64,000 nt of DNA from Desulfofustis sp. PB-SRB1 (lineage in GTDB: Bacteria; Desulfobacterota; Desulfobulbia; Desulfobulbales; Desulfocapsaceae), in contig JAEQMT010000023.1 in NCBI GenBank assembly GCA_016722945.1, positions 124,001 through 188,000 on the forward strand, given 5' to 3'. Position numbers and translations under genes: made by a program. Shown in pieces: positions 1 through 64,000 of this stretch (position 1 is its first letter; each line of letters opens with the position of its first letter). The notes below the pieces were generated by a model. It made no database searches. It was not told the origin of the DNA and saw only the letters and a program-made list of their open reading frames with translations.

Positions 1-146
1 AGAAGAGGACTGACTACATCCAGCCAGATACTACTCACGGACGGTATTCGGATGAAACCGATTACCTGAATTGAACCAATAAGTCAAGCAACGGACGCAA
101 TACTGTGCGAAACCTCTGATTTGCACAGTGCTGAATGCGGAGAGCT

Positions 147-392
147 TTACTTCAGAACCTTGCCGATATCCTTAACCTTGTGTACCTGCTCTTTGACCTC
201 GGCAATTTCCTTAACACCGGGAATATCGTTTACCACATTCTTGCCTTCCTCCTCCACTTCGTTGAGCCCGTTTTTGAAAGAGGAAATGGCCTTGCCCAGG
301 CCGGAGCCGATCTCAGGCAGCTTCTTGCCGCCGAAAATCAGAAACGCGATACCGAGAATGACGATCAACTCGGGGGTACCTAAACCAAACAT
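147..392 (-). CDS. tatA: Sec-independent translocase subunit TatA/TatE (81 aa)
   Basis: Forms the membrane pore component of the twin-arginine translocase that exports folded, often cofactor-bearing proteins. The protein opens with MFGLGTPELIVILGIAFLIF, a single N-terminal membrane segment, followed by the family signature [17 protein letters not shown] (hinge and amphipathic helix) and a charged cytoplasmic tail rich in Glu and Lys. Length is normal for TatA. It lies 49 bp downstream of a second, shorter tatA on the same strand, so the two are probably co-transcribed duplicates. No tatC is visible; it may lie outside the window. A plausible client in this window is the Tat-signal-bearing hydroxylase at 19941-22073. 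Identity is near certain; assignment to TatA rather than TatE or TatB is by length and FG-K-LPE motif. Confidence 0.95.
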   Translation of the reverse strand: MFGLGTPELIVILGIAFLIFGGKKLPEIGSGLGKAISSFKNGLNEVEEEGKNVVNDIPGVKEIAEVKEQVHKVKDIGKVLK

Positions 393-441
393 CGGAGAAC
401 CTCACTATGACGGCAGTGTCTGCCGATTGACGACCAATATG

Positions 442-636
442 TTACGCTTTGTCAGAGTCGCCCTTATCCGTCGACTCTTCATCAAGTTTTTTTGCTTCTT
501 CGGCCTTGGTGGCTTCTTTGAAATTTTTTATCCCTTTGCCGATACCGGAGCCGATTTCAGGCAGTTTGCCCGCTCCGAAAATGATCACGATGATCACTAG
601 AATGACGATAAGCTCCGGCATTCCCAATCCGAACAT
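442..636 (-). CDS. tatA: Sec-independent translocase subunit TatA/TatE (64 aa)
   Basis: Second TatA-type subunit of the twin-arginine export system. The N-terminus [20 protein letters not shown] is a membrane anchor, followed by the hallmark [20 protein letters not shown] and a very short acidic tail (EEAKK...[10 protein letters not shown]). It is nearly colinear with the 81-aa paralogue downstream but lacks that protein's extra C-terminal coiled region, which suggests a duplication followed by tail divergence. It is the upstream gene of the pair. The roughly 145 bp upstream of it (637-780) hold no gene and probably carry the promoter. The minus-strand leader just before the ATG reads GAGGTG, a reasonable ribosome binding site. 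Confidence 0.95.
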
Positions 637-780
637 GTTACACCTCGCATGAATACCATGGAAAATTCAGCAGTCCCGCTCCGGTATGCCGAACCCTACT
701 AATACCGCACTGTAGAGTAGTTGACCGCCAAAGTCAAGAAGCAGCCACGGCCACCGCCGCGAACAAACAGGGTACCCCTG

Positions 781-856
781 TATTGCCGGAGCCATGAAAG
801 TCAGCAGAGGATTGACAACCAACGAGCAAAGCTTCTGCCGGTGCGATAGTACCTGG
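781..856 (+). pseudogene. IS91-family transposase remnant, 5' fragment
   Basis: Reading from about 781 gives YCRSHESQQRIDNQRAKLLP then VR-stop-Y, which joins in frame, across the inserted element 857-4078, to YLVTVTLPRQLRDLAYKNQR. That run resembles the region before the catalytic core of IS91-type Y2 transposases (a ...LLPVxYxxVTFTLP...L motif). The UAG codon near 844 and the absence of the N-terminal zinc-finger region show this is a decayed fragment. The join is exact when one copy of the 5-bp duplication CCTGG is removed. Confidence 0.6.
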
Positions 857-886
857 TGTTGATTCTCACATTAAATACACAGCATT

Positions 887-922
887 TGTCTGAATATCTT
901 ACCAGTGATGTCAGAATATCTT
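887..922 (+). repeat. Subterminal direct repeats, probable transposase binding sites (copy 1 left end)
   Basis: TGTCTGAATATCTT at 887-900 and TGTCAGAATATCTT at 909-922 are 22 bp apart, two helical turns. A related inverted copy, TGTCAGAATCTGTT on the minus strand, lies at 4025-4038 near the right end. In element copy 2 the equivalents are near 10359-10372 and 10381-10394. Repeated 14-mers at both ends are typical of DDE transposons that assemble several transposase protomers per end. Confidence 0.6.
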
Positions 923-931
923 GCCGGCGTC

Positions 932-968
932 CCCCCCGGGCGTGCGTCGCGTAGCGCCGCCCGGGGGG
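932..968 (-). terminator. Strong GC hairpin at 3' end of element copy 1
   Basis: CCCCCCGGGCG (932-942) pairs perfectly with CGCCCGGGGGG (958-968) around a 15-nt loop, just beyond the stop of the 53-aa ORF in the minus-strand transcript. No U-tract follows clearly. It may end element transcription or block read-through at the element boundary. The same hairpin, one G shorter, occurs in copy 2. Confidence 0.45.
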
Positions 969-1000
969 AGCATCTCGGCACGACTAGAGTACAGATGTGC

Positions 1001-1162
1001 TCAGAACAATGCATCATATTCTGAGTCCTTCTTCTCTGCGTAGTGTCCGTGTCCGGATTGATCAGTGGTTACGAGTCGGCAATACTGTTTGACGATACGG
1101 TTTAGTTCTTCAGCCAGTTCAAGCAGTTCGGCAAGAAACTGGATGGTCTGTTCAGGTTTCAT
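1001..1162 (-). CDS. Conserved 53-aa element-borne protein
   Basis: Starts at MKPEQTIQFLAELLELAEEL, preceded on the minus strand by AAGGAG seven bases before ATG, so this start is preferred over a longer in-frame one at 1222 that runs back into the ATPase gene. The first 30 residues form a Leu/Glu-rich amphipathic helix, followed by a polar tail ending EYDALF. The protein is identical in the two element copies although the DNA differs at two synonymous positions, which suggests the product matters. I do not recognise a family. Position downstream of the ATPase suggests an accessory transposition or regulatory factor, but that is inference. Confidence 0.6.
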   Translation of the reverse strand: MKPEQTIQFLAELLELAEELNRIVKQYCRLVTTDQSGHGHYAEKKDSEYDALF

Positions 1163-1190
1163 GATGTGCTCCTTGTGTTTGATGGTTGAA

Positions 1191-1994
1191 TTACAGCAGC
1201 TCCGAGTCGGCACACCGAACATGCTCCGGTGTTATCTCTTGTGTTTTTTCGGCGGCAGCGGCGATCATGGCGCCGCGGGCAAGATGGTTGGCTTTGCGAA
1301 AGAGCCCGCCGGAGCCCTGATGAATGGTGGTTACCGCCTGATCGGTAAAGGGTGAGTTTTTTATCCCGGCAATCGCCAGATGATGGTCAAGATATTCACC
1401 CATCGCCTGTCGGGTGACCGCCGGCAGATGACTTCTGGCAACGATGCGAGAAGCCAGCGGTATGGCGGTGCGGTAGAGCAGGTTTTCGGCCAGGTTATTC
1501 TGGCCGGCCAGCACCATGGGCAGCCACGGTTTGGAGTCGGCTTCGAACTGGGTGATGGTATGCAGTTCGGCAAAGACATCGAGGCGCAGCAGTGAGGCCT
1601 CATCGATAATCAGCAGGGGTTGCTGCTTTTTGCCGGCGACCAGGCTGTCGATCTGTGCTCTGATCAACCGGGTCAATACGGCCCGTGAGGACGATGCGGT
1701 GGCGATATCAAGCTCGGCCAGGAGCTGGCGGTAGAGTTCGAGAATAGAACCGGCTGAAGCGGTGACCCACAGGGTCTTGTACCGAGAGCGATGAAGCGTT
1801 CCACAGCTGTAGCGCAAGGCGGTTGATGTGCCGGCGCCGACTTCGCCGGTGACGAGCATGATGGCGCCAAGGCGCAGAACATAGTCGAGGCGCTGCTGGA
1901 CGCCGAGCAATTCCGGGGTGGTGAGCACCTGCTCAAGGGCGAGATCAGCCCTGAAGGGCTCCGCACTGAGACCGAAGAAACTTCGATAGCTCAT
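1191..1994 (-). CDS. ExeA/TniB-like AAA ATPase of element copy 1, Walker A Lys lost
   Basis: A 267-aa P-loop ATPase expected to help the transposase choose or activate targets, like TniB, IstB and MuB. It begins MSYRSFFGLSAEPFRADLAL, typical of ExeA-like ATPases (Y-FFGL-E-PF). The Walker A region reads GEVGAGTSTALR where the other copy has GEVGAGKSTAVR; a single A-to-C change turns the nucleotide-binding Lys (AAA) into Thr (ACA). Walker B LLIIDEASLL and the later sensor segments are intact. Loss of this Lys normally abolishes ATP binding, so this copy's ATPase is probably dead or dominant negative. The start overlaps the transposase stop by 4 bp (ATGA), as in a coupled operon. Confidence 0.85.
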   Translation of the reverse strand: MSYRSFFGLSAEPFRADLALEQVLTTPELLGVQQRLDYVLRLGAIMLVTGEVGAGTSTALRYSCGTLHRSRYKTLWVTASAGSILELYRQLLAELDIATASSSRAVLTRLIRAQIDSLVAGKKQQPLLIIDEASLLRLDVFAELHTITQFEADSKPWLPMVLAGQNNLAENLLYRTAIPLASRIVARSHLPAVTRQAMGEYLDHHLAIAGIKNSPFTDQAVTTIHQGSGGLFRKANHLARGAMIAAAAEKTQEITPEHVRCADSELL

Positions 1995-3310
1995 GATCCA
2001 CCTCCGTCGGCGCCAGGATCAAAGGGCAGCCGTCCGGGTTGGCATGTCGTGGTCTTGGCGAGCATCTCTTCACCGCCGTTTTTGGTTCGTTTCACCAGGG
2101 TGTTGACCACCAGATCAACCGGCCTGAGCAGACCACACGACTGCCCCTTACAGAAGATTTCGACCCGTTCCGGCCGATCATCGTTGAACAAGAGCGTGAC
2201 CCGTTCACCGATCAATTGAACCGGGGCTTCGAAGAGTCGTCCGTCGATGGTGACGACCCGGTCTTTGCTGACCCGGCGCCGCACTTCTTTACGGAAGTGA
2301 TCAGCAAGCTCAGCGGGTGCTTCGCGAATCATTTCAAGATGAGCGGCAAAGCGGTTGAACGGGGTCATCGCGGTAACCGAATGAACCCGATGCAGATAGT
2401 CCGTTTCCAGCCAGTGCTGGAACCGGTCATTGAGCTGAGCAAGGGTGTCGGGTTGGTCATCGAGGCGCGAGATAAACCGGGATCTGACGGTGCGAAAGAA
2501 CCGCTCGATTTTGCCGCGCCCCTGTGGGGTATAGGGGCGGCTGTGGATCAGGGCGATGCCGAGCGAGGCACAGATTCGTTCGAGATGGCGTGAGCGAAAG
2601 GCGGCGCCGTTGTCCACGTAGAGTTTACGCGGCAGTCCTCTGGTAAGCAGGGCCTGGCGAAAGACCTGGAGCCAGGATTCGAGTTTTTCCGAACAGAAGA
2701 ACTCGCCGTGGGTAATGAGCCGGGAATGATCGTCAAGAATGGCGATCAGATATGCTTTGCGCCGCTTGCCGGTGCCTTTTACCAAGGGGCCGTGCATGAT
2801 ATCTGATTGCCAGATATCGTTGGGAAATTCGGCCTCGTAACGCCGTCGATCCACCGGGGCTCGCTTGTGCAGAGCGGCGCTGTCAAGCTTTTCCTGGGTG
2901 AGGATGCGATAGGCGGTGGAGAGACTCAGGGTCGTGCCGGGTGTGATTACTTGTTTTTCAGCAAGTGCTTGCACCAGCCGCCAGACCGGCCAGCCTGGTT
3001 GTTCTTTGCGCAACCGGATCAGGGCGCCGCGAGTCTCATCATCGACCGTGCGAGAGCATCCCCGGTCGCACCGCCTGGCCGGCATCAAGGCACTGAGCTC
3101 GCGGCCGCCCCGCTCATAGAGTCGCAGCCAGCGCCTGACGGTGGCCGCCGACACCCGGGTGCGATGAGAGCCGGGGATGTTCCAGTGCTGCTCACTTTTT
3201 TGATAGATGAGTTCGGTCAACTCACCGGGTTCGAGTCGTGATGCAACCAACTCGCTGATGACTCCGAAGCGAAACAGGGCAACTTCGGTACGCAAGGCTT
3301 CGTCTTCCAT
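1991..3310 (-). CDS. DDE (rve) transposase of element copy 1, intact
   Basis: A 439-aa integrase-core transposase. N-terminal 90 residues form a helix-turn-helix DNA-binding region (SAATVRRWLRLYERGG). The catalytic core shows D in WQSDIMHGPLVKG, D in LYVDNGAAFRSRHLER and E in GRGKIERFFRTVRSRF, spaced as in the rve superfamily (IS481, IS21, Mu and Tn7 TnsB groups). The C-terminus carries a small beta-rich domain (RVVTIDGRLFEAPVQLIGER) like the Mu transposase C-terminal part. The reading frame is open throughout, unlike copy 2. It is the second gene of the element and overlaps the ATPase gene. Probably active if supplied with a working ATPase. Confidence 0.9.
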   Translation of the reverse strand: MEDEALRTEVALFRFGVISELVASRLEPGELTELIYQKSEQHWNIPGSHRTRVSAATVRRWLRLYERGGRELSALMPARRCDRGCSRTVDDETRGALIRLRKEQPGWPVWRLVQALAEKQVITPGTTLSLSTAYRILTQEKLDSAALHKRAPVDRRRYEAEFPNDIWQSDIMHGPLVKGTGKRRKAYLIAILDDHSRLITHGEFFCSEKLESWLQVFRQALLTRGLPRKLYVDNGAAFRSRHLERICASLGIALIHSRPYTPQGRGKIERFFRTVRSRFISRLDDQPDTLAQLNDRFQHWLETDYLHRVHSVTAMTPFNRFAAHLEMIREAPAELADHFRKEVRRRVSKDRVVTIDGRLFEAPVQLIGERVTLLFNDDRPERVEIFCKGQSCGLLRPVDLVVNTLVKRTKNGGEEMLAKTTTCQPGRLPFDPGADGGGS

Positions 3311-3374
3311 GGGCGTCCTCCTGGGTATGGGGTATCAGAGTCGGGTTATCCGAGTCTGTCTGCCGATACCATGC

Positions 3375-3881
3375 TCAGAGGCCGCCGGGCAGAGCTACAA
3401 TACGGTAGGGTGGGTCATGGATGTGTCGATTGTCATGGTGTATTGCTTGGGTAACCGGGATGATGTTTCGTGCAATGAGTCGAGTGAATCCTTCCCGGTG
3501 GGTAAGCTGAGCGGACATCCCGAAGACCAGCCGAATCATCCGACCTAGCCGACGCCACCACTGGCGTTGGCGCGAACGCGGCAGATCGGGCCGCCAGCGT
3601 TTTGTGCTCTGTCGGTGGGTAATTGCCTGCTGGATCTCAGCACTGGAACTGCGATACCGGGGCCAATATCCCCGTGGTTTCAACCGATGAACGGCGCGGC
3701 ACTGCGAACAGAACAGACGTCGAAGATAGACACAATGAGAAAAGCAGCTAAACCAGGCGACAACAAATCCATGCCACCACAACCGTCCACCGCACCGGGG
3801 ACAGCACGATGGTTTATTCCAGGGGTAGGCGGTGCCGAGACGAGCAATTTCCTTGACGGATGCGGCAACAAACAGTACCAC
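3375..3881 (-). CDS. Element-borne zinc-ribbon protein (DUF6431-like), copy 1
   Basis: First gene of the element's minus-strand operon. I prefer the GTG start at 3881 because AAGGAG lies seven bases upstream; the longer frame from 3959 would run through a 16-bp-arm hairpin. Residues about 25-60 contain two CxxC pairs (CCPRCGGRLWWHGF ... CSQCRAVHRLKPRGYWP), a zinc-ribbon-like layout, followed by an Arg/Trp-rich segment. This resembles DUF6431-type proteins seen next to rve transposase and ExeA ATPase pairs. A role in DNA binding or end recognition is inference. The stop is 65 bp before the transposase start. Confidence 0.65.
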   Translation of the reverse strand: MVLFVAASVKEIARLGTAYPWNKPSCCPRCGGRLWWHGFVVAWFSCFSHCVYLRRLFCSQCRAVHRLKPRGYWPRYRSSSAEIQQAITHRQSTKRWRPDLPRSRQRQWWRRLGRMIRLVFGMSAQLTHREGFTRLIARNIIPVTQAIHHDNRHIHDPPYRIVALPGGL

Positions 3882-3920
3882 AAGGCAACTCCTTTCAGGA
3901 AGTAGGTTTCCTGCCTGGAG

Positions 3921-3954
3921 GGCTGCCGGGGCCGTGTCCACGGCCCCGGCAGCC
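3921..3954. repeat. Perfect 16-bp-arm hairpin at element promoter end (copy 1)
   Basis: GGCTGCCGGGGCCGTG (3921-3936) and its exact reverse complement (3939-3954) are separated by two bases. It lies just upstream of the ribosome binding site of the first element gene. In copy 2 the same structure (13393-13426) has 15-bp arms and a TGCC loop. Likely roles are blocking incoming transcription or hiding the first start codon in read-through RNA, as known for other transposons; this is inferred. Confidence 0.5.
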
Positions 3955-4078
3955 ACCACTCACGAGGGGTGTACAATAACGTTACGAGAATTCAAGATAA
4001 TCTGCAGTGTCACCACCCACTGCTAACAGATTCTGACAAAAAAGGCTGGTTTTATTTTAGATAATCTGGGGTTAAACA

Positions 4079-4385
4079 CCTGGTAACAGTTACCCTTCCC
4101 CGCCAACTCCGAGATCTGGCGTATAAGAACCAGCGGCGCGTCTACGCATGTATGTTTCAGGCCGTCCAGCAGGTACTCAAAACAGTCACCACACATGACA
4201 CCAGGCTCGGCGGCGATGGCGGATTTACCGCCATGTTACACACCCACGCACGAAACCTTGACTTCCATCCACACATTCGCGCTATGGCGGGCCAAATCAG
4301 GCAAATACCTCTTCAGGGCACGGTTTCTTCATGCCCAAAATAGAAACCAGCGGCAAAAAAAACCGGTGTAAACCGGCGCTGGAAA
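4079..4385 (+). pseudogene. IS91-family transposase remnant, 3' fragment
   Basis: Continuation of the remnant at 781-856. After the target duplication CCTGG it reads VTVTLPRQLRDLAYKNQRRV, then ACMFQAVQQVLKTVTTHDTR, then LGGDGGFTAMLHTHARNLDF and HPHIRAMAG. In the family the last block is the HUH nuclease motif HPHxH; here the final His is Arg. A frameshift near 4289 moves the similarity to WRAKSGKYLFRARFLHAQ, which resembles the family's W-K-KGKYLF segment. The usual C-terminal half is missing. The piece is non-functional. From about 4386 to 4547 I see no gene, only short GC-rich inverted repeats such as CGGCCGG. Confidence 0.65.
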
Positions 4386-4547
4386 CGTGCGCCCTCAAAA
4401 ACGCCGGCCGGCACCGGTGTAACCTGATACTTGCTGATTCATGCCTTAAAAACCAATTACGGCTGCCAAGCACTGCTCATTTTTCTGCACAATCACGTTA
4501 GAAAACAACCCCCTTAAAAAGCTATTTTCTAAGTAACTGCCGGGCTC

Positions 4548-4608
4548 GTCCAACAAACGGTTCAGCTCGTGGCTCGTTCCTCGCACGATCTAACCTTATT
4601 CGTTGGGC
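4548..4608 (-). other. attC recombination site (integron cassette), 61 bp
   Basis: Outer boxes GTCCAAC (4548-4554) and GTTGGGC (4602-4608) match RYYYAAC and GTTRRRY. Between them GGTT pairs with AACC and AGCTCGTG pairs with AGATCGTG (as reverse complement) with one mismatch, giving the imperfect folded-strand structure of attC sites. Read on the minus strand it lies directly after the stop of the 140-aa gene at 4615-5037, where an attC belongs in a cassette. Confidence 0.75.
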
Positions 4609-4614
4609 GCGGTT

Positions 4615-5037
4615 TTAAGCAGACTGTCCAGAAGTTTCAGCTTTGAGACGCCTTTTTAGGTAGAACGCGCTCGCCTTTGCATCTGCTGCTACTTTCTGAA
4701 TCTCTGACTGGGCTAAGCCAACTACAGCAACTAATTCCGGTTCACCACCCACTACAGCAGCAACCTGAATTCCACGCCTAAGGATCACCGGATTATCTGC
4801 GCGTAGTGCCAACGTGACAGCTTCACGCGCTCTTTCCGAGAATGAGGAATCATTTGCATTCCTTTCTTGGACGATCTGCTGAAGGTGCTCAACCCCGACG
4901 TAGCCGGGAGGCTTATTCTTTCTTTGGCTCCATGAAAAATCCTCACCATGAGGGCCTCGCTCTAACAACCACAGCCAAACATCATCCGTTGGTTCTCCAC
5001 CAAGGCTACGCACTTCGTCTGCAATTAAATTATTCAT
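4615..5037 (-). CDS. Integron-cassette hypothetical protein (140 aa)
   Basis: Soluble protein with no recognised domain. It starts MNNLIADEVRSLGGEPTDDV and ends with a helical, Ala/Lys-rich tail (VAADAKASAFYLKRRLKAET). No signal peptide or membrane segment is visible. The gene is bracketed by attC-like sites: one begins 7 bp after its stop (4548-4608) and the other ends 20 bp before its start (5057-5120). That is exactly a one-gene integron cassette on the minus strand. Function is unknown; the flanking sites are the main evidence for what it is. Confidence 0.65.
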   Translation of the reverse strand: MNNLIADEVRSLGGEPTDDVWLWLLERGPHGEDFSWSQRKNKPPGYVGVEHLQQIVQERNANDSSFSERAREAVTLALRADNPVILRRGIQVAAVVGGEPELVAVVGLAQSEIQKVAADAKASAFYLKRRLKAETSGQSA

Positions 5038-5056
5038 GCGTATCGCGAATTTTTAC

Positions 5057-5120
5057 GCCCAACGCTTCGGTTCAGCGGCGGGCCGCGTAGCGGGCCGTCG
5101 GCTGCAACCGGTTGTTCGAC
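5057..5120 (-). other. attC recombination site (integron cassette), 64 bp
   Basis: GCCCAAC (5057-5063) and GTTCGAC (5114-5120) bound an imperfect palindrome in which CGGTTCAGC pairs with GCTGCAACCG leaving one extra C unpaired, the classical attC extrahelical base. The overall pattern, GGTTCAGCGGC...GCTGCAACC, is common in attC sites of Pseudomonas/Xanthomonas-type chromosomal integrons. The right box deviates from GTTRRRY at one base. It closes the upstream two-gene cassette ending at 5221. Confidence 0.75.
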
Positions 5121-5220
5121 TGCTCTGTTGCTACGGCTCATTGAGCACTAGACCGCATTTGCGTCAAGTATCGATATGTTTGTTGTTCGAGCTTGGCTTG
5201 CCGGAACTTACCCGGCGATA

Positions 5221-6561
5221 TCAGCTATCACCAGGTGGCCTGCGACCTTCCGGCCAGTACTGAAGACTCTGCAAGAATTCAGTCGCTTCGACCCTCTCGG
5301 CGAATTCCAACAGATTGCCGACCTTCGCTTCCAGGACCTCTCGCACTTCGGCGGGGGTAGCGAAGAAGAACTCTTTTCGAGTGTTCACGCAGTTCAAGCG
5401 CCGGTCGGCGAAGTGCTGGTGTAGCTCAGCCTCCAGCCCAACGGCGTCCTCCGAGAAATACAGGGCGTGCACGTCGAAGCGGAATGGCACTGAAGCATCC
5501 CCGAGTTCATTTACTCGATCCAGGGGCTCCAGCCTTCGAGTCAGGCCGATCTTGACAACGCTATCGCCGAAGGCACCGCAGTTGGAAATTACGTAAACGT
5601 ATCCGGCCCGGATATTTGCGGCCCGATAGTCGTTTTGGGCGATCGCCGTATCCAGTTCCGCAAGCCGGAGTTCCAACTCAGCGTCGTTGCCACCCGTGGC
5701 TTGGAGCTTCTGTATGGCAATAACAATATGACTTCGCTCCTTGTCCAAACGTTCACGCTCGGCAGCCAGCTCCATTGCCACCTTACGCTCTTCACGAAGA
5801 CGAGCCCGCTCCTCTCGGGCCTCCTCTTTCTCCTCCTGCTTCTTGATGAGGAAATCCGCCGTAAGCTCGATTTCTTCGAGACGCAGGGCGTGGAACTCAT
5901 CCGTGATGCTAATTTCCATCATCCGACCTAGCTTCGCGATGGCTGTCCGGGAGGCTTCGAGCCGCTTTCTAGCGGTGACAACGTTCCCAATCCGCAGCGT
6001 GCGAATACTATTGTCCGCTTCGGCATTGTACGCGCGAAGCATTAGTCTGCCGAGGTCGCTAGTCATCTGGCGACCTTTGGCCAAAGATCCGTCATATGTG
6101 AACATTTCGGACTTCCGAATGGCCCTATCTGACTTCACGAGCATCGCGATACGCTCACTGAGGTCCGTGAGACGATCACGGTAGGCCGCAGCATTCTCAA
6201 GTGGGTGGTGGTACCGGTAAATGCCGACTTCCTGTAGGACCCGCTCGTCATTGAGGACTACTGTCTCATCGGATGCCAAAGCCTCTAGCTGAAGACGGAG
6301 CGCCCGAAGTTCGCCCTCAAGCAGCGCGATCAGAGCGTCACTATCGTCCGAGGTGAAGGCATGGAAATCGCTTTCGGGCGCCGAAGCTGTGGGGGCAGGC
6401 TGTCCCTGTATCGCATCTGCAGTGGCTGGCAGCCAAAGCTGCCAGCCTTCAGGTGGCGGCGGCCATGAGGGGTCTGGCGTCCAACCTTTCGGAGGCACCC
6501 ATCCCGCCGGAGGCTTCGGCCAGCCTGGCGGAGGGTTGAATACAACGCCGCGGTCGCTCAT
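5221..6561 (-). CDS. DUF4041 / T5orf172 (GIY-YIG-like) protein with Trp-Pro repeat N-terminus
   Basis: 446 aa in three parts. Residues 1-45 are a proline-tryptophan repeat (PPPGWPKPPAGWVPPKGW and further GW units), likely a flexible binding segment. Residues about 75-310 are a long helical DUF4041-type region with a charged coiled coil (EEKEEAREERARLREERKV). Residues about 318-400 match the T5orf172 domain: GYVYVISNCGAFGDSVVKIG, then LTRRLEPLDRVNELG and LHQHFADRRLNCVNTRKEFF, which keeps the GIY-YIG-like Y-V-Y...K-I-G layout and the Arg and Glu positions. T5orf172 domains occur in phage and mobile proteins and are presumed nucleases. The start overlaps the stop of the upstream gene by 4 bp, so the two are translated together. 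Confidence 0.8.
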   Translation of the reverse strand: MSDRGVVFNPPPGWPKPPAGWVPPKGWTPDPSWPPPPEGWQLWLPATADAIQGQPAPTASAPESDFHAFTSDDSDALIALLEGELRALRLQLEALASDETVVLNDERVLQEVGIYRYHHPLENAAAYRDRLTDLSERIAMLVKSDRAIRKSEMFTYDGSLAKGRQMTSDLGRLMLRAYNAEADNSIRTLRIGNVVTARKRLEASRTAIAKLGRMMEISITDEFHALRLEEIELTADFLIKKQEEKEEAREERARLREERKVAMELAAERERLDKERSHIVIAIQKLQATGGNDAELELRLAELDTAIAQNDYRAANIRAGYVYVISNCGAFGDSVVKIGLTRRLEPLDRVNELGDASVPFRFDVHALYFSEDAVGLEAELHQHFADRRLNCVNTRKEFFFATPAEVREVLEAKVGNLLEFAERVEATEFLQSLQYWPEGRRPPGDS

Positions 6562-7832
6562 GCCTTCCTCACACCTGTCGGATCAATCGGGACCAACTCG
6601 TAGGGATTTTTGGAAACAGCGGCGCCTAGATGCTCAAGCGTAGCGAGCGGTACGACCGACGAAAGATCGAACTTCACGAAGGTATCTCTGGCTGACGCTA
6701 CGGCAACGAACGGCAGATAGGTGGCCAAGCCTGTTGCCGGATGGATCGTCTCGGTCCCGACCTCGAGCGAGATGGAGTGGATGATCCCTCGGCGGTCAGC
6801 CTCGAAGACCTCGTGCAGTATCCGGATAGCGACCTGGTGGATCGCACTGGCGTAGCGGTCCTTGCATGCCTTTTTGGAAAGCTGGCTTGCCGTAATCTCG
6901 TCGCTCGTCTTTTTATACTTGTACGCTTTGACGGATGGTACCTGGTCCGGATCCGGAACCACCGCACGAACTCGCAACTCTGCGTGTGCGGGATCAAACT
7001 GGAACTCAGTAATCACAGAGAAATGGTCCGGGTAAACCGAGTTTGACATCACGATAGCGACGTACTCCTCGACTGCCTCGATCACGCCGTAGCCCAGGTT
7101 CGAGGCCAGCCTGTCTACCGCAGAATTCTGTTCGGCTATCTCGGTCTCACGGGCCTCGCAATCCTTGGCGTACCTGGCCCTTTCAGCCTCTAGTTGCGCC
7201 AGCCGCCGTTCTTCGTCGCGAACATGCGCCTCAACTGCCGCCTCATATTCGGCTTCAAGCCGCTTCACTGTCTGCTTCCATTCCAAAGAATGAGCCTCGT
7301 GCTGCCTTCTTGCTTCTTCCAGGCGTTTCGCATGCCCCCTCTTGCCGAAAAGGCCGCGCAGACCCGTAGGTGTGTCGGGCTCTATCAGTGCGGGCATTTC
7401 AGGAGGCTCGGGCTTCGCCGGCGCTGGAATTGGTCGCTCAAGGTCGGGTCGGTCGAACGGTGGATGCTTGACTTCTTGCTTCAGCGTTTCCAAGTCAACG
7501 TAGTCGTCCACAGATAGCGTGGCGGCCAGTAGTCCGTCGATCTCCGCGTATGCCTCTTGGATCTCGGCGTTGAGGTCGTCGACCTCGGCTAGTCTTGCCT
7601 CGACGTGAGCAGCTGCCGCCTCCTTTTCGGCCTCCTTCTCTAGTCTCCTTTGTTCCGCGTCACTCGCTCTGGTCGCTTGTTGGCGGAGTCGCGCTTCTTG
7701 TTTCCTCCGCTGCTCGGCCGTCCGCTGGACTGCCCGCTCTTCACGCTCGCGCTGACGCTGAGCACGCTCCGCCTCACGTGCCGCCCTCTTAATCGCCTTG
7801 TTGAGCTCCGCCAAGAAACCACGTCGTCCCAT
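6558..7832 (-). CDS. Coiled-coil partner protein of the DUF4041/T5orf172 gene (424 aa)
   Basis: Begins MGRRGFLAELNKAIKRAARE, then a long Arg/Glu/Ala-rich helix to about residue 110. A proline-rich linker (RPIPAPAKPEPPEMP) follows, then a second coiled coil (about 170-250) and a compact C-terminal domain (about 265-424) with VIMSNSVYPDHFSV, VKAYKYKKTSDEI and KDRYASAIHQVAIRILHEVF. I recognise no catalytic motif and give no function. ATGA overlap with the downstream nuclease-like gene and the presence of both before one attC site argue that they form a single two-gene cassette and act together. Similar paired proteins with GW repeats seem to me more typical of Actinobacteria, which hints at long-range transfer. 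Confidence 0.7.
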   Translation of the reverse strand: MGRRGFLAELNKAIKRAAREAERAQRQREREERAVQRTAEQRRKQEARLRQQATRASDAEQRRLEKEAEKEAAAAHVEARLAEVDDLNAEIQEAYAEIDGLLAATLSVDDYVDLETLKQEVKHPPFDRPDLERPIPAPAKPEPPEMPALIEPDTPTGLRGLFGKRGHAKRLEEARRQHEAHSLEWKQTVKRLEAEYEAAVEAHVRDEERRLAQLEAERARYAKDCEARETEIAEQNSAVDRLASNLGYGVIEAVEEYVAIVMSNSVYPDHFSVITEFQFDPAHAELRVRAVVPDPDQVPSVKAYKYKKTSDEITASQLSKKACKDRYASAIHQVAIRILHEVFEADRRGIIHSISLEVGTETIHPATGLATYLPFVAVASARDTFVKFDLSSVVPLATLEHLGAAVSKNPYELVPIDPTGVRKA

Positions 7833-8104
7833 TAACTCCCTCCTAGATCGAACGCTAAACGGTCGTTATCAACGATCGGACAAGATAGTCTTCCGGCCCG
7901 TGTGCGGTTCTCTGCACGATTTCCTGCAGCAAGAACTCCAACCGCCTTGATGTGTCATCTTACTTCGTTCCCATTGGCGAATGCCCAGCTCACCGCACAA
8001 ATTTTGGTTGGCGGCTTTTGTGCGTCTTTTTGCACAAAAGGTGACAGTTAAAATTTTTCCGGTGCAGCTGCTCGCGAGTGCCGGGCACGGCACATGTTCT
8101 TAAA
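7833..8104. other. Gene-free segment with a 9-bp hairpin
   Basis: No credible gene. CTTTTGTGC (8015-8023) pairs exactly with GCACAAAAG (8032-8040). No poly-U follows on either strand, so a terminator role is weak. The segment includes the leader of the two-gene cassette; no convincing attC box pair was found on this side of it. Confidence 0.4.
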
Positions 8105-8394
8105 AGTGAGCCAAGTGTAAAATAAGCTCAGTTACTTGGCAAGTCTTAAACCCAGCCAGATGGAGGCGAAGGGTGTAGCGGTAGGCAACGAGGTTGTGGC
8201 GACAATGCTTCGGGAGGAAGCCGCCTGGAAATCCGGGTACCGCGAACGTACGGGGTGACGAACAGGAATCGGGTATAAGGCGCATACGTCGGGACGAGTC
8301 TGCACAACAAGATAAAGTCCTCTATCTATTGCTAGGCGTATCCGCAAACCCGGCACTCACGTACAGAAAGAGATGTGTTTACCCCGGGAGATCT
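8105..8394 (+). ncRNA. Group II intron ribozyme fragment (domain I-like), left boundary approximate
   Basis: The stretch with GGTAGGCAACGAGGTTGTGG, GAACGTACGGGGTGACGAAC, AGGAATCGGGTATAAGGCGC and CGGGACGAG resembles the conserved core of bacterial group II intron domain I that precedes the intron reverse transcriptase gene. It runs directly into reverse transcriptase sequence at about 8395 with the enzyme's N-terminal part missing, so an internal deletion has joined the ribozyme to the middle of the ORF. Exact intron 5' end not located. Confidence 0.5.
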
Positions 8395-8777
8395 CCCCTG
8401 TGCCACCTGGGAACTCACCAGGGTGGACCTCTCTCTCCGCTACTGTCCAACATCGTCCTTGACGAGTTGGATAAGGAATTGGAAAGCAGAGTGCACAAGT
8501 TCGTCCGCTACGGGGACGACTTCATGGTTTATTGCAAAAGCCGGAAAGCAGCCGAGAGAGTGAAGCGGAGCATCACTGAGTTGATGAGGCTGAAATTGAA
8601 GCGTAAGGTCAATCAGGATAAAAGCGCTGTCAGCAGACCGTGGCTGCGTAAATTTCTCGGGTTCACCTATTTCCACATGTGTGGTCAATCCAAGGTGCGA
8701 ATCCATGGGAAAACCCTCAAACGCTTCAAGGGCACGGTCAGGGAACTGACCAGCCGCAGTCGTGGCAAAAGCTTGAA
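8395..8777 (+). pseudogene. ltrA: Group II intron reverse transcriptase, 5' fragment
   Basis: Reads GTHQGGPLSPLLSNIVLDEL (RT domain 4), then KFVRYGDDFMVYCKS with the catalytic YxDD box as YGDD, KRKVNQDKSAVSRPWLRKFL and GFTYFHM, ending LTSRSRGKSL. Fingers motifs 0-3 upstream are missing. At 8773-8777 the sequence TTGAA is followed by the IS1634-like element; the frame resumes at 13973 after the repeated TTGAA as KQVIQELNQQFFGWWGYFRL. Removing the insertion restores a continuous RT-maturase C-terminal half, so the insertion point is certain. The intron protein is dead. Confidence 0.85.
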
Positions 8778-8956
8778 CTTGGGTTTGCGGTCAGTAGGCA
8801 CAAAATCGGTCGAATTCACTCCATTAGATAAGTCAAAATCGCTAAATTTCAACAACATATATCGAGCCAAATGTCAGGTGTGAGCTGAAATATGTAGGCA
8901 CACGAATTGTATTTATTTCCTTGCATTAGCTGTCTATACATGCTATTTACGTAAGC

Positions 8957-10328
8957 ATGTACCTGAGAACAACAAAACGCACCAACAAAGATGGCTCGGT
9001 CGTCGAGTACTTTCAGATTGCCCACAACGAGCGCCATCCAAAGACTCGCAAACCGGTCGCCAAAATCATCCATAACTTTGGTAGAGCCGACCAACTTGAC
9101 CGTCTTGAACTGGTACGACTGTGTCGATCTATCGCCAGGGTCTGTGGGTTGCATATCTCTGATCCATTGGCTGAAGACGTGTTGCTACCAGAGGGAGAAG
9201 CAATAGGTATACCGCCTGATCTGAAGATCAAGCAAACGTTTGCTCTGGGGTGCCCGTTGGTCATTGAGACCCTATGGGAACGGCTCGGTTTGAAAAAGAC
9301 GCTCAATAGTATTGAACAGGCAACCGGTAGTCAAGTTCCTTACGAACGAGCAATTCTGGCCATGGTCACTAACCGATTATGTGACCCCGAATCCAAACTC
9401 GGGGTATGGGACCGCTGGCTGTCCACCGTCTACCTGCCTTCTTGTGCAAGCCTCAGGCTCAGGCATATGTATGAAGCGATGGACCTGCTTCACGCCAATA
9501 TCGATACCATTGAACAAACCGTGTTTTTCAACACGGCCAACCTTTTCAACCTGGAGGTCGATCTGATCTTTTACGATACGACGACCGCTTCTTTCCAGGT
9601 CGATGCTGAAGACCATTCTGAAGCCGACCCCAACGCCACATTACGTAAATTTGGCCGTTGTAAAGAAGGCGGTTGGGCACCGCAGGTCGTCGTTGCTCTG
9701 GCGGTGACCCGCGATGGTATCCCGGTGCGTAGTTGGGTGTTGCCGGGTAATACCGCCGATGTCACAACGGTAGAAAAAGTTCGCGCCGATCTCAGAGGCT
9801 GGAACTTGGGTCGGGCAATGTTTGTCGCCGATGCGGGGATGAACTCCGAAGATAACCGCGTTGAACTGGCCAAAGCTTGTGGGAAATATCTTCTGGCCTG
9901 TCGTATGGCCAGTATCTCTGAAATCAATTTGAAGGTTCTCAGTAAACGTGGCCGCTACACCAAATTTAAGGATAACCTCTATGCCAAGGAGATCATCGTC
10001 GGCGATGGTGAGAGGCGGAGGCGTTACATCCTCTGTTATAACCCCAAACAAGCGCAAAGGCAGCGGAGCCACAGACAGCTAATAATCGAGCTGCTTGAAG
10101 CTGAGTTGGCCACGCACAAGGATCACTCAGCAACTGCCCAGTGGGCTATTGAATTGTTGGCATCACGCCGTTTCAAGAAATATCTGCGAACCACCAAAGG
10201 TGGCCTCATTCGTATTGACCGGGCTGCCGTTGGTAAGGCGGCAAAGTATGATGGAAAATGGGTAATTGAAACCAACGACGATACCATTAGTCTCGAGGAT
10301 GCGGCGTGCGGTTACAAGAGTCTGATGG
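8957..10328 (+). pseudogene. IS1634-family transposase, 5' part, interrupted
   Basis: Starts MYLRTTKRTNKDGSVVEYFQ, the usual N-terminus of IS1634-group DDE transposases. It continues with the DDE core: DLIFYDTTTASFQVDAED (first D), FVADAGMNSEDNRVELAK (second D) and later KKYLRTTKGG. The frame reaches LEDAACGYKSLM and then enters the inserted element at 10329; the read-through ORF to 10426 has a foreign tail. Removing element copy 2 joins this to 13557 and restores a protein of about 564 aa. The catalytic Glu block (YKSLMVIERCFRSLK) is split, so this copy is inactive. Confidence 0.88.
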
Positions 10329-10471
10329 TGTTGATTCTCACATTAAATGCACAGCATTTGTCTGAATATCTTACCAGTGATATCAGAATATTTTGCAGGC
10401 GTCCCCCCCGGGCGTGCGTCGCGTAGCGCCGCCCGGGGGAGCATCTCGGCACGACTAGAGTACAGATTTAC

Positions 10472-10633
10472 TCAGAACAATGCATCATATTCTGAGTCCT
10501 TCTTCTCTGCGTAGTGTCCGTGTCCAGATTGATCAGTGGTTACGAGTCGGCAATACTGTTTGACGATACGGTTTAGTTCTTCAGCCAGTTCAAGCAATTC
10601 GGCAAGAAACTGGATGGTCTGTTCAGGTTTCAT
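10472..10633 (-). CDS. Conserved 53-aa element-borne protein, copy 2
   Basis: Amino-acid identical to the 53-aa ORF of copy 1 (MKPEQTIQFLAELLELAEEL to EYDALF) with only synonymous base changes (for example TCC/TCT for Ser, CTG/TTG for Leu). AAGGAG precedes the ATG at a good distance. Conservation of the protein while neighbouring DNA differs supports it as a real gene. Function unknown; helical N-terminal half. Confidence 0.6.
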   Translation of the reverse strand: MKPEQTIQFLAELLELAEELNRIVKQYCRLVTTDQSGHGHYAEKKDSEYDALF

Positions 10634-10661
10634 GATGTGCTCCTTGTGTTTGATGGTTGAA

Positions 10662-11465
10662 TTACAGCAGCTCCGAGTCGGCACACCGAACATGCTCCGC
10701 TGTTACCTCTTGTGTTTTTTCAGCGGCAGCGGCGATCATGGCGCCGCGGGCAAGATGGTTGGCTTTTCTAAAGAGCCCGCCGGATCCCTGATGAATGGCG
10801 GTTACCGCCTGTTCGGTAAAGGGTGAGTTTTTTATTCCGGCAATGGTGAGATGATGGTCCAGATACTCACCCATCGCCTGCCGGGTGACCGCCGGCAGAT
10901 GACTTCTGGCAACAATGCGGGAAGCCAGTGGGATGGCAGTGCGGTAGAGCAGGTTTTCGGCCAGGTTATTCTGGCCGGCCAGCACCATGGGCAGCCACGG
11001 TTTGGAGTCGGCCTCGAACTGGGTGATGGTATGCAGTTCGGCAAAGACATCGAGGCGCAGCAGTGAGGCCTCATCGATAATCAGCAGGGGTTGCTGCTTT
11101 TTACCGGCGACCAGGCTGTCGATCTGTGTTCTGATCAGCCGGGTCAATACGGCCCGTGAGGACGATGCGGTGGCGATATCAAGCTCGGCCAGGAGCTGGC
11201 GGTAGAGTTCGAGAATAGAGCCGGCCGAAGCGGTGACCCACAGGGTTTTGTACTGAGAGGGATGAAGCGTTCCACAGCTGTAGCGCACGGCGGTTGATTT
11301 GCCGGCGCCGACTTCGCCGGTGACGAGCATGATGGCGCCAAGGCGCAGAACATAGTCGAGGCGCTGCTGGACGCCGAGCAATTCCGGGGTGGTGAGTACC
11401 TGCTCAAGGGCGAGATCGGCCCTGAAGGGCTCCGCACTGAGGCCGAAGAAACTTCGATAGCTCAT
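10662..11465 (-). CDS. ExeA/TniB-like AAA ATPase of element copy 2, Walker A intact
   Basis: 267 aa, colinear with the copy 1 ATPase. Walker A is the canonical GEVGAGKSTAVR and Walker B is LLIIDEASLL. It should bind and hydrolyse ATP and partner the DDE transposase in target capture. Several scattered substitutions relative to copy 1 lie in its C-terminal third (HHLTIAGIKNSPFTEQ versus HHLAIAGIKNSPFTDQ). The start overlaps the transposase stop by 4 bp. Because the transposase in this copy is broken, this gene may serve the other copy in trans. Confidence 0.88.
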   Translation of the reverse strand: MSYRSFFGLSAEPFRADLALEQVLTTPELLGVQQRLDYVLRLGAIMLVTGEVGAGKSTAVRYSCGTLHPSQYKTLWVTASAGSILELYRQLLAELDIATASSSRAVLTRLIRTQIDSLVAGKKQQPLLIIDEASLLRLDVFAELHTITQFEADSKPWLPMVLAGQNNLAENLLYRTAIPLASRIVARSHLPAVTRQAMGEYLDHHLTIAGIKNSPFTEQAVTAIHQGSGGLFRKANHLARGAMIAAAAEKTQEVTAEHVRCADSELL

Positions 11466-12782
11466 GATCCACCTCCGTCGGCGCCAGGATCAAAGGGCAG
11501 CCGTCCGGGTTGGCATGTCGTGGTCTTGGCGAGCATCTCTTCACCGCCGTTTTTGGTTCGTTTCACCAGGGTGTTGACCACCAGATCAACCGGCCTGAGC
11601 AGACCACACGACTGCCCCTTACAGAAGATTTCGACCCGTTCCGGCCGATCATCGTTGAACAAGAGCGTGACCCGTTCACCGATCAATTGAACCGGGGCTT
11701 CGAAGAGTCGTCCGTCGATGGTGACGACCCGGTCTTTGCTGACCCGGCGCCGCACTTCTTTACGGAAGTGATCAGCAAGCTCAGCGGGTGCTTCGCGAAT
11801 CATTTCAAGATGAGCGGCAAAGCGGTTGAACGGGGTCATCGCGGTAACCGAATGAACCCGATGCAGATAGTCCGTTTCCAGCCAGTGCTGGAACCGGTCA
11901 TTGAGCTGAGCAAGGGTGTCGGGTTGGTCATCGAGGCGCGAGATAAACCGGGATCTGACGGTGCGAAAGAACCGCTCGATCTTGCCGCGCCCCTGTGGGG
12001 TATAGGGGCGGCTGTGGATCAGGGCGATGCCGAGCGAGGCACAGATTCGTTCGAGATGGCGTGAGCGAAAGGCGGCGCCGTTGTCCACGTAGAGTTTACG
12101 CGGCAGTCCTCTGGTAAGCAGGGCCTGGCGAAAGACCTGGAGCCAGGATTCGAGTTTTTCCGAAGAGAAGAACTCGCCGTGGGTAATGAACCGGGAATGA
12201 TCGTCAAGAATGGCGATCAGATACGCTTTGCGCCTTTTGCCGGTGCCTTTTACCAGCGGGCCGTGCATGATATCTGATTGCCAGATATCGTTGGGGAATT
12301 CGGCCTCGTAACGCCGTCGATCCACCGGGGCTCGCTTGTGCAGGGCGGCGCTGTCAAGCTTTTCCTGGGTGAGGATGCGATAGGCGGTGGAGAGACTCAG
12401 GGTCGTGCCGGGTGTGATTACTTGTTTTTCAGCAAGTGCTTGCACCAGCCGCCAGACCGGCCAGCCTGGTTGTTCTTTGCGCAACCGGATCAGGGCGCCG
12501 CGAGTCTCATCATCGACCGTGCGAGAGGCATCCCCGGTCGCACCGCCTGGCCGGCATCAAGGCACTGAGCTCGCGGCCGCCCCGCTCATAGAGTCGCAGC
12601 CAGCGCCTGACGGTGGCCGCCGACACCCGGGTGCGATGAGAGCCGGGGATGTTCCAGTGCTGCTCACTTTTTTGATAGATGAGTTCGGTCAACTCACCGG
12701 GTTCGAGTCGTGATGCAACCAACTCGCTGATGACTCCGAAGCGAAACAGGGCAACTTCGGTACGCAAGGCTTCGTCTTCCAT
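11462..12782 (-). pseudogene. DDE transposase of element copy 2, frameshifted
   Basis: Same protein as copy 1 but with one extra G at about 12526 (GAGAGGCATCC here, GAGAGCATCC in copy 1). The frame from 12782 therefore ends early at 12510 as ...RRCDRGCLSHGR, while the catalytic part is open from about 12515 down to 11462 with D, D and E all present (SDIMHG, YVDNGAAF, GKIERFF). The lost join lies between the helix-turn-helix region and the catalytic core, so no full transposase is made unless ribosomes shift frame or an internal start (MRKEQPGWP at 12484) is used. Confidence 0.85.
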
Positions 12783-12846
12783 GGGCGTCCTCCTGGGTAT
12801 GGGGTATCAGAGTCGGGTTATCCGAGTCTGTCTGCCGATACCATGC

Positions 12847-13353
12847 TCAGAGGCCGCCGGGCAGAGCTACAATACGGTAGGGTGGGTCATGGATGTGTCG
12901 ATTGTCATGGTGTATTGCTTGGGTAACCGGGATGATGTTTCGTGCAATGAGTCGAGTGAATCCTTCCCGGTGGGTAAGCTGAGCGGACATCCCGAAGACC
13001 AGCCGAATCATCCGACCTAGCCGACGCCACCACTGGCGTTGGCGCGAACGCGGCAGATCGGGCCGCCAGCGTTTTGTGCTCTGTCGGTGGGTAATTGCCT
13101 GCTGGATCTCAGCACTGGAACTGCGATACCGGGGCCAATATCCCCGTGGTTTCAACCGATGAACGGCGCGGCACTGCGAACAGAACAGACGTCGAAGATA
13201 GACACAATGAGAGCGGCAGCTAAACCAGGCGACAACAAATCCATGCCACCACAACCGTCCACCGCACCGGGGACAGCACGATGGTTTATTCCAGGGGTAG
13301 GCGGTGCCGAGACGAGCAATTTCCTTGACGGATGCGGCAACAAACAGTACCAC
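12847..13353 (-). CDS. Element-borne zinc-ribbon protein (DUF6431-like), copy 2
   Basis: Almost identical to the copy 1 protein; one visible change is Phe to Arg in WFSCxSHC. GTG start at 13353 follows AAGGAG, and the two CxxC pairs (CPRCGG, CSQCRA) are kept. First gene of the minus-strand element operon, 64 bp before the transposase start. Role unknown, probably DNA binding at the element ends. Confidence 0.65.
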   Translation of the reverse strand: MVLFVAASVKEIARLGTAYPWNKPSCCPRCGGRLWWHGFVVAWFSCRSHCVYLRRLFCSQCRAVHRLKPRGYWPRYRSSSAEIQQAITHRQSTKRWRPDLPRSRQRQWWRRLGRMIRLVFGMSAQLTHREGFTRLIARNIIPVTQAIHHDNRHIHDPPYRIVALPGGL

Positions 13354-13550
13354 AAGGCAACTCCTTTCAGGAAGTAGGTTTCCTGCCTGGAGGGCTGCCG
13401 GGGCCGTTGCCACGGCCCCGGCAGCCACCACTCATGAGGGGTGTACAATAACGTTACGAGAATTCAAGATAATCTGCAGTGTCACCACCCACTGCTAACA
13501 GATTCTGACAAAAAAGGCTGGTTTTATTTTAGATAATCTGGGGTTCAACA

Positions 13551-13877
13551 GATATGGTGATCGAGCGTTGTTTCCGCTCGTTGAAACGTACCCAGATAAA
13601 GATGGTGCCGATGTACCACTGGGCCTCCCGAAGGATTGTGAGTCATGTCAAAATTTGCGTACTGGCCTTGCTTATCGAACGGATCGCTGAAATGACCTGC
13701 GGCATGTCGTGGCACCATATCCAGCGAAATTTGGAGACACTGCAGATCACAGAATTTTTTGATTTAAAGTATCGTGTGCTTATGCGCAACGAAGTGACAA
13801 CAGAGGCAAGAAACATATTAAAATCATTAAAGATAAAGGTACCAAAGCAGCTCATACACGCGGAAAAAACAGCTTGA
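13551..13877 (+). pseudogene. IS1634-family transposase, 3' part
   Basis: From 13554 the frame reads MVIERCFRSLKRTQIKMVPM, then YHWASRRIVSHVKICVLALL and IERIAEMTCGM, the C-terminal catalytic-Glu block and conserved tail of IS1634-group transposases. It completes the gene that begins at 8957. The stop is at 13875-13877 and the IS right terminus lies 95 bp further. Confidence 0.85.
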
Positions 13878-13972
13878 ATTTGTAGACACACGCCGAATCT
13901 TGCTATGCATCGCATAACCACCAACAGCAATGGTTTGCGGTGATTCATGTACTTACAGACCGCAAACCCAAG

Positions 13973-14290
13973 TTGAAGCAGGTGATCCAGGAGCTAAATC
14001 AACAGTTCTTTGGTTGGTGGGGATACTTTCGTTTAACGGAAGCAAAATCCTTCCTCAAGGGACTGAGAATCTGGATAATACGGAGATTACGGAGTCTTGT
14101 TTGGAAACAATGGAAGAACCCGAAGACCAGGGTAGCTAACCTGGAAAAGCTTGGGATTGCTCATGAGGACGCCATGCTCCGCGGAAGTGCCCGCAAGAAG
14201 TATTGGCGTATGAGTAGAATCAAGTGGGTCGCCATTGCCATGCCACAAAGCTACTTCACTGAGCGAGGATTATACCTGCCGGGATACTGA
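13973..14290 (+). pseudogene. ltrA: Group II intron reverse transcriptase-maturase, 3' fragment
   Basis: Picks up after the TTGAA duplication as KQVIQELNQQFFGWWGYFRL, then TEAKSFLKGLRIWIIRRLRS and VWKQWKNPKTRVANLEKLGI, the maturase (GIIM) domain of intron-encoded proteins, ending YFTERGLYLPGY and stop. It joins the 5' fragment at 8395-8777. The domain is intact but the protein as a whole is not. Confidence 0.85.
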
Positions 14291-14395
14291 TTTCCTGATC
14301 AGCCGAACCGCCTTGGTACGTGATCCGTATGCCGGGCGGTGTGGGAGGGCTCTTCAGTGATGAGGAGTCCTATTCCGATTAGTCCTGATTCTAAT
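14291..14395 (+). ncRNA. Group II intron 3' ribozyme segment (right boundary approximate)
   Basis: Directly after the RT stop come GAACCGCCTTGGTACGTGAT, CCGTATGCCGGGCGGTGTGG and GAGGGCTC, then GAGTCCTATTCCGATTAG. This pattern follows the RT gene in many bacterial group II introns and forms the 3' part of the ribozyme. The 3' splice junction was not fixed. Confidence 0.5.
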
Positions 14396-14655
14396 CAGGC
14401 AACTTGGCGATGTCTGTCTCCTATTCCCGCAAGAAGCGATGACACACTGATGTCTTCATCTAATTCGTCCCAATGGAGACCAACACCACCGCCACTGATA
14501 ATATATTTAGCTCTTTCTGTATCAGAGGCATTCATAAGACGTGGGAAATATGCAAGAGGAACTCCAAGTTGTCGTCCATCTGCAAGATCAACCCACATGA
14601 TGTCATTGTCAAAATGAATATTTGTTGCCTGTGGTTCAGCTATTAAAGTATTCAT
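14395..14655 (-). CDS. DUF2442 domain protein
   Basis: 86 aa from MNTLIAEPQATNIHFDNDIM to GIGDRHRQVA. The segment MWVDLADGRQLGVPLAYFPR followed by LHWDELDEDISVSSLLAG is the usual DUF2442 pattern (a small beta-rich domain ending ...W--LDEDISV--LL-G). The longer in-frame extension to 14874 overlaps the DUF4160 gene in another frame and is not a real start. The start overlaps the stop of the upstream DUF4160 gene by 20 bp. DUF2442 and DUF4160 are commonly paired and are often treated as toxin-antitoxin-like modules of unknown target. The gene lies among attC-like sites. Confidence 0.8.
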   Translation of the reverse strand: MNTLIAEPQATNIHFDNDIMWVDLADGRQLGVPLAYFPRLMNASDTERAKYIISGGGVGLHWDELDEDISVSSLLAGIGDRHRQVA

Positions 14656-14881
14656 CCCAGTACCTCTGTATTTCTGCCTTGTGCTGAATGGCAACATCCA
14701 GCAATTCATGTAATTCATGTGCTGATAATTTATATGATTCCGCCACTTTGGGGAGAGGTTCCAGCCAGAATTTGGCCAATGCTTCACCTTTTCTAACGTG
14801 TATATGCAACGGTTCTCGCGGCATACCTTCGTTTGAATAAAAGAAGAATCGATATCCTTTATGTCTAAATACAACTGGCAT
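14636..14881 (-). CDS. DUF4160 domain protein
   Basis: 81 aa. MPVVFRHKGYRFFFYSNEGM then REPLHIHVRKGEALAKFWLE is the signature of DUF4160 (...YRFFFYSNEG-P-HIHV-KG---AKFWL-P). It is followed by a helical tail with HELHELLDVAIQHKAEIQRY. It is the upstream partner of the DUF2442 gene, with overlapping frames that imply coupled translation. The start lies 51 bp downstream (minus strand) of the attC-like site at 14932-15066, so the pair is probably a cassette. Toxin-antitoxin function is a guess based on how often these domains pair in mobile loci. Confidence 0.85.
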   Translation of the reverse strand: MPVVFRHKGYRFFFYSNEGMPREPLHIHVRKGEALAKFWLEPLPKVAESYKLSAHELHELLDVAIQHKAEIQRYWDEYFNS

Positions 14882-14931
14882 GCTTCGATAATATGATACT
14901 GTTTCTGATATGTCTATCTATTCTTAATTTT

Positions 14932-15066
14932 GACTAACGGCCGAATTGACGTGCACATTGCGTTAATAATGGCAGTGGTAGCTGCCGATTATTGGGCCAC
15001 GTCAATTCGGCGCAAACGTGGCCATCTGTGGCGGCGATTAGCCGTCCGTAGCATGGCTTGGTTAGC
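14932..15066 (-). other. attC-like site / long imperfect palindrome, 135 bp (VCR-like)
   Basis: Boxes GACTAAC (14932-14938) and GTTAGCC (15060-15066). Inside, GCCGAATTGACGTG pairs perfectly with CACGTCAATTCGGC and AATAATGGCAG pairs with CTGCCGATTATT with one bulged base. On the minus strand the stop codon of the 15062-15412 gene is embedded in the first box. About 65 bp at the left are nearly identical to the site at 15418. High similarity between neighbouring sites is typical of chromosomal integron arrays. Confidence 0.6.
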
Positions 15067-15412
15067 CTTCCTCTTCTATCTCTATCCGCTCTGCAACCGC
15101 CTCGCACCATTCATCTTCATTCGTTGAGATGACGTAGTGATGCAGTTCTTCATTCTCGGATGCCGTGCCATCGGCTCTCAGAGATGCCACAACATCGGAA
15201 TCAGGGATCTCAAGGGCCTCACCTTCTGGCAGACCGGCGTACCCGTTGGCCAATCGGTGGGAGAAGCGGTAGACCATCCGGAATCGGAATATCACTTGCC
15301 GATTACGCCAGTCAGTGAACCACAGTGTCACACCGTCGCCGTCAGAGGCGAACTCGAATCCCTTCTCCGGGTCATTCAGATCGATCTGTGGCTGGAATCG
15401 CTCGTATTTCAT
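15062..15412 (-). CDS. Cassette hypothetical protein (about 116 aa)
   Basis: MKYERFQPQIDLNDPEKGFE through a beta-rich middle (GVTLWFTDWRNRQVIFRFRM) to an acidic tail EWCEAVAERIEIEEEG. No known domain recognised; no membrane segment. An alternative ATG lies one codon upstream at 15415, and a further in-frame start (15442) would fall inside the flanking repeat and is rejected. The gene starts 3-6 bp after the box of the site at 15418 and ends inside the box of the site at 14932-15066, exactly as expected for an integron cassette. Confidence 0.65.
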   Translation of the reverse strand: MKYERFQPQIDLNDPEKGFEFASDGDGVTLWFTDWRNRQVIFRFRMVYRFSHRLANGYAGLPEGEALEIPDSDVVASLRADGTASENEELHHYVISTNEDEWCEAVAERIEIEEEG

Positions 15413-15417
15413 CATGT

Positions 15418-15590
15418 GGCTAACGGCCGAGTTGACGTGCACATTGCGTTAATAATGGCAGTGGTAACTGCCGATTATTGGGGCAATTTGCACCGTCCAA
15501 CGATTGGTTTGCGCAGCGCAGCGGAGCACACCGATCGTTGGGCCGCGGCAACTCGGCCGTTTGCGCCGCGGAGCGGCGCAAACGCCGGCG
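15418..15590 (-). other. attC-like site with a second palindrome nested in it
   Basis: GGCTAAC (15418-15424) begins a copy of the 14932 repeat (about 65 bp shared). The arms AACGGCCGAGTTG (15422-15434) and CAACTCGGCCGTT (15549-15561) pair perfectly. Unlike the first copy, its interior holds a separate hairpin at 15495-15543 bounded by GTCCAAC and GTTGGGC, themselves attC-type boxes. A third hairpin (CGTTTGCGCCGC with its complement) follows at about 15558-15582. It looks like one recombination site inserted into or grown inside another. Confidence 0.5.
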
Positions 15591-15598
15591 TTCAGTAG

Positions 15599-15678
15599 CA
15601 GCCAGGGCGCTCAAAGACAGCTAGAGAGGTAAAAAATTGAAATTCTATAAGTTCACAAAAGCGGCACGACCCTGGCTG
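15599..15678. repeat. Inverted repeat beside hexapeptide gene
   Basis: CAGCCAGGG (15599-15607) and CCCTGGCTG (15670-15678) are exact complements 62 bp apart; flanking GTAG and CTAC extend the symmetry. It lies between the stop of the hexapeptide-repeat gene (15703) and the nested palindrome, and may be part of that gene's own degenerate attC, whose other box could be GTTCGGCC at 15695-15702. Confidence 0.4.
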
Positions 15679-15702
15679 TCTACTGCACTGCATTGTTCGG
15701 CC

Positions 15703-16305
15703 TTAACCTCCTGTAATTATATTATCATCAATGTGGGAACCAAGATTTTCAGCTAACCGTTTCGTGATCTTTTTCATAGTGGCTTCCGGTCGATCAAAGC
15801 CGTAGACTGTCAATGGGAAATTGAGTGGCTCCTGTATTTTCCATATTTCTTCATGTTGACCTGGCGAAAATAGCTTAGCTGGATTTCCAACAGCAATCCA
15901 TCCTATTGGTACTAAAGCACCGGGTTCAAGGTATGATTTTAGATGAACAACTGCATTGATTCTAATTTGTGAACCTTTACCCAAATGTGCACTGTGAAAA
16001 ATTGCCGCACCAGTTGCGATAAAAACTTCGTCTTCAATCGTGCATCCAACAACATGTGCATTAGGACCGATCAAGCAAAAATTCCCAATGGTTGCAGAAT
16101 GGTTGGCATTGCTCCTAACCACAGCGTTTTCAAAAATGATACAATGCTCACCAATCATAATTTTGCCGCCCTCTGCGATGATTGAAGCGCCATGCATCAC
16201 CCGGCAATTCGGTCCAATTGTTACATCCCCACAAATCGTTGCGGTTGGCGCAATATATGCCGAGGAATGAACTTCAGGTTTTTTTCTTTTACCTAAATCC
16301 TGCAA
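15703..16305 (-). CDS. Hexapeptide-repeat (gamma-carbonic anhydrase/PaaY-like) protein
   Basis: 200 aa left-handed beta-helix protein. Repeats include VHSSAYIAPTATICGDVTIG, then PNCRVMHGASIIAEGGKIMI and GEHCIIFENAVVRSNANHSA, followed by IGNFCLIGPNAHVVGCTIED. The motifs IGEHC-I-ENAVVR and IAVGNPAKLFSP are shared with gamma-carbonic anhydrase-like and PaaY-type proteins. His residues of the usual zinc site appear partly kept (HGAS, ANH, HSAH), so metal binding is possible. The start is uncertain: the frame opens with a TTG at 16305 and no strong ribosome site. Located at the promoter-side end of the cassette group, next to an IS1380-type transposase gene. Confidence 0.75.
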   Translation of the reverse strand: MQDLGKRKKPEVHSSAYIAPTATICGDVTIGPNCRVMHGASIIAEGGKIMIGEHCIIFENAVVRSNANHSATIGNFCLIGPNAHVVGCTIEDEVFIATGAAIFHSAHLGKGSQIRINAVVHLKSYLEPGALVPIGWIAVGNPAKLFSPGQHEEIWKIQEPLNFPLTVYGFDRPEATMKKITKRLAENLGSHIDDNIITGG

Positions 16306-16507
16306 TCCTTGATCGGGAGCAGAAGCCTGACAACTAAAACTTGTTTACTCCCTCCCTCCCGCCTTTCCCTATCTCACAAATAGCCCTTATATGGCTACCA
16401 CAAGCTGGTGGAGCGCTCAATAAATCAATTTTACGGGCAATCTACCATATACAGGGCGTACCTGCCCCTTTGTCAGTATCTTACAGCTCTGTGGGAACAG
16501 ACGAGAT

Positions 16508-17857
16508 TCAGTGTAATCCAACATCAACCCAGGCATCCCATTGGGCTGGGAACAAATGATGGGAAGGGGTGAGCAGCGTAAATTGCCTGGAGCCTGTCAG
16601 GAGCTTGCCGGCTACTCTGACAAGCATCGTCCGAATCGTCGCCGGCTCCCAGCGGCGCAGCTCTCTGTTACCGCTACACAGTGCCATCCAACGAATGGTA
16701 TTGTAGGCCATTACGGCACACTGGAACAGAGCGCTGCTTCCCCAGAAATCATCCATCTTCAGGTGGGCCAGACTCATCTGATTTTTGGCCTCATCTATCC
16801 ACGTCTCACACGTCGCCCGCCGACCATACTGGGTATGTGCCCGCCGGCAGCTCATATCTTCACTTGTCACATAACAGAAAAAGTCATACTCCTTGATCTC
16901 AAACAGGCTTTTGCAGGGGGATTTCCGCGCGCATGTCCGCTCCCGCCGCACCGCAACAAAACGACGCGAGACAGACCACGTGGAGCAGCGATGCCAAAAG
17001 CTGCACTGTTCCCACCCGGGGGTGTCCAGAACCGGCTCCCAGCTCTGGGCATAGAGAAGCTCATTGAGTCCTTTCAGCTTTACTTTGACCAGGTAGCCGT
17101 GCCCATACTGATCAAGCAGATCGAACAGGGCGCCGTTGAAAAAACCGCTGTCTCCACGAAACAGAATCGTCTGCGTGTTCGGCAGGTGAGCAAGTAATTG
17201 TTTGGTAAATTCAACCACCCCATTGCCGGTATACGCATCACCGCTTCTCAGCCATCCCTGTAAAATCTCCTTTGTCTCGGCACAAAAAGCAAGCAGTGGA
17301 TGATACGATGCTTTTCCTCTGCGAAACGGATTGTAGCCTTTTTTCACCCCTTGTTGGGTGCCATAGGCGGTTTTTTCCGTTGAATCGACATCAATGACGC
17401 GGCACGGCCGCATGGCAATTGTGGAGGTGCCGTTTCTCAATGCTTTTCTCCAGAATCTCCCCCGCAGTCGATGATTCAACACTTCCAACTGATAGACCTG
17501 GCGCTCCGCAAATGTTCGGAAGATACGTCCTAACGTGGTTGGATCAGGAATTGACACCCACCCCGCCACTTTTCTGAGGATACCATCCGCCCATAAAGTG
17601 ACCACACCGCTTACTGATCGGGCTCCTCCGATCGTACCGATAATGGTGAGAAACAGTGCATCAACGCAGTCATAGAGGGCATTGTTGCCGCGCTCATGCT
17701 CAATCGTGTCTTTGATGAGGGAAACGGCACCGTTGTGACGCAGGAATTTGACTACGGGAAGAAGCCCTGCCTGACTGGTGAGACCCTTAGCGGTGTTGGT
17801 CATGGTGACTTTTTTTGATGACACTCGGGCACTACGCCTGCTATTGTTTGCTTTCAT
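16508..17857 (-). CDS. IS1380-family transposase
   Basis: 449 aa, full length for the family. The catalytic region shows VIDVDSTEKTAYGTQQGVKK (first D, with the DST signature), then ILFRGDSGFFNGALFDLLDQ (second D) and a C-terminal ETWIDEAKNQMSLAHLKMDD carrying the Glu. The N-terminal VKFLRHNGAVSLIKDTIEHE is also typical. The frame is intact. Element termini were not resolved: 16320-16507 and 17858-18000 were scanned and no clear inverted repeat pair was found. It marks the boundary between the accessory island and the purine gene set. Confidence 0.92.
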   Translation of the reverse strand: MKANNSRRSARVSSKKVTMTNTAKGLTSQAGLLPVVKFLRHNGAVSLIKDTIEHERGNNALYDCVDALFLTIIGTIGGARSVSGVVTLWADGILRKVAGWVSIPDPTTLGRIFRTFAERQVYQLEVLNHRLRGRFWRKALRNGTSTIAMRPCRVIDVDSTEKTAYGTQQGVKKGYNPFRRGKASYHPLLAFCAETKEILQGWLRSGDAYTGNGVVEFTKQLLAHLPNTQTILFRGDSGFFNGALFDLLDQYGHGYLVKVKLKGLNELLYAQSWEPVLDTPGWEQCSFWHRCSTWSVSRRFVAVRRERTCARKSPCKSLFEIKEYDFFCYVTSEDMSCRRAHTQYGRRATCETWIDEAKNQMSLAHLKMDDFWGSSALFQCAVMAYNTIRWMALCSGNRELRRWEPATIRTMLVRVAGKLLTGSRQFTLLTPSHHLFPAQWDAWVDVGLH

Positions 17858-18012
17858 GAAAAAGGTGATTCCTCCAGGTTGTTTTCGTCATGGTTAACTT
17901 CCTAAGGATATTACCTTTTTCATGTTTCTATGGCTACCTTTTTGCAATATTTAGGTTTTATGTGAAATGAGCATTTGTACCTCCAGTTTTGGCCGAACCA
18001 CTGATTATCAGT

Positions 18013-18110
18013 GCGATTTGCCTTGATAAGTTGATAATTACCCGCCAAACAGGGCAATGTGCCTCGATAACGGCATTAATTCCGCTTAACGATGCGATTT
18101 GCCCTGATAA
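18013..18110 (+). repeat. Three 17-bp imperfect direct repeats at 40-41 bp spacing
   Basis: GCGATTTGCCTTGATAA (18013-18029), GCAATGTGCCTCGATAA (18054-18070) and GCGATTTGCCCTGATAA (18094-18110) recur every 41 and 40 bp with unrelated sequence between. The surrounding 17858-18259 stretch has no gene. The regular spacing is unlike random sequence; it could be an array of protein binding sites or a decayed repeat cluster. Confidence 0.5.
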
Positions 18111-18259
18111 TTACTTTTCTTTCACGCGTAAGATTAACATCTTATCGCAGTATACACCATAATTTTCAGGCGGCAAGCGCTGGGATTGTGGTCTGACATT
18201 GTCGGCCGAGAGGTGAATTGTTGGGGTTGTGCTCGGAAGCGCCGATAGATTTCTCGGCT

Positions 18260-18922
18260 TCATTCGTCATTAAGCTTCTGGTATCGTTTTCTGAGTTTTG
18301 CCAGATCCTTATCGGTGTCGGCATCCATCAGAATGAAGGGGTCATCGAGTGCGATAGTGCAGGAATGTATCTCATAGTCGCGCAGCAGGCCGCGCAAGCC
18401 GTCGGTGCCGTTGTGAGTCAGGATCGGCTCTCGCAGCCGGGCCGCAATAAGCGGCGGGTGACCGCGCCGGTTTTCCGTGTGCGGGTAATACACCGGTGCG
18501 CCGGGGTGGGTCGCATAGGCATGGAGGAGGCTCGTTATCGTGTGGGGCCGGACCAGACACATGTCTACCGGCAGCAGGAAAAAAGCAGCACAGCTATGGC
18601 CGAGTGCCGCTACACCCACCTGAATGGAGGAGAACATGCCGTCATCGTGGTGTTTGTTGAGCACCCAGCGCCCTCCACCGGTTTCTATGGCCGGTATCAG
18701 TTCCTCGGCGCGATGGCCCACCACGGTGACACAATCGATGACGGCGGGTATCTGAAAAAGGGCGAGGGCGTGATCCAGCATGGATCGTGGCCCCACGTGC
18801 AGCAGCGGCTTAAACCCCTGCATCCGTGACGAGCGTCCGGCCGCCAGAATGAGGGCGCCGAGTTGGGGGTCAGCCACGCCGCCGCCGGCGGGCCCGGTGG
18901 TCGATGAGTTCGGCAGCGACAC
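18260..18922 (-). CDS. mocA: MocA-like molybdenum cofactor cytidylyltransferase
   Basis: 220 aa nucleotidyltransferase of the MobA/MocA fold that makes the cytosine dinucleotide form of molybdenum cofactor used by xanthine-oxidase-type enzymes. N-terminal LGALILAAGRSSRMQGFKPL is the GTP/CTP-binding LAAGxSxRMGxxK signature; FFLLPVDMCLV carries the metal-binding D of the LP-D motif; YYPHTENRRGHPPLIAARL is the conserved xRGHPxL block. It is the last gene of a minus-strand set and overlaps xdhC by about 50 bp. Its neighbours (molybdenum hydroxylase subunits, XdhC) fit a role in maturing that enzyme. Confidence 0.85.
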   Translation of the reverse strand: MSLPNSSTTGPAGGGVADPQLGALILAAGRSSRMQGFKPLLHVGPRSMLDHALALFQIPAVIDCVTVVGHRAEELIPAIETGGGRWVLNKHHDDGMFSSIQVGVAALGHSCAAFFLLPVDMCLVRPHTITSLLHAYATHPGAPVYYPHTENRRGHPPLIAARLREPILTHNGTDGLRGLLRDYEIHSCTIALDDPFILMDADTDKDLAKLRKRYQKLNDE

Positions 18923-19880
18923 TGATCGCGATTTCTTCGGGTGTCTCAGCGCCGATGGCGATGCCGATGGGGCAGAACACCCGGCTCAAATCGTCCTTAA
19001 TGAACCCCTCCGTCAGAAGCTGGGTAAAGATGGTATCTCGCTTTTTCCGGCTGCCGATCATCCCGATATAGCCCGCCTCGGTGCGCAGGGCCTGGCCCAG
19101 TACCTCTTTGTCGAACCGATGGCCCCGGGTAACGATAACGATGAAGCAATCGGGCGGCATTGCCAGTCCCGCGAACACTTCGGCATAGCCGGGGCAGAGG
19201 CGAATCTCATCGGCGGCGGGAAAGCGCTCAGTGTTGGCGAATTCAGCCCTGTCATCAAAAACCACGATGGTGAAGCCAAGCCCTGCAACCGCTTCACCGA
19301 TAGCTTGTCCGACATGACCGGCGCCGACGATATAGAGGGTCTCGGCGGGCAGAACCTGCTCACGTATCGTGAGGCGGCCATCATCTGCTTGCACCGGCGC
19401 CGCGGTCGCAGCAGCGCCTTTACCATTGGCTTGGACGCACTCTTCAATGGATCGTTCAACAAGTAAGCGTTCATCTTCACTATGGACGGTGGTGACCCAG
19501 AAAAAAGGCGTGCAATTGTTGATGTTTTCGCTCGTTGCCCGATACAGCTCAACATTCTCAGGAGAATTGGAAATGTATTCCAGCAGAATCTGTACCCGGC
19601 CTCCGCAGATCAGATCCAGTGCAGCCAGATTGTCCGCCCGGCTCAGATCAAAATGAAGCAGTGCATTCTGTTTGGTCTGAAAAATTTTCAGGGCGGCCTC
19701 AATAACAGCGGCCTCCACGGCGCCGCCGCCGATGGTCCCGCTACTAGCGCCGCCATCGTAGACAATCATTTTTGCGCCGGCGGTTCGCGGCGTCGAGCCG
19801 TGATGCTCGACAATAGCGGCAAGTACCAGTTCGCCTCCTGCTGCCAGACAACGGTATATCTCTTCGAGAATGTCGCTCAT
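18870..19880 (-). CDS. xdhC: XdhC-family molybdenum hydroxylase maturation protein
   Basis: XdhC proteins bind molybdenum cofactor, help its sulfuration and insert it into xanthine dehydrogenase-like enzymes. The start MSDILEEIYRCLAAGGELVL is chosen over an upstream extension to 19931 because it matches the family N-terminus. VLAAIVEHHGSTPRTAGAKM followed by GTIGGGAVEAAVIEAA is the XdhC/CoxI signature, and LYIVGAGHVGQAIGEAVAGL near residue 185 is the Rossmann-like C-terminal domain. Located between the hydroxylase large subunit and mocA on the same strand. Confidence 0.9.
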   Translation of the reverse strand: MSDILEEIYRCLAAGGELVLAAIVEHHGSTPRTAGAKMIVYDGGASSGTIGGGAVEAAVIEAALKIFQTKQNALLHFDLSRADNLAALDLICGGRVQILLEYISNSPENVELYRATSENINNCTPFFWVTTVHSEDERLLVERSIEECVQANGKGAAATAAPVQADDGRLTIREQVLPAETLYIVGAGHVGQAIGEAVAGLGFTIVVFDDRAEFANTERFPAADEIRLCPGYAEVFAGLAMPPDCFIVIVTRGHRFDKEVLGQALRTEAGYIGMIGSRKKRDTIFTQLLTEGFIKDDLSRVFCPIGIAIGAETPEEIAISVAAELIDHRARRRRRG

Positions 19881-19940
19881 TGACACGCCAAAGGGGCAAT
19901 TATTGTTACTTTTTTCATCGCGGTGAACCAACCACCTCCA

Positions 19941-22073
19941 TCAACTCGGCATCACCAGGGGAAGCTGCCGCAACCGAACACCGGTGGCGGCAAATACCGC
20001 GTTGGCAATGGCCGGGGCCACGGACGGGAACACCGGCTCGCCGACCCCGCCCGCCTTGAGATCATTTTGGGCAATGTACACCTCGATCTCAGGCACCTCC
20101 GACATGGTGAGCAGCGGATAGCTGTCATAGTTGGTGGAGGAAACACCGCCGCCCGCAAAACTCACTTTTTCATGAAAGGCGGTACTCATCGCCATAATGA
20201 CCCCCGCTTCCGCCTGGGCCTTGACGGCATCGGGGTAGACGGCGGTGCCGCAGTCGATGGCGCAGTGCATTTTATGGACGGTGATGCGTCCCCGCTCACT
20301 GACCGAGACCTCGGCCACGTGCGCCGCAAAGGATTCAAAACAGGCGGTTACGGCAACCCCTTTGGCCCTGCCGGCAGGCGCCGGGGCGGCCCAGTCTGCC
20401 TGGTCGGCCAGCGCCGTAAGCAGTGCATGCATTCTGCCGCCCTGCTCCAGGTGGTTAAGACGAAAGGCCAGTGGATCGGCGCCGGCGGCGTGCGCCAGTT
20501 CGTCCATGAACGATTCCACCGCAAAGACGTTGACGGAATAGCCCACCGAGCGCCAGAACCCCACCGGGATGGGCAACTCCACCATCACATACTCGACCTT
20601 TCTGTTGGCAAAGAGGTAAGGCATGTCCCATACCCCCGAAACGGCGTCGGGATCCACCCCGTTTTTGACAAATTGGGGTAACACCCGGGTCATCACCGAC
20701 GGCGCCGCGATTTTGTGGGACCAGGCCGCCACCGTACCGTCACCGTTCAGCCCCGCCGCTATGGTGCAATGGCTGGCCGGCCGAAAATAGTCGTTGGTGA
20801 AATCATCTTCACGACTCCACACCACCTTTACCGGACGCTTCAGCGCCTGGGAGAGCTGTACCGCGTCAAAGACCGTGTCCTGTTCGCCGCGCAGACCAAA
20901 ACCGCCGCCCGCCGGCAGAGTCATCACCTCTACCTGCTCGGGGGCAAGTCCGGTCAACTGGGCCGCGGTCATCTGAGTGGCGGTCTGGCCCTGGGTGGGC
21001 ATCCAGATCCGGCAGCGATCCTGTTCCACGTGGGCGGTGCAGTTAAGCGGCTCCACCTGGGCATGAGAAAGATAGGGAAGCTGGTAGCCCTGGGAGATGG
21101 TCGTTGTGGCCTGAGCAAGTGATCCGGTCACATCGCCCTCATCCTGGGCGATTACCCCCGGTTTTTCAAGATAGTCGGAAAAGATGGCTGGCAGTGTCTC
21201 GTCGCTCAACTCCGGATGAGAGGGTGCCGACCATTGGATATTGAGGGCATCTCTACCCTTCATGGCGCCGTAGGTGGTTTCGGCACAGACGCCCACTCTG
21301 CCCTCAAGCTCCACCACATCGACAACCCCTTGTACGGCCAGCGCCGCCTCTTTGTCGTACGATTCGAGGGTGGCGCCGTAGACGGGTGGCCGGGCGACCA
21401 CGGCGATGCACATGTCCGGCACACTGAAATCAATGCCGTAGACGGTTTTGCCCATCACCTTGTCGGGGATGTCCAGCCGATCTCTGGCCGAGCCGATAAT
21501 CTTGTACTCTTTCGGATTCTTTAAGGGCGGGTTTTCTGGAACCGGCAGGGTGGCGGCGCGTGCCACCAATTGGCCGAAGCGGGCGCTTTGTCCGGCCGGT
21601 CCAAATACCGTGCCCGCCTCTACCGTGCATTGGGCCGGGGAGACTTCCCACTGCTGGGCGGCCGCCTCAACAAGCATCTGGCGGGCGGCGGCGCCCACCG
21701 TGCGCAACATATCCCAGCGGTGACGGATGCTGGTGCTGCCGCCGGTTGCCTGCATATGCCAGATGGGGCTCTTGAACGGCTCGCCGGCCGGCGCCATTTT
21801 CACCTGCACCGTTTGCCAGTCGCCATCGAGTTCATCGGCGATAACCATGGGGATACCGGTATGGCTGCCCTGGCCGAGATTGGTCTGCCCCACCCAGACG
21901 GTAATGGTGTCATCGGTGCCGATCTCGAGAAAGGCATGGGGTTTGAACGTCGGGTTCGGTTGCGCCTGCGCGGGGGAAACATTGAAAATGTCAATGTTCG
22001 AAGAGACCGCGGCACCGGCGATTACCAGGCTGCTTGTTGCAATAAATGATCGTCGCGTCATCGATGGTTTCAT
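19941..22073 (-). CDS. Molybdopterin-binding hydroxylase large subunit (IorB-like), Tat-exported
   Basis: 710 aa. A twin-arginine signal, MTRRSFIATSSLVIAGAAVS ending AQA, precedes the catalytic chain. NLGQGSHTGIPMVIADELDG and the later LPAGGGFGLRGEQDTVFDAV bind the molybdenum cofactor; AIDCGTAVYPDAVKAQAEAG and GVGEPVFPSVAPAIANAVFA hold the late conserved blocks, the last with the catalytic Glu of the xanthine oxidase family. Overall it resembles isoquinoline 1-oxidoreductase beta subunits and related aldehyde oxidases. It follows the [2Fe-2S] subunit by 3 bp. No FAD subunit is present, so electrons probably pass to a cytochrome or quinone. Substrate is not predictable; neighbouring purine genes suggest an N-heterocycle. 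Confidence 0.88.
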   Translation of the reverse strand: MKPSMTRRSFIATSSLVIAGAAVSSNIDIFNVSPAQAQPNPTFKPHAFLEIGTDDTITVWVGQTNLGQGSHTGIPMVIADELDGDWQTVQVKMAPAGEPFKSPIWHMQATGGSTSIRHRWDMLRTVGAAARQMLVEAAAQQWEVSPAQCTVEAGTVFGPAGQSARFGQLVARAATLPVPENPPLKNPKEYKIIGSARDRLDIPDKVMGKTVYGIDFSVPDMCIAVVARPPVYGATLESYDKEAALAVQGVVDVVELEGRVGVCAETTYGAMKGRDALNIQWSAPSHPELSDETLPAIFSDYLEKPGVIAQDEGDVTGSLAQATTTISQGYQLPYLSHAQVEPLNCTAHVEQDRCRIWMPTQGQTATQMTAAQLTGLAPEQVEVMTLPAGGGFGLRGEQDTVFDAVQLSQALKRPVKVVWSREDDFTNDYFRPASHCTIAAGLNGDGTVAAWSHKIAAPSVMTRVLPQFVKNGVDPDAVSGVWDMPYLFANRKVEYVMVELPIPVGFWRSVGYSVNVFAVESFMDELAHAAGADPLAFRLNHLEQGGRMHALLTALADQADWAAPAPAGRAKGVAVTACFESFAAHVAEVSVSERGRITVHKMHCAIDCGTAVYPDAVKAQAEAGVIMAMSTAFHEKVSFAGGGVSSTNYDSYPLLTMSEVPEIEVYIAQNDLKAGGVGEPVFPSVAPAIANAVFAATGVRLRQLPLVMPS

Positions 22074-22076
22074 CGT

Positions 22077-22538
22077 CTACCCCCTTTTTCCGGCGCTCAG
22101 CTCGGCGGCCTGGACAATGGCTTCTTTTATTCTGGGATGGGAACCGCAGCGGCAGATCACATCATCCATGGCATCGATGATCTCCTGGTCGGACGGCTTT
22201 TCCACCCGGTTAAGAAAATCAACGGTCTGCAGCATGATGCCCGGCTGGCAATAGCCGCACTGGGGCACCTGTTTTTCGATCCAGGCGATCTTGACCGGAT
22301 GATCCTCGGCAAGCCCTTCGATGGTAGTCACCTCGCCGCCCGCCGCCTCGTCGATGCTGATGGCGCAGGAGCGAACCGCCTCGCCGTCGAGAAGAACCGT
22401 ACAGATACCGCACTGGGCGATGCCGCAGGTGTATTTTACGCTGGTCAGACCAAGATTATCCCGCAACACCCAGAGCAATGGGGTATCCGGGGTGGCGTCC
22501 ACTTGCCTTTGGGTGCCGTTAACGTTCAGGGTGATCAT
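22077..22538 (-). CDS. Molybdenum hydroxylase [2Fe-2S] small subunit (IorA-like)
   Basis: 153 aa electron-transfer subunit. The plant-type ferredoxin motif CGIAQCGICTVLLDGEAVRS gives the first [2Fe-2S] cluster, and CGYCQPG ... VICRCGSHPRIKEAI the second, with the four-helix domain typical of xanthine oxidase small subunits. No signal peptide is seen, so the protein probably travels through Tat together with the large subunit. It sits directly upstream of the large subunit. Start ATG at 22538 is preceded by GGAGGT. Confidence 0.93.
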   Translation of the reverse strand: MITLNVNGTQRQVDATPDTPLLWVLRDNLGLTSVKYTCGIAQCGICTVLLDGEAVRSCAISIDEAAGGEVTTIEGLAEDHPVKIAWIEKQVPQCGYCQPGIMLQTVDFLNRVEKPSDQEIIDAMDDVICRCGSHPRIKEAIVQAAELSAGKRG

Positions 22539-22652
22539 AAGACCTCCGTGGTGAATGGGAACTGAGTGAGCCGTTGTGATGGATCATCACGCCTGCTCTA
22601 TACCACAATTTAATCCAAAAATGTATCCTTAACTGGCGTGCGACCCTTTTCC

Positions 22653-23996
22653 TCAGTGTCGCCGTGAAGCATCGCGCAACGCCTGAACGCGGGCGGCGCT
22701 GCCGCGCATGCGGGCCAGCACCTCGGGTTCGTCAATGGTGAGCAGGTGCCGGTCACGCATCACCAGGCGGCCGCCGATTACCGAGTGGATGACATCGGCG
22801 CCGCGGACCGCATAGACCAGCTGGGAGGCCATATTGTACAGCGGGGTGAGGTGAGGTTGATCGAGGTCGATCACGATCAGGTCAGCCTTCTTGCCGGGTT
22901 CCAGGGTGCCGAGGGATGAACCTGCTCCCAGGGCGTCGGCGCCGGCCTGGGTGGCGGCATGCAGGACGGTGGATGCATCCATGACGGTGGGATCGTTGAG
23001 GATGGCCTTGTGCGTCTGGGCAACACTTGTCATTTCCGCAAAGAGATCGACATCGTTGTTGCTGGCGCTGCCGTCGCTGCCCAGACTCACCGAAAGTCCC
23101 CGTTCAATCAGAGCCGGGATGGGGGCAATGCCCGAGGCGAGCTTGAGATTGGACTGTATGCAGTGGCTTACCTGCACATCGTGTTCAGCCAGCAGCTCCA
23201 TATCGGCCTCACTCAGTTTCACGCAATGGGCGGCAACCACGCGTGAGCAAAGCACCCCAAGCGCACCCAAATGATGCACCGGCGATACGCCGTAGCGTTC
23301 ACGACAGGTTGCCACTTCGCTGTCGGTTTCAGAGAGATGAATATGGAGCAGTGTATCGTGCTGTTCGGCCAGCTCGGCGCATCGGTTCAGCAGATCGGGC
23401 GAGCAGGTGTAGACCCCATGCGGGTTGATGGTGATAGTGATGAGCGGATGATCCTGGTATGCGGCCAGCAGTTCGGCCACGTAGACAAACCCGTTTGCAA
23501 GCTCACCATAACAGGGTGAATCAAAATCGTAGAGCACCTCACCCAGCCAGCAGCGCATGGCGGAGTGCTCTGCCGCCCGCGCCACCGCCTTGCTGAACAG
23601 ATACATATCGTTGCAGGCGGTGGTGCCGCTTTTGATCATCTCCGCCATGGAGAGCAGGCTGGCCCAATAGACCAGCTCCTCATCCAGATGCGCTTCCACC
23701 GGAAAGATATGATTCTGCAGCCAGCTCATCAGCGGCAGATCATCGGCGAGGCCGCGCAAACAACTCATGGCCGCGTGGGTATGGGTATTGATCAACCCGG
23801 GCATGATCAGCCCGTGCGGTTCATGCATATGACGTGCATCGGGATAGTCGGCACAGAGACGGGTACGCTCACCCACGGCGACAATGGTGTCACCCGAGAT
23901 TGCCACGGCGCCATCGGCAAGCAGATCCTCCTGCCGCCAGGAAGGCAACAGGTGGCGCCCGGATAGAACAAGATCGGCTGTGCGGTTATTGATCAT
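22653..23996 (-). CDS. mtaD: MtaD-type 5-methylthioadenosine/S-adenosylhomocysteine deaminase
   Basis: 447 aa amidohydrolase that deaminates the adenine of MTA or SAH to the inosine form. Metal ligands appear in PGLINTHTHAAMSCLRGLAD (HTH), LLHIHLSETDSEV, AAHCVKLSE and LGSDGSASNNDVDLFAEM, all in the family order. The start codon overlaps the stop of the purine nucleoside phosphorylase gene (ATGA), a strong sign that both act in one pathway: deaminate MTA to methylthioinosine, then phosphorolyse it. Followed after about 115 bp by the hydroxylase genes. Confidence 0.9.
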   Translation of the reverse strand: MINNRTADLVLSGRHLLPSWRQEDLLADGAVAISGDTIVAVGERTRLCADYPDARHMHEPHGLIMPGLINTHTHAAMSCLRGLADDLPLMSWLQNHIFPVEAHLDEELVYWASLLSMAEMIKSGTTACNDMYLFSKAVARAAEHSAMRCWLGEVLYDFDSPCYGELANGFVYVAELLAAYQDHPLITITINPHGVYTCSPDLLNRCAELAEQHDTLLHIHLSETDSEVATCRERYGVSPVHHLGALGVLCSRVVAAHCVKLSEADMELLAEHDVQVSHCIQSNLKLASGIAPIPALIERGLSVSLGSDGSASNNDVDLFAEMTSVAQTHKAILNDPTVMDASTVLHAATQAGADALGAGSSLGTLEPGKKADLIVIDLDQPHLTPLYNMASQLVYAVRGADVIHSVIGGRLVMRDRHLLTIDEPEVLARMRGSAARVQALRDASRRH

Positions 23997-24835
23997 GGTT
24001 TCTGGTATGCCGGCAGTTGCGCAACAATGGTTGCAATCAGGGTGATCAAGTGCGGCTCGGTGGCGTGGACCGCGGCAAAAATCTCATCGAGACTGATGGG
24101 TTGAAAATTATTGGGGTCGTTAACGTTAGCGATTACCGACAAACCCAGCACATCGAGCCCGCCATGGCGGGCGACAATCACCTCGGGCACCGACGACATG
24201 CCCACCGCGTCCGCCCCACAGCCTCTCAGCCAGCGGGTTTCCGAGGGTGTTTCCAGACTCGGCCCGGGAATGCAGACATACACCCCGCTTACCACCTGAG
24301 CGATGCCGGCGGTGGAAGCGCTGTCCAGCGCCAGTTTGATCAACCCCGGATGATACGGCTCCGACATGTCGGGAAAACGCTCTCCCCATGCCTCAAGGTT
24401 GGTGCCGCGCAGCGGGTTTTCGCCCAGAAAATTGAGGTGATCGCGAATCACCATAATGGTGCCGGGGGCAAACAACGGGTTGAGCCCTCCCGCCGCATTG
24501 ACGATGATCATCGTCTTGATGCCCAGCAGTTGCATAACCCGCACCGGCATGGTGACGGCCCTGGTGTCGTAGCCTTCGTAATAGTGGAAGCGGCCGGATA
24601 AGACGAGCAGCGGCACCTCCGCCAGGGTCCCGGCGAGCAACACTCCTTCATGCCCGGCTACCGTGGAACGGGGGAAATGGGGGATTGCTTCATAGCCAAT
24701 GCGGTGGTGGATGGCCATGGCGTGGCCGATCCCGGCCAGGCCGGTTCCCAGCTGCATGGCGATGGCGGGGACAAAGGGCAGCTCACCACGCAGGTAGGCA
24801 ACCGCCTCGTTTACCTGGGTTAGATAGTCGCACAT
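23993..24835 (-). CDS. Purine nucleoside phosphorylase (possibly methylthioinosine phosphorylase)
   Basis: 280 aa, trimeric PNP/MTAP family. GRFHYYEGYDTRAVTMPVRV is the phosphate and ribose site motif, INTH-type VNAAGGLNPLFAPGTIMVIR and GPSLETPSETRWLRGCGADA follow, and VGMSSVPEVIVARHGGLDVL plus SVIANVND form the base site. The terminal Asn of IANVND favours 6-oxopurines (inosine or guanosine) over adenine. With the deaminase downstream the natural substrate could be 5-methylthioinosine. The near-N-terminal glycine loop reads LGTGLAGIG where the family usually has GSGLG, a small deviation. Confidence 0.88.
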   Translation of the reverse strand: MCDYLTQVNEAVAYLRGELPFVPAIAMQLGTGLAGIGHAMAIHHRIGYEAIPHFPRSTVAGHEGVLLAGTLAEVPLLVLSGRFHYYEGYDTRAVTMPVRVMQLLGIKTMIIVNAAGGLNPLFAPGTIMVIRDHLNFLGENPLRGTNLEAWGERFPDMSEPYHPGLIKLALDSASTAGIAQVVSGVYVCIPGPSLETPSETRWLRGCGADAVGMSSVPEVIVARHGGLDVLGLSVIANVNDPNNFQPISLDEIFAAVHATEPHLITLIATIVAQLPAYQKP

Positions 24836-24841
24836 AGGGAA

Positions 24842-25012
24842 TTGATGAATTCGTTAAAACCCTGAATTAGCATTTTTTCCACCATTGCGGCGCTCGATTA
24901 CACCATTTACGGGCAGGCTTCAGGGGGAATCCAGTAATTTCAAAAAATATCGATGGCTGGTTAACTCAGGCATTACGGGAACAGAAGTTTTTACCACTCC
25001 ATCGGTAGTTTA
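24842..25012. repeat. Intergenic palindromic repeat (family member 1)
   Basis: Holds GGGGGAATCCAGTAATTTCA in the orientation opposite to the copies at 31357-31655. The outer parts (TGATGAATTCGTTAAAACCC at the left, TTTTTACCACTCCATCGG at the right) are imperfect inverted repeats like the ends of those copies. Non-coding; looks like a MITE-type element between the phosphorylase and thrC genes. Confidence 0.6.
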
Positions 25013-26410
25013 TGAGCTACTGAGCGCGTGTTTCGCGACAAACGCTTTCACGTCCTCCATCTTCGCCTCCATCACCTCGCACCGGCTGGGCATATCCAGC
25101 ATGGCGGCCAGGGATGAAGGAAGCTCGAATCTGGTGTCGATGGCTGTTTCCACCGTATCGAAAAACTTTGCCGGATGGGCCGTGGCAAGGCAGACAAGCG
25201 GCGTCCCCTTGCCGCTTAGCTGCTGCCCGGCGCGAACCCCGATGGCGGTGTGCGGATCAAGCACATAGCCGTAGGTGCGATAGTAGTGGGCAATGGTCTG
25301 GCTGACCTCATCGCTTGATACCGCGCAGCCGATGAAATCACGTCGGATATGATCAAGCTGATCACGCAAATCCAATACGCCGGTTTGGGCAAAATCTGCC
25401 ATGGCGCCGGCCACCCGCTGTGGCTCCTTATCAAAAAGGTAATAGAGGTAGCGCTCAAAATTCGATGCCGCCTGGATATCCATGGACGGGCTCGAGGTGG
25501 CCACCACCGGCCGTCGCGAATAGTGTCCATCTTCGATGAGCCGGGCGAGAATATCGTTTTCGTTGGTAGCCAGGATCAGGCTGCCGATGGCGCCTTCCGG
25601 GAGAAGTTTTCTGGCCAGATAGCCCGCGAAGATATCGCCGAAATTGCCGGTGGGAACGGCAAAGCCGACGGTGCGGTCCTGTTCGTGGGTGCGGATGTGC
25701 AGATACGCATAAATATAGTAGACGATCTGCGCCAGCACCCGCGCCCAGTTGATGGAGTTGATGGCGCCCAACCGGTAGTGGTGTTTGAAATCGGTATCGG
25801 AGAAAATGGTCTTGACGATGGCCTGGGCCTCGTCAAACGTTCCCTGGATACCGATGTTGAAGACGTTGGCGTCGGTAACCGTGGTCATCTGTTTTTCCTG
25901 CACCGTGCTGATCCGGCCATGGGGGTGCAGGATAAAGATATTGATTCGCTCCCTGCCGCGCACCCCGTGAATGGCGGCGCTGCCGGTGTCGCCGGAGGTG
26001 GCGCCGATAATGTTGAGCTGATCGCCTGATTTAGTAAGCAGATAGGCAAAAAGATTGCCCAGAAACTGCAGAGCAATGTCCTTGAAGGCAAGGGTCGGGC
26101 CGTGGAACAGCTCCAGGATGTGCAGCTCGCCGGCATGCACCATCGGGGCGACGGCCGGATCGTTGAACGATGCGTAGGAGTCGGTGATCAGCGCTTTGAG
26201 ATCAGGGGCCGGGATATCGTCGATGAATCTCGACATTACCTCGAAGGCCAGCTCCTGGTAGCTGAAGCCGCGCCATCTCTCCACCGTATCATGATCCACC
26301 CGGGGAATAGCGCGGGGCAGCAGCAGGCCGCCGTCTTCGGCCAGCCCCATCATAACCGCCTCGCTGAAGCTGATACCGGTTACCCCGCCGCGCGTGCTGA
26401 TGTATTCCAT
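25010..26410 (-). CDS. thrC: Threonine synthase
   Basis: 466 aa PLP enzyme converting O-phosphohomoserine to threonine. MEYISTRGGVTGISFSEAVM and MGLAEDGGLLLPRAIPRV are the typical N-terminus. GPTLAFKDIALQFLGNLFAY contains the PLP Lys (FKD). GATSGDTGSAAIHGVRGRER is the phosphate-binding loop, and FAVPTGNFGDIFAGYLARK completes the fold. Length fits the longer bacterial type. Located 33 bp downstream of rsfS on the same strand. Confidence 0.96.
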   Translation of the reverse strand: MEYISTRGGVTGISFSEAVMMGLAEDGGLLLPRAIPRVDHDTVERWRGFSYQELAFEVMSRFIDDIPAPDLKALITDSYASFNDPAVAPMVHAGELHILELFHGPTLAFKDIALQFLGNLFAYLLTKSGDQLNIIGATSGDTGSAAIHGVRGRERINIFILHPHGRISTVQEKQMTTVTDANVFNIGIQGTFDEAQAIVKTIFSDTDFKHHYRLGAINSINWARVLAQIVYYIYAYLHIRTHEQDRTVGFAVPTGNFGDIFAGYLARKLLPEGAIGSLILATNENDILARLIEDGHYSRRPVVATSSPSMDIQAASNFERYLYYLFDKEPQRVAGAMADFAQTGVLDLRDQLDHIRRDFIGCAVSSDEVSQTIAHYYRTYGYVLDPHTAIGVRAGQQLSGKGTPLVCLATAHPAKFFDTVETAIDTRFELPSSLAAMLDMPSRCEVMEAKMEDVKAFVAKHALSSS

Positions 26411-26442
26411 GGCTTGCTCAGCGCCGCTGGTTTTGGGGGCCG

Positions 26443-26826
26443 CTAGGTAGAATCATGGTCAAACTCCACCCTGGGGGCGTCGTGCCAGAGCCCGTCCAGA
26501 TCATAGAACTCGCGCTGTTCATGGTAAAAGACATGAACGATCACATCGCCGAAATCAAGCAGTACCCAGGTTCCCTCGCGCAGTCCCTCGGCCCGCGAGG
26601 TGTTGATCCGCTTGGAGCGCAGCTCGTGCTCGATGTTCTCCGCCATGGCCTGGACATGCCTGGTGGAGCGACCGCTGACAATCACGAAATAATCGGCGAA
26701 CGAGCACATCCCGCGCACGTCGAGAACCGCTATCTCTTCGCCCTTGCTGTCGGTGGCGACCCGGTGGCAGACCTCGGCGATATCGTGGCCGTCGCGATCG
26801 CGATATTCTTTTTTCAGGTTACTCAT
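26443..26826 (-). CDS. rsfS: Ribosomal silencing factor RsfS
   Basis: 127 aa. RsfS binds ribosomal protein L14 and blocks subunit joining when nutrients are scarce. The core KGEEIAVLDVRGMCSFADYF followed by VIVSGRSTRHVQAMAENIEH and WVLLDFGDVIVHVFYHEQRE, FYDLDGLWHDAP is the complete family signature. The protein is about the usual length. It lies between topB and thrC on the minus strand, 31 bp after the topB stop. Confidence 0.96.
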   Translation of the reverse strand: MSNLKKEYRDRDGHDIAEVCHRVATDSKGEEIAVLDVRGMCSFADYFVIVSGRSTRHVQAMAENIEHELRSKRINTSRAEGLREGTWVLLDFGDVIVHVFYHEQREFYDLDGLWHDAPRVEFDHDST

Positions 26827-26857
26827 CCTGCTTTACTGACGGGAAATGAACCCGCTG

Positions 26858-29323
26858 TCAATTCTTTTTCGCGGCGCCGCGTCGTTTTCGGGGGGGAAAT
26901 TCAAAGCTGATGCGGCCGCTGCCGTCAAGCACCAGATAGGCGTCGAAGGGCCGCCGTTTTTTCGAGATAAAGCCCTTGATCAGTGGGGTCTTGCCGTCTC
27001 TAAGCATGGCCTTCATGGCCTCCGGCGGGATCGGCTTGGCGAGAATAATCTTGCTGATTTTAAGCCCTTTTTTCTCATCACCATGCAGGGCGGAGGAAGA
27101 CATGTAGCCGGCCGGGGTCTCGTATACCGGGCTCTGGTCGATGGGCGAGAGTCCCAGCGGTTCGGTGCTGGTGATGGCGTCGATATCGAGCTGATCGGTG
27201 GCCTCGGCAAACAGAAATTCCACCTTGTTGTTGTGCAGATGCACCGAGGCGGTAAATGGCTTGCCCTTTTTCGAGCGAAAATCAGAAAACGGGCCGACGG
27301 TTTTACCCGTAATGAGGGCCACCACCTCGTCTTCGCGCATCAGACGACCGCCTAATATCTTGCGGATGGTGATCTTATTGTCACCGCGCACATAAGCGGT
27401 GGGTGTTTCATAGAAATCCACCCCATCCAGCGGGCTGAACGGAGCCGGGACGCGATCCCGGTCGCCGTCATATTTCTTGATGCGCTCGGTGATCTCAGCG
27501 GTGAGATTACGGATATCAGCCATAAAATCGGCCCGGGTGTAGTCTCCTTTCAATATCTGGTTGAGCTTGTACTCCCACTCACCGGTCATCTCCGGCGAGG
27601 CCAATACATTGATGCGCATGGCCTCCAGCAGGGTGAGCAGCTCAAACGCCTTGCCGGTGGGGGCCAGCTCCTTGCCCTCTCGGATCACATACTTTTCGTT
27701 AATCAGTTTTTCGATGATTGCGGCCCGGGTCGCCGGTGTTCCCAGCCCCCGTTCTTTCATGGCTTCGGCCAGCTCCTCGTCATCCACCAGCTTGCCGGAA
27801 TGCTCCATGGCGGTCAGCAGGGTGGCCTCGGAAAAGCGCGGCGGCGGCTTGGTGGCAAGGGACTGTACCTCAACATCGCTGCAGGTGATGGCGGTATCAG
27901 CGCTCACCGGCGGCAGCATGTTGTCATCGGCGGCGGCGCCGTCCTTGAGATACACCGCGCGCCAGCCCGGCTCCCGCAAAATGGCGCCTTCGGTGAGAAA
28001 CTGCTCGCCTTCAACTTCTGAGATGCGCCTGGTCTTCAAATAGACGGCGGGCGGGAAAAATACCGCCAGAAACCGCTGCACCACCATACGGTAGATGTCC
28101 AGCTCCGATTTGCTCAGCGAACCGGTCGGCAGTTTGTTGGTGGGGATGATGGCGTGATGGTCGGAAACTTTGGCGTCGTTGAAGATGCGGGGATTGGCGC
28201 GGATATACTTTTTGCTGAGCACGGTTGTTGCGTGTTCGCCGTAGTCCCACTTTTTCTGCGCGGTAGTGAGCCGGGTGGCGACCCCAATGTAATCCCTGGT
28301 CAGATAGCGCGAGTCGGTACGCGGATAGGTGAGCAGCTTATGCCGTTCATACAGGGCCTGGGCGATGGCCAGGGTGTTCTTGGCCGAGAGGCCGAATCGG
28401 TTGTTGGCCTCGCGCTGCAGCGAAGTAAGGTCGTAGAGCTGCGGCGGTGACTGGCGCGCCTCTCTGGTTTTCTCGCTCACCACCGCGGGTTTGCCGGCAC
28501 AGCTCTGGGCGATGGCGGCGGCACGCTTCTCATCCCAGATACGATCTGCCTGGGCGTCCGGATCTTTTTTTCTTTTGCGAAATTTCGGATCGATCCACTT
28601 ACCGGTGTAGGGCGACTCGGCCCCGGTAAAGGCGCCGATCAGACTGAAATAGGAACGCGGCTGAAAGTCTATGCGCTGCCGCTCACGGTGCACCAGCAGC
28701 GACAGGGTGGGGGTCTGGACGCGGCCGCAGGGGGTGAGGAAAAAACCGCCGAATCGGGAGCGATAGGCGGTCAGCGCCCGGGTGGCGTTGATTCCCACCA
28801 GCCAGTCCGATTCCGAACGGCACAGGGCGGTGTCCTCCAATGCTTGCATTTCCTTATCGTCACGCAGGGCGCCGAAACCGGCGGCAATAGCCTCCTTGGT
28901 CATGGACTGCAGCCACAGCCGCTTGAAGGTTTTACCCTTCACCGAATTGTTCCACGCCTGCCTGACGATATATTTGAAGATCAGCTCACCTTCCCGTCCG
29001 GCATCGCAGGCGTTGACGATGGTGGTCACATCCTTGCGGCGAATAAGTTTTTGCAGGGCGTTGAACTGGCTCTTGGTTCCGTCCAGCACCTTGAGGGGAA
29101 AGGTTTCGGGGATGATGGGCAGATCGTCCATCCGCCATTTCTGATAGCGCCCGTCAATCTCTTCGGGAAAGCAGATGGACACCAGGTGGCCCACCGCAAA
29201 GGAGACGATATAGTCCGCGCCCTCGTATTGCGTCTTCGCCCTGGTAAACGAGCCCGGCAGGGCCCGCGCCAGATCGGCGGCAACACTTGGTTTTTCCGCA
29301 ATAATGAGAGTTTTGTCAGCCAT
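26858..29323 (-). CDS. topB: DNA topoisomerase III (type IA)
   Basis: 821 aa enzyme that decatenates DNA by single-strand passage. N-terminal Toprim domain MADKTLIIAEKPSVAADLAR with NACDAGREGELIFKYIVRQA (Asp/Glu metal triad). The catalytic Tyr lies in LTYPRTDSRYLTRDYIGVAT. The C-terminal 200 residues hold two repeated modules (ITIRKILGGRLMREDEVVAL and ISKIILAKPIPPEAMKAMLR), the C-terminal repeat seen in many TopB proteins instead of Cys4 zinc fingers. Ends in a basic tail RKRRGAAKKN. Confidence 0.95.
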   Translation of the reverse strand: MADKTLIIAEKPSVAADLARALPGSFTRAKTQYEGADYIVSFAVGHLVSICFPEEIDGRYQKWRMDDLPIIPETFPLKVLDGTKSQFNALQKLIRRKDVTTIVNACDAGREGELIFKYIVRQAWNNSVKGKTFKRLWLQSMTKEAIAAGFGALRDDKEMQALEDTALCRSESDWLVGINATRALTAYRSRFGGFFLTPCGRVQTPTLSLLVHRERQRIDFQPRSYFSLIGAFTGAESPYTGKWIDPKFRKRKKDPDAQADRIWDEKRAAAIAQSCAGKPAVVSEKTREARQSPPQLYDLTSLQREANNRFGLSAKNTLAIAQALYERHKLLTYPRTDSRYLTRDYIGVATRLTTAQKKWDYGEHATTVLSKKYIRANPRIFNDAKVSDHHAIIPTNKLPTGSLSKSELDIYRMVVQRFLAVFFPPAVYLKTRRISEVEGEQFLTEGAILREPGWRAVYLKDGAAADDNMLPPVSADTAITCSDVEVQSLATKPPPRFSEATLLTAMEHSGKLVDDEELAEAMKERGLGTPATRAAIIEKLINEKYVIREGKELAPTGKAFELLTLLEAMRINVLASPEMTGEWEYKLNQILKGDYTRADFMADIRNLTAEITERIKKYDGDRDRVPAPFSPLDGVDFYETPTAYVRGDNKITIRKILGGRLMREDEVVALITGKTVGPFSDFRSKKGKPFTASVHLHNNKVEFLFAEATDQLDIDAITSTEPLGLSPIDQSPVYETPAGYMSSSALHGDEKKGLKISKIILAKPIPPEAMKAMLRDGKTPLIKGFISKKRRPFDAYLVLDGSGRISFEFPPRKRRGAAKKN

Positions 29324-29734
29324 GAGTGGAGAATACCTATGTATTTGCTTGCCAAGATGTCAACTCTGCCGACATCCATCGCCCGAGCTTTTTATGCGCC
29401 ATACCCCTGTTTGTCAATCCGATTTTCTGGATACCAAGGGTGAGGATCTGAAATGAGCTAACCACACGAAGATAGAATATGATAAAATCTCAAGGTCAGG
29501 TGATTTACGCATACGAATACTGGCGGACCAACGGATTTAAATCAACCGTATCTGATGCGACAAGCAATACTATTTGCATGCAATGGATAATGCTGGTAAA
29601 GAGTCACGATAGGTTTTTTCCATATTATCGTTAAAATGCATGCTGAAAGGTGTTACAATATCTAGTAGAATATTTTTTTAGATTCTAGCTGAAATAGTTC
29701 ATGCTTCTGCATAATTTTTTGTAAGAATTAAACC
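29324..29734. other. AT-rich intergenic region, no feature recognised
   Basis: About 410 bp between divergently oriented topB and a small membrane protein gene. Base composition turns AT-rich toward 29650-29730. No tRNA, riboswitch or repeat identified. Promoters for both flanking genes presumably lie here. Confidence 0.4.
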
Positions 29735-30049
29735 ATGAATTTGATACTGGTGATATTGCTGCTATTTGGCCAATTAACAGTAATAACAAAGGTAATTGAG
29801 GGTAAGAAATTCTCTGTATTAAAGACTATTCTTGTTGCTATATACCTTCTGGTTGGAATTAATCTTCCTCTGTTAATATACGCCTATTTAATATATCGTG
29901 TAGGAGGAGATATACCTATTTTAGGATTCGCTATTACTTTTTATGTTCTTGGACTTTGTATCATGGGATTGACTGCAATAGGACATTCTTTGTATAAATT
30001 TATAAAATTTGAGATAATAGGCCATCTCAAGAGGAAGAAACATTCATGA
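29735..30049 (+). CDS. Small hydrophobic membrane protein (104 aa)
   Basis: Predicted integral membrane protein with three or four segments: MNLILVILLLFGQLTVITKV, SVLKTILVAIYLLVGINLPL with LIYAYLIY, and ILGFAITFYVLGLCIMGLTA, ending in a basic tail HLKRKKHS. No family recognised. Codon use is markedly AT-rich compared with the genes on either side, which suggests recent acquisition. A plausible but weak ribosome site precedes the ATG. Moderate confidence that it is expressed. Confidence 0.5.
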   Translation: MNLILVILLLFGQLTVITKVIEGKKFSVLKTILVAIYLLVGINLPLLIYAYLIYRVGGDIPILGFAITFYVLGLCIMGLTAIGHSLYKFIKFEIIGHLKRKKHS

Positions 30050-30154
30050 AAAGTTAATATTATTGCTCTCAACAAAAGTAGATACTTGCCGTGAGCAATG
30101 ATAATTTGAAATGATCTGAAAAAGGGTAACGGGTGGCGATAACAGGAGCGGCCA

Positions 30155-31003
30155 ATGAAAATCACTACGTTGATTGAAAATGAATGTGCTGAGGGTGGTG
30201 CTGATTTTATCTGCGAATGGGGGTTATCGCTGCACCTTGAGTGTGGTGAGCACTCGATTTTGTTCGATGTGGGCAAGACCGGCGCGTTTGCCGATAATGC
30301 GGCCCGGTTAGGTGTCGATATCGCCTCTGTAGACGCGATGGTGCTGTCGCATCACCATGCTGACCATGGCGGTGGCCTTCCCCGGTTTTTTGATCACAAC
30401 TCCGGCGCATCCGTGTATCTGGCGTCGCCACCGGCAGGTGAATGCTACATCAAAATCTTTTCTCTGTTTAAGAGGCACATAGGTTTTGATAATTCGATTA
30501 TGGGCGCTCATCCTGAGCGGTTTGTAGTCGTCTCGGAAACCACCGAGATACTTCCCAATGTCTTTGTTTTTCCTGCCATCAGCGGTTCTCATCCACGGCC
30601 GCGGGGCAACACCCAGCTCTATGTGGAGCATGAGGGAAGGCTGTATCATGATGACTTTTCCCATGAGATAGTGATGGCCATAAAAGATGGGGAGGCGCTT
30701 GTCATTTTTACCGGCTGTTCACACAACGGTCTGCTCAATATGGTGGATACGGTGGTGCACAGGTTTCCGGGGCTGCCGGTAAAGGCTGTTATCGGCGGTT
30801 TTCACCTGATTACCGCGATACCGTTGAACCGGATGGCGGGAAGCAAGAGGGAGATCGAAGCGCTTGGCAGAGCGGTACTGGACTATCCCATCGAAATGAC
30901 CTATACCGGCCATTGTACTGGGGCAAAAGCCTTTACGGTACTAAAGTCGATAATGGGCGACCGGCTCGTTCAGATTAACACGGGAACTTGTTTCGAGGTG
31001 TGA
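30155..31003 (+). CDS. MBL-fold metallo-hydrolase (COG1237-type)
   Basis: 282 aa. AMVLSHHHADHGGGLPRFFD is the HxHxDH metal-binding motif, followed by ISGSHPRPRGNTQLYVEHEG, VIFTGCSHNGLLNMVDTVVH and IGGFHLI with the remaining metal ligands. The N-terminus MKITTLIENECAEGGADFIC, with FDVGKTGAFADNA, matches proteins annotated as 7,8-dihydropterin-6-yl-methyl-4-aminobenzene phosphate synthase-like. Cytoplasmic, no signal peptide. The next gene starts 5 bp after its stop. Confidence 0.85.
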   Translation: MKITTLIENECAEGGADFICEWGLSLHLECGEHSILFDVGKTGAFADNAARLGVDIASVDAMVLSHHHADHGGGLPRFFDHNSGASVYLASPPAGECYIKIFSLFKRHIGFDNSIMGAHPERFVVVSETTEILPNVFVFPAISGSHPRPRGNTQLYVEHEGRLYHDDFSHEIVMAIKDGEALVIFTGCSHNGLLNMVDTVVHRFPGLPVKAVIGGFHLITAIPLNRMAGSKREIEALGRAVLDYPIEMTYTGHCTGAKAFTVLKSIMGDRLVQINTGTCFEV

Positions 31004-31007
31004 GGGT

Positions 31008-31361
31008 GTGACGAAAATCGGAGACAATCTCGCCTTTACACGGCTTAAGGCGACTGAACTGACGGATACGACTATTGTACTCGTAGATGATGCGGGCAGG
31101 CCGCGGACAATACCCTTGTCTGAAATAACGGCGATTGCGCTGGTGGGCGTGAAAAGCGCATCTGGTTTTTGTGGCACCATGGAGTGGGGCATGACCAATC
31201 CCACCCTCATTTTGCCGGTCAATTTGTGGAATATTATCAGAAATGTTGTCAAAAGAAGACAAGATGTGCACCACTACAAGCTGACGCTTGCCGGTGGAGA
31301 AGAGATTATCGTGATCTGTGAGGGCGCCATCCGGAGGGAAATTTCCAGGCTTCAGAAGTGA
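31008..31361 (+). CDS. Hypothetical protein (117 aa)
   Basis: Begins at GTG, MTKIGDNLAFTRLKATELTD, four bases after the MBL gene, so the two are likely one operon. It is a small alpha/beta protein; IVLVDDAGRPRTIPLSEITA in the middle suggests a beta-barrel-like first half, and LPVNLWNIIRNVVKRRQDVH a basic helix in the second. No family recognised and no membrane segment. Confidence 0.6.
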   Translation: MTKIGDNLAFTRLKATELTDTTIVLVDDAGRPRTIPLSEITAIALVGVKSASGFCGTMEWGMTNPTLILPVNLWNIIRNVVKRRQDVHHYKLTLAGGEEIIVICEGAIRREISRLQK

Positions 31362-31502
31362 TGTTTTCGTAAAAGCCCATATTCCTGTCAAACCGGAATT
31401 AACCCGACATCCATAACTAATTGAAATAACTGGATTCCCGCTTTCGCGGGAATGACGGCAGCAAGCAATTTTGAGGTTTGTACGAGCCCATCAGAAGTGA
31501 TG
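31357..31502. repeat. Intergenic palindromic repeat (family member 2)
   Basis: Runs from GAAGTGATGTTTTCGTAAAA to TTTGTACGAGCCCATCAGAA, whose ends are imperfect inverted repeats. The core GGATTCCCGCTTTCGCGGGA forms a perfect small hairpin. Related to the repeats at 24842, 31493 and 52825. Confidence 0.7.
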
Positions 31503-31655
31503 GCGTCGTAAAAACCCCAATTACGGTCATTGTGGAGTTGAGCCAAAATCCATAATCGAAATTACTGGATTCCCGCTGCAGCCTGCCCTTGAGTGTTGTC
31601 GAGGGCGGCAATGACGTTCGTAAGCAGATTCAAGATTTTTACGAGTTCATCAGTA
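31493..31655. repeat. Intergenic palindromic repeat (family member 3, tandem with previous)
   Basis: Starts AGAAGTGATGGCGTCGTAAA and ends ATTTTTACGAGTTCATCAG. The core hairpin is replaced by CTGCAGCCTGCCCTTGAGTG, close to the variant at 24842-25012. It overlaps the previous copy by about 10 bp, so the two share an end. Confidence 0.65.
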
Positions 31656-31690
31656 GCAGGTGTTTCTTTGGCTTTGATGTGTCGACCATG

Positions 31691-32176
31691 CTACCAGAAA
31701 TCTTCCACCATTGCCTGGCGCCAGCCGGCACGGGAGAGTTTCCAGTCGCCGTCTTCTTCTAAGATGGTGATATCAAACCAGTAGATATCGGCATTGATAT
31801 CGGGCAGCCCCGCGGCGTCACCCACCGGGCTGCCGGTAAAGGCGGCCAGCACGGTTGCCTGGATGGTTTTTTCGTCGATGGGGATAACCTCGCTGATCCG
31901 GCTCAGCACGTAGATTGATCTGTTGCTCAGCAGGTAGCCGGTGGCCACGCCGGCAAGATCGGCTTTGGTGCGGTTTTGCTCGTCGAGATATGATTCTGAA
32001 ATAAGCGCCCGGACGGCGCGTCCTTTACGGGCCTCGATCGCCTCTTCAGTCTGTGTGACAAATTCCGCGACGATCTGCTCTGGTTCGGAGGAGCCGCATC
32101 CGCCAAGCAATAGTGCTGAAATAAGTACCAGCAGGCGGAGGCGGGAAATTGCAACGATCTTCAGTTCAGGTTTCAT
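31691..32176 (-). CDS. Predicted lipoprotein (161 aa)
   Basis: Start MKPELKIVAISRLRLLVLIS chosen because it puts the hydrophobic signal directly before the lipobox LLGGC (in ALLLGGCGSSEPEQIVAEF). Mature part contains an NTF2/SnoaL-like pattern (TQTEEAIEARKGRAVRALIS ... YWFDITILEEDGDWKLSRAG), seen in proteins with a conical alpha-beta barrel; binding role unknown. It overlaps the 3' end of the upstream membrane protein gene by 11 bp, so the two are co-expressed. Confidence 0.75.
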   Translation of the reverse strand: MKPELKIVAISRLRLLVLISALLLGGCGSSEPEQIVAEFVTQTEEAIEARKGRAVRALISESYLDEQNRTKADLAGVATGYLLSNRSIYVLSRISEVIPIDEKTIQATVLAAFTGSPVGDAAGLPDINADIYWFDITILEEDGDWKLSRAGWRQAMVEDFW

Positions 32177-33101
32177 AGAGTCTCTGATAGTAGTGACGAT
32201 ATTCATTATGTACCAGCTGATAGGGGCGATACACCATCAAAAAAAACTTGAAGGAGGCCATTTTCAGGTAACAATAACTCGGGGTGGCGATCATGGTTGC
32301 CAACACCAGCCGGAGGATCAGGTGATCTACTGAAAAGAGGATCAGGGCCGGCAGGCCCACCACAAAGATACTTTCCAGGACAATACGACCAGTGAAAAAG
32401 ATCCAGCTCAGTACCGCCAGCCGAGCACTGGTAAACAGCTTGAAGAACAGCGCCAGCTTAGCGGAAAATGCACCCCGTGAGATCACCGCCAGCTTCGAGG
32501 AAAAGGAAAACCCGGCCATTACCAGCGGCAGAGCAAGTCCAACCTGCATTGCAAACAAAACGAGCCACCATGGACTGGCCAGGATTTGCCAGCCGCCACG
32601 CCACATCACAAATCCAGACACCGCCCAGAGCATGAACACTCCACAGGTGGCGCCCACCGCGATAATGTCCCAGCCCACCTGCTGCCAGCGGATTGCCGTC
32701 AGTGAGGCAAAAATCCCGAACCTGCCCCGTTCGTTGCGGTGCATGCGGCGCATGTCACTGCTGGGCCACAACGAGATTGTCTCTTTGAACATGAACAGGG
32801 CGGCCAGTACGAGAAAGGTCCGGTAATCGCTGATCAGGGCCAGCACATCGGCGGGCAGCCCGGTAAATACGTAGTCGGCCGACTGGATGCTCATCTCCTG
32901 TATGGTCGGCAGTGACGAACGGTCGAGCTTGACATACTTTTTCAGCAATTTGTCGATCAGGGCGAGGACGAAAATAAGCAGAAAAAAGGACTTGTATTTG
33001 AACAGATCGCGGCCTGAATCCACCACCAGTATGCGGTACCAGACGGGGGTGTGGGAAGAGGCCTGGGTAGTCACTGCCTGCTCTTGTGGTGATGAATCCA
33101 T
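32166..33101 (-). CDS. Multi-pass membrane protein of unknown function (about 311 aa)
   Basis: Start MDSSPQEQAVTTQASSHTPV at 33101 is preferred, since longer frames overlap the PAP2 gene extensively. Hydrophobic segments occur at FFLLIFVLALIDKLL, FLVLAALFMF, IIAVGATCGVFMLWAVSGFV, WWLVLFAMQVGLALPLVMAG, ILESIFVVGLPALILFSVDH and LVLATMIATP: about six. No family recognised. It lies between a PAP2 phosphatase and a lipoprotein gene on the same strand, with overlaps or very short gaps, suggesting an envelope-related operon. Confidence 0.7.
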   Translation of the reverse strand: MDSSPQEQAVTTQASSHTPVWYRILVVDSGRDLFKYKSFFLLIFVLALIDKLLKKYVKLDRSSLPTIQEMSIQSADYVFTGLPADVLALISDYRTFLVLAALFMFKETISLWPSSDMRRMHRNERGRFGIFASLTAIRWQQVGWDIIAVGATCGVFMLWAVSGFVMWRGGWQILASPWWLVLFAMQVGLALPLVMAGFSFSSKLAVISRGAFSAKLALFFKLFTSARLAVLSWIFFTGRIVLESIFVVGLPALILFSVDHLILRLVLATMIATPSYCYLKMASFKFFLMVYRPYQLVHNEYRHYYQRLYET

Positions 33102-33109
33102 ACTGGTTA

Positions 33110-34078
33110 TCACGACTGAAACGAGCGGTATTGATTCCATACCGCCCGATTGAGGTGCATGAGCAGCAGCAGAAAGAGTATGGCCATGCAGAATCCGGCC
33201 AGCCCCACTAGCTGATAGAAAAGAGGCGCCTGCAGCCATATACCGCGTACTCCCAGCAGCATGAGCGTGGTTCCCGCGCCGATGCCCAGCAGATAGAGAC
33301 CGATGCGCAATTCCCACACCAGCGGCTCAGCGGGGAGCAGACCGTAATACTCGTGGAAGCGGTTCTGGCGACCCACGTCGAGCAGCCAGTAGTAGATGAT
33401 ATGGGTGATGATCCAGGCCATGAACAGTGCCCCGACGACATCGGTGAGCCAGTGGCTCAGGGTCATGCAGCGGGCGGCGCCCATCAGCATGGTATAGAGC
33501 AGCGAGGCCGCGCCCCACAGCCAGCCGGCCAGCTTTGTCCAGGTGTGGCCCCAGGGCAGATTGATCAGGACGTAGGCCAGGGTGATGAAGACAAAGACCT
33601 GGGCGGTGTGGCCGGAGGGAAAGCTGCCCCGGTAGATGCCTTCGGTGATGAAGTGGGGGCCGATCTCATACCATTGCGAATAGGGTGCGCCGTGGTTGAG
33701 GACCTCATCCGGTCGGGCCCGCCCCATCACCCATTTGATGGAGTGTACCATTATGAAGGCGCTGGCAGCACTGCTCACCAGGATAAAGCCTAATTGCGGA
33801 CGCCACCGGTAGAGGCGTGAATCGGTTCCCCTCTTCCAGGCCAGATAATAGCCGAAAAGTACAATGGCAAGGTAGAGAATTGCCGGGTCGCCACCGCCGA
33901 CCCGTTCGGCTTCGAAAATGGTCTGGCCCATAAAGCGATCCAGGCCGTGGATTTTGTTATCACTCAGCCAGCGGGTCAGTTCCACATCGTAGGGAGTGAT
34001 TACCGCCATGGCGGATACGCCCGCGATGATCAGCAGGATGAGCGAAACAACGCCCCGATATGGTTGTGGTTGTGTCAT
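33110..34078 (-). CDS. PAP2-family lipid phosphatase
   Basis: 322 aa integral membrane phosphatase. The three acid phosphatase motifs are visible: KWVMGRARP (KX6RP), FPSGHTAQVF (PSGH) and ARCMTLSHWLTD (RX5HX3D, with Ser replaced by Ala at the first position). Around them are about seven hydrophobic segments, including LGFILVSSAASAFIMVHSI and FYQLVGLAGFCMAILFLLLL. Family members remove phosphate from undecaprenyl pyrophosphate, lipid A or phosphatidate; the substrate cannot be told here. First gene of a three-gene minus-strand set with the membrane protein and lipoprotein downstream. Confidence 0.9.
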   Translation of the reverse strand: MTQPQPYRGVVSLILLIIAGVSAMAVITPYDVELTRWLSDNKIHGLDRFMGQTIFEAERVGGGDPAILYLAIVLFGYYLAWKRGTDSRLYRWRPQLGFILVSSAASAFIMVHSIKWVMGRARPDEVLNHGAPYSQWYEIGPHFITEGIYRGSFPSGHTAQVFVFITLAYVLINLPWGHTWTKLAGWLWGAASLLYTMLMGAARCMTLSHWLTDVVGALFMAWIITHIIYYWLLDVGRQNRFHEYYGLLPAEPLVWELRIGLYLLGIGAGTTLMLLGVRGIWLQAPLFYQLVGLAGFCMAILFLLLLMHLNRAVWNQYRSFQS

Positions 34079-34162
34079 TGTGAACGTGATGAGAAGATGA
34101 GGTGCGGCGCCACTCTACCTGATCACCGTCGGCGGGGCAAGCCAAGTGAGTTGCACCCACCC

Positions 34163-35353
34163 TCATCGCTTTTCAGGTATCGTGCAGCCGATGGCTTTCG
34201 CCTGGGCGAGAAAATAGTCATCGGTCATGCCGGCGATGAAATCGCGTACCCGGGCCGCCGGGGGCTGCGAAGCGAGATAGCTGGCAGGCAGATCGGCGAG
34301 CAGATCGACGCTGAGGCGATTACTGGTACCGCTGCTGAGATGATGCAGGTAATGATCGAAGAGATCCTCATAGCAACGCTTGATCAGCGGTAGCTGTTCG
34401 GTGGTGCGCGGCGCCAGGTAGATGCGCTGGTAGTTGAATGTTTTAAGAGCGCCCAGAGCAGCGCCGATTTCATCGCTGAATCCGATGAAGGTTTCGGTAC
34501 CGGAGCCCTCACCGGGGCGGGGGATGCGGCTGGCGCCAATCAGATCGGTAACCAGGGTGTAGACCATGGCGCCGTTGGTGGCGCCCAGCAGCTTTGTGCA
34601 ATGGGGTGGCAGATCGCTGCGTTGCAGGAGGCCGAGGATGATTGCATCTTCGATATCACGGCCGATATAGGCGATGGTGTCGGCCATCCGAACAACGCAT
34701 CCTTCAAAGCTCATGGGGATCAGGACGTGGCTTGGATCGGCCGCCTTTTCGCCGGCCTTGGCGTCCAGATCGGTGAAATCGCCGGTTGGCCCCGGTCGCA
34801 CACGGGTCTCGTGGGTTTCGCCGTCGTGGCAGAGAATCCCGTCCAGGGTCTGCAGACAGAGATTCCAGCCGGCGCCTTTGTGTTCAAGACGGTCAAGTAT
34901 CCGATACGATTGAATGTTATGTTGAAAACCGGGGAGCCCATGGGCGCGGCACAGCTCGGCCAGAAACGACTCGCCGGCATGGCCAAAGGGCGGATGGCCG
35001 ATGTCATGCCCCAGAGCAATGGCCTCGATCAAATCCTCGTTAAGCGCCAGAAAACGGCCGATGGTGCGGGCGATGCGGGCCACCAATTGGACGTGCAGGG
35101 CGCGGTGGCTGATGTGGTCGTTACGCACCAGGCTGAATACCTGGGTCTTGTCGATGTAGCGCGCATAGGCGCGTGAGTGGAGGATGCGATCAGCGTCCTG
35201 GGCAAAATTTTGGCGATGATCGTGCATCATTTCCGGGTGGCGGCGGCGGCCATCGCTGCTTAGTGTTGCCGAGGAAGAAAGGGTGGTGCGTTCGCGTCCG
35301 TTGAGTTCGGCCAGAATGGTGTGCTCCGGCTTTGCCGCGTGCTCTGCGTTCAT
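34163..35353 (-). CDS. dgt: dGTP triphosphohydrolase-like protein
   Basis: 396 aa HD-domain enzyme that removes triphosphate from dGTP (or other dNTPs in this subgroup). SRAYARYIDKTQVFSLVRND is the family N-terminal R-x-x-K-T-Q motif; HRALHVQLVARIARTIGRFL then AIALGHDIGHPPFGHAGESF carries the HD metal site; VVRMADTIAYIGRDIEDAII supplies the distal Asp. Length fits type 2 Dgt. Divergent from the selenoprotein gene, with 68 bp between starts. Confidence 0.93.
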   Translation of the reverse strand: MNAEHAAKPEHTILAELNGRERTTLSSSATLSSDGRRRHPEMMHDHRQNFAQDADRILHSRAYARYIDKTQVFSLVRNDHISHRALHVQLVARIARTIGRFLALNEDLIEAIALGHDIGHPPFGHAGESFLAELCRAHGLPGFQHNIQSYRILDRLEHKGAGWNLCLQTLDGILCHDGETHETRVRPGPTGDFTDLDAKAGEKAADPSHVLIPMSFEGCVVRMADTIAYIGRDIEDAIILGLLQRSDLPPHCTKLLGATNGAMVYTLVTDLIGASRIPRPGEGSGTETFIGFSDEIGAALGALKTFNYQRIYLAPRTTEQLPLIKRCYEDLFDHYLHHLSSGTSNRLSVDLLADLPASYLASQPPAARVRDFIAGMTDDYFLAQAKAIGCTIPEKR

Positions 35354-35421
35354 GGCATTGGGCTCGAAGAGAGGTGAAAAGGCGTGGATTACGACAAAAT
35401 TTTTCTGATCAAGGGGTCAAC

Positions 35422-35652
35422 ATGAAGGTAAGAATCACCTATTGCCTGCCGTGAAACTTTCAACCGCGGGCCTCCCGGGCGGAGGAAGAGATCAAGGGCG
35501 CATACAGCGCCGATGTGGAATTGGTGGGTGGATCCGGCGGCATTTTTGACGTGGAGGTAGATGGGACAATGCTCTTTTCCAAGGGCACTGTGGGCCGTTT
35601 CCCGGAACCGGGTGAACTGCTTACTCTGCTTGAGCGCCGGGGCCGGGCGTAG
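35422..35652 (+). CDS. SelT/SelW/SelH (Rdx) family selenoprotein, UGA = Sec
   Basis: Hidden by an in-frame TGA at 35452-35454. Reading through gives MKVRITYCLP-U-NFQPRASR, then AEEEIKGAYSADVELVGGSG and GIFDVEVDGTMLFSKGTVGR, FPEPGELLTLLERRGRA, 76 residues and a TAG stop. C-x-x-U near the N-terminus, the GG-GGIFDV-VDG block and SK---GRFPEPGEL are the whole Rdx/SelW signature; these are small thioredoxin-fold redox proteins. AAGGGG six bases before ATG is a good ribosome site. A GC stem-loop follows the UGA. Open reading on both sides of the TGA with full family similarity makes a pseudogene unlikely. The 3' end overlaps the convergent DtxR gene by 32 bp. Confidence 0.9.
35471..35485 (+). promoter_or_regulatory. 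Candidate bacterial SECIS stem-loop
   Basis: CCTCC (35471-35475) pairs with GGAGG (35481-35485) around the loop CGGGC, beginning 17 nt after the UGA. Bacterial SECIS elements are short hairpins in this distance range inside the coding sequence. Neighbouring GC bases could extend the stem. The position fits; the loop sequence is not the E. coli type. Confidence 0.5.
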
Positions 35653-36163
35653 AGCTCTCTGTTTCTTTCTCGGCGATGTCGGTGATACAATTATCGCAAT
35701 CGCCGGTCAGCCCGCCATGTGTTGTAAATTGGGCAAAACCGTTGAGCAGCTCGTCGCCGCCACGCGGGCAGACCCGCAAAAATGCGATAAAATCGATCAT
35801 CCGGCTGATTACCACCGGCGGCGCCGCGTGTTCCACTTTGCAGGCCGCCTCCTCGGCGGTGGCGGAGTCGATGGCCAGCACCTCCATGAAAAAATGGCGC
35901 AGGGACTCGTGGCGGTGGATGACGTCCTCGGCAACCTTTTTGCCCTGCTCGGTCATGGTGATCGCCTCGTACGGAGCGTAGTTGATTAGTTCTTTGCGGG
36001 CCAACGCACGCAGGGCCTCGGTCACCGAGGCACGGCTGACCCCGAGGCGGGCGGCGATATCTTTGCTGCGGGCGACGAGTTTTTCCTCGACGATATGATA
36101 AATCGCCTCGATATAGTCTTCGAGGCTGGCACTGAGCTCAAATGGTTCGCTGGAATTTTTCAT
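35621..36163 (-). CDS. DtxR/MntR-family metal-dependent repressor
   Basis: Start MKNSSEPFELSASLEDYIEA is preferred over an upstream ATG at 36205. Winged helix region DIAARLGVSRASVTEALRAL with ARKELINYAPYEAITMTEQG, followed by the metal-binding/dimerisation part VIHRHESLRHFFMEVLAIDS and EEAACKVEHAAPPVVISRMI (H-RHE---FL--VL and E-A---EH are the metal ligand motifs). No SH3 FeoA-like domain. A C-terminal extension carries CDNC (DCDNCITD). Likely senses Mn or Fe and represses transport genes not in the window. Divergent from recN. Confidence 0.9.
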   Translation of the reverse strand: MKNSSEPFELSASLEDYIEAIYHIVEEKLVARSKDIAARLGVSRASVTEALRALARKELINYAPYEAITMTEQGKKVAEDVIHRHESLRHFFMEVLAIDSATAEEAACKVEHAAPPVVISRMIDFIAFLRVCPRGGDELLNGFAQFTTHGGLTGDCDNCITDIAEKETESSTPGPGAQAE

Positions 36164-36309
36164 CGTTTCATGGCAGGATATGTCCGTAATGACAACACAG
36201 TTCATGAAACGGGCTGTCAGGTCGAACCGATTTGGAATTAGGGCTATGATACGGTGCTTTACCTACCCCGTCAAGGCGGGTGTACCTGAAAGTGAGAGGG
36301 ATTTGTACC

Positions 36310-37992
36310 GTGCTGTGCGAACTTAGGGTTGAAAACCTGGCGCTGATCGAATCGCTGCATCTGAGCTTTGAAAGCGGCGGCGGCCTGATGGTGCTTACCG
36401 GCGAAACCGGGGCCGGAAAATCGATCATGATTCGCGCCATTGGACTGCTCGCCGGCGCCCGCGGTTCCGCCGACTGGATTCGGGCCGGCGCTGAACGGTG
36501 CCGGGTCGAGGCGCTGTTTGAGGTATCCGCTGATCATCATGAGCTGATGCGGGTGCTGGAAGAGGGCGGCTTCGAGGTGGATTCGCAGATAGTGATTGCC
36601 CGTACCATCAGTGCCGGCGGGCGCAGCAGGCTGCACATCAACGGCTCCATCGCCACCGCCAAGGCGGCCGCCGAAATATCTTCTCACCTGCTTGAAATCG
36701 CCGGCCAGCGCGAACATCAGCGTCTTCTTGAGAGTTCCTCCCAGCTCGATTATCTGGACACGGTGGGTGACTTGTGGCCGCTTCGCAGCGAAATGGCGGC
36801 TCGGTTTCAGGTGTGGCGCGAGGCAGGTTCAACGCTTACACAGCTGCGCGGCAGGCAACATGATCGTGACCGGCGGTGCGAATTTCTCAACCATCAGATC
36901 AATGAAATCGAGACGGCGGCGCCGGAGCCGGGAGAAGACGAAGCCCTGATAGCGGAGCGCAACCGCCTCAAAAGCGTCGAATCGCTGCTCCGTTTAAGCC
37001 GGGATTCATTGCACCTGCTGAGTGGTCCCGTGGCCGACAATCTGGCCCTGGTACGCAAGCATATGGAACAGCTCGCCGCCCTTGATCCCGGTGCCGATAC
37101 ACTGTGCCAGGAGGTGAGTGAATACGCCTACCTGGCCGATGAACATGGACACCGGCTCCGCTCATATCTGGAATCGCTGGAGCACAGTCCGCATCGGCTG
37201 GAAACAATCGGGGCGCGGCTCGATACCTTGCAAAATCTCAAGCGCAAATATGGCACAGGTCTTGCGGAGGTGCTTGATTCACTTGCCGAGGCGAAGGCGG
37301 AACTGGCCGCCATCGAGCATCTGGATGAGCAAATCGCGACCCAGCAAGCCCTGGTTACGCAGCTGCAAGACGAGGTGATGCAGCGTGCCGAGAGCTTGAG
37401 CGGCCGTCGCATTGAGGCCGCCCGTGCGCTGGAGAGCGCGGTCAACGGGGAGCTTGCCTCGCTTAACTTCAATAAATCCCGGCTCGAGGTGCGCTTTGCT
37501 GAGCGGGACGGCACCGTTGCCGATCTGCGTGCAACCGGCGCCGATACGGTGGAGTTTTATTTTGCCGCCAATCCGGGCGAGCCGGCCCGGCCCCTTGCCA
37601 GGATTGTCTCCGGCGGCGAGCTCTCCCGGCTGATGCTGGCGCTTAAATGTATTCTGGCACGCCAGGACAAGGTTGAAACGGTGATATTTGACGAGGTCGA
37701 TGCCGGTGTCGGCGGCGAGGCGGCTGAGGCGGTGGCCCGCAAAATCCGTGAACTGGCTGTCCATCACCAGGTTATCTGCATAACCCATCTGCCGCAGATT
37801 GCCGCCCGCGGGACCCAGCACCTGCGGGTGGATAAGCGGGTGGTCGATGGTCGGACCATTTCCACGGTGGAGCCGCTGCCCCGTACCGACCGGGTGGCGG
37901 AACTGGCCCGTATGCTCGCCGGTGAGACCTTCTCCAGCCAGACGCTGGCCTGGGCTGAGGAACTTCTGCGCAAGGGTGAAGCGGCACAATGA
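36310..37992 (+). CDS. recN: DNA repair protein RecN
   Basis: SMC-like ATPase used in double-strand break repair. The GTG start at 36310 (MLCELRVENLALIESLHLSF) is preferred; GAGAGGG lies upstream and most RecN proteins begin M-L--L-I-N-ALI. A further in-frame GTG is at 36280. Walker A is LTGETGAGKSIMIRAIGLLA; a long coiled coil spans about 150-380; the ABC signature IVSGGELSRLMLALKCIL and Walker B VIFDEVDAGVGGEAAEAVAR follow, then QVICITHLPQIAARG. About 560 aa, normal length. The stop overlaps the next start (ATGA). Confidence 0.95.
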   Translation: MLCELRVENLALIESLHLSFESGGGLMVLTGETGAGKSIMIRAIGLLAGARGSADWIRAGAERCRVEALFEVSADHHELMRVLEEGGFEVDSQIVIARTISAGGRSRLHINGSIATAKAAAEISSHLLEIAGQREHQRLLESSSQLDYLDTVGDLWPLRSEMAARFQVWREAGSTLTQLRGRQHDRDRRCEFLNHQINEIETAAPEPGEDEALIAERNRLKSVESLLRLSRDSLHLLSGPVADNLALVRKHMEQLAALDPGADTLCQEVSEYAYLADEHGHRLRSYLESLEHSPHRLETIGARLDTLQNLKRKYGTGLAEVLDSLAEAKAELAAIEHLDEQIATQQALVTQLQDEVMQRAESLSGRRIEAARALESAVNGELASLNFNKSRLEVRFAERDGTVADLRATGADTVEFYFAANPGEPARPLARIVSGGELSRLMLALKCILARQDKVETVIFDEVDAGVGGEAAEAVARKIRELAVHHQVICITHLPQIAARGTQHLRVDKRVVDGRTISTVEPLPRTDRVAELARMLAGETFSSQTLAWAEELLRKGEAAQ

Positions 37993-39035
37993 AAAAGGTT
38001 CGGGCGATTTCACTGTTTTCCGGCGGGCTCGATTCCATCTGCGCCACCCGCCTCGTTATGGCCCAGTCCATCGAGGTGGTTGCGATCAAATTCGTCTCCC
38101 CCTTCTTTGGTGATGATATCATCGACGATGTTGCAGGCTACCAGACAGGCATCAGGGAAAAATTCGGCATAGAGGTACAGGTGGTTGATATCAGCAATGA
38201 CTATCTGCATATGCTGCGCAACCCGGTGCATGGTTTTGGCCGCTATTTCAACCCGTGTATTGACTGCAAAGTGCTGATGCTTGAGAAGGCAAAGAGTATG
38301 CTGGATCAATACCAGGCCTCATTTCTGGTCACCGGCGAGGTGCTGGGCCAGCGCCCCATGTCGCAGCGCCGCGATACTCTAGACGTGATCTCGCGGGATT
38401 CGGGCAGCCGTCCCATTCTGGTGAGGCCGTTGAGCGCCAAACTGATGGCGCCCACCGAGGCGGAAAGGCGGGGCTGGATCGACCGGGAAAAACTCCGCGA
38501 CTTCAGAGGTCGCGGTCGCTCGCGGCAGATCGAACTGGCCGCCTCCTTCGGCATTACCGAGTATCCGCCGCCGGCCGGCGGCTGCGTGCTGGCCGATCCT
38601 ATCCTCAGTCGCCGCATCGCCCGGGTGTATGAGGGCACCTTTCCCTTTACGGCGGATGAGATGACGGTGCCAGATATCCGCCTTATGCTCCTGGGCCGCC
38701 ATTTTCTGCTGCCCGGCGGCGGCTGGCTGGTGGTGGGCCGGGATGAGAAAGAAAATGATCGCCTGGATAGTCTGGCTGAACCGGTCGATCTCCGGCTGCA
38801 CATCGAAGAGCGTCCCGGTCCCCTCGGCCTGCTACGCCGCGGTGCCGTCTGTTACGCAAACGGCGAAGATAAACGGCAAGACTTGGGCCATGGTGCCTCG
38901 GTAATCACCCGCTACGCGAAAAAAATAGGTGGCGTCCCGGCCCCCGGCATGGTCATTGTTGCACAGGGCGAAGAGGTGGTAGAGCTTGTGGGTATGTCGT
39001 GCGCGGACGACAATATGGCAAACTGGGTGATATAG
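37989..39035 (+). CDS. PP-loop ATPase, ThiI-like tRNA thiolation protein
   Basis: 348 aa. AISLFSGGLDSICATRLVMA is the SGGxDS pyrophosphatase loop. FGRYFNPCIDCKVLMLEKAK has a CxxC pair, and FLVTGEVLGQRPMSQRRDTL is the GE-LGQRP block of thiouridylase-like proteins. The last third (RHFLLPGGGWLVVGRDEKEN) is a separate module like those fused to such ATPases in delta- and epsilon-proteobacteria. Probable role: sulfur or similar modification of tRNA or a cofactor; the exact target is not known. Translationally coupled to recN. Confidence 0.75.
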   Translation: MKKVRAISLFSGGLDSICATRLVMAQSIEVVAIKFVSPFFGDDIIDDVAGYQTGIREKFGIEVQVVDISNDYLHMLRNPVHGFGRYFNPCIDCKVLMLEKAKSMLDQYQASFLVTGEVLGQRPMSQRRDTLDVISRDSGSRPILVRPLSAKLMAPTEAERRGWIDREKLRDFRGRGRSRQIELAASFGITEYPPPAGGCVLADPILSRRIARVYEGTFPFTADEMTVPDIRLMLLGRHFLLPGGGWLVVGRDEKENDRLDSLAEPVDLRLHIEERPGPLGLLRRGAVCYANGEDKRQDLGHGASVITRYAKKIGGVPAPGMVIVAQGEEVVELVGMSCADDNMANWVI

Positions 39036-39043
39036 GAATCGAT

Positions 39044-40516
39044 ATGCTCCCCTCCATTATCTTCATAGCCGATCTGGCCATACGCGTCGGCCTTTCGTTT
39101 CGGGTTATCATGCGGGGGCGCCCGTACGGCATCACCTTTGCCTGGCTGATCATCATCCTGCTGATTCCCTTTCTGGGGGCGCTCACCTATCTGCTGTTTG
39201 GCGAAAACAGGATTTCCGAGCGCCGCACCAGGCGCATCCGCCAGGCCCAGGAACACTATACATACTGGCTCAACAGTCTGCGCAGCCGGGCCCCGGTGGA
39301 CTGGGCCACCCGCGACCCGGTGTGTCGTCCCATTCACCGTCAGGGCGAACATCTGATCGGCATCCCGGCCATGGCCGGCAACGAGCTGCAATTGATCGAG
39401 ACCCCTGATGATATTATCGATGCCATCATTGCCGATATCAATACGGCCCGCTCCACCTGCCATCTGCAGTTCTATATCTGGTATGAGGGCGGTAAGGTGC
39501 ATGAGGTGGAAGAGGCGCTGCTGGCGGCTGCGAAACGCGGGGTCACCTGCCGGTTGCTGGTGGACTCCATCGGCAGCCGCGGTTTTTTGCGCGGCAGCCG
39601 GGCGAGGGCACTGAAGGCAGCCGGGATTCGCATCGAGGAATCCTTGCCGGCCGGACTCTACAAGGCCCTGTTTTCCCGGATCGATATCCGTAACCATAGA
39701 AAAATAGTGGTGATCGACGGGGAAATAGCCTACACCGGCAGTCAGAATATGGTTGATCCCCGCTATTTCAAGCAGAATGAAGGCGTCGGCCAATGGGTGG
39801 ATCTGATGGTACGGGTTCGGGGGCCGGTGGTTGAGAGTCTGGCCGGTACCTTCGTCAACGACTGGTTTCTGGAAATCGGCGATCAGCAACTCTCGGTGGA
39901 TGATATCGGCAAAGACATCGAGCAGGTGCGCCGGCGCACCGATGTCCATCCGCTCGCCCCGGTTGGCAAGAGCGCCGTCCAGCTTGTCCCCTCCGGACCC
40001 GGCCAGGTGCCTGATGCAATTCACTCACTGCTGCTCACCGCCATCTATTCCGCCCGTCGCGAACTGGTACTCACCACGCCCTATTTCGTCCCCGATGAAT
40101 CCCTGCTGGGTGCCCTGGTCTCGGCCGCTCAGCGCGGGGTGGCGGTAACCTTAATCTTGCCGGAAAAAAACGATTCCCGGCTGGTCCAGTACGCCAGCCG
40201 CGCCCATTACCGAAAGCTGAGCGAGGCGGGGGTGGCGATTCGGCTCTTTCAGGCGGGGCTGCTGCACGCCAAGACCATTACCATCGACGGTGAGATTTCA
40301 CTTTTCGGCTCGGTGAATCTTGATATGCGCAGTTTCTGGCTCAACTTCGAGGCAACCCTGCTTATCTATGACGAAGATTTCACTGCCCGGCTGCGCCGGG
40401 CCCAGGCGGGCTACGAGGCCGGCTCCATCACCCTTGCCCCCAGTCTTCTGGAAAAACAGGCGGTGGTAACCCGCTTCAAGGAAAATGTCGCCCTGCTGAT
40501 CGGCCCGTTGCTGTAG
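39044..40516 (+). CDS. cls: Cardiolipin synthase (phospholipase D family)
   Basis: 490 aa from MLPSIIFIADLAIRVGLSFR. An earlier ATG at 38999 overlaps the previous gene and is rejected. Two N-terminal membrane segments (LPSIIFIADLAIRVGL; FAWLIIILLIPFLGALTYLL) anchor the enzyme. Two HKD motifs mark the active site: NHRKIVVIDGEIAYTGSQNM (about 224) and LHAKTITIDGEISLFGSVNL (about 405). It condenses two phosphatidylglycerols into cardiolipin. It starts 8 bp after the PP-loop gene's stop, in one operon with recN. Confidence 0.94.
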   Translation: MLPSIIFIADLAIRVGLSFRVIMRGRPYGITFAWLIIILLIPFLGALTYLLFGENRISERRTRRIRQAQEHYTYWLNSLRSRAPVDWATRDPVCRPIHRQGEHLIGIPAMAGNELQLIETPDDIIDAIIADINTARSTCHLQFYIWYEGGKVHEVEEALLAAAKRGVTCRLLVDSIGSRGFLRGSRARALKAAGIRIEESLPAGLYKALFSRIDIRNHRKIVVIDGEIAYTGSQNMVDPRYFKQNEGVGQWVDLMVRVRGPVVESLAGTFVNDWFLEIGDQQLSVDDIGKDIEQVRRRTDVHPLAPVGKSAVQLVPSGPGQVPDAIHSLLLTAIYSARRELVLTTPYFVPDESLLGALVSAAQRGVAVTLILPEKNDSRLVQYASRAHYRKLSEAGVAIRLFQAGLLHAKTITIDGEISLFGSVNLDMRSFWLNFEATLLIYDEDFTARLRRAQAGYEAGSITLAPSLLEKQAVVTRFKENVALLIGPLL

Positions 40517-40527
40517 TTGTAAACATA

Positions 40528-40555
40528 TTGACAGTGTAGTACACTAATGTATCCA
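40528..40555 (+). promoter_or_regulatory. Promoter with operator-like palindrome for the toxin-antitoxin pair
   Basis: TTGACA (40528-40533) and TATCCA (40550-40555) are 16 bp apart. The spacer contains GTGTAGTACAC, with a TGTA-G-TACA palindrome overlapping the polymerase site, a likely operator for autorepression by the antitoxin. It sits 34 bp before the antitoxin start. Confidence 0.5.
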
Positions 40556-40588
40556 TTGTAGTTCTATATGCATTCAAGTGAGGGCTAT

Positions 40589-40831
40589 ATGTCAAAAACG
40601 GTAACCATCAGGCTCAGTGAGGAAACTCATCGGTTGTTCAAAACCTATGCGAAAGGTGACAATCGTAGCTTGTCCAATTTTATCGAAACCGCTGCACTGC
40701 GCTACGTTCAGGAGCACCAATATGTCGATGATGCGGAAATGGCCGAAATAAGCGCTGATAAAGATTTGCAAGACAGTCTTGCAAAAGCCCATCAGGATGC
40801 GAAGAAGCGCAAAGGTCGTCTGGTTGGCTGA
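40589..40831 (+). CDS. RelB/CopG-type antitoxin
   Basis: 80 aa from MSKTVTIRLSEETHRLFKTY. The N-terminal KTVTIRLSEET is a ribbon-helix-helix DNA-binding strand, SNFIETAALRYV the second helix, and the C-terminal DLQDSLAKAHQDAKKRKGRL is the toxin-wrapping tail. A longer start at 40568 lacks a ribosome site, while AGGGCT precedes 40589. It overlaps the toxin gene by one base (TGATG). Confidence 0.9.
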   Translation: MSKTVTIRLSEETHRLFKTYAKGDNRSLSNFIETAALRYVQEHQYVDDAEMAEISADKDLQDSLAKAHQDAKKRKGRLVG

Positions 40832-41106
40832 TGTATAAGCTCTTCGAGACTGATGAGTTCACCAAGAGTCTCGCCCGGCTGGACAAGAAAGATTCCTCTT
40901 TTATTGGTGCAAAACTCAATTCTTATGTATACCCGCAGCTTCGGGTAGAACCGCATTTTGGTAAAAATATAAAAAGACTGCGGAAATACCCCACACCAAC
41001 ATGGCGTTATCGTATTGGCAATTATCGGGTATTTTACACCATTGATGAAGTAAATCAGCTTGTCTTGCTTCTTGTTGTCGACCATCGCAAACGGGCATAT
41101 CGCTGA
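40831..41106 (+). CDS. RelE/ParE-family toxin
   Basis: 91 aa. MYKLFETDEFTKSLARLDKK is the RelE-fold N-terminus; KRLRKYPTPTWRYRIGNYRV FYTI and VVDHRKRAYR form the basic RNA-binding surface and the usual C-terminal HRK-AY motif of mRNA interferases. Partner of the antitoxin directly upstream. Downstream it is convergent with dus, with 5 bp between stops. Confidence 0.9.
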   Translation: MYKLFETDEFTKSLARLDKKDSSFIGAKLNSYVYPQLRVEPHFGKNIKRLRKYPTPTWRYRIGNYRVFYTIDEVNQLVLLLVVDHRKRAYR

Positions 41107-41111
41107 TGCGA

Positions 41112-42074
41112 TCAAAGCGGGGGCTTTAAAAACAATGTATCCACCACCCGTCGATACGAGTCGAGGGAACCGGCCCGGGTGATTTTTTTGAGCTGTGATT
41201 GGTTATCCGGGAAGGCCCCGATAAAATAGATCCAAACTTGCTTGAGGCGACCCAGCAGATGGCCGGGGCCGCTGACATGCTCCTGCAAAGCCCCGAACAA
41301 CTCGTCATGAAAACTAATAAGGCGCCATCGGCGATCCTGCTTGGCTGGTGAGCGTCCTTTAATCTCTTCTCCTAGAAAGGGGTTGGCCAGCAGGCCGCGG
41401 CCGATCATCCAGCGGTTGATGCCGGTAAATCGGTGTGCCAACCTCAGGTAATCAGCCATCGTCCTGATATCACCGTTGTAGCAGAGGCGGTGGCCGGTGA
41501 GCGTCATGCACCGTTCAAACCGGTCCGGGTCGGCCAGGGCGCGGTAGAATTCATCGCCCAGCCGCGGATGGATAATGATTTCGCTCAGCGGATAATCGTT
41601 GAGGCGCGGCAGCAGGGCGGCGGCCTCGGCCTCGTCGTGCAGTCCCACCCGCATCTTTATTGAAAGGCGCCCCGGCAGCTCCGGCAGCACCGTATCGAGC
41701 AGTCGGCAGACGGTGTCGGGATGGGGCAGCAGACCGGCGCCGCGCTGTTTTTTCACCACCTGCCGGGCCGGGCAGCCCAGATTCCAGTTGATTTCCTGAT
41801 AGCCCAGTTCATGCAGTCGTCGGGCAAGGGCGCTAAACCCCTGGGGTTCGTTGTTGAGTATCTGCGGGATGACGGTAATTTCTCGGTTTCGTTCCGGCAG
41901 CAGATCGCGCACCAGTTTGTCGGGATACGACGAGGCACGCTGTGGATTGATAAAGGGCGCCACCGCCGCGTCAACACCGCCGAAATGAGCGCCAAACACC
42001 CGCCGGAACAGGGAGTCGGTGATGGATTTAAGCGGCGCCAGATAGATAAACGGCGCCGTGGTTCGAGCCACCAC
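41112..42074 (-). CDS. dus: tRNA-dihydrouridine synthase
   Basis: 320 aa FMN enzyme reducing uridines in tRNA. APLKSITDSLFRRVFGAHFG is the FMN-binding start, NWNLGCPARQVVKKQRGAGL holds the catalytic Cys (NxGCP), KMRVGLHDEAEAAALLPRLN and IIHPRLGDEFYRALADP follow, and NGDIRTMADYLRLAHRFTGI with MIGRGLLANPFLGE binds the phosphate. GTG start at 42074. Somewhat divergent from DusA and DusB; which uridine it modifies is not assigned. Confidence 0.9.
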   Translation of the reverse strand: MVARTTAPFIYLAPLKSITDSLFRRVFGAHFGGVDAAVAPFINPQRASSYPDKLVRDLLPERNREITVIPQILNNEPQGFSALARRLHELGYQEINWNLGCPARQVVKKQRGAGLLPHPDTVCRLLDTVLPELPGRLSIKMRVGLHDEAEAAALLPRLNDYPLSEIIIHPRLGDEFYRALADPDRFERCMTLTGHRLCYNGDIRTMADYLRLAHRFTGINRWMIGRGLLANPFLGEEIKGRSPAKQDRRWRLISFHDELFGALQEHVSGPGHLLGRLKQVWIYFIGAFPDNQSQLKKITRAGSLDSYRRVVDTLFLKPPL

Positions 42075-42082
42075 AGTGCTGA

Positions 42083-43366
42083 TCAGCCCGCCATGCGCTG
42101 GGCCATTGTTCGCATATCGTAGCCGCTGGGGCTCTGGAAGGCGCGCAGCTCAAAACTCGGCAGGGCGGCAAAGAGATGATCGAAGATGTCGGCCTGGATG
42201 GCCTCGTACTGGGCCCACCGCTGGTCGCGGCTGAATACATAAATTTCCAGGGGCAACCCGTGTTCGGTGGGTTGCAGATGGCGCACCAGAAAGGTCATCT
42301 CCTGGCTGATGATGGGGTTGTTTTTCAGATAGGCGATGACGTAGGCGCGAAACACCCCGATGTTGGTCTGGTGGCGCCCATTGATCAGGTTGTTGTCATC
42401 GCCTGCAACTCCCGCCTCTTTGTTGGCGGCCTCAATTTCCTTTTCCTTGGCCACCAGATAAGGGGCCAGCAGTTTCACCGAGCCCAGCCGTTCAAGCAGG
42501 GTGTGATCGCAGAAGCGAATCGATTCAATATCGATCATCAGGGCGCGTTTGATGCGCCGGCCGCGCGACTCGGTCATCCCCCGCCAGTTCTTGAACGAAT
42601 TAGTGACCAGGGCGTAGGTGGGGATGGTGGAGATGGTCTTGTCCCAGTTCTGCACCCGGATGGTATGAATGGAGATCGAGATCACGTCACCGTCAGCGCC
42701 GTAGGCGGGCATTTCGATCCAGTCGCCGATCCGCACCATATCGGTCATGGTCAGTTGCACCGAGGCGACAAAGCCGAGTATGGTATCCTTGAAAACCAGC
42801 ATGGTGACGGCGGTGAGCCCACCCAAGATGGAGATGATCCCCCAGGGTGATACCCCGCTCAATATCGAGCCGATAAAGATCAGGCCAAGCAGGTAGGCGA
42901 CGATTTTACCGGCGTCGGTAAAGCCGTTCAGTACATCGGCCCGTTTCTTTCCGAGCTGGCGGTATATCTCGTTGATGCTGGCGAGCAGGGCGTTGACGCT
43001 GAACACCACCACGATCACGAAACAGACCAGCAGGAGCCGCTTGGTAAAGATGTAGATGGAGCTTTCCGGCGGCAGCAGGGCGTCGATGGTCAGGTGGGTG
43101 GCGAGCAGCGGGATAAACCAGCTCAGTTTGTGAAAGAGCTGGTTTTTTACCAGGATATCATCCCAGCTGTAGCGGTTTCTGGTCATCCAGGCGGTGGTGC
43201 CGCGCAGCAACAGACGACGGATGATCAGGGTGGTGATGAGCAACACCAGCAGCAAAAGGCTGATGGTGATTGTCGATGCAGCTATCTCGGCAAGGGTGGG
43301 CGAGAGGCCAAGGGTGATAAAATGTTGATAAAACCAGTTGCTTACCATAAGGTTTCCCTCGAACAT
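42083..43366 (-). CDS. MscS-family mechanosensitive channel (YbdG/MscM-like)
   Basis: 427 aa. Five hydrophobic segments: STITISLLLLVLLITTLIIR, HKLSWFIPLLATHLTIDALL, LLLVCFVIVVVFSVNALLAS, IVAYLLGLIFIGSILSG and the pore-lining ISILGGLTAVTMLVFKDTIL. After the pore comes the MscS beta domain, VASVQLTMTDMVRIGDWIEM, then a large cytoplasmic domain. Loop insertions in that domain and the RRIKRALMIDIESIRFCDH segment are typical of the YbdG type, which responds to small osmotic shifts. Just upstream of dus on the same strand. Confidence 0.9.
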   Translation of the reverse strand: MFEGNLMVSNWFYQHFITLGLSPTLAEIAASTITISLLLLVLLITTLIIRRLLLRGTTAWMTRNRYSWDDILVKNQLFHKLSWFIPLLATHLTIDALLPPESSIYIFTKRLLLVCFVIVVVFSVNALLASINEIYRQLGKKRADVLNGFTDAGKIVAYLLGLIFIGSILSGVSPWGIISILGGLTAVTMLVFKDTILGFVASVQLTMTDMVRIGDWIEMPAYGADGDVISISIHTIRVQNWDKTISTIPTYALVTNSFKNWRGMTESRGRRIKRALMIDIESIRFCDHTLLERLGSVKLLAPYLVAKEKEIEAANKEAGVAGDDNNLINGRHQTNIGVFRAYVIAYLKNNPIISQEMTFLVRHLQPTEHGLPLEIYVFSRDQRWAQYEAIQADIFDHLFAALPSFELRAFQSPSGYDMRTMAQRMAG

Positions 43367-43440
43367 GTGGTGGATCGTACTTACCGAACCGTCTGCATTC
43401 AGTCAAGGATCATCAGGTCGCCCAGGAGATCCCACCCGGC

Positions 43441-44916
43441 ATGAGCGGTTATTTCCCCGATCATACCCGTGCGCTGCTCACCATGCTGCATACAATTGCC
43501 GGCGAGCAAGGCGTGCAACTCTTTCTGAGCGGCGGTGCGGTGCGCGATCTGCTGCGTGGCCGGACGGCGCCGCACGATATCGATATCACCATAGCCGGCG
43601 GCGCCCGCGCCTTTCTTGCTCAGGTGCACAGCCGCCTTGGCCGCGGCGCCCTGGTTGATCTTGGTGAGGAGCAAGATGATACCTGCCGGCTGGCGTTGCC
43701 GGAAGTTGATATCGATGTCAGCGGGTTTCGCGGCGGGGCGTCCACCATCGAAGCCGACCTCGGCAAGCGAGATTTTACCATCAATGCCATGGCCATGGCG
43801 ATGGAAGCGCTACTGCCGGCTACGCTCTTGCGAGAAAATCTTATTGACCCGCTGGGTGGTTATGATGACCTGCATGCAGGTATTGTTCGCGCCTGTCCGG
43901 GGGCCTTTGTCGATGATCCGCTGCGGCTGCTGCGGGCCTATCGTTTTAGCGCCACCCTTGGCTTTGCCATCGAAGCGCACACCCGGACGGAGATCGTCAA
44001 GTATGCCTCTCTGATCAGGCGCAGCGCCGCTGAGCGGGTGGGCTCAGAGCTCGATCTCATTATGGCGAGCGGGCGGGCCGGCGCCGCTCTGGCCGAGCTA
44101 GCTGATACCCCTCTGTTTGCTTACCTGCTGCCGGAGCTGGCGGCAGGCGAAGCGGTTAGCCAGCCGCCCTTTCATCACCTGGATGTGCTCTCCCACTGCA
44201 TCGAGACGGTTTGCAACGCCGAGCTGATTATGGCGGCGCCGCGGCGCTATTTCCAGCGCCACGGCTCCGCCATGGAGGAGTGGCTGGCCGATGCGGACAA
44301 TCGTCTGGCTCTGGTCTGGGCGGCGTTTCTGCACGATATCGGTAAACCGTTTGTGAAAAAAGGCGGTACCGATGGGGAACCCATCACCTTTTACAATCAT
44401 GATGAGCACGGCGCCTCTCTGGTGGTGCGCTGTGGTTCCCGCCTGCGCTGGAGCAATCAACTGAGGGACCGGGTAGCGGCGCTGGTACGGAGGCATATGC
44501 ACCCGTTTCATCTGCTTGCCGTGCAGGCGAAAGAAGGGGCGATCAGCAAACGGGCGGCCCTGCGCTTGTGCCGCCGGGCGGGGGCGGAGCTGAGTGGGCT
44601 CTTCATGGTCGCCCTGGCGGACTGCCTGGCCGGCCGCGGGCCGGCCCGCCCAGCGGGGCTGGAAGATGCGTTGGTGAAGCTCTATGCCGATTTCATCCAG
44701 CTCTTCCAGCAACAGGTCAAGCCGACCCTGGCCAGACCTCGTTTATTGACCGGGCATGATTTGATTGATACTATTGGTCTTAAGCCGGGGCCGCTGTTTA
44801 CCGAACTGCTCGATAAAGCCGAGCTGGCGACCCTGGAGGGAATCATTACGACGCGCCGTGAGGCTCTTGACTGGGTGCGCGGTGAGTTGAACAAGGACAA
44901 CGGACAAAGCGGGTAG
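43441..44916 (+). CDS. cca: CCA tRNA nucleotidyltransferase / poly(A) polymerase-type with HD domain
   Basis: 491 aa. LFLSGGAVRDLLRGRTAPHD followed by IDITIAG carries the GG-AVRD motif and the DxD metal pair; DLGKRDFTINAMAMAMEALL is the RDFTINA motif B, and RLLRAYRFSATLGFAIEAHT the neck. A C-terminal HD region shows AAFLHDIGKPFVKKGG. It adds or repairs the tRNA 3' CCA end; the HD part may act as a phosphatase. The protein could instead be an A-adding enzyme, which the sequence alone does not settle. Confidence 0.88.
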   Translation: MSGYFPDHTRALLTMLHTIAGEQGVQLFLSGGAVRDLLRGRTAPHDIDITIAGGARAFLAQVHSRLGRGALVDLGEEQDDTCRLALPEVDIDVSGFRGGASTIEADLGKRDFTINAMAMAMEALLPATLLRENLIDPLGGYDDLHAGIVRACPGAFVDDPLRLLRAYRFSATLGFAIEAHTRTEIVKYASLIRRSAAERVGSELDLIMASGRAGAALAELADTPLFAYLLPELAAGEAVSQPPFHHLDVLSHCIETVCNAELIMAAPRRYFQRHGSAMEEWLADADNRLALVWAAFLHDIGKPFVKKGGTDGEPITFYNHDEHGASLVVRCGSRLRWSNQLRDRVAALVRRHMHPFHLLAVQAKEGAISKRAALRLCRRAGAELSGLFMVALADCLAGRGPARPAGLEDALVKLYADFIQLFQQQVKPTLARPRLLTGHDLIDTIGLKPGPLFTELLDKAELATLEGIITTRREALDWVRGELNKDNGQSG

Positions 44917-44937
44917 GCAGAGGAAGGTGATCGCACC

Positions 44938-45552
44938 GTGCGAGTTCTTCACGACCACTACTTCAAGAAGGCCAAGCAGCAGAACTATCCGGCCCGTTCG
45001 GTGTTCAAATTGGCTGAGATTCAGGCCAAACACCGTTTTATCAAAGCAGGCGATAAGGTGGTTGATCTTGGCTGTCACCCCGGCAGCTGGACGCTGTTCG
45101 CCTCGGAAACGGCGGGGGCGAACGGTATGGTTGTGGGGGTTGATCTGAAGCAGACCGAGCACCTGCCGCGCCCTGGCGGCGCCCCGATTCACTGGTTGTG
45201 TCACGACATCATGGATGATACACTTGTTGATGAGCTGCACACTATTTCCCCCCGGTTCAAGGTGCTGCTCTCCGATCTGGCCCCGAAAACCACCGGCAAT
45301 CGCTGGGCCGATCATCAGCAGTCCATGCGTCTGGTTCGGCGCACCGTGGCGCTTGCCGAACGGGTGCTGGTTCCTTCCGGCCATTACCTGGGCAAACTCT
45401 TTCAGGGCGAGGAGACGGAAAGTTTTATCAAGGAGTTGCGGGGTATATTTGCCCAGGTAAAGGTGATCAAGCCGGACAGCTCGCGCAAGCAGAGTCGTGA
45501 GGTGTATGCGCTTGCTCTGCGGTATAGCCCTAATAGTACTGGAAACAGATAA
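44938..45552 (+). CDS. rlmE: 23S rRNA 2'-O-methyltransferase RlmE (FtsJ)
   Basis: 204 aa, GTG start. RVLHDHYFKKAKQQNYPARS followed by VFKLAEIQ is the family N-terminus with the catalytic Lys; VVDLGCHPGSWTLFASETAG is the SAM loop (the family usually has DLGAAPGGW); LLSDLAPKTTGNRWADHQQS holds the Asp, LGKLFQGEE the second Lys and SREVYALALRY the Glu, completing the K-D-K-E tetrad. It methylates U2552 of 23S rRNA. It begins 21 bp after the cca stop, in the same operon. Confidence 0.92.
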   Translation: MRVLHDHYFKKAKQQNYPARSVFKLAEIQAKHRFIKAGDKVVDLGCHPGSWTLFASETAGANGMVVGVDLKQTEHLPRPGGAPIHWLCHDIMDDTLVDELHTISPRFKVLLSDLAPKTTGNRWADHQQSMRLVRRTVALAERVLVPSGHYLGKLFQGEETESFIKELRGIFAQVKVIKPDSSRKQSREVYALALRYSPNSTGNR

Positions 45553-45693
45553 GGGAGCCTGGCAAAATGGCCTTTTCGCCCAACCTCATCGTTGCTCTAA
45601 AAATTTTATCCTGGCAATATCGATCATATGCCTGCGGTAAAATTTTCCTCGCGCCTTGATATTGAACGAAAATTCTCATTTTTCAAGGCTCCC
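45553..45693. repeat. Intergenic inverted-repeat element, 141 bp
   Basis: Starts GGGAGCCTGGCAAAATGG and ends TTTTTCAAGGCTCCC; the ends pair as GGGAGCCT/AGGCTCCC with further matches inside. AAAATTTTA blocks occur on both arms. It fills the gap between rlmE and yebC and looks like a MITE or large REP-type element, distinct from the CGGGAATCCAG family. Confidence 0.65.
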
Positions 45694-45716
45694 ATAAACT
45701 ATAAGCTAAGGATGCC

Positions 45717-46466
45717 ATGTCAGGACATTCCAAGTGGTCGACCATTAAGCGCAAAAAAGGCGCCATCGACGCCAAACGCGGCAAGATTTTTTCCAAGCTG
45801 ATCAAGGAAATTACCGTGGCCGCCCGGCAGGGCGGCAACGACCCGGAGGGCAACCCCCGGCTGCGGGCCGCCATTGCCGCGGCAAAAGCGGAGAACATGC
45901 CCAAGGATAATATCAGCCGGGCCATATCAAAGGGGTCCGGCGGCGGTGACGGGGTGGTCTATGAGGAAATTCTCTACGAGGGGTATGGGCCCGGCGGGGT
46001 GGCGGTGCTGGTGGAGTGTATGACCGATAACCGAAATCGCACCGTGGCCGACGTGCGCCACTTTTTCTCAAAAAGCAACGGGAACCTGGGGGAGAACGGT
46101 TGTGTTGCCTGGATGTTTGAAAAAAAAGGGCTCATCCTGGTGGATAAAGAGACGATTTCCGAGGACGATCTTATGGAAGCAGCCCTGGAGGCGGGCGCCG
46201 ATGATGTGATCGAGGAAGAAAGTGAGTTTCAGGTCATCACCGGTGTCGAAACTTTTTCCGATGTCACCGAAACCTTCGAGGAGAAGGGGCTTGCAACCCT
46301 CGAGGCAGCCATTGCGATGATCCCCACCAACAGTGTTGAGGTGAGTGATGAACAGGTCGCCGTAGCACTGCTGAAACTGCTGGAAAATCTCGAAGATCAC
46401 GACGACGTGCAGAAGGTACACGCCAATTTCGACATCGATGCAGCGCTGATGGAGCGGCTTTCCTGA
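45717..46466 (+). CDS. YebC/PmpR-family (TACO1-like) regulator
   Basis: 249 aa. [20 protein letters not shown] followed by [20 protein letters not shown] is the invariant family N-terminus. [20 protein letters not shown] and [20 protein letters not shown] follow. Family members act as transcription regulators or ease translation of proline stretches. It lies immediately upstream of ruvC, its common bacterial neighbour, with 30 bp between. Confidence 0.96.
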
Positions 46467-46499
46467 AAAATCTGCTATCTTTTTCTGAGCGCGCGGGTG

Positions 46500-46979
46500 A
46501 TGATCCGGGTAATCGGCATTGATCCGGGGCTTCGCTGCACCGGTTACGGGATCATCGACTGGCAGGCTGGTACCATCGGCTTTGTCTCCTGCGGGGTGAT
46601 CAAGACCGACGGGGATCTGCCGTTTGCCCATCGCCTCAATCAGATTTTTACCGGGATCAACGAGGTTATTCAGGTGCACGGGCCCACCGTCGCCGCGGTG
46701 GAAGATGTCTTTCTTGCCACCAACCCGCGTTCGGCGCTTAAGCTCGGTCAGGCACGCGGCAGTGCGGTGGTGGCCGCCATGCAGAATGGTTTGATGGTAT
46801 ACGATTACAATTCAAAGATGATTAAACAGGCGGTAGTCGGCTATGGTCAGGCGGAAAAAGCGCAGGTCCAGCATATGGTCACCCTGTTACTCGGCCTCTC
46901 GGCGCAGCCCAGCACTGACGCGGCCGATGCGTTGTCGGTGGCAATCTGCCACGCCAACCAGCTCCTTATCATGAGGTAG
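46500..46979 (+). CDS. ruvC: Holliday junction endonuclease RuvC
   Basis: RVIGIDPGLRCTGYGIIDWQ has the first catalytic Asp, AAVEDVFLATNPRSALKLGQ the Glu, and STDAADALSVAICHANQLL the final Asp pair (D-A-x-D-A-L). About 159 aa, full length. Resolves Holliday junctions with RuvAB. ATG at 46500; an overlapping GTG one codon upstream (46497) is also possible. Followed by ruvA after 3 bp. Confidence 0.97.
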   Translation: MIRVIGIDPGLRCTGYGIIDWQAGTIGFVSCGVIKTDGDLPFAHRLNQIFTGINEVIQVHGPTVAAVEDVFLATNPRSALKLGQARGSAVVAAMQNGLMVYDYNSKMIKQAVVGYGQAEKAQVQHMVTLLLGLSAQPSTDAADALSVAICHANQLLIMR

Positions 46980-46982
46980 AAA

Positions 46983-47603
46983 ATGATCGGCACCCTCAAC
47001 GGCACAGTGTTACAAAAAGGGGTTGATGTGGCGGTTGTCGATGTCGGCGGCGTCGGCTATCAGGTGATGCTTAATTCGTCGGCAATGGCGGATCTGCCCG
47101 AGGTTGGGGAAAAGGTGCTGCTGCACATCCACACCCATGTCCGCGAGGATGCAATTCTTCTCTTTGGTTTTTTGAACATTGAGGAAAAAGAGCTGTTTCT
47201 CAAATTGATTACCGTTTCCGGAGTGGGGCCGCGACTTGGGTTGGCAATGGTGGCCGGTCTGCCGGTGGGTGAGTTGCACCGGGCTATCGTGGCGGGTGAT
47301 ATCAAGCGACTTACCGCCCTGCCCGGGATTGGCAAGAAAACGGCGGAGCGGATCTGCATGGAGCTGCGCGATTCACTGGGCGCGGCCCCACTTCGGGGAC
47401 TGGCGTTTGACGGCGGCATGGTGCTTGCTGCCGGCGAGCAGTCGGCGGCGGCCGACGCGGTGTCGGCCCTGGTCAATCTCGGCTATGGCGATGCTCTGAG
47501 TCGCCGGGCCGTGCTCGGGGTCAAGCAGCGACTGGGTGATGAAACGTTCAGCACCCTTGCGGTGGAAGATCTGCTGAAAGAATGTCTCAGGAGTCTGGCG
47601 TGA
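46983..47603 (+). CDS. ruvA: Holliday junction helicase subunit RuvA
   Basis: 206 aa. [20 protein letters not shown] followed by [11 protein letters not shown] is the OB-fold N-terminus; [20 protein letters not shown] and [20 protein letters not shown] are the two helix-hairpin-helix motifs that bind the junction. The C-terminal domain III ([20 protein letters not shown]) contacts RuvB. The ruvB ribosome site lies inside its last codons. Confidence 0.97.
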
Positions 47604-48652
47604 ACTACGAGGAAGAGATTTTCAGTGAGCAGCGGCTGGTAAGCCCGGCGCCCATCAGCCGTGATCATGCCAGCGATAACGATCTGCGGCCCAAGCGTTT
47701 GCAGGAATATGTCGGCCAGGAGCAGGTTCGCGCCGGCCTGACGGTATTCATCAAGGCTGCCCTGATGCGCGGTGAACCCCTTGATCATGTGCTGTTTCAT
47801 GGCTTTCCCGGTTTGGGGAAAACCACGCTTTCCTACATCATCGCCAACGAGATGGGCTCGGGTATCAAGGTGACCTCGGGGCCGGTGATCGAGCGCCAGG
47901 GCGATCTCGCCGCCATCCTGACGAGCCTGCGGCAGGGCGATGTGCTCTTTATTGATGAGATTCATCGCCTCAACCACGCCGTTGAGGAGATTCTCTATCC
48001 GGCCATGGAGGATTTTCAGCTTGATCTGATCATCGGGCAGGGGCCGGGCGCCCGTTCCATCAAGATGGATCTGCCGCGCTTTACCCTGGTGGGAGCCACT
48101 ACCAGAACGGGGCTGTTGACTCCGCCCCTGCGTGATCGGTTCGGGGTCAGCCTGCGCCTGGAATTTTACGAACCCCATGAACTGGAGACAATCATCAAAC
48201 GCTCAGCCGCCATTTTAGGGGTGCGGATCGATGATCACGGCGCCCTGGAACTGGCAAGGCGCTCCCGCGGAACGCCGCGCATTGCCAATCGACTACTGCG
48301 CCGGGTGCGTGATTATGCGGCGGTGGGGGAGCATCCGGTGATCACCAAAGAGGTGGCGGACGGGGCCCTGACCCTGCTCAACGTTGATCGACATGGACTC
48401 GACGATATGGATCGGCGCATTATGTTGACCATAATCGACAAGTTTCAAGGTGGGCCCATCGGCCTGGAGACCCTGGCAACGGTGGTCTGTGAGGAAAAGA
48501 CCACGCTTGAGGACGTCTATGAGCCCTTTTTGATTCAATCGGGCTTTCTGGCCCGCACCCCGCGCGGTCGGGTGGCCACCATAAGCGCCTTTGAGCACTT
48601 CCAGCGGACGCCGCCACGCACCGCCACCCAACCCGGACTGTTTGACGGTTAA
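47600..48652 (+). CDS. ruvB: Holliday junction branch migration ATPase RuvB
   Basis: The GTG at 47600 ([20 protein letters not shown]) has a strong CAGGAGT ribosome site seven bases upstream and is preferred; an ATG at 47582 within ruvA is the alternative, giving 356 aa. [19 protein letters not shown], Walker [21 protein letters not shown], Walker [21 protein letters not shown], sensor [20 protein letters not shown] and a winged-helix end [20 protein letters not shown] are all present. Last gene of the yebC-ruvCAB run. Confidence 0.96.
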
Positions 48653-49072
48653 TAGCGATGGGGTGGGATAGACTCTGAAGCTTCCTTCTCCCCTTCTTTC
48701 CGCCGTCGATTACCTGGCACCCGGTAAAGCTTGTAATATCGCCGCGCGTGCTCTTTCGTGTTTTACGCTTCGTTACTCTTTCAGCCGCAGAGCGTTGCTA
48801 TGCGCTCTCAATTGTGCTATCCGCGCCTCATCATTTCACATCCACTTTGAACCACCTTTTACTGATCTGCTTTTCAGCCGTTTTTCCTTTCAACCACCTC
48901 GTTAACGCCATAATTTAGCAATATAAAACTGGTATTTCATTGGGCACGTTCACAATTTTTTGTGGACTGGCCAAGGCACCTGTAGTGCTCGAATGAAAAT
49001 ATCCCACCATATATTGTATACCGATCTGGGTATATTTTTTCTATAACATAATGAATTTTCTAAATTTTTCTC
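48653..49072. other. Gene-free region upstream of the dcw cluster
   Basis: About 420 bp. The first half is pyrimidine-rich (CTTCCTTCTCCCCTTCTTTC) and the second half AT-rich. No ORF with family similarity, no tRNA and no clear terminator after ruvB were seen. Confidence 0.4.
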
Positions 49073-49100
49073 TTGACACACTGGGTATTGATTGTATAAG
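49073..49100 (+). promoter_or_regulatory. Sigma70-type promoter of the dcw cluster
   Basis: TTGACA (49073-49078), 16 bp spacer, TATAAG (49095-49100), 55 bp before the mraZ start. A consensus -35 with a near-consensus -10 suggests a strong promoter for the whole cell-wall operon. Confidence 0.65.
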
Positions 49101-49108
49101 GGGCATAG

Positions 49109-49133
49109 TGGTGTAAAGTGGATATGAAGCGGG
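49109..49133 (+). promoter_or_regulatory. MraZ-binding direct repeats
   Basis: GTGG at 49109, GTGG at 49119 and GCGGG at 49129 recur exactly every 10 bp between the -10 box and mraZ. MraZ in other bacteria binds TGGG/GTGG-type repeats with a 10-bp period upstream of its own gene, so this is the probable autorepression site. Confidence 0.6.
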
Positions 49134-49155
49134 TAATTTTGCTTGCAGAGAGATC

Positions 49156-49626
49156 GTGTCGCCGGAAGAGTTCATCAAACAGAGGTTTCGCAGCCGTTCG
49201 GAGCACAGTCTGGATCCCAAGGGGAGGCTTAATTTCCCCAGCAGATTCAAGGATGTGCTGTTCCAGTACGGCTCCGAAGTGCTGATGATCACGGCCTGGG
49301 GGAAACATCTTCGTGCCTATCCGGCCAGTGAATGGCAGATGGTGGAGGATACCCTGCTCCGTGAAGGTCGTCGCGAGCCGAAACTGGCCGGCTTCATCCG
49401 CTATGTCATTTCCGGAATCACCGAATGCACCCTGGATAAGCAGGGGCGTTTGTTGATCCCGGCGCCGCTGCGTTCCGAGGTGAACATCAGCAAGGAAGTG
49501 GTACTCAACGGGATGCTCGAGTTCGTTGAGGTCTGGGACCGGGAGGCATGGCTCGCTGAGTATTGCAGAGAGCGCGAGCAGCTTGATCAATACGGCGACA
49601 GCCTGGCGAAACTCGGAATTCTCTAG
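49156..49626 (+). CDS. mraZ: Transcriptional regulator MraZ
   Basis: 156 aa with two AbrB-like swapped-hairpin modules: SEHSLDPKGRLNFPSRFKDV and TECTLDKQGRLLIPAPLRSE (each with the DxKGR/DxQGR motif). GTG start preceded by AGAGAGA. First gene of the dcw cluster and its probable repressor, given the 10-bp-spaced repeats upstream. The next gene, rsmH, begins 18 bp after its stop. Confidence 0.96.
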   Translation: MSPEEFIKQRFRSRSEHSLDPKGRLNFPSRFKDVLFQYGSEVLMITAWGKHLRAYPASEWQMVEDTLLREGRREPKLAGFIRYVISGITECTLDKQGRLLIPAPLRSEVNISKEVVLNGMLEFVEVWDREAWLAEYCREREQLDQYGDSLAKLGIL

Positions 49627-49644
49627 TGGAGCGGGCGCTGCACC

Positions 49645-50523
49645 ATGCTTCATCAGCCGGTACTGCTCGATGAAGCGCTCGCCCTGCTGCGGGTGAAACC
49701 CGGCGGTGTTTATGTTGATGGAACCTTTGGGCTGGGTGGGCATGGCGATGCCATGCTCCGGCGGTGCGCGCCTGACGGTCGGGTGGTGGGATTTGAGTGG
49801 GATGGCCAGGCCATCGGCCAGGCGCGGCAAGGGCTCTCAGGCGAGCGGCAACGGTTGACCCTGGTGCGCCGGAATTTTGCCGAGATGGGGGAGGCACTGG
49901 CCGAACTTGGGCTGCAAAACGTAGACGGGATACTGCTCGATGTGGGCTGTTCCTCCATGCAGCTCGACCAGGGTGGCCGGGGATTCAGTTTTCAGGTGGA
50001 CGAATTGCTCGATATGCGCATGGATCAACGTCGCCCCACCACGGCGGCCGATATACTCGCCGGCGCGGAAGAGGTCGAGCTGGCTGATATTTTTTTTCAC
50101 TATGGCGATGAAATTCAGGCACGGCGGGTTGCCGCCCGAATCGTTGCCGAGCGCCGCGGGCAGCCGATAACCACAACAAAACAGCTTGCCCGGATCGTTG
50201 CCGAGGCGATTCCGCGCAGATTTCATCCAGCCAGGATCCATGTGGCCACCAGGGTGTTTCAGGCGTTGCGCATCGCGGTGAATGACGAACTTAAAAATCT
50301 GGCCGCGGCCCTGCAGGCAGGTCCGGCCCTGCTGGCCATGGGGGGGCGCATGGGGGTCATCTCCTTTCACTCCCTGGAGGATCGGCTGGCTAAAAGAACC
50401 TTGTCTGGGGACAAGTTGCTGAAACTGCTCACTCCCAAGCCGATTGTGCCGGGGCGTGATGAAATAAGGCGTAACCCGCGGGCCCGCAGTGCGCGGCTGC
50501 GGGGCGCGGAGAAGATTGCATAG
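49645..50523 (+). CDS. rsmH: 16S rRNA (cytosine1402-N4)-methyltransferase RsmH
   Basis: 292 aa. HQPVLLDEALALLRVKPGGV, then YVDGTFGLGGHGDAMLRR (SAM site), ILLDVGCSSMQLDQGGRGFS, FQVDELLDMRMDQ and FHSLEDRLAKR are all family signatures. In most RsmH proteins the SAM-site Asp motif reads DLGVSS; here it is DVGCSS. Second gene of the dcw cluster. Confidence 0.96.
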   Translation: MLHQPVLLDEALALLRVKPGGVYVDGTFGLGGHGDAMLRRCAPDGRVVGFEWDGQAIGQARQGLSGERQRLTLVRRNFAEMGEALAELGLQNVDGILLDVGCSSMQLDQGGRGFSFQVDELLDMRMDQRRPTTAADILAGAEEVELADIFFHYGDEIQARRVAARIVAERRGQPITTTKQLARIVAEAIPRRFHPARIHVATRVFQALRIAVNDELKNLAAALQAGPALLAMGGRMGVISFHSLEDRLAKRTLSGDKLLKLLTPKPIVPGRDEIRRNPRARSARLRGAEKIA

Positions 50524-50539
50524 ATAGGGGGGAGTCGGT

Positions 50540-50926
50540 ATGAAACAGACTTACAACACCTATTCACCTGTCTCACCATACCGGGTGCGGCAGCCGGTCA
50601 TCGGCGCGAAATTCCGCCAGCGTACCCGGCGATGGCGGGCTCTCGAAATACCGGGCGGGACTGCCCTGTGGTCGGCACTGGCGAGGCGCATAGTGCTGAT
50701 CGGTGCGGTGCTGATCGGAGTCAGTGTGTGCCTTAATATGATTGCCCGGAACAGTGGTCGGTTAATCGACGATCTTGAATCTGCCAGGTATGAGCTCAAA
50801 GACCGGCAGATCGGACTGGCGATAGAGCGCCGGGCACTGGCCTCCGAACAGCGAATTCGCGGTGATGCCATACGTTACCTGGCACTGATGGATGCGCGCG
50901 AGGATCAGGTCATTTCCCTGCGGTAG
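50540..50926 (+). CDS. ftsL: FtsL-like division protein
   Basis: 128 aa with a basic cytoplasmic part (to about 45), one membrane segment (RIVLIGAVLIGVSVCLNMIA) and a periplasmic coiled coil (LIDDLESARYELKDRQIGLA ... IERRALASEQRI). Sequence similarity is weak, as usual for FtsL; position between rsmH and the PBP gene plus the one-TM/coiled-coil layout supports the call. FtsL normally bridges FtsQ/FtsB and the FtsI-FtsW pair. Confidence 0.8.
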   Translation: MKQTYNTYSPVSPYRVRQPVIGAKFRQRTRRWRALEIPGGTALWSALARRIVLIGAVLIGVSVCLNMIARNSGRLIDDLESARYELKDRQIGLAIERRALASEQRIRGDAIRYLALMDAREDQVISLR

Positions 50927-50934
50927 CAAAGAGC

Positions 50935-52803
50935 ATGGACAAGCGGTCCCGTCTCCGCGGCCAGGGGGCTCGAAGGCGGCGGCTGCTGATCATCATCATG
51001 GGCGGTCTGCTGGCCGCCCTTTTTTTATGGCTGGGCCAGGATCGTCTCTCTCTGTTCTTCCAGTGGGCCGTGACCGGGCTGGGGCTCAGTGATGAGGATG
51101 GCTCATCTGCCGCGCGGCTGGAGCGCGGCATTATCTACGACCGTAATTTCAAGGAGCTGGCGCTCACCTACGAGCGGGTCTCGGTCTATGCCAATATTCG
51201 TGAAATCAACGACCTAGCCGGCACCGTAACGAGGATGGCGGCAATTCTTGAGCGACCTTCAGACGAAATCTCCGAACGTTTGTCCGGCAATGCTCCGCGG
51301 GTATGGCTGGCAAGAGATATCAGCCAGGAGCAGGAGGAGTTGATCGGCGGCGAGGGGTTTCGCGGTATCTATCTGCATCGTGAATATGTCCGTACCTATC
51401 CTCAGAACACAAGTGGTGCCCACCTTGTCGGCTACGCCGAAAACAACAGCGGTCTGGCCGGCATCGAGCACTATCTCAATGAAATCGACAACCGATATCG
51501 CCTCACCGATGTGGAGCGGGGCGGCTATCCACTGATCAGCGAGGGGCGGCCGGGGGTGAACGGCAATCATCTCATCCTGACCCTTGATCTGAAAATCCAG
51601 AACATAGCAGAGAGATTTCTGGCAACCATGGAGCGCGGATCAGCAACCAGTAAGGCCGGAGTGATGGTTATCGAGCCGCAATCCGGCGCCATTGTCGGTT
51701 ACGCCCAGAATCCTTCTTTTGATCCCAATGAATTTCATCGCTATGGTCAATGGGTATTCAACGACATATTTCTGAGCCCGCTCAGCATACCCCGCCCACT
51801 GTATGACTTTCTGCACCATGTCTTCGCTCTGTCTGCCGCGGATGAGCAAGGGGCTCTGCCGCCATGGAGTATCGCTGCCGGGGGGGGGGAGCAGAGCCCT
51901 CCCGTCACATGGTGGGATCGTCTCGGTGGTGCTCGCCCCTTGATCCCGGATTTTGGTGTCATGGCGCCGGCAGCGGGTGCCCCGGCGCCTGCACGGCACA
52001 ATGGCACCGGCATACCAGAGGATGAGAAGACAGTACCGGCCCTCTCACCAGTGCAGCTGGTGACGGCCCTGACCAGGGTACTCAATGGCGGTGATGCCAT
52101 AGAGGTGCATGCCGCTGATCGCTTTGTTGCACGGATCAACCAAAGAGAATATCTTCTCGCCGAACTGAGCCCGGGCTCTGAGGGCGCGGCGGTTTCAGCC
52201 GCGGTATCGGAGGAGGCGCACCACCTCTTTACCGCCCTGGGTACGCCGGGGCCGTTGCAGGCGGTAAATCTATCCACCACATCATATTCCTCCGGATGGG
52301 AAAAGGGCTATCAGGCCGTCTGGCGTCATCGGGTGATATTTTCCGTCTTGCCCGGGGCGCACCCTGAGCTGATTTTCATGGTGGTGATCAGCGAACCCGG
52401 TTTCTCAGTGACGACAATGTCTGATCCGGTGGCCCAATTGCAGACGATTTTGGCGCCGATCATCGGTTTGCAGCGGGTGATGAAAAATGTTGCCGATGTT
52501 GTTGCACCACGGCAACTGGAAGAGGTAAACTTGGCAGGCAGTAGGGCGGACCGTCTCACCGATACCATAGCACCACCGGAATCACCATCAGGGCAGGTAT
52601 TCTCTATGCCCCTATTGGTGGATATGAGTCTGCGCAAGAGTCTTCGCAGCCTGCGCGGTATGGACGTGGAACTGGTGGTCTATGGGACCGGACGGGTGGT
52701 GAGGCAGGAGCCGGCGCCGGGAACGCGGCTTGAGGCCGGGGCAACAATTGAGCTCTATCTTGAACGGGATCAGGTGGAGCGGGTTCTGCGGACAGAGCAA
52801 TAA
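50935..52803 (+). CDS. FtsI-position PBP-like protein with PASTA domain; active-site motifs lost
   Basis: 622 aa. One membrane segment (RLLIIIMGGLLAALFLWLG, 20-40) and the PBP dimerisation domain (RGIIYDRNFKELALTYERVS, YLNEIDNRY) are followed by a transpeptidase-like domain (LILTLDLKIQNIAERFLATM ... AGVMVIEPQSGAIVGYAQNP). In FtsI the next block is GSTFKPF with the catalytic Ser and Lys; here it is LSIPRPLYDF, so SxxK has become SxxR. No SxN triad is visible, and where KTGTA belongs the protein reads STTSYS before GWEKGYQAVW. The C-terminal 60 residues are a PASTA-like domain (MPLLVDMSLRKSLRSLRGMD). It is therefore probably a non-catalytic scaffold in the ftsI slot. Confidence 0.85.
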   Translation: MDKRSRLRGQGARRRRLLIIIMGGLLAALFLWLGQDRLSLFFQWAVTGLGLSDEDGSSAARLERGIIYDRNFKELALTYERVSVYANIREINDLAGTVTRMAAILERPSDEISERLSGNAPRVWLARDISQEQEELIGGEGFRGIYLHREYVRTYPQNTSGAHLVGYAENNSGLAGIEHYLNEIDNRYRLTDVERGGYPLISEGRPGVNGNHLILTLDLKIQNIAERFLATMERGSATSKAGVMVIEPQSGAIVGYAQNPSFDPNEFHRYGQWVFNDIFLSPLSIPRPLYDFLHHVFALSAADEQGALPPWSIAAGGGEQSPPVTWWDRLGGARPLIPDFGVMAPAAGAPAPARHNGTGIPEDEKTVPALSPVQLVTALTRVLNGGDAIEVHAADRFVARINQREYLLAELSPGSEGAAVSAAVSEEAHHLFTALGTPGPLQAVNLSTTSYSSGWEKGYQAVWRHRVIFSVLPGAHPELIFMVVISEPGFSVTTMSDPVAQLQTILAPIIGLQRVMKNVADVVAPRQLEEVNLAGSRADRLTDTIAPPESPSGQVFSMPLLVDMSLRKSLRSLRGMDVELVVYGTGRVVRQEPAPGTRLEAGATIELYLERDQVERVLRTEQ

Positions 52804-52824
52804 CCGCGTTGCTTACTGACATGA

Positions 52825-52960
52825 TGGAATCGTAACAACCCTGTTACCGCCATGGTGGAGCTGATCTAGAATCCATAATTGTTTGAGATCAATGGATTCA
52901 CGATTCCGCGGGAATGACCTTGGGAAGCAATTTCAAGGTTTTTAGGACGAAATTATCAAT
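52825..52960. repeat. Intergenic palindromic repeat (family member 4)
   Basis: TGATGGAATCGTAACAACCC at the left and TTTTTAGGACGAAATTATCA at the right are imperfect inverted ends; the core CAATGGATTCACGATTCCGC and GGGAATGACC matches the 31357 copy. It is inserted between the PBP-like gene and murE-murF inside the dcw operon, the only large gap in that run. Confidence 0.65.
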
Positions 52961-52962
52961 AT

Positions 52963-55900
52963 ATGACGGAAAAACCAGAAAAAACAAGGGATTGCGCCGC
53001 CGTGAACCCGGCGGATCTGCTCGCCTTGCGGGCGCGGCGCCCGGCGGATTATCCTTTTATCAGTGAGTTGTCGCCCATCCGGGCGATTTGTGCCGATTCC
53101 CGTCGTGTCCAGCCCGGTGATCTCTTTGTAGCCGTTCGCGGGCAGCGGGTCGATGGCCACCAATTCATTGACGATGCCATTGCCGCCGGTGCCCAGCTGG
53201 TGGTCGCCGAAGATGATACCGCCGTGTCGGAGACCGCCGCCGCTGCCATGATCATCGTGGAGAACAGCCGGGATGCGCTCGGCCTGCTGGCCGCCGCCTT
53301 TCACAACCATCCTCAGCGGGAGTTGACCACCATCGGTATTACCGGCACCAACGGCAAGACCACCTGCAGTTATCTGCTGGAACACGCCCTTATGAAAAAG
53401 GGGGTGCGGGTGGGGGTAATCGGTACGGTGGAGTACCGATACCGCGGCAGAGATGGTACACGGGTCAGCCGGCCGGCAGTCCGTACCACGCCGGAGCCGC
53501 TTGTACTCTATGGTTTGCTTAGGGAAATGGCCGATGCGGGGGTGACTCATCTGATCATGGAGGTCTCTTCCCATGCCCTTGCCCAGCAGCGGATCGGGCC
53601 GCTGCGTTTTGATTACGGACTGTTCACCAACCTCAGTCAGGACCATCTGGATTACCACTCTGATCTTGACGACTATTTTCAGGCCAAGGCCCTGCTTTTT
53701 GACACCCATCTCAAAGATGACGGCTGCGCCGTTATCTGCCGCCCCCATGACGATTCGCACAGATGGAGCAAACAATTGGTGGCTCTCTGCGAGCAGCGCC
53801 ATATCGATGTGGTCACCTGTGGCCCGGGCCCATCCGAAAATCTGCGCCTCATCTCATCGAGCACCGATTCCCATGGGCTTACCCTCACCGTGGTGGATAG
53901 TGAGAAAAGTCGAGGATCGGTCCGGGCGCCGTTGATCGGCAATTTCAACCTGGCCAATGTACAACTCGTGCTGACCACTCTCACCGCCATGGGATACAGC
54001 CTTGATGAGGCATGTTCTCTGCTGGAAGGCGCCGCCGGTGCGCCGGGAAGAATGGAGCCGGTATCCTTGCCCGGCTCTGGAGATGCCCGGCCGACCGTAC
54101 TGGTGGACTACGCCCACACCCCCGATGCCCTGAGTAAGGCATTGATCGCGGCGCGGGATCTGACCAACGGGACATTGTTCGTGGTCTGCGGCTGCGGCGG
54201 CGACCGTGACCGGGCGAAACGGTCCATCATGGGGGCGGCGGCCGCCCGCCTTGCCGATGTGGTTATTATTACCGATGACAATCCGCGCACCGAAGAGCCG
54301 TCACTCATTCGGCGGCAGATGCTCGGCGGGGTGAGCGAGGCGGGAGTGTCCATCTATTCACCCGACTGGTTGACAACGCGGGCCGAAGGCGAGACCGGAT
54401 GCGTTGAAATCGCCGGCCGGGCGGCGGCCATCGCGGCGGCCGTACATGGCGCAAAAGAAGGAGATATCGTGCTGATCGCCGGCAAGGGTCATGAGCGCTA
54501 CCAGCAACTGAGAGGTGAAACCATATTTTTTGATGACGCACTCTGGGCCCGGCAAAGCGTTCTGAGCTGGAACCAGACAACCGTTGCCGAGGCTGCCGGC
54601 GGACGAGTCATTAACAAGGTGCGACCGGTTTTCTTCAAGGCTATCTGTACCGATTCCCGCCGGCTCAGTCCGGGTGATCTCTTCGTCGCCCTGCGCGGTG
54701 AATCTTTTGACGGGCATGAGTTTCTCGCCCAGGCGGTTCTGAACGGGGCGGCGGGTCTGCTCGTGGAAGAGAGCAGCCGGTTGCCCGCCACTGAGATCCC
54801 CGTCATTGTGGTTGGCGATACTCTTCATGCCCTGGGGGATCTGGCCAACTATCGACGACGGCTGGTGGCCCGGATGAGCGGCCCCGTTGTCGTCGGGATA
54901 ACCGGCAGTTGCGGAAAAACTACGGTAAAAGAGATGACCGCGGCGATCTTTGCCCGCCGCTGGCCGGATCAGCCGGACAGGCCACCCGGCCGGGTGTTGA
55001 AAACCAGCGGCAACTTCAACAACCTGGTCGGGTTGCCGCTTTCCCTGCTGCCCATTGGTGCGCACCATCGGGCCGCGGTTCTGGAAATGGGGATGAACGA
55101 GGCTGGTGAAATCGCCCGGCTCACCAGGATTGCCGAGCCTGATATTTGTTGTATCGTCAACGTCCGTCCGGCTCATCTGGAGAAGCTGGGCTCAGTTGCG
55201 GCGGTGGCCCGGGCCAAGGCTGAGCTTTTTACCAACAGTGGAAGCGATGCCATCCATATCGTCAATTGTGATGATGATCAGGTGTTTGGCCTGGCGGAGG
55301 GTCGCGTGCGGCAACAGATCGGTTTTGCGGTGACCAAAAAGGGGATCGAACGGGGCGCCCTGGTGTATGGAACCCACTGGCAACCACTTGGTGAAAGCGG
55401 CGGGCGTTTTGTGCTTACCTGCGGTGATGAATCAACGGAAGTAGAACTCAAAGTGAGTGGTCGGCACAATATGGCCAATGGCTGTGCCGCCGCCGCTATT
55501 GCCAGGGCGGCGGGGATCGATCCGGTGACCATTGCGGCCGGCTTGTCCGATTTTCGCAGTCCGGCCAATCGGCTGCGGATCTGTCGCACCAGTAGTGGGA
55601 TCAACGTGCTCAATGATAGCTATAATGCCAATCCTGCCTCCATGGAGGCAGGGCTGCTTACCCTAGCCGAGATTGCCGGTAAACGGGCCAGGAGCGGCCT
55701 GCTCGGCGATATGCTCGAGCTTGGCGATCACGCCGCTGCCCTGCATGAGCAGGTGGGGCGTCACGCCGCGAACCATCTCGACTATCTCGCCTGCGTCGGT
55801 GAGTTTGCCGGCGCCATCCGCATGGGCGCCATCGGCGCCGGCATGGAAGCCGGCCGGATAACCGTGCTGGGTAAAAAGCAAGACGCCGAGGCCTGGCTTG

Positions 55901-56010
55901 CCCGCCTTGTCGACGAAGGCAGCCTGAGCGCCGGTGACTGGCTCCTGATCAAGGCATCCCGGGGGATCGGCCTGGAAACGGTAGTCGATCAATTGTGTGA
56001 ACGTGAATAA
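52963..56010 (+). CDS. murE-murF: MurE-MurF fusion: UDP-MurNAc-tripeptide synthetase / D-Ala-D-Ala ligase
   Basis: 1015 aa holding two complete Mur ligases. Residues 1-525 are MurE: GITGTNGKTTCSYLLEHALM (P-loop), EVSSHALAQQRI, and ITDDNPRTEEPS with the DNPR motif that marks meso-diaminopimelate as the added amino acid. Residues about 535-1015 are MurF: AICTDSRRLSPGDLFVALRG, GITGSCGKTTVKEMTAAIFA, EMGMNEAGEIARLTRIAEPD and LNDSYNANPASMEAGL. Each half begins with its own D-S-R-x-x-x-P-G-D-L-F-V-A UMP-binding domain. No stop or internal start splits them. The two steps are consecutive in peptidoglycan precursor synthesis, so fusion may channel the tripeptide. Confidence 0.95.
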   Translation: MTEKPEKTRDCAAVNPADLLALRARRPADYPFISELSPIRAICADSRRVQPGDLFVAVRGQRVDGHQFIDDAIAAGAQLVVAEDDTAVSETAAAAMIIVENSRDALGLLAAAFHNHPQRELTTIGITGTNGKTTCSYLLEHALMKKGVRVGVIGTVEYRYRGRDGTRVSRPAVRTTPEPLVLYGLLREMADAGVTHLIMEVSSHALAQQRIGPLRFDYGLFTNLSQDHLDYHSDLDDYFQAKALLFDTHLKDDGCAVICRPHDDSHRWSKQLVALCEQRHIDVVTCGPGPSENLRLISSSTDSHGLTLTVVDSEKSRGSVRAPLIGNFNLANVQLVLTTLTAMGYSLDEACSLLEGAAGAPGRMEPVSLPGSGDARPTVLVDYAHTPDALSKALIAARDLTNGTLFVVCGCGGDRDRAKRSIMGAAAARLADVVIITDDNPRTEEPSLIRRQMLGGVSEAGVSIYSPDWLTTRAEGETGCVEIAGRAAAIAAAVHGAKEGDIVLIAGKGHERYQQLRGETIFFDDALWARQSVLSWNQTTVAEAAGGRVINKVRPVFFKAICTDSRRLSPGDLFVALRGESFDGHEFLAQAVLNGAAGLLVEESSRLPATEIPVIVVGDTLHALGDLANYRRRLVARMSGPVVVGITGSCGKTTVKEMTAAIFARRWPDQPDRPPGRVLKTSGNFNNLVGLPLSLLPIGAHHRAAVLEMGMNEAGEIARLTRIAEPDICCIVNVRPAHLEKLGSVAAVARAKAELFTNSGSDAIHIVNCDDDQVFGLAEGRVRQQIGFAVTKKGIERGALVYGTHWQPLGESGGRFVLTCGDESTEVELKVSGRHNMANGCAAAAIARAAGIDPVTIAAGLSDFRSPANRLRICRTSSGINVLNDSYNANPASMEAGLLTLAEIAGKRARSGLLGDMLELGDHAAALHEQVGRHAANHLDYLACVGEFAGAIRMGAIGAGMEAGRITVLGKKQDAEAWLARLVDEGSLSAGDWLLIKASRGIGLETVVDQLCERE

Positions 56011-56026
56011 TTATTTATAACAGGCC

Positions 56027-57106
56027 ATGTTCTATCACCTGCTCTTTCCCCTGCATGAGCTGTTCAGCGGGTTCAACGTCTTTCGCTATATCACCTTCCG
56101 CAGTATCGGCGGGGCGATTACCGCCTTTTTCATCGTGCTCGTCCTGGGCCCCTGGTTCATTGGTAAAATGCAGCAGTTGCAGGTTGGCCAGGTCATTCGC
56201 ACCGACGGTCCGCGGAGCCATCTGAGCAAAAAAGGGGTACCCACCATGGGGGGGATGCTCATTGTGTTCGCCCTGCTCAGCGCCACATTTCTCTGGGCCC
56301 GCATCGACAATGGCTACGTCTGGCTGATCATGGCGGCAACCCTTTTTTTCGGCGCCATCGGCGCCCTGGATGATTATCGCAAGATATCGAGGCAACACAG
56401 CGGCGGTCTCAGTGCCCGTGCCAAACTTGCCCTGCAGTGTGTCGGCGCCCTGGCGGTGGGAATGTATATGTATGTGCAGCCCGGTTTTGACGGAGCCCTG
56501 TCCGTTCCCTTTTTGAAAAACGTTCGGCCCGATCTCGGCTTGCTGTATATCGTCTTTGCCATGGTGGTAATTGTCGGCGCCTCCAACGCGGTCAACCTCA
56601 CCGACGGTCTCGATGGACTGGCCACCGGGCCGACGGTGGTATCGGCGGCGGTCTATGTGATCTTTTCCTACATTGCCGGCAATATCGTCATTGCCCAATA
56701 CCTGCAGGTGCCCTACGTTGTCGACAGCGGTGAGTTAAGCGTGTTCTGCGCCGCCATGGTGGGCGCCTGTCTCGGTTTTCTCTGGTTTAACGCCTATCCC
56801 GCCCAGGTATTTATGGGGGATGTCGGCTCTCTTGCCATCGGTGGCGGTCTCGGCACCGTGGCCATCATCATCAAACAGGAGATGCTGCTCGCCATTGTCG
56901 GCGGTATTTTCGTGGCCGAGGCGGTTTCGGTGATGCTGCAGGTGGGGTATTTCAAGCTCAGCAAGGGCAAACGCATATTTCTCATGGCGCCGTTTCATCA
57001 TCATTTTGAAAAACAGGGCATGCACGAGACCAAGGTGGTGGTGCGGTTCTGGATTGTCGCCATCATCCTGGGATTTGTCGCCATGGCAACCCTGAAACTT
57101 CGCTGA
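56027..57106 (+). CDS. mraY: Phospho-N-acetylmuramoyl-pentapeptide transferase MraY
   Basis: 359 aa, about ten membrane segments. Transfers the MurNAc-pentapeptide to undecaprenyl phosphate (lipid I). IRTDGPRSHLSKKGVPTMGG, GALDDYRKI (DD motif), NAVNLTDGLDGLATGPT and MAPFHHHFEKQGMHETKVV (HHH) are invariant family motifs. The stop overlaps the murD start. Confidence 0.97.
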   Translation: MFYHLLFPLHELFSGFNVFRYITFRSIGGAITAFFIVLVLGPWFIGKMQQLQVGQVIRTDGPRSHLSKKGVPTMGGMLIVFALLSATFLWARIDNGYVWLIMAATLFFGAIGALDDYRKISRQHSGGLSARAKLALQCVGALAVGMYMYVQPGFDGALSVPFLKNVRPDLGLLYIVFAMVVIVGASNAVNLTDGLDGLATGPTVVSAAVYVIFSYIAGNIVIAQYLQVPYVVDSGELSVFCAAMVGACLGFLWFNAYPAQVFMGDVGSLAIGGGLGTVAIIIKQEMLLAIVGGIFVAEAVSVMLQVGYFKLSKGKRIFLMAPFHHHFEKQGMHETKVVVRFWIVAIILGFVAMATLKLR

Positions 57107-58506
57107 TGACTGCACCGATCACTCTTTATTCCGGGATGACCGTGGGCATGGTGGGTTTTGGCCGGGCAAACCGGTCTTTGGCCCGTTATCTTGCCGGGTG
57201 CGGCGTCCGTCTACTGGTATCTGAGAAAACCGCTGAGACGGCCCTGAGCCCCGAGCAGCTTGCCTGTCTGGCCGACTGCGAGGCGCGCTTTGAGGGCGGC
57301 GGTCACCGCACCGCTTTTTTACAAGATGCTGAGCTTATCGTGGTGAGCCCCGGTGTTGATCCGCGCCATCCGACCCTGCAGGCGGCACGAGCCGGCGGCG
57401 CTCTGCTATGCGGTGAGCTGGCCATTGCCGCCGGTCGGTTTGAGGCCCCGGTGATTGCGGTAACCGGCACCAACGGTAAAACCACGGTGACTGAGCTGAT
57501 CGGCGAACTGCTGGCCGGCGAAGGCTATCGGGTTTTCGTGGGCGGCAACATCGGCACCCCGGTGGGCGAGTATCTTGCCGCCCCGTCGGGCTATGATTTC
57601 GTCGTGCTGGAGGTCTCCAGTTTCCAGCTTGAAACGGGCGGGGAATTTAGTGCCGATGTCGGTGTGCTGCTCAACCTCTCGCCGGACCACCTTGACCGGC
57701 ATGGCTCCATGGCCGCCTATACCGCCGCCAAGATGCGGCTGTTCAGCACGCCTCACTTTTCCGGGCGGGCGGTGATCAACGGCGATGACGAGATGATCGC
57801 ATCCTGTAATCCACTGCTCAAAGGATATCGTCCCCACTATTTCGGCACTTCGCCGCACTGCGCCGCGCAGGTTGATAAGAGCTCCGTCACAGTGGGTTGG
57901 AATGGCCGCCTGGTTCGTTTTGATCTTACCGGCTCAAGTTTGGATACCCTCTTCGGGGCCGCCAACTGCGCCGCATCATTGCTGGCGGTATCCCCGTTCT
58001 GTAGCGATGCGGATGGGGCGGCACAGCGGATTAAAGCGTTTCAGACCGGTGCGCATCGATTGCAGCGGGTCGCCGTGATTGACGGGGTGAGCTACATCAA
58101 CGATTCCAAGGCCACCAACACCGGCGCCGTCCGTGCCGCCCTATACGAGGTGGGGGGCGAGGTGGGGGGCAGGGTGCTGCTGCTGGCCGGCGGTAGTGAC
58201 AAGGGAGACGATTACCGTGTGCTGCGCGAGCCGGTACGAAAATATGTCAGCCAGGCGCTGTTGTTGGGCGAGTCGGCGCCGCAGCTTGGTCGCGCTCTGG
58301 ACGATGTCACCACCTGCACTTACCACGACAACCTTACGGCGGCGGTAAAGAGTGCGGCGGCGGTGGCGCGGCCCGGTGACACGGTGCTGCTGTCGCCGGC
58401 CTGTGCCAGTTTTGATATGTTTGCCGACTATACCAGACGCGGAGACGCGTTTATGGAATCGGTGCACCGGTTATCCGCGCAGGTGAATAACAAAACCAAT
58501 GGATAA
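57106..58506 (+). CDS. murD: UDP-MurNAc-L-alanine--D-glutamate ligase MurD
   Basis: 466 aa. GMVGFGRANRSLARYLAGCG (N-terminal Rossmann domain), VTGTNGKTTVTELIGELLAG (ATP loop), LEVSSFQLETGGEFSADVGV, LLNLSPDHLDRHGSMAAYTA and INDSKATNTGAVRAAL are the expected motifs. The start overlaps mraY by one base and the stop overlaps murG by 8 bp, leaving no room for ftsW, which normally follows murD. Confidence 0.96.
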   Translation: MTAPITLYSGMTVGMVGFGRANRSLARYLAGCGVRLLVSEKTAETALSPEQLACLADCEARFEGGGHRTAFLQDAELIVVSPGVDPRHPTLQAARAGGALLCGELAIAAGRFEAPVIAVTGTNGKTTVTELIGELLAGEGYRVFVGGNIGTPVGEYLAAPSGYDFVVLEVSSFQLETGGEFSADVGVLLNLSPDHLDRHGSMAAYTAAKMRLFSTPHFSGRAVINGDDEMIASCNPLLKGYRPHYFGTSPHCAAQVDKSSVTVGWNGRLVRFDLTGSSLDTLFGAANCAASLLAVSPFCSDADGAAQRIKAFQTGAHRLQRVAVIDGVSYINDSKATNTGAVRAALYEVGGEVGGRVLLLAGGSDKGDDYRVLREPVRKYVSQALLLGESAPQLGRALDDVTTCTYHDNLTAAVKSAAAVARPGDTVLLSPACASFDMFADYTRRGDAFMESVHRLSAQVNNKTNG

Positions 58507-59611
58507 AACTCGCGATTCCAGCAGACCTTTTCGGTTGCTGCTCACCGGTGGCGGCACCGGCGGCCATCTCTTTCCGGCGGTGGCCGCCGCCGAGGCGATG
58601 CGGGAGAGATATCCGGACAGCGCCATTCTTTTTGTCGGAACAAAACGTCTGCTTGACCGGCAAAGTCTCACGCAGGCAGGTTTTCAGGTGAAGACCATAC
58701 TGAGTTTCGGCCTCAAGGGTAAACGGCTGCTGGAGCTGATCAAGGCATGTCTGGTGCTGCCCGTTGCATTGGTTCAGGCCGTTATCGTGCTTGTTCGGTT
58801 TCGGCCCGATGTGGTGCTGGGTGTAGGCGGGTACGTCACCGGGCCGGTGGTGGCGACGGCGTGGCTGTTGCGTATTCCCACCGTCATTCATGAGCAGAAC
58901 TCCATTCCGGGTCTTGCCAACCGATTGCTTGGCCGGCTGGCCCGCCGCGTCTGTCTCTCCATTCCGGTGAGCAACCGCTTTTTTGCCGAAGAAAAAACCG
59001 TTCTGACCGGCAATCCGGTGCGCCGGGAGGTATGTGAACTTGCCGGTCATCTAAAAGAGACCAATGATGCATTCACCGTCCTGGTGCTGGGCGGCAGCCA
59101 GGGTGCGCATGGTGTCAACGAATTGATGGTATCGCTTTTTTCCGCCTCAAGTGGTTTGCCGGCGGGGATCCGGATCATCCATCAAACCGGCGCCCGCGAT
59201 GCGGATTGGGTGGCGCAACGGTATCATGCGGCCGGTGTCAACGCCGAGGTGGCTGCGTTTTTTCATGATATGGCAACCATCTATACAAAGGGTGACGTAG
59301 CGGTATCGCGGGCCGGCGCCACAACGCTGGCGGAGCTGGCGGTGGTGGGCATGCCGGCCCTGCTGATCCCCTATCCCCATGCCGCCGATGATCATCAGCG
59401 AGAAAACGGCAACTGGTATGTGGCGGGTGGCGGCGCCCTCATGTTTGCTCAAGATCAGGCCGGCGCCGCGAGAATCGGCGCCGAGATCACCGATCTGGCA
59501 CACAACCCGGAGCGCAGGCAGGCCATGGCCAAAGCAATGGCCGCGCGTGGTACGACCGAGGCCGCCACCCGGCTGGTGGATGTATGTCTTGAAGCAGCGG
59601 ATGGTAGATAA
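58499..59611 (+). CDS. murG: UDP-GlcNAc transferase MurG
   Basis: 370 aa peripheral membrane glycosyltransferase that completes lipid II. LLTGGGTGGHLFPAVAAAEA (G-loop 1), VVLGVGGYVTGPVVATAWLL, IHEQNSIPGLANRLLGRLAR, VLGGSQGAHGVNELM and SRAGATTLAELAVVGMPALL (UDP-GlcNAc site), PYPHAADDHQ all present. It begins inside the end of murD and its stop overlaps the murC start. Confidence 0.97.
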   Translation: MDKTRDSSRPFRLLLTGGGTGGHLFPAVAAAEAMRERYPDSAILFVGTKRLLDRQSLTQAGFQVKTILSFGLKGKRLLELIKACLVLPVALVQAVIVLVRFRPDVVLGVGGYVTGPVVATAWLLRIPTVIHEQNSIPGLANRLLGRLARRVCLSIPVSNRFFAEEKTVLTGNPVRREVCELAGHLKETNDAFTVLVLGGSQGAHGVNELMVSLFSASSGLPAGIRIIHQTGARDADWVAQRYHAAGVNAEVAAFFHDMATIYTKGDVAVSRAGATTLAELAVVGMPALLIPYPHAADDHQRENGNWYVAGGGALMFAQDQAGAARIGAEITDLAHNPERRQAMAKAMAARGTTEAATRLVDVCLEAADGR

Positions 59612-60990
59612 TGTATCGGAAAAATCAGCATATCCATTTCGTCGGTATCGGAGGTATCGGCATGAGCGGGATCGCTGAGTTGCTTGCCGATCTGGGCTAC
59701 AAGGTGTCCGGTTCCGATCTGCGTGGCTCCTCTATAACCGATCGGCTGGCCCGGCTGGGCTGTGAGATTCATATCGGCCACCAGGCTCAATGGGTGGAAA
59801 CGGCCGAAGTGGTAGTGATCTCGTCGGCGGTACGCGAAAACAACCCGGAAGTGGTCGCCGCCCGTGAGCGCGGTATTCCGGTTATCATGCGGGCCGAAAT
59901 GCTGGCCGAACTCATGCGTCTGAAATCCTACGGCATCGCGGTGGCCGGCAGCCACGGCAAGACCACCACCACCTCTATGCTGGGCTGGATAATGGCCCAG
60001 GCCGGACTCGATCCCACCATTGTCGTAGGCGGTAAGGTGGACAGCCTCGGCGGCAACGCCATTTTAGGAACCGGTGAGTTTATCGTGACCGAGGCAGATG
60101 AAAGCGACGGCTCGTTCTTGAAACTCTCGCCGGTGCTGGAAATCGTCACCAATATAGATCTGGAGCACCTTGACTATTATCGCGACATTCATCACATCAA
60201 GGATTCGTTTGTAAGCTTCATCAACAAGGTGCCCTTTTACGGCGCCGCGGTGGTCTGCCTGGACAACGAGCATGTCGCCTCGATTCTGCCCGCCATTAAA
60301 AAACGCACCATCACCTACGGCCTGACACCCCAGTCGGATCTCTGGGGTGAGGAGATCAACTACCGGGACAACCGGGTGTACTTTACCGTGAGGAGCGGCG
60401 ATGCGGTTCTGGGGACCATCGATGTTGCGCCACCGGGCCTGCACAACGTCTATAATGCGCTTGCCACGGTGGGGGTGGGGCGTGAACTGGGTCTTGAGTT
60501 TTCCGTCATCGCCGGGGCACTGCGCAGCTTCCAGGGGGTACAGCGGCGGATGCAGCGCAAAGGGGTAGTGGATGATATCATGGTAATGGATGATTACGGC
60601 CACCACCCCACTGAAATCCGTGCCACTCTGGCGGCTATCAGGCACGGCTGGCCGGATCGGCGTCTGGTGGTATTGTTTCAGCCGCACCGCTATAGCCGCA
60701 CGCGGGCCCTGCACGATGAATTTCTCACCTGCTTTCATCAGGCCGATATCGTCGTGGTGACAGACATCTATGCGGCCGGTGAGGAGCCCATCAAAGGGGT
60801 GAGCGGTGCCTCTCTGGTGGAAGAGATCGCCAGACGCGGGCAGCGCACCATCAGCTATGTGGATACCCTGGAAGCGGCGGTGGCGGCGGCGGCGGATATC
60901 GCCCGGCCGTACGATATCGTGCTTACCCTGGGTGCCGGTACTATTGTCCAGGCCGGCGAGCGACTGCTCACCGCCCTTAGCCGCCGGTGA
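59611..60990 (+). CDS. murC: UDP-N-acetylmuramate--L-alanine ligase MurC
   Basis: 459 aa. HFVGIGGIGMSGIAELLADL, VAGSHGKTTTTSMLGWIMAQ (ATP loop), TEADESDGSFLKLSP, NIDLEHLDYY and DDYGHHPTEIRATLAAIRHG plus FQPHRYSRTR are the family motifs. First cytoplasmic step of stem-peptide synthesis. Overlaps murG and murB. Confidence 0.97.
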   Translation: MYRKNQHIHFVGIGGIGMSGIAELLADLGYKVSGSDLRGSSITDRLARLGCEIHIGHQAQWVETAEVVVISSAVRENNPEVVAARERGIPVIMRAEMLAELMRLKSYGIAVAGSHGKTTTTSMLGWIMAQAGLDPTIVVGGKVDSLGGNAILGTGEFIVTEADESDGSFLKLSPVLEIVTNIDLEHLDYYRDIHHIKDSFVSFINKVPFYGAAVVCLDNEHVASILPAIKKRTITYGLTPQSDLWGEEINYRDNRVYFTVRSGDAVLGTIDVAPPGLHNVYNALATVGVGRELGLEFSVIAGALRSFQGVQRRMQRKGVVDDIMVMDDYGHHPTEIRATLAAIRHGWPDRRLVVLFQPHRYSRTRALHDEFLTCFHQADIVVVTDIYAAGEEPIKGVSGASLVEEIARRGQRTISYVDTLEAAVAAAADIARPYDIVLTLGAGTIVQAGERLLTALSRR

Positions 60991-61928
60991 TCTCCGCCAT
61001 GCTTGACAGGTCGCTGTTTCGTACTGAATTAACCCAGTTGCTGGGTGGCCGGGTGCGGTTTGATCTCACCCTGGCCCGCCTTACCACCATGAAGATCGGC
61101 GGGCCGGTGGGCGCCCTGATATTTGCCGAACACGTAGAAGAATGTCACCAGGTCGTCACTTTTCTTGAAAAAAACCGGACCCCATGGCGGTTGATCGGCC
61201 GGGGCTCCAACGTCCTTGCCCCTGATGAGGGCTTTGACGGGGCATTGCTGGCCCTTGGCGATGGCTTCAAAACCATCGAAAAGAGTACTGATTTGTCTGC
61301 CGACAAGGTGCTGGTCCGGGCCGGCGCCGGGCTCAGTCTCACCCGGGTGGCGGACTGGTGTGCCGCTCGTGGGCTTGCCGGTCTGGAGTTCGCCGCCGGA
61401 ATACCCGGCTGTGTTGGCGCGGCGGTGCTGAAAAACGCCGGCGCCTGGGGAAGCGAGATGGGGGCGGTGGTGGCATCCGTCACCGTGATGAACGGGCGGG
61501 AAGAACGTACCCTGCCACGATCCTGTTTGCATTTTTCCTACCGATCCCTGTGGATGGCACCCGCTCTTCCTGCTCCTCTCATAGTGGCGGCGGTGGAGTT
61601 TGAGCTGCGCCGCTCGTCCACGGTGGCGATTCGTGAACAGATGGCATATTATCATCAACTGCGCCGTGAAAAACAGCCCTTGAATCAGCCCAGCGCCGGT
61701 TCTTTCTTTAAAAATCCGCCGGGTCTTTTTGCCGCCGAGTTGATTGAGTCGAGCGGTCTCAAGGGACTGCGGGTAGGCGATGCGCAGGTGTCGACCAGAC
61801 ATGCCAACTTCTTTGTCAACCGGGGAAGGGCAACGGCACGCCAGATGATTGCGCTGATGCGGGAGGTCCAGCAGAAAGTGGAAAAACAGCATGGGGTTAT
61901 GCTGGAACCAGAGGTGGAAGTGTGGTGA
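60987..61928 (+). CDS. murB: UDP-N-acetylenolpyruvoylglucosamine reductase MurB
   Basis: 313 aa FAD enzyme. LTTMKIGGPVGALIFAEHVE, IGRGSNVLAPDEGFDGALLA (FAD site), FAAGIPGCVGAAVLKNAGAW and GSFFKNPPGLFAAELIESSG (catalytic Ser in GSFFKNP) plus HANFFVNRG. GTG start overlapping the murC stop is given; an ATG at 60999 is the alternative. Type II by its shorter C-terminus. Confidence 0.95.
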   Translation: MISAMLDRSLFRTELTQLLGGRVRFDLTLARLTTMKIGGPVGALIFAEHVEECHQVVTFLEKNRTPWRLIGRGSNVLAPDEGFDGALLALGDGFKTIEKSTDLSADKVLVRAGAGLSLTRVADWCAARGLAGLEFAAGIPGCVGAAVLKNAGAWGSEMGAVVASVTVMNGREERTLPRSCLHFSYRSLWMAPALPAPLIVAAVEFELRRSSTVAIREQMAYYHQLRREKQPLNQPSAGSFFKNPPGLFAAELIESSGLKGLRVGDAQVSTRHANFFVNRGRATARQMIALMREVQQKVEKQHGVMLEPEVEVW

Positions 61929-62932
61929 AGATAATCCGTACCCTGTTCATAAAACTTGGGTTTCTCCCCAGGAAAAAAGCTTTGAGTGGCGGCATCGACG
62001 CCGGGCGCTCCCGGTTTTCCTCACCGCCGAACCAGCCTAAATCGACAAACAAAACCGTACTGAGAAAGATCAATGAGTGGTGGCTGACCAGAAAGCCGGC
62101 TAAAAAGAGCGCCCAGATTGAAATTAAAAGAGGTATCTTTTCTCCTCGTACCCTCTGGCTCCTCTGGCTGGGTACCGCGGGGATGGTTGGTTTCTGGCTG
62201 TTTTCCAGCATCGATGGTTCTTCCCTTGTGCAGCGGGCGCTGGCCCATATCGATCTGTTTAAAATCGTGGTGGTCAGCGTTGAGGGAGAAACTCACAGTG
62301 ATGCCGAACAGATTCGGGCAAGCTCCGGGATCATGGTCAGCGAAAGTATGTTCTCGGTTTCTTCCGAAGATGTCGAGTACGCGGTCACCTCGGCGAACCC
62401 ATGGATAGCGGACGTTGAGATTATCAGGCGCTGGCCCGGCGAGATCATCATCGAGGTGGATGAATATGAGCCATATGCCCTGATGACCAGCGGCGCCGGT
62501 GGAGGAGGACGCCTCTTCTATGTGGATCGGCGCGGCCATCCCTTTGCCCCGGTGGTAGCGGGGGACGATCTTGATTTTCCGGTGATCACCGGCATTGAAC
62601 TCGAGCCGGACACTGCCGGCACCCAGGAACAACTCAGCGAACCCCTGCGGTTTCTGAACATGCTTGGCGGCAACGACCCCAACTTACCGGCCCAGTCGGT
62701 GTCGGAGATCCACCTTGACGCTGAGCACGGTATGGTGGTTCATCTGGTGGAATACCCGTTTCCCATTTTCCTGGGAACACAGATCACCAGAGAGAAATAC
62801 CATCGACTTCGCAAGGTTCTCGAGGTTCTTTACAAGCCGCGCAGACATGGCATGAACATCGGCACGGTGGACTATATCAGTATGGACTATCTGCCGGATA
62901 AAGTTATTATCAGCACAAACGAATCAGGATAA
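61922..62932 (+). CDS. ftsQ: Cell division protein FtsQ
   Basis: 336 aa bitopic protein. A basic cytoplasmic region of about 75 residues, one membrane segment (LWLLWLGTAGMVGFWLFSSI), the POTRA domain (FKIVVVSVEGETHSDAEQIR ... NPWIADVEIIRRWPGEIIIE) and the FtsQ beta domain (GRLFYVDRRGHPFAPVVAGD). GTG start overlapping the murB stop; a second GTG directly follows. It normally recruits FtsB/FtsL and through them FtsI/FtsW. Confidence 0.93.
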   Translation: MVKIIRTLFIKLGFLPRKKALSGGIDAGRSRFSSPPNQPKSTNKTVLRKINEWWLTRKPAKKSAQIEIKRGIFSPRTLWLLWLGTAGMVGFWLFSSIDGSSLVQRALAHIDLFKIVVVSVEGETHSDAEQIRASSGIMVSESMFSVSSEDVEYAVTSANPWIADVEIIRRWPGEIIIEVDEYEPYALMTSGAGGGGRLFYVDRRGHPFAPVVAGDDLDFPVITGIELEPDTAGTQEQLSEPLRFLNMLGGNDPNLPAQSVSEIHLDAEHGMVVHLVEYPFPIFLGTQITREKYHRLRKVLEVLYKPRRHGMNIGTVDYISMDYLPDKVIISTNESG

Positions 62933-62936
62933 TTGC

Positions 62937-64000
62937 ATGATGGCCGAAATATCACCCAGCGCTCACGAAGAGCAGGAAGAAGGTCCCCGCGAGATTCGTG
63001 GTGATCTGGTAGTCGGACTCGATATCGGCACCACCAAGGTGTGTTGCGTGGTGGGTGAGGCGTTTGACGACGGCATCGATATCATCGGGGTGGGTATCAC
63101 ACCGTCACTGGGCATTCGTAAAGGCGTGGTGGTCAATATCGAAAGTACCGTGGCCTCCATCCGCAGAGCCGTCAAGATGGCCGAGGATGTCGCCGGTTGC
63201 GATCTGGAATCGGTGTATGTGGGCATTGCCGGCAATCACATCAAGGGGTTCACCAGTCCCGGTATCCTCGCCATCAACGGCCGCGAGATCAAACAGGCCG
63301 ATGTCCAGGAGGTAATTGATGCGGCCCGCACCGTGAAGATATCGGAAAATCAACGAATCATTCACGTTCTGCCGCAGGAATACATGGTGGATGACCACAC
63401 CGGCATTCAAAACCCCCTGGGGATGACCGGGGTGCGGCTGGTCACCAATGTGCATATCGTCACCGCCGATATCGGCGCCGTCCATAATCTGATTACCTGC
63501 TGCAACAAGGCGGGGCTCGAGGTGACCGACATGGTGCTGGAATCGGTGGCCTCGGCCAAGGCGGTTCTCAGTCAGGATGAAATGGATCTGGGTGTTGTTC
63601 TGGTGGATATCGGCGGCGGCACCACCGATATTGCGGTGTTCTGCGACGGCACAATCCGGCAGACCGGCGAGATCGGCCTGGGCGGCCACAACCTTACCAA
63701 CGATCTCTCCATCGGCCTGCGCACCCCGCTGGGCGAGGCGGAACGGCTCAAGGAAGATTTCGGTGGGGCGCTGGCGGCGGTGATCAAGCCAAATCATGTG
63801 GTGGATGTGCCCTCGGTGGGCAGCCGCGAACCGCGCCGCGTCACCCAGAAGATTCTGGTGGACATCATCGAGGCACGGATGGTGGAGATCCTCGAGATGG
63901 TGGACCGCGAACTGGCTGTTTCCGGCCAGAAAAAACGGCTCAATGCCGGGGTGGTGATCACCGGCGGCACCGCCTTGTTGCCCAATCTTGGCGATCTGGC
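62937..64000 (+). CDS. ftsA: Cell division protein FtsA (5' part, cut by the window end)
   Basis: Open from ATG at 62937 (MMAEISPSAHEEQEEGPREI) to the window end, 354 residues visible. Actin-like ATPase that ties FtsZ to the membrane. VVGLDIGTTKVCCVVGEAFD (phosphate 1), SVYVGIAGNHIKGFTSPGIL (SHS2 domain), VVLVDIGGGTTDIAVFCDGT (phosphate 2) and GVVITGGTALLPNLGDLA (adenosine motif). An N-terminal extension of about 20 acidic residues precedes the usual start. The C-terminal membrane helix lies outside the window. Confidence 0.96.
   Translation, partial: MMAEISPSAHEEQEEGPREIRGDLVVGLDIGTTKVCCVVGEAFDDGIDIIGVGITPSLGIRKGVVVNIESTVASIRRAVKMAEDVAGCDLESVYVGIAGNHIKGFTSPGILAINGREIKQADVQEVIDAARTVKISENQRIIHVLPQEYMVDDHTGIQNPLGMTGVRLVTNVHIVTADIGAVHNLITCCNKAGLEVTDMVLESVASAKAVLSQDEMDLGVVLVDIGGGTTDIAVFCDGTIRQTGEIGLGGHNLTNDLSIGLRTPLGEAERLKEDFGGALAAVIKPNHVVDVPSVGSREPRRVTQKILVDIIEARMVEILEMVDRELAVSGQKKRLNAGVVITGGTALLPNLGDL

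Follow-up and report, generated by a model that had tools for sequence, protein, structure and literature searches.

An FtsI-position protein without catalytic motifs in the division clusters of Desulfobulbales that lack FtsW

In bacterial cell division the FtsW-FtsI pair normally works with FtsQ, FtsL and FtsB (FtsQLB). The pair has been described as universally conserved for the synthesis of septal wall (PMC10693644, cited, like the other papers here, from excerpts). In C. difficile the septum is made by the class A PBP1, and the class B PBP3, which is present at the divisome in a complex with PBP1, promotes septation without catalytic activity of its own (PMC12539705). S. aureus PBP1 is a class B PBP with PASTA domains and a role in the septal plate that extends beyond catalysis; formation of the plate can require both the PASTA domains and the protein as such (PMC9426605). 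The genes zipA, ftsW and ftsN are reported to be absent from four Desulfobulbaceae, cable bacteria included (PMC7873302, 2021), in a paper where FtsI is recruited to the division plane and where the attribution of septal synthesis to FtsI activity is a statement about E. coli. In the Thermodesulfobacteria ftsW has been lost from the cluster (PMC8871954).

The DNA analyzed here, which we call the window, is a stretch of 64,000 nucleotides from Desulfofustis sp. PB-SRB1. Its division cluster runs in the order rsmH, an FtsL-sized protein, the FtsI-position gene, a murE-murF fusion, mraY, murD, murG, murC, murB, ftsQ and ftsA. The names come from sequence and position, with FtsQ alone assigned by Pfam, a confirmation that covers the window only. 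The parts around the FtsI-position gene are:

50540..50926 (+): FtsL candidate, from its position between rsmH and ftsI, its size and an apparent membrane segment seen by eye
57106..59611 (+): murD-murG junction, the expected place of ftsW, where the two genes overlap by 8 bases
61922..62932 (+): FtsQ, from Pfam POTRA_1 and FtsQ_DivIB_C
62937..63998 (+): FtsA, cut by the end of the window, from position and by eye

The FtsL candidate has no Pfam match, and is weakly similar to the protein in the same slot of L009, L012 and L014 (53, 22 and 23 bits). A protein of FtsL size lies ahead of ftsI in 13 of the 15 clusters in which this slot was read; there is none at L223, and L081 is ambiguous, with one such protein in its list of open reading frames. 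As murD (57106-58506) and murG (58499-59611) overlap, there is no room for ftsW in its usual slot. A SEDS gene lies between mraY/murD and murG/murC in 19 of 19 outgroup clusters, L190 of family f28 being set aside. The fused murE and murF (52963-56010) form a single open reading frame of 1015 aa; the fusion is also present in L009, L012, L014, L071, L080 and L085-L087, and is not found in every member of the order.

The FtsI-position protein itself comprises the following elements:

50935..52803 (+): FtsI-position protein of 622 aa, a class B PBP homologue without catalytic motifs, from Pfam, alignment and model
51121..51447 (+): PBP dimerisation (pedestal) domain, residues 63-171, PF03717, E 1e-9, 39.4 bits against a cut-off of 24.4
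51640..52479 (+): transpeptidase-like domain, residues about 236-515, fold predicted, active site lost
51796..51807 (+): lost SxxK site, P288-L-Y-D291, from alignment
51895..51903 (+): lost SxN site, S321-P-P, from alignment that is less certain here
52279..52287 (+): lost KTG site, T449-S-Y, from alignment that is less certain in this more diverged stretch
52606..52764 (+): PASTA domain, residues 558-610, PF03793, E 2.5e-7

The sequence-only reading had described a dead PBP with dimerisation, transpeptidase-like and PASTA parts. The dimerisation and PASTA domains are both over their Pfam cut-offs. The transpeptidase-like part is recovered as a predicted fold, but its Pfam Transpeptidase match extends over only 28 residues and at 20.8 bits falls below the cut-off of 22.1. 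The positions of the motifs were read from an alignment with canonical FtsI and PBP2. SxxK had been read as altered to SxxR in the sequence LSIPR; the motif is indeed gone, but LSIPR begins four residues ahead of the true site and is out of register with it. Alignment with FtsI homologues places P288-x-x-D291 there, and the Ser-Lys pair is absent. The failure to see an SxN motif was sound, the aligned position being S321-P-P, and STTSYS had been correctly placed as the KTG strand, with T449-S-Y at the position of KTG.

How general is the loss of the motifs? The close named relatives of the protein come from Desulfofustis glycolicus (40% identity), Desulfoprunum, Desulfocapsa and other Desulfobulbaceae, and through them we take the order to be Desulfobulbales. 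A profile of 18 relatives, which we term pseudo-FtsI, matches 144 of 145 genomes of the order (PBP2 can match it weakly too). From 90 of these 144 genomes we aligned 90 proteins, made up of 30 best matches and 60 regions covering families, together with 27 FtsI proteins from the phylum outgroup and PBP2. The 90 are all distinct sequences and represent 14 families; contig ends truncate three of them, and L085 is broken into two frames. Loci from named records (L009-L031, with many identical proteins) and L128-L129 were kept out of this alignment. The aligned triad is present in none of the 90 order proteins, compared with 24 of the 27 from the outgroup. Taken singly, the catalytic serine is found in two of the 90, the lysine in five and the lysine of KTG in eight; SxxK occurs in the right stretch in two and a KTG-like sequence in two others, and the two never occur together. 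S-x-N/D lies near the aligned place in 17, where the alignment is uncertain. Within the outgroup SxxK is present in 25 of 27 and KTG in 24 of 27, the exceptions being L135 and L136 of family f28, which is FtsW-less too, and the truncated L142. For a fifteenth family, f11, a partial protein was read, and SxxK is lost from it as well.

The alignment is anchored by the stretch around the serine, which in the outgroup reads like NRAVTDxFEPGSTFKxF and has as its parallel in family f14 the sequence NRAVVDPVFPGGIGRLF. In the KTG and SxN stretches divergence is greater and the alignment less certain. We also searched without alignment for S..K, S.N/D and K/H/R-S/T-G at canonical spacing, since a placement of the motifs elsewhere in the chain would have saved the enzyme; only chance-like matches were found in the order. 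There were nine among the 90 proteins, all starting at residues 5-139, and we read them as chance because they begin before the transpeptidase-like part. The same search matches 26 of the 27 outgroup proteins, of which two are dead f28 proteins whose matches start too early (residue 187). Thus it cannot by itself separate live from dead, while the aligned positions do.

The sequence-only reading had raised the question of whether relatives share the loss, and the triad is absent from 90 of 90 aligned order proteins. Genomes assembled as a single contig are among those without the motifs (for example G005, G040, G047, G105 and G127). The same state in all 90 proteins, single-contig genomes included, is not the product of chance or assembly error, and the latter, which had been named as a possible refutation, is contradicted. 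Judged from the alignment, the loss of the motifs is far older and wider than the source genome.

The source assembly, in which the window spans C47:124001-188000, comprises 4.69 Mb and is 97.6% complete. A search with PF01098 gives a single SEDS protein, encoded at C47:262570-263616 on the same contig as the window. This is RodA, scoring 418 bits against the NCBIfam RodA cut-off of 336.7 and 304 against the FtsW cut-off of 337.5, and its gene comes after mreB, mreC, mreD and PBP2. The matches to PF00905 are PBP2 and a pair of class A PBPs (614 and 1139 aa), all three with motifs intact by eye; the 622-aa FtsI-position protein is not among them. With these two profiles no substitute FtsI or FtsW was found at any other place in the genome, there being no FtsW and PBP2 being the only class B protein matched. 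By the same profiles there is no canonical FtsW/FtsI pair in the source genome or the order genomes.

A draw of 193 genomes from the class, all of which fell in the Desulfobulbales, has exactly one SEDS protein in 178, none in 10 and more in five (G047, where the gene is in two pieces, G176, G186, G188 and G197). The rodA gene of the single-contig G047 lies in two frames at L164:7656-8788, through either a sequencing error or a genuine interruption. In the draw from the phylum outside the order (190 genomes, counted by hand) two or more SEDS proteins are present in 145, one in 42 and none in three. Exactly one PF00905 match above 200 bits is found in 141 of 145 order genomes and none in G064, G072, G104 and G141; the next best match in order genomes scores 143 bits. 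G072, G104 and G141 have neither a SEDS protein nor such a match, though they are 88-99% complete, and this could reflect either sequence missing between contigs at the mre-pbp2-rodA cluster or a genuine additional loss. Outside the order, L159 (G217, family f29, 4.9 Mb) has FtsW and an intact FtsI in its cluster; no second SEDS protein was found in this genome, which thus has no RodA.

A match to FtsB (PF04977) is present in every one of 58 relatives, in 56 of them over the cut-off, and each of the 58 has at least two PF00912 glycosyltransferases. Several FtsW-less genomes outside the order have a single PF00912 match (G216, G252, G223, G228 and G263). In the 1139-aa class A PBP of the source genome (L007:4657-8076, on C1) the transpeptidase domain is interrupted by a very long insert. 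Most of the 58 relatives have glycosyltransferase frames of more than 1060 aa, and there is none in the two-contig G022, where both matches are shorter. No type of class A PBP is universal, G022 being without the giant type and G020 without the short one. Such a type was also considered as a marker of the FtsW-less group, and was rejected as frames of more than 1000 aa occur in outgroups too.

The state of FtsI follows that of FtsW across the clusters. Among clusters in which both the ftsI and the ftsW slot were readable, FtsI has PGSxxK, SSNI and GKTGT in 20 of 20 that carry a SEDS gene (L172-L189, L191 and L159). In FtsW-less clusters the catalytic triad is found in 0 of 33, of which 14 are in the order (the window, L009, L012, L069-L073, L078, L080-L083 and L085) and 19 outside it (L157, L190, L223-L226, L228-L230 and L232-L241); L222 and L231, where there is no readable murD-murG junction, are excluded from the 33. 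The proposal that the missing motifs and the missing ftsW are one coherent change, made from the window alone, is well matched by this partition. Among the 19, G382 (L233) carries another SEDS gene at a different place in its genome, so that FtsW is absent from the cluster, perhaps not altogether. Among the single-SEDS genomes outside the order, where the cluster was read in 23 of 42, G217, G221 and G297 keep FtsW in the cluster.

In the FtsW-less lineages outside the order the protein in the ftsI slot forms a graded series of lengths, with 643 aa in f28, 535-563 in f66/f72/f76/f87, 451-455 in f75, 410 in f40, 324-332 in f39 and 248-345 in f35/f65. At one end, the f28 protein still scores 101.8 bits with the transpeptidase profile and its motifs are gone, as if the death of its FtsI were recent. 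In f39 and f40 the members tested show a pedestal match below the cut-off and none to PASTA. Proteins of f35 and f65 weakly match the C-terminal PASTA end of the canonical FtsI profile and have no recognisable pedestal, and the f65 protein tested has no Pfam match. The surviving parts therefore differ between f39/f40 and f35/f65, and no single conserved interface explains all the FtsW-less lineages. In f35/f65 the ftsW slot between murD and murG is occupied by a protein of 261-264 aa with several apparent membrane segments by eye:

L229:5088-5879 (-): ftsW-slot protein
L230:5110-5892 (-): ftsW-slot protein
L232:4695-5483 (-): ftsW-slot protein
L233:7751-8533 (+): ftsW-slot protein

The two of these that were tested have no Pfam match. 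A remnant of FtsW was considered and set aside, the match to the SEDS profile being unconvincing (probability 0.7 of 100).

A tree of five cluster proteins requires at least four changes of FtsW state, three of which are forced by well-supported branches. Placing all FtsW-less lineages in one clade gives a p-AU of 0.045, a borderline rejection, and this group was defined after the data were seen; a single FtsW-less clade without f35/f65 is not rejected (p-AU 0.31). Family f28 (G216, G252, G285 and G312), FtsW-less and with a dead FtsI, groups with an FtsW-bearing genome (SH-aLRT 99 and 97, and 86 in a larger tree), and f28 with the order as one clade is not rejected (p-AU 0.49). On these p-AU results we favour, without regarding it as proven, one deep loss of FtsW and another in f35/f65.

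Purifying selection acts on the dead domain. dN/dS was calculated by the method of Nei and Gojobori for within-family pairs of at least 60% identity, keeping 51 of 67 after saturated pairs were dropped. The median is 0.18 for the N-terminal part (51 pairs), 0.21 for the transpeptidase-like part (51) and 0.18 for the C-terminal part (50); the start of murE gives a rough value of 0.20 for comparison (64 pairs, 15 of 16 f1 genomes). A value near 0.2 in the transpeptidase-like part shows that the domain is maintained. We also scored the columns that are invariant in a canonical set of 25 proteins (24 from the outgroup plus L033, leaving out the dead L135 and L136 and the truncated L142). In the 90 order members the 34 such columns ahead of residue 236 are kept at a mean of 70%, the 64 of the transpeptidase scaffold at 32% and the 11 of the active site at 19%. 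With only 32% of scaffold columns kept, much of the transpeptidase domain has been remodelled or relaxed.

An AlphaFold model built with 18 sequences is of moderate confidence (mean pLDDT 67, pTM 0.59). It resembles class B PBPs over both domains, and these are at the top of the matches listed, among which Z ranges from 27.7 to 31.0. The values are 31.0 over 409 residues for SpoVD, 29.0 for S. aureus PBP1, and 28.7 over 440 residues, including part of the N-terminal helix, for FtsI of the FtsWIQBL complex 8bh1; the model also aligns with FtsI of 8p1u. Modelling, which the sequence-only reading had suggested as a check, predicts the transpeptidase fold, and by alignment the active-site motifs are absent from it.

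From the conservation, the selection and the presence of FtsB and FtsQ we infer a structural role. Pseudo-FtsI is probably a motif-less, membrane-anchored periplasmic scaffold of the divisome, kept after the loss of FtsW. FtsW has been lost from the lineage, depriving FtsI of its paired polymerase, and FtsI has lost its transpeptidase site while staying in the division cluster. Pseudo-FtsI would most likely dock on FtsQ-FtsL-FtsB through its transmembrane helix and pedestal, its PASTA domain may bind the wall, and it could recruit or activate the real septal synthase; for another synthase to be brought in, a hold on FtsQLB might still be required. Guided by the precedents of the C. difficile divisome and S. 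aureus PBP1, we propose that it may link FtsQLB to a class A PBP as a scaffold, the chief alternative client being RodA-PBP2. Against the scaffold reading count the remodelling of the transpeptidase domain, the different parts that survive in other FtsW-less lineages, the lack of a class A PBP type common to all relatives and the moderate confidence of the model. As in C. difficile, a class A PBP is a candidate septal synthase, and the class B PBP homologue a candidate for a non-catalytic septal role. We slightly favour the class A PBPs over RodA-PBP2 as the synthase, an assignment with about an even chance of being right.

A single RodA-PBP2 pair might alternatively make both side wall and septum, tied to FtsQLB by a pseudo-FtsI that replaces FtsW-FtsI. 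This is possible, though we hold it tentatively. It is the sole SEDS-class B pair found in the genome, and in nine of nine loci around RodA from FtsW-less genomes (L158 and L160-L167) RodA has the HTDF segment and PBP2 has SxxK and KTG; pseudo-FtsI moreover keeps the fold that is the partner of FtsW in the divisome core complex 8bh1. Yet the pair sits with the elongation genes mreB and mreC in the source genome and the nine loci, and the sole essential SEDS-class B pair of C. difficile mediates elongation (PMC10693644). Pseudo-FtsI might even be out of the divisome with another job, such as sensing the wall through PASTA, whose residues are kept in the order where the catalytic ones are not, and some lineages retain little else that is recognisable. 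The position of the gene in the order, after rsmH and followed by murE wherever the sequence extends that far, makes this unlikely, as does the pedestal being the better-kept part.

An enzyme with an unusual active site would account for purifying selection on a transpeptidase-like domain of preserved predicted fold. We regard it as very improbable, as the catalytic columns vary widely over the 90 proteins and the only residues invariant within this region in the 18 relatives are G251, P260, N265, P310, N384, P473 and P477. None of these could act as a nucleophile or base, there is no conserved alternative nucleophile, and an invariant set made up solely of glycine, proline and asparagine argues against a new catalytic site. 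That the gene is a decaying pseudogene or an assembly error is scarcely credible. All three motifs are lost and L085, one of the 90, is split in two frames, but 86 of the 90 order proteins are uninterrupted frames of at least 550 aa and the single-contig genomes have the same state; dN/dS of about 0.2 in every part rules out a pseudogene.

For the phylum as a whole we lean towards a joint reading, in which the catalytic site of FtsI survives only alongside FtsW, FtsW disappeared once deep and probably again in f35/f65, and FtsI each time became a dead scaffold that shrank in several lineages. If this is true, septation in the whole order (about 200 species genomes sampled) and in further lineages proceeds without a dedicated septal SEDS-class B pair, and the structural role of FtsI is separable from its catalysis and more durable. 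A whole order without FtsW, where FtsI is retained only without its catalytic residues, is a natural experiment that splits structure from catalysis, and the graded series shows how much of FtsI a division machine continues to retain, and in which parts. What enzyme is able to build a septum becomes testable in cultured, harmless anaerobes, and to label such proteins transpeptidases from their position in the cluster would misstate their activity. The genomes suggest that cells of this sulfur-cycling group divide with a different wall-building enzyme and keep FtsI as a scaffold; cable bacteria belong to the group by their Desulfobulbaceae/Desulfobulbia placement only (PMC7873302).

The reported absences of ftsW concern the same missing gene, and the excerpts of PMC7873302 and PMC8871954 leave the inactivity of FtsI unmentioned. 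Within the open-access literature, as available in excerpts, we found no report of an inactive FtsI in these groups. What we take to be new is that FtsI is dead, that this is tied to the loss of FtsW throughout the order and beyond it, that selection maintains the protein and that it is reduced in a graded way. Compared with FtsI (PBP3) of the FtsWIQLB core, pseudo-FtsI has the same dcw position, N-terminal helix, pedestal and predicted transpeptidase fold, but lacks SxxK, SxN and KTG and has no FtsW partner. S. aureus has FtsW. Its PBP1 differs from pseudo-FtsI in that transpeptidase activity is present and essential (PMC9426605). The C. difficile divisome is alike in having no functional FtsW/FtsI pair (PMC12539705, PMC10693644), and differs in having the dcw-encoded SpoVE-SpoVD for sporulation. 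For C. difficile PBP3 it is only the need for catalytic activity that has been shown to be absent, whereas here the catalytic residues themselves are gone, across an order and from the protein that occupies the ftsI slot.
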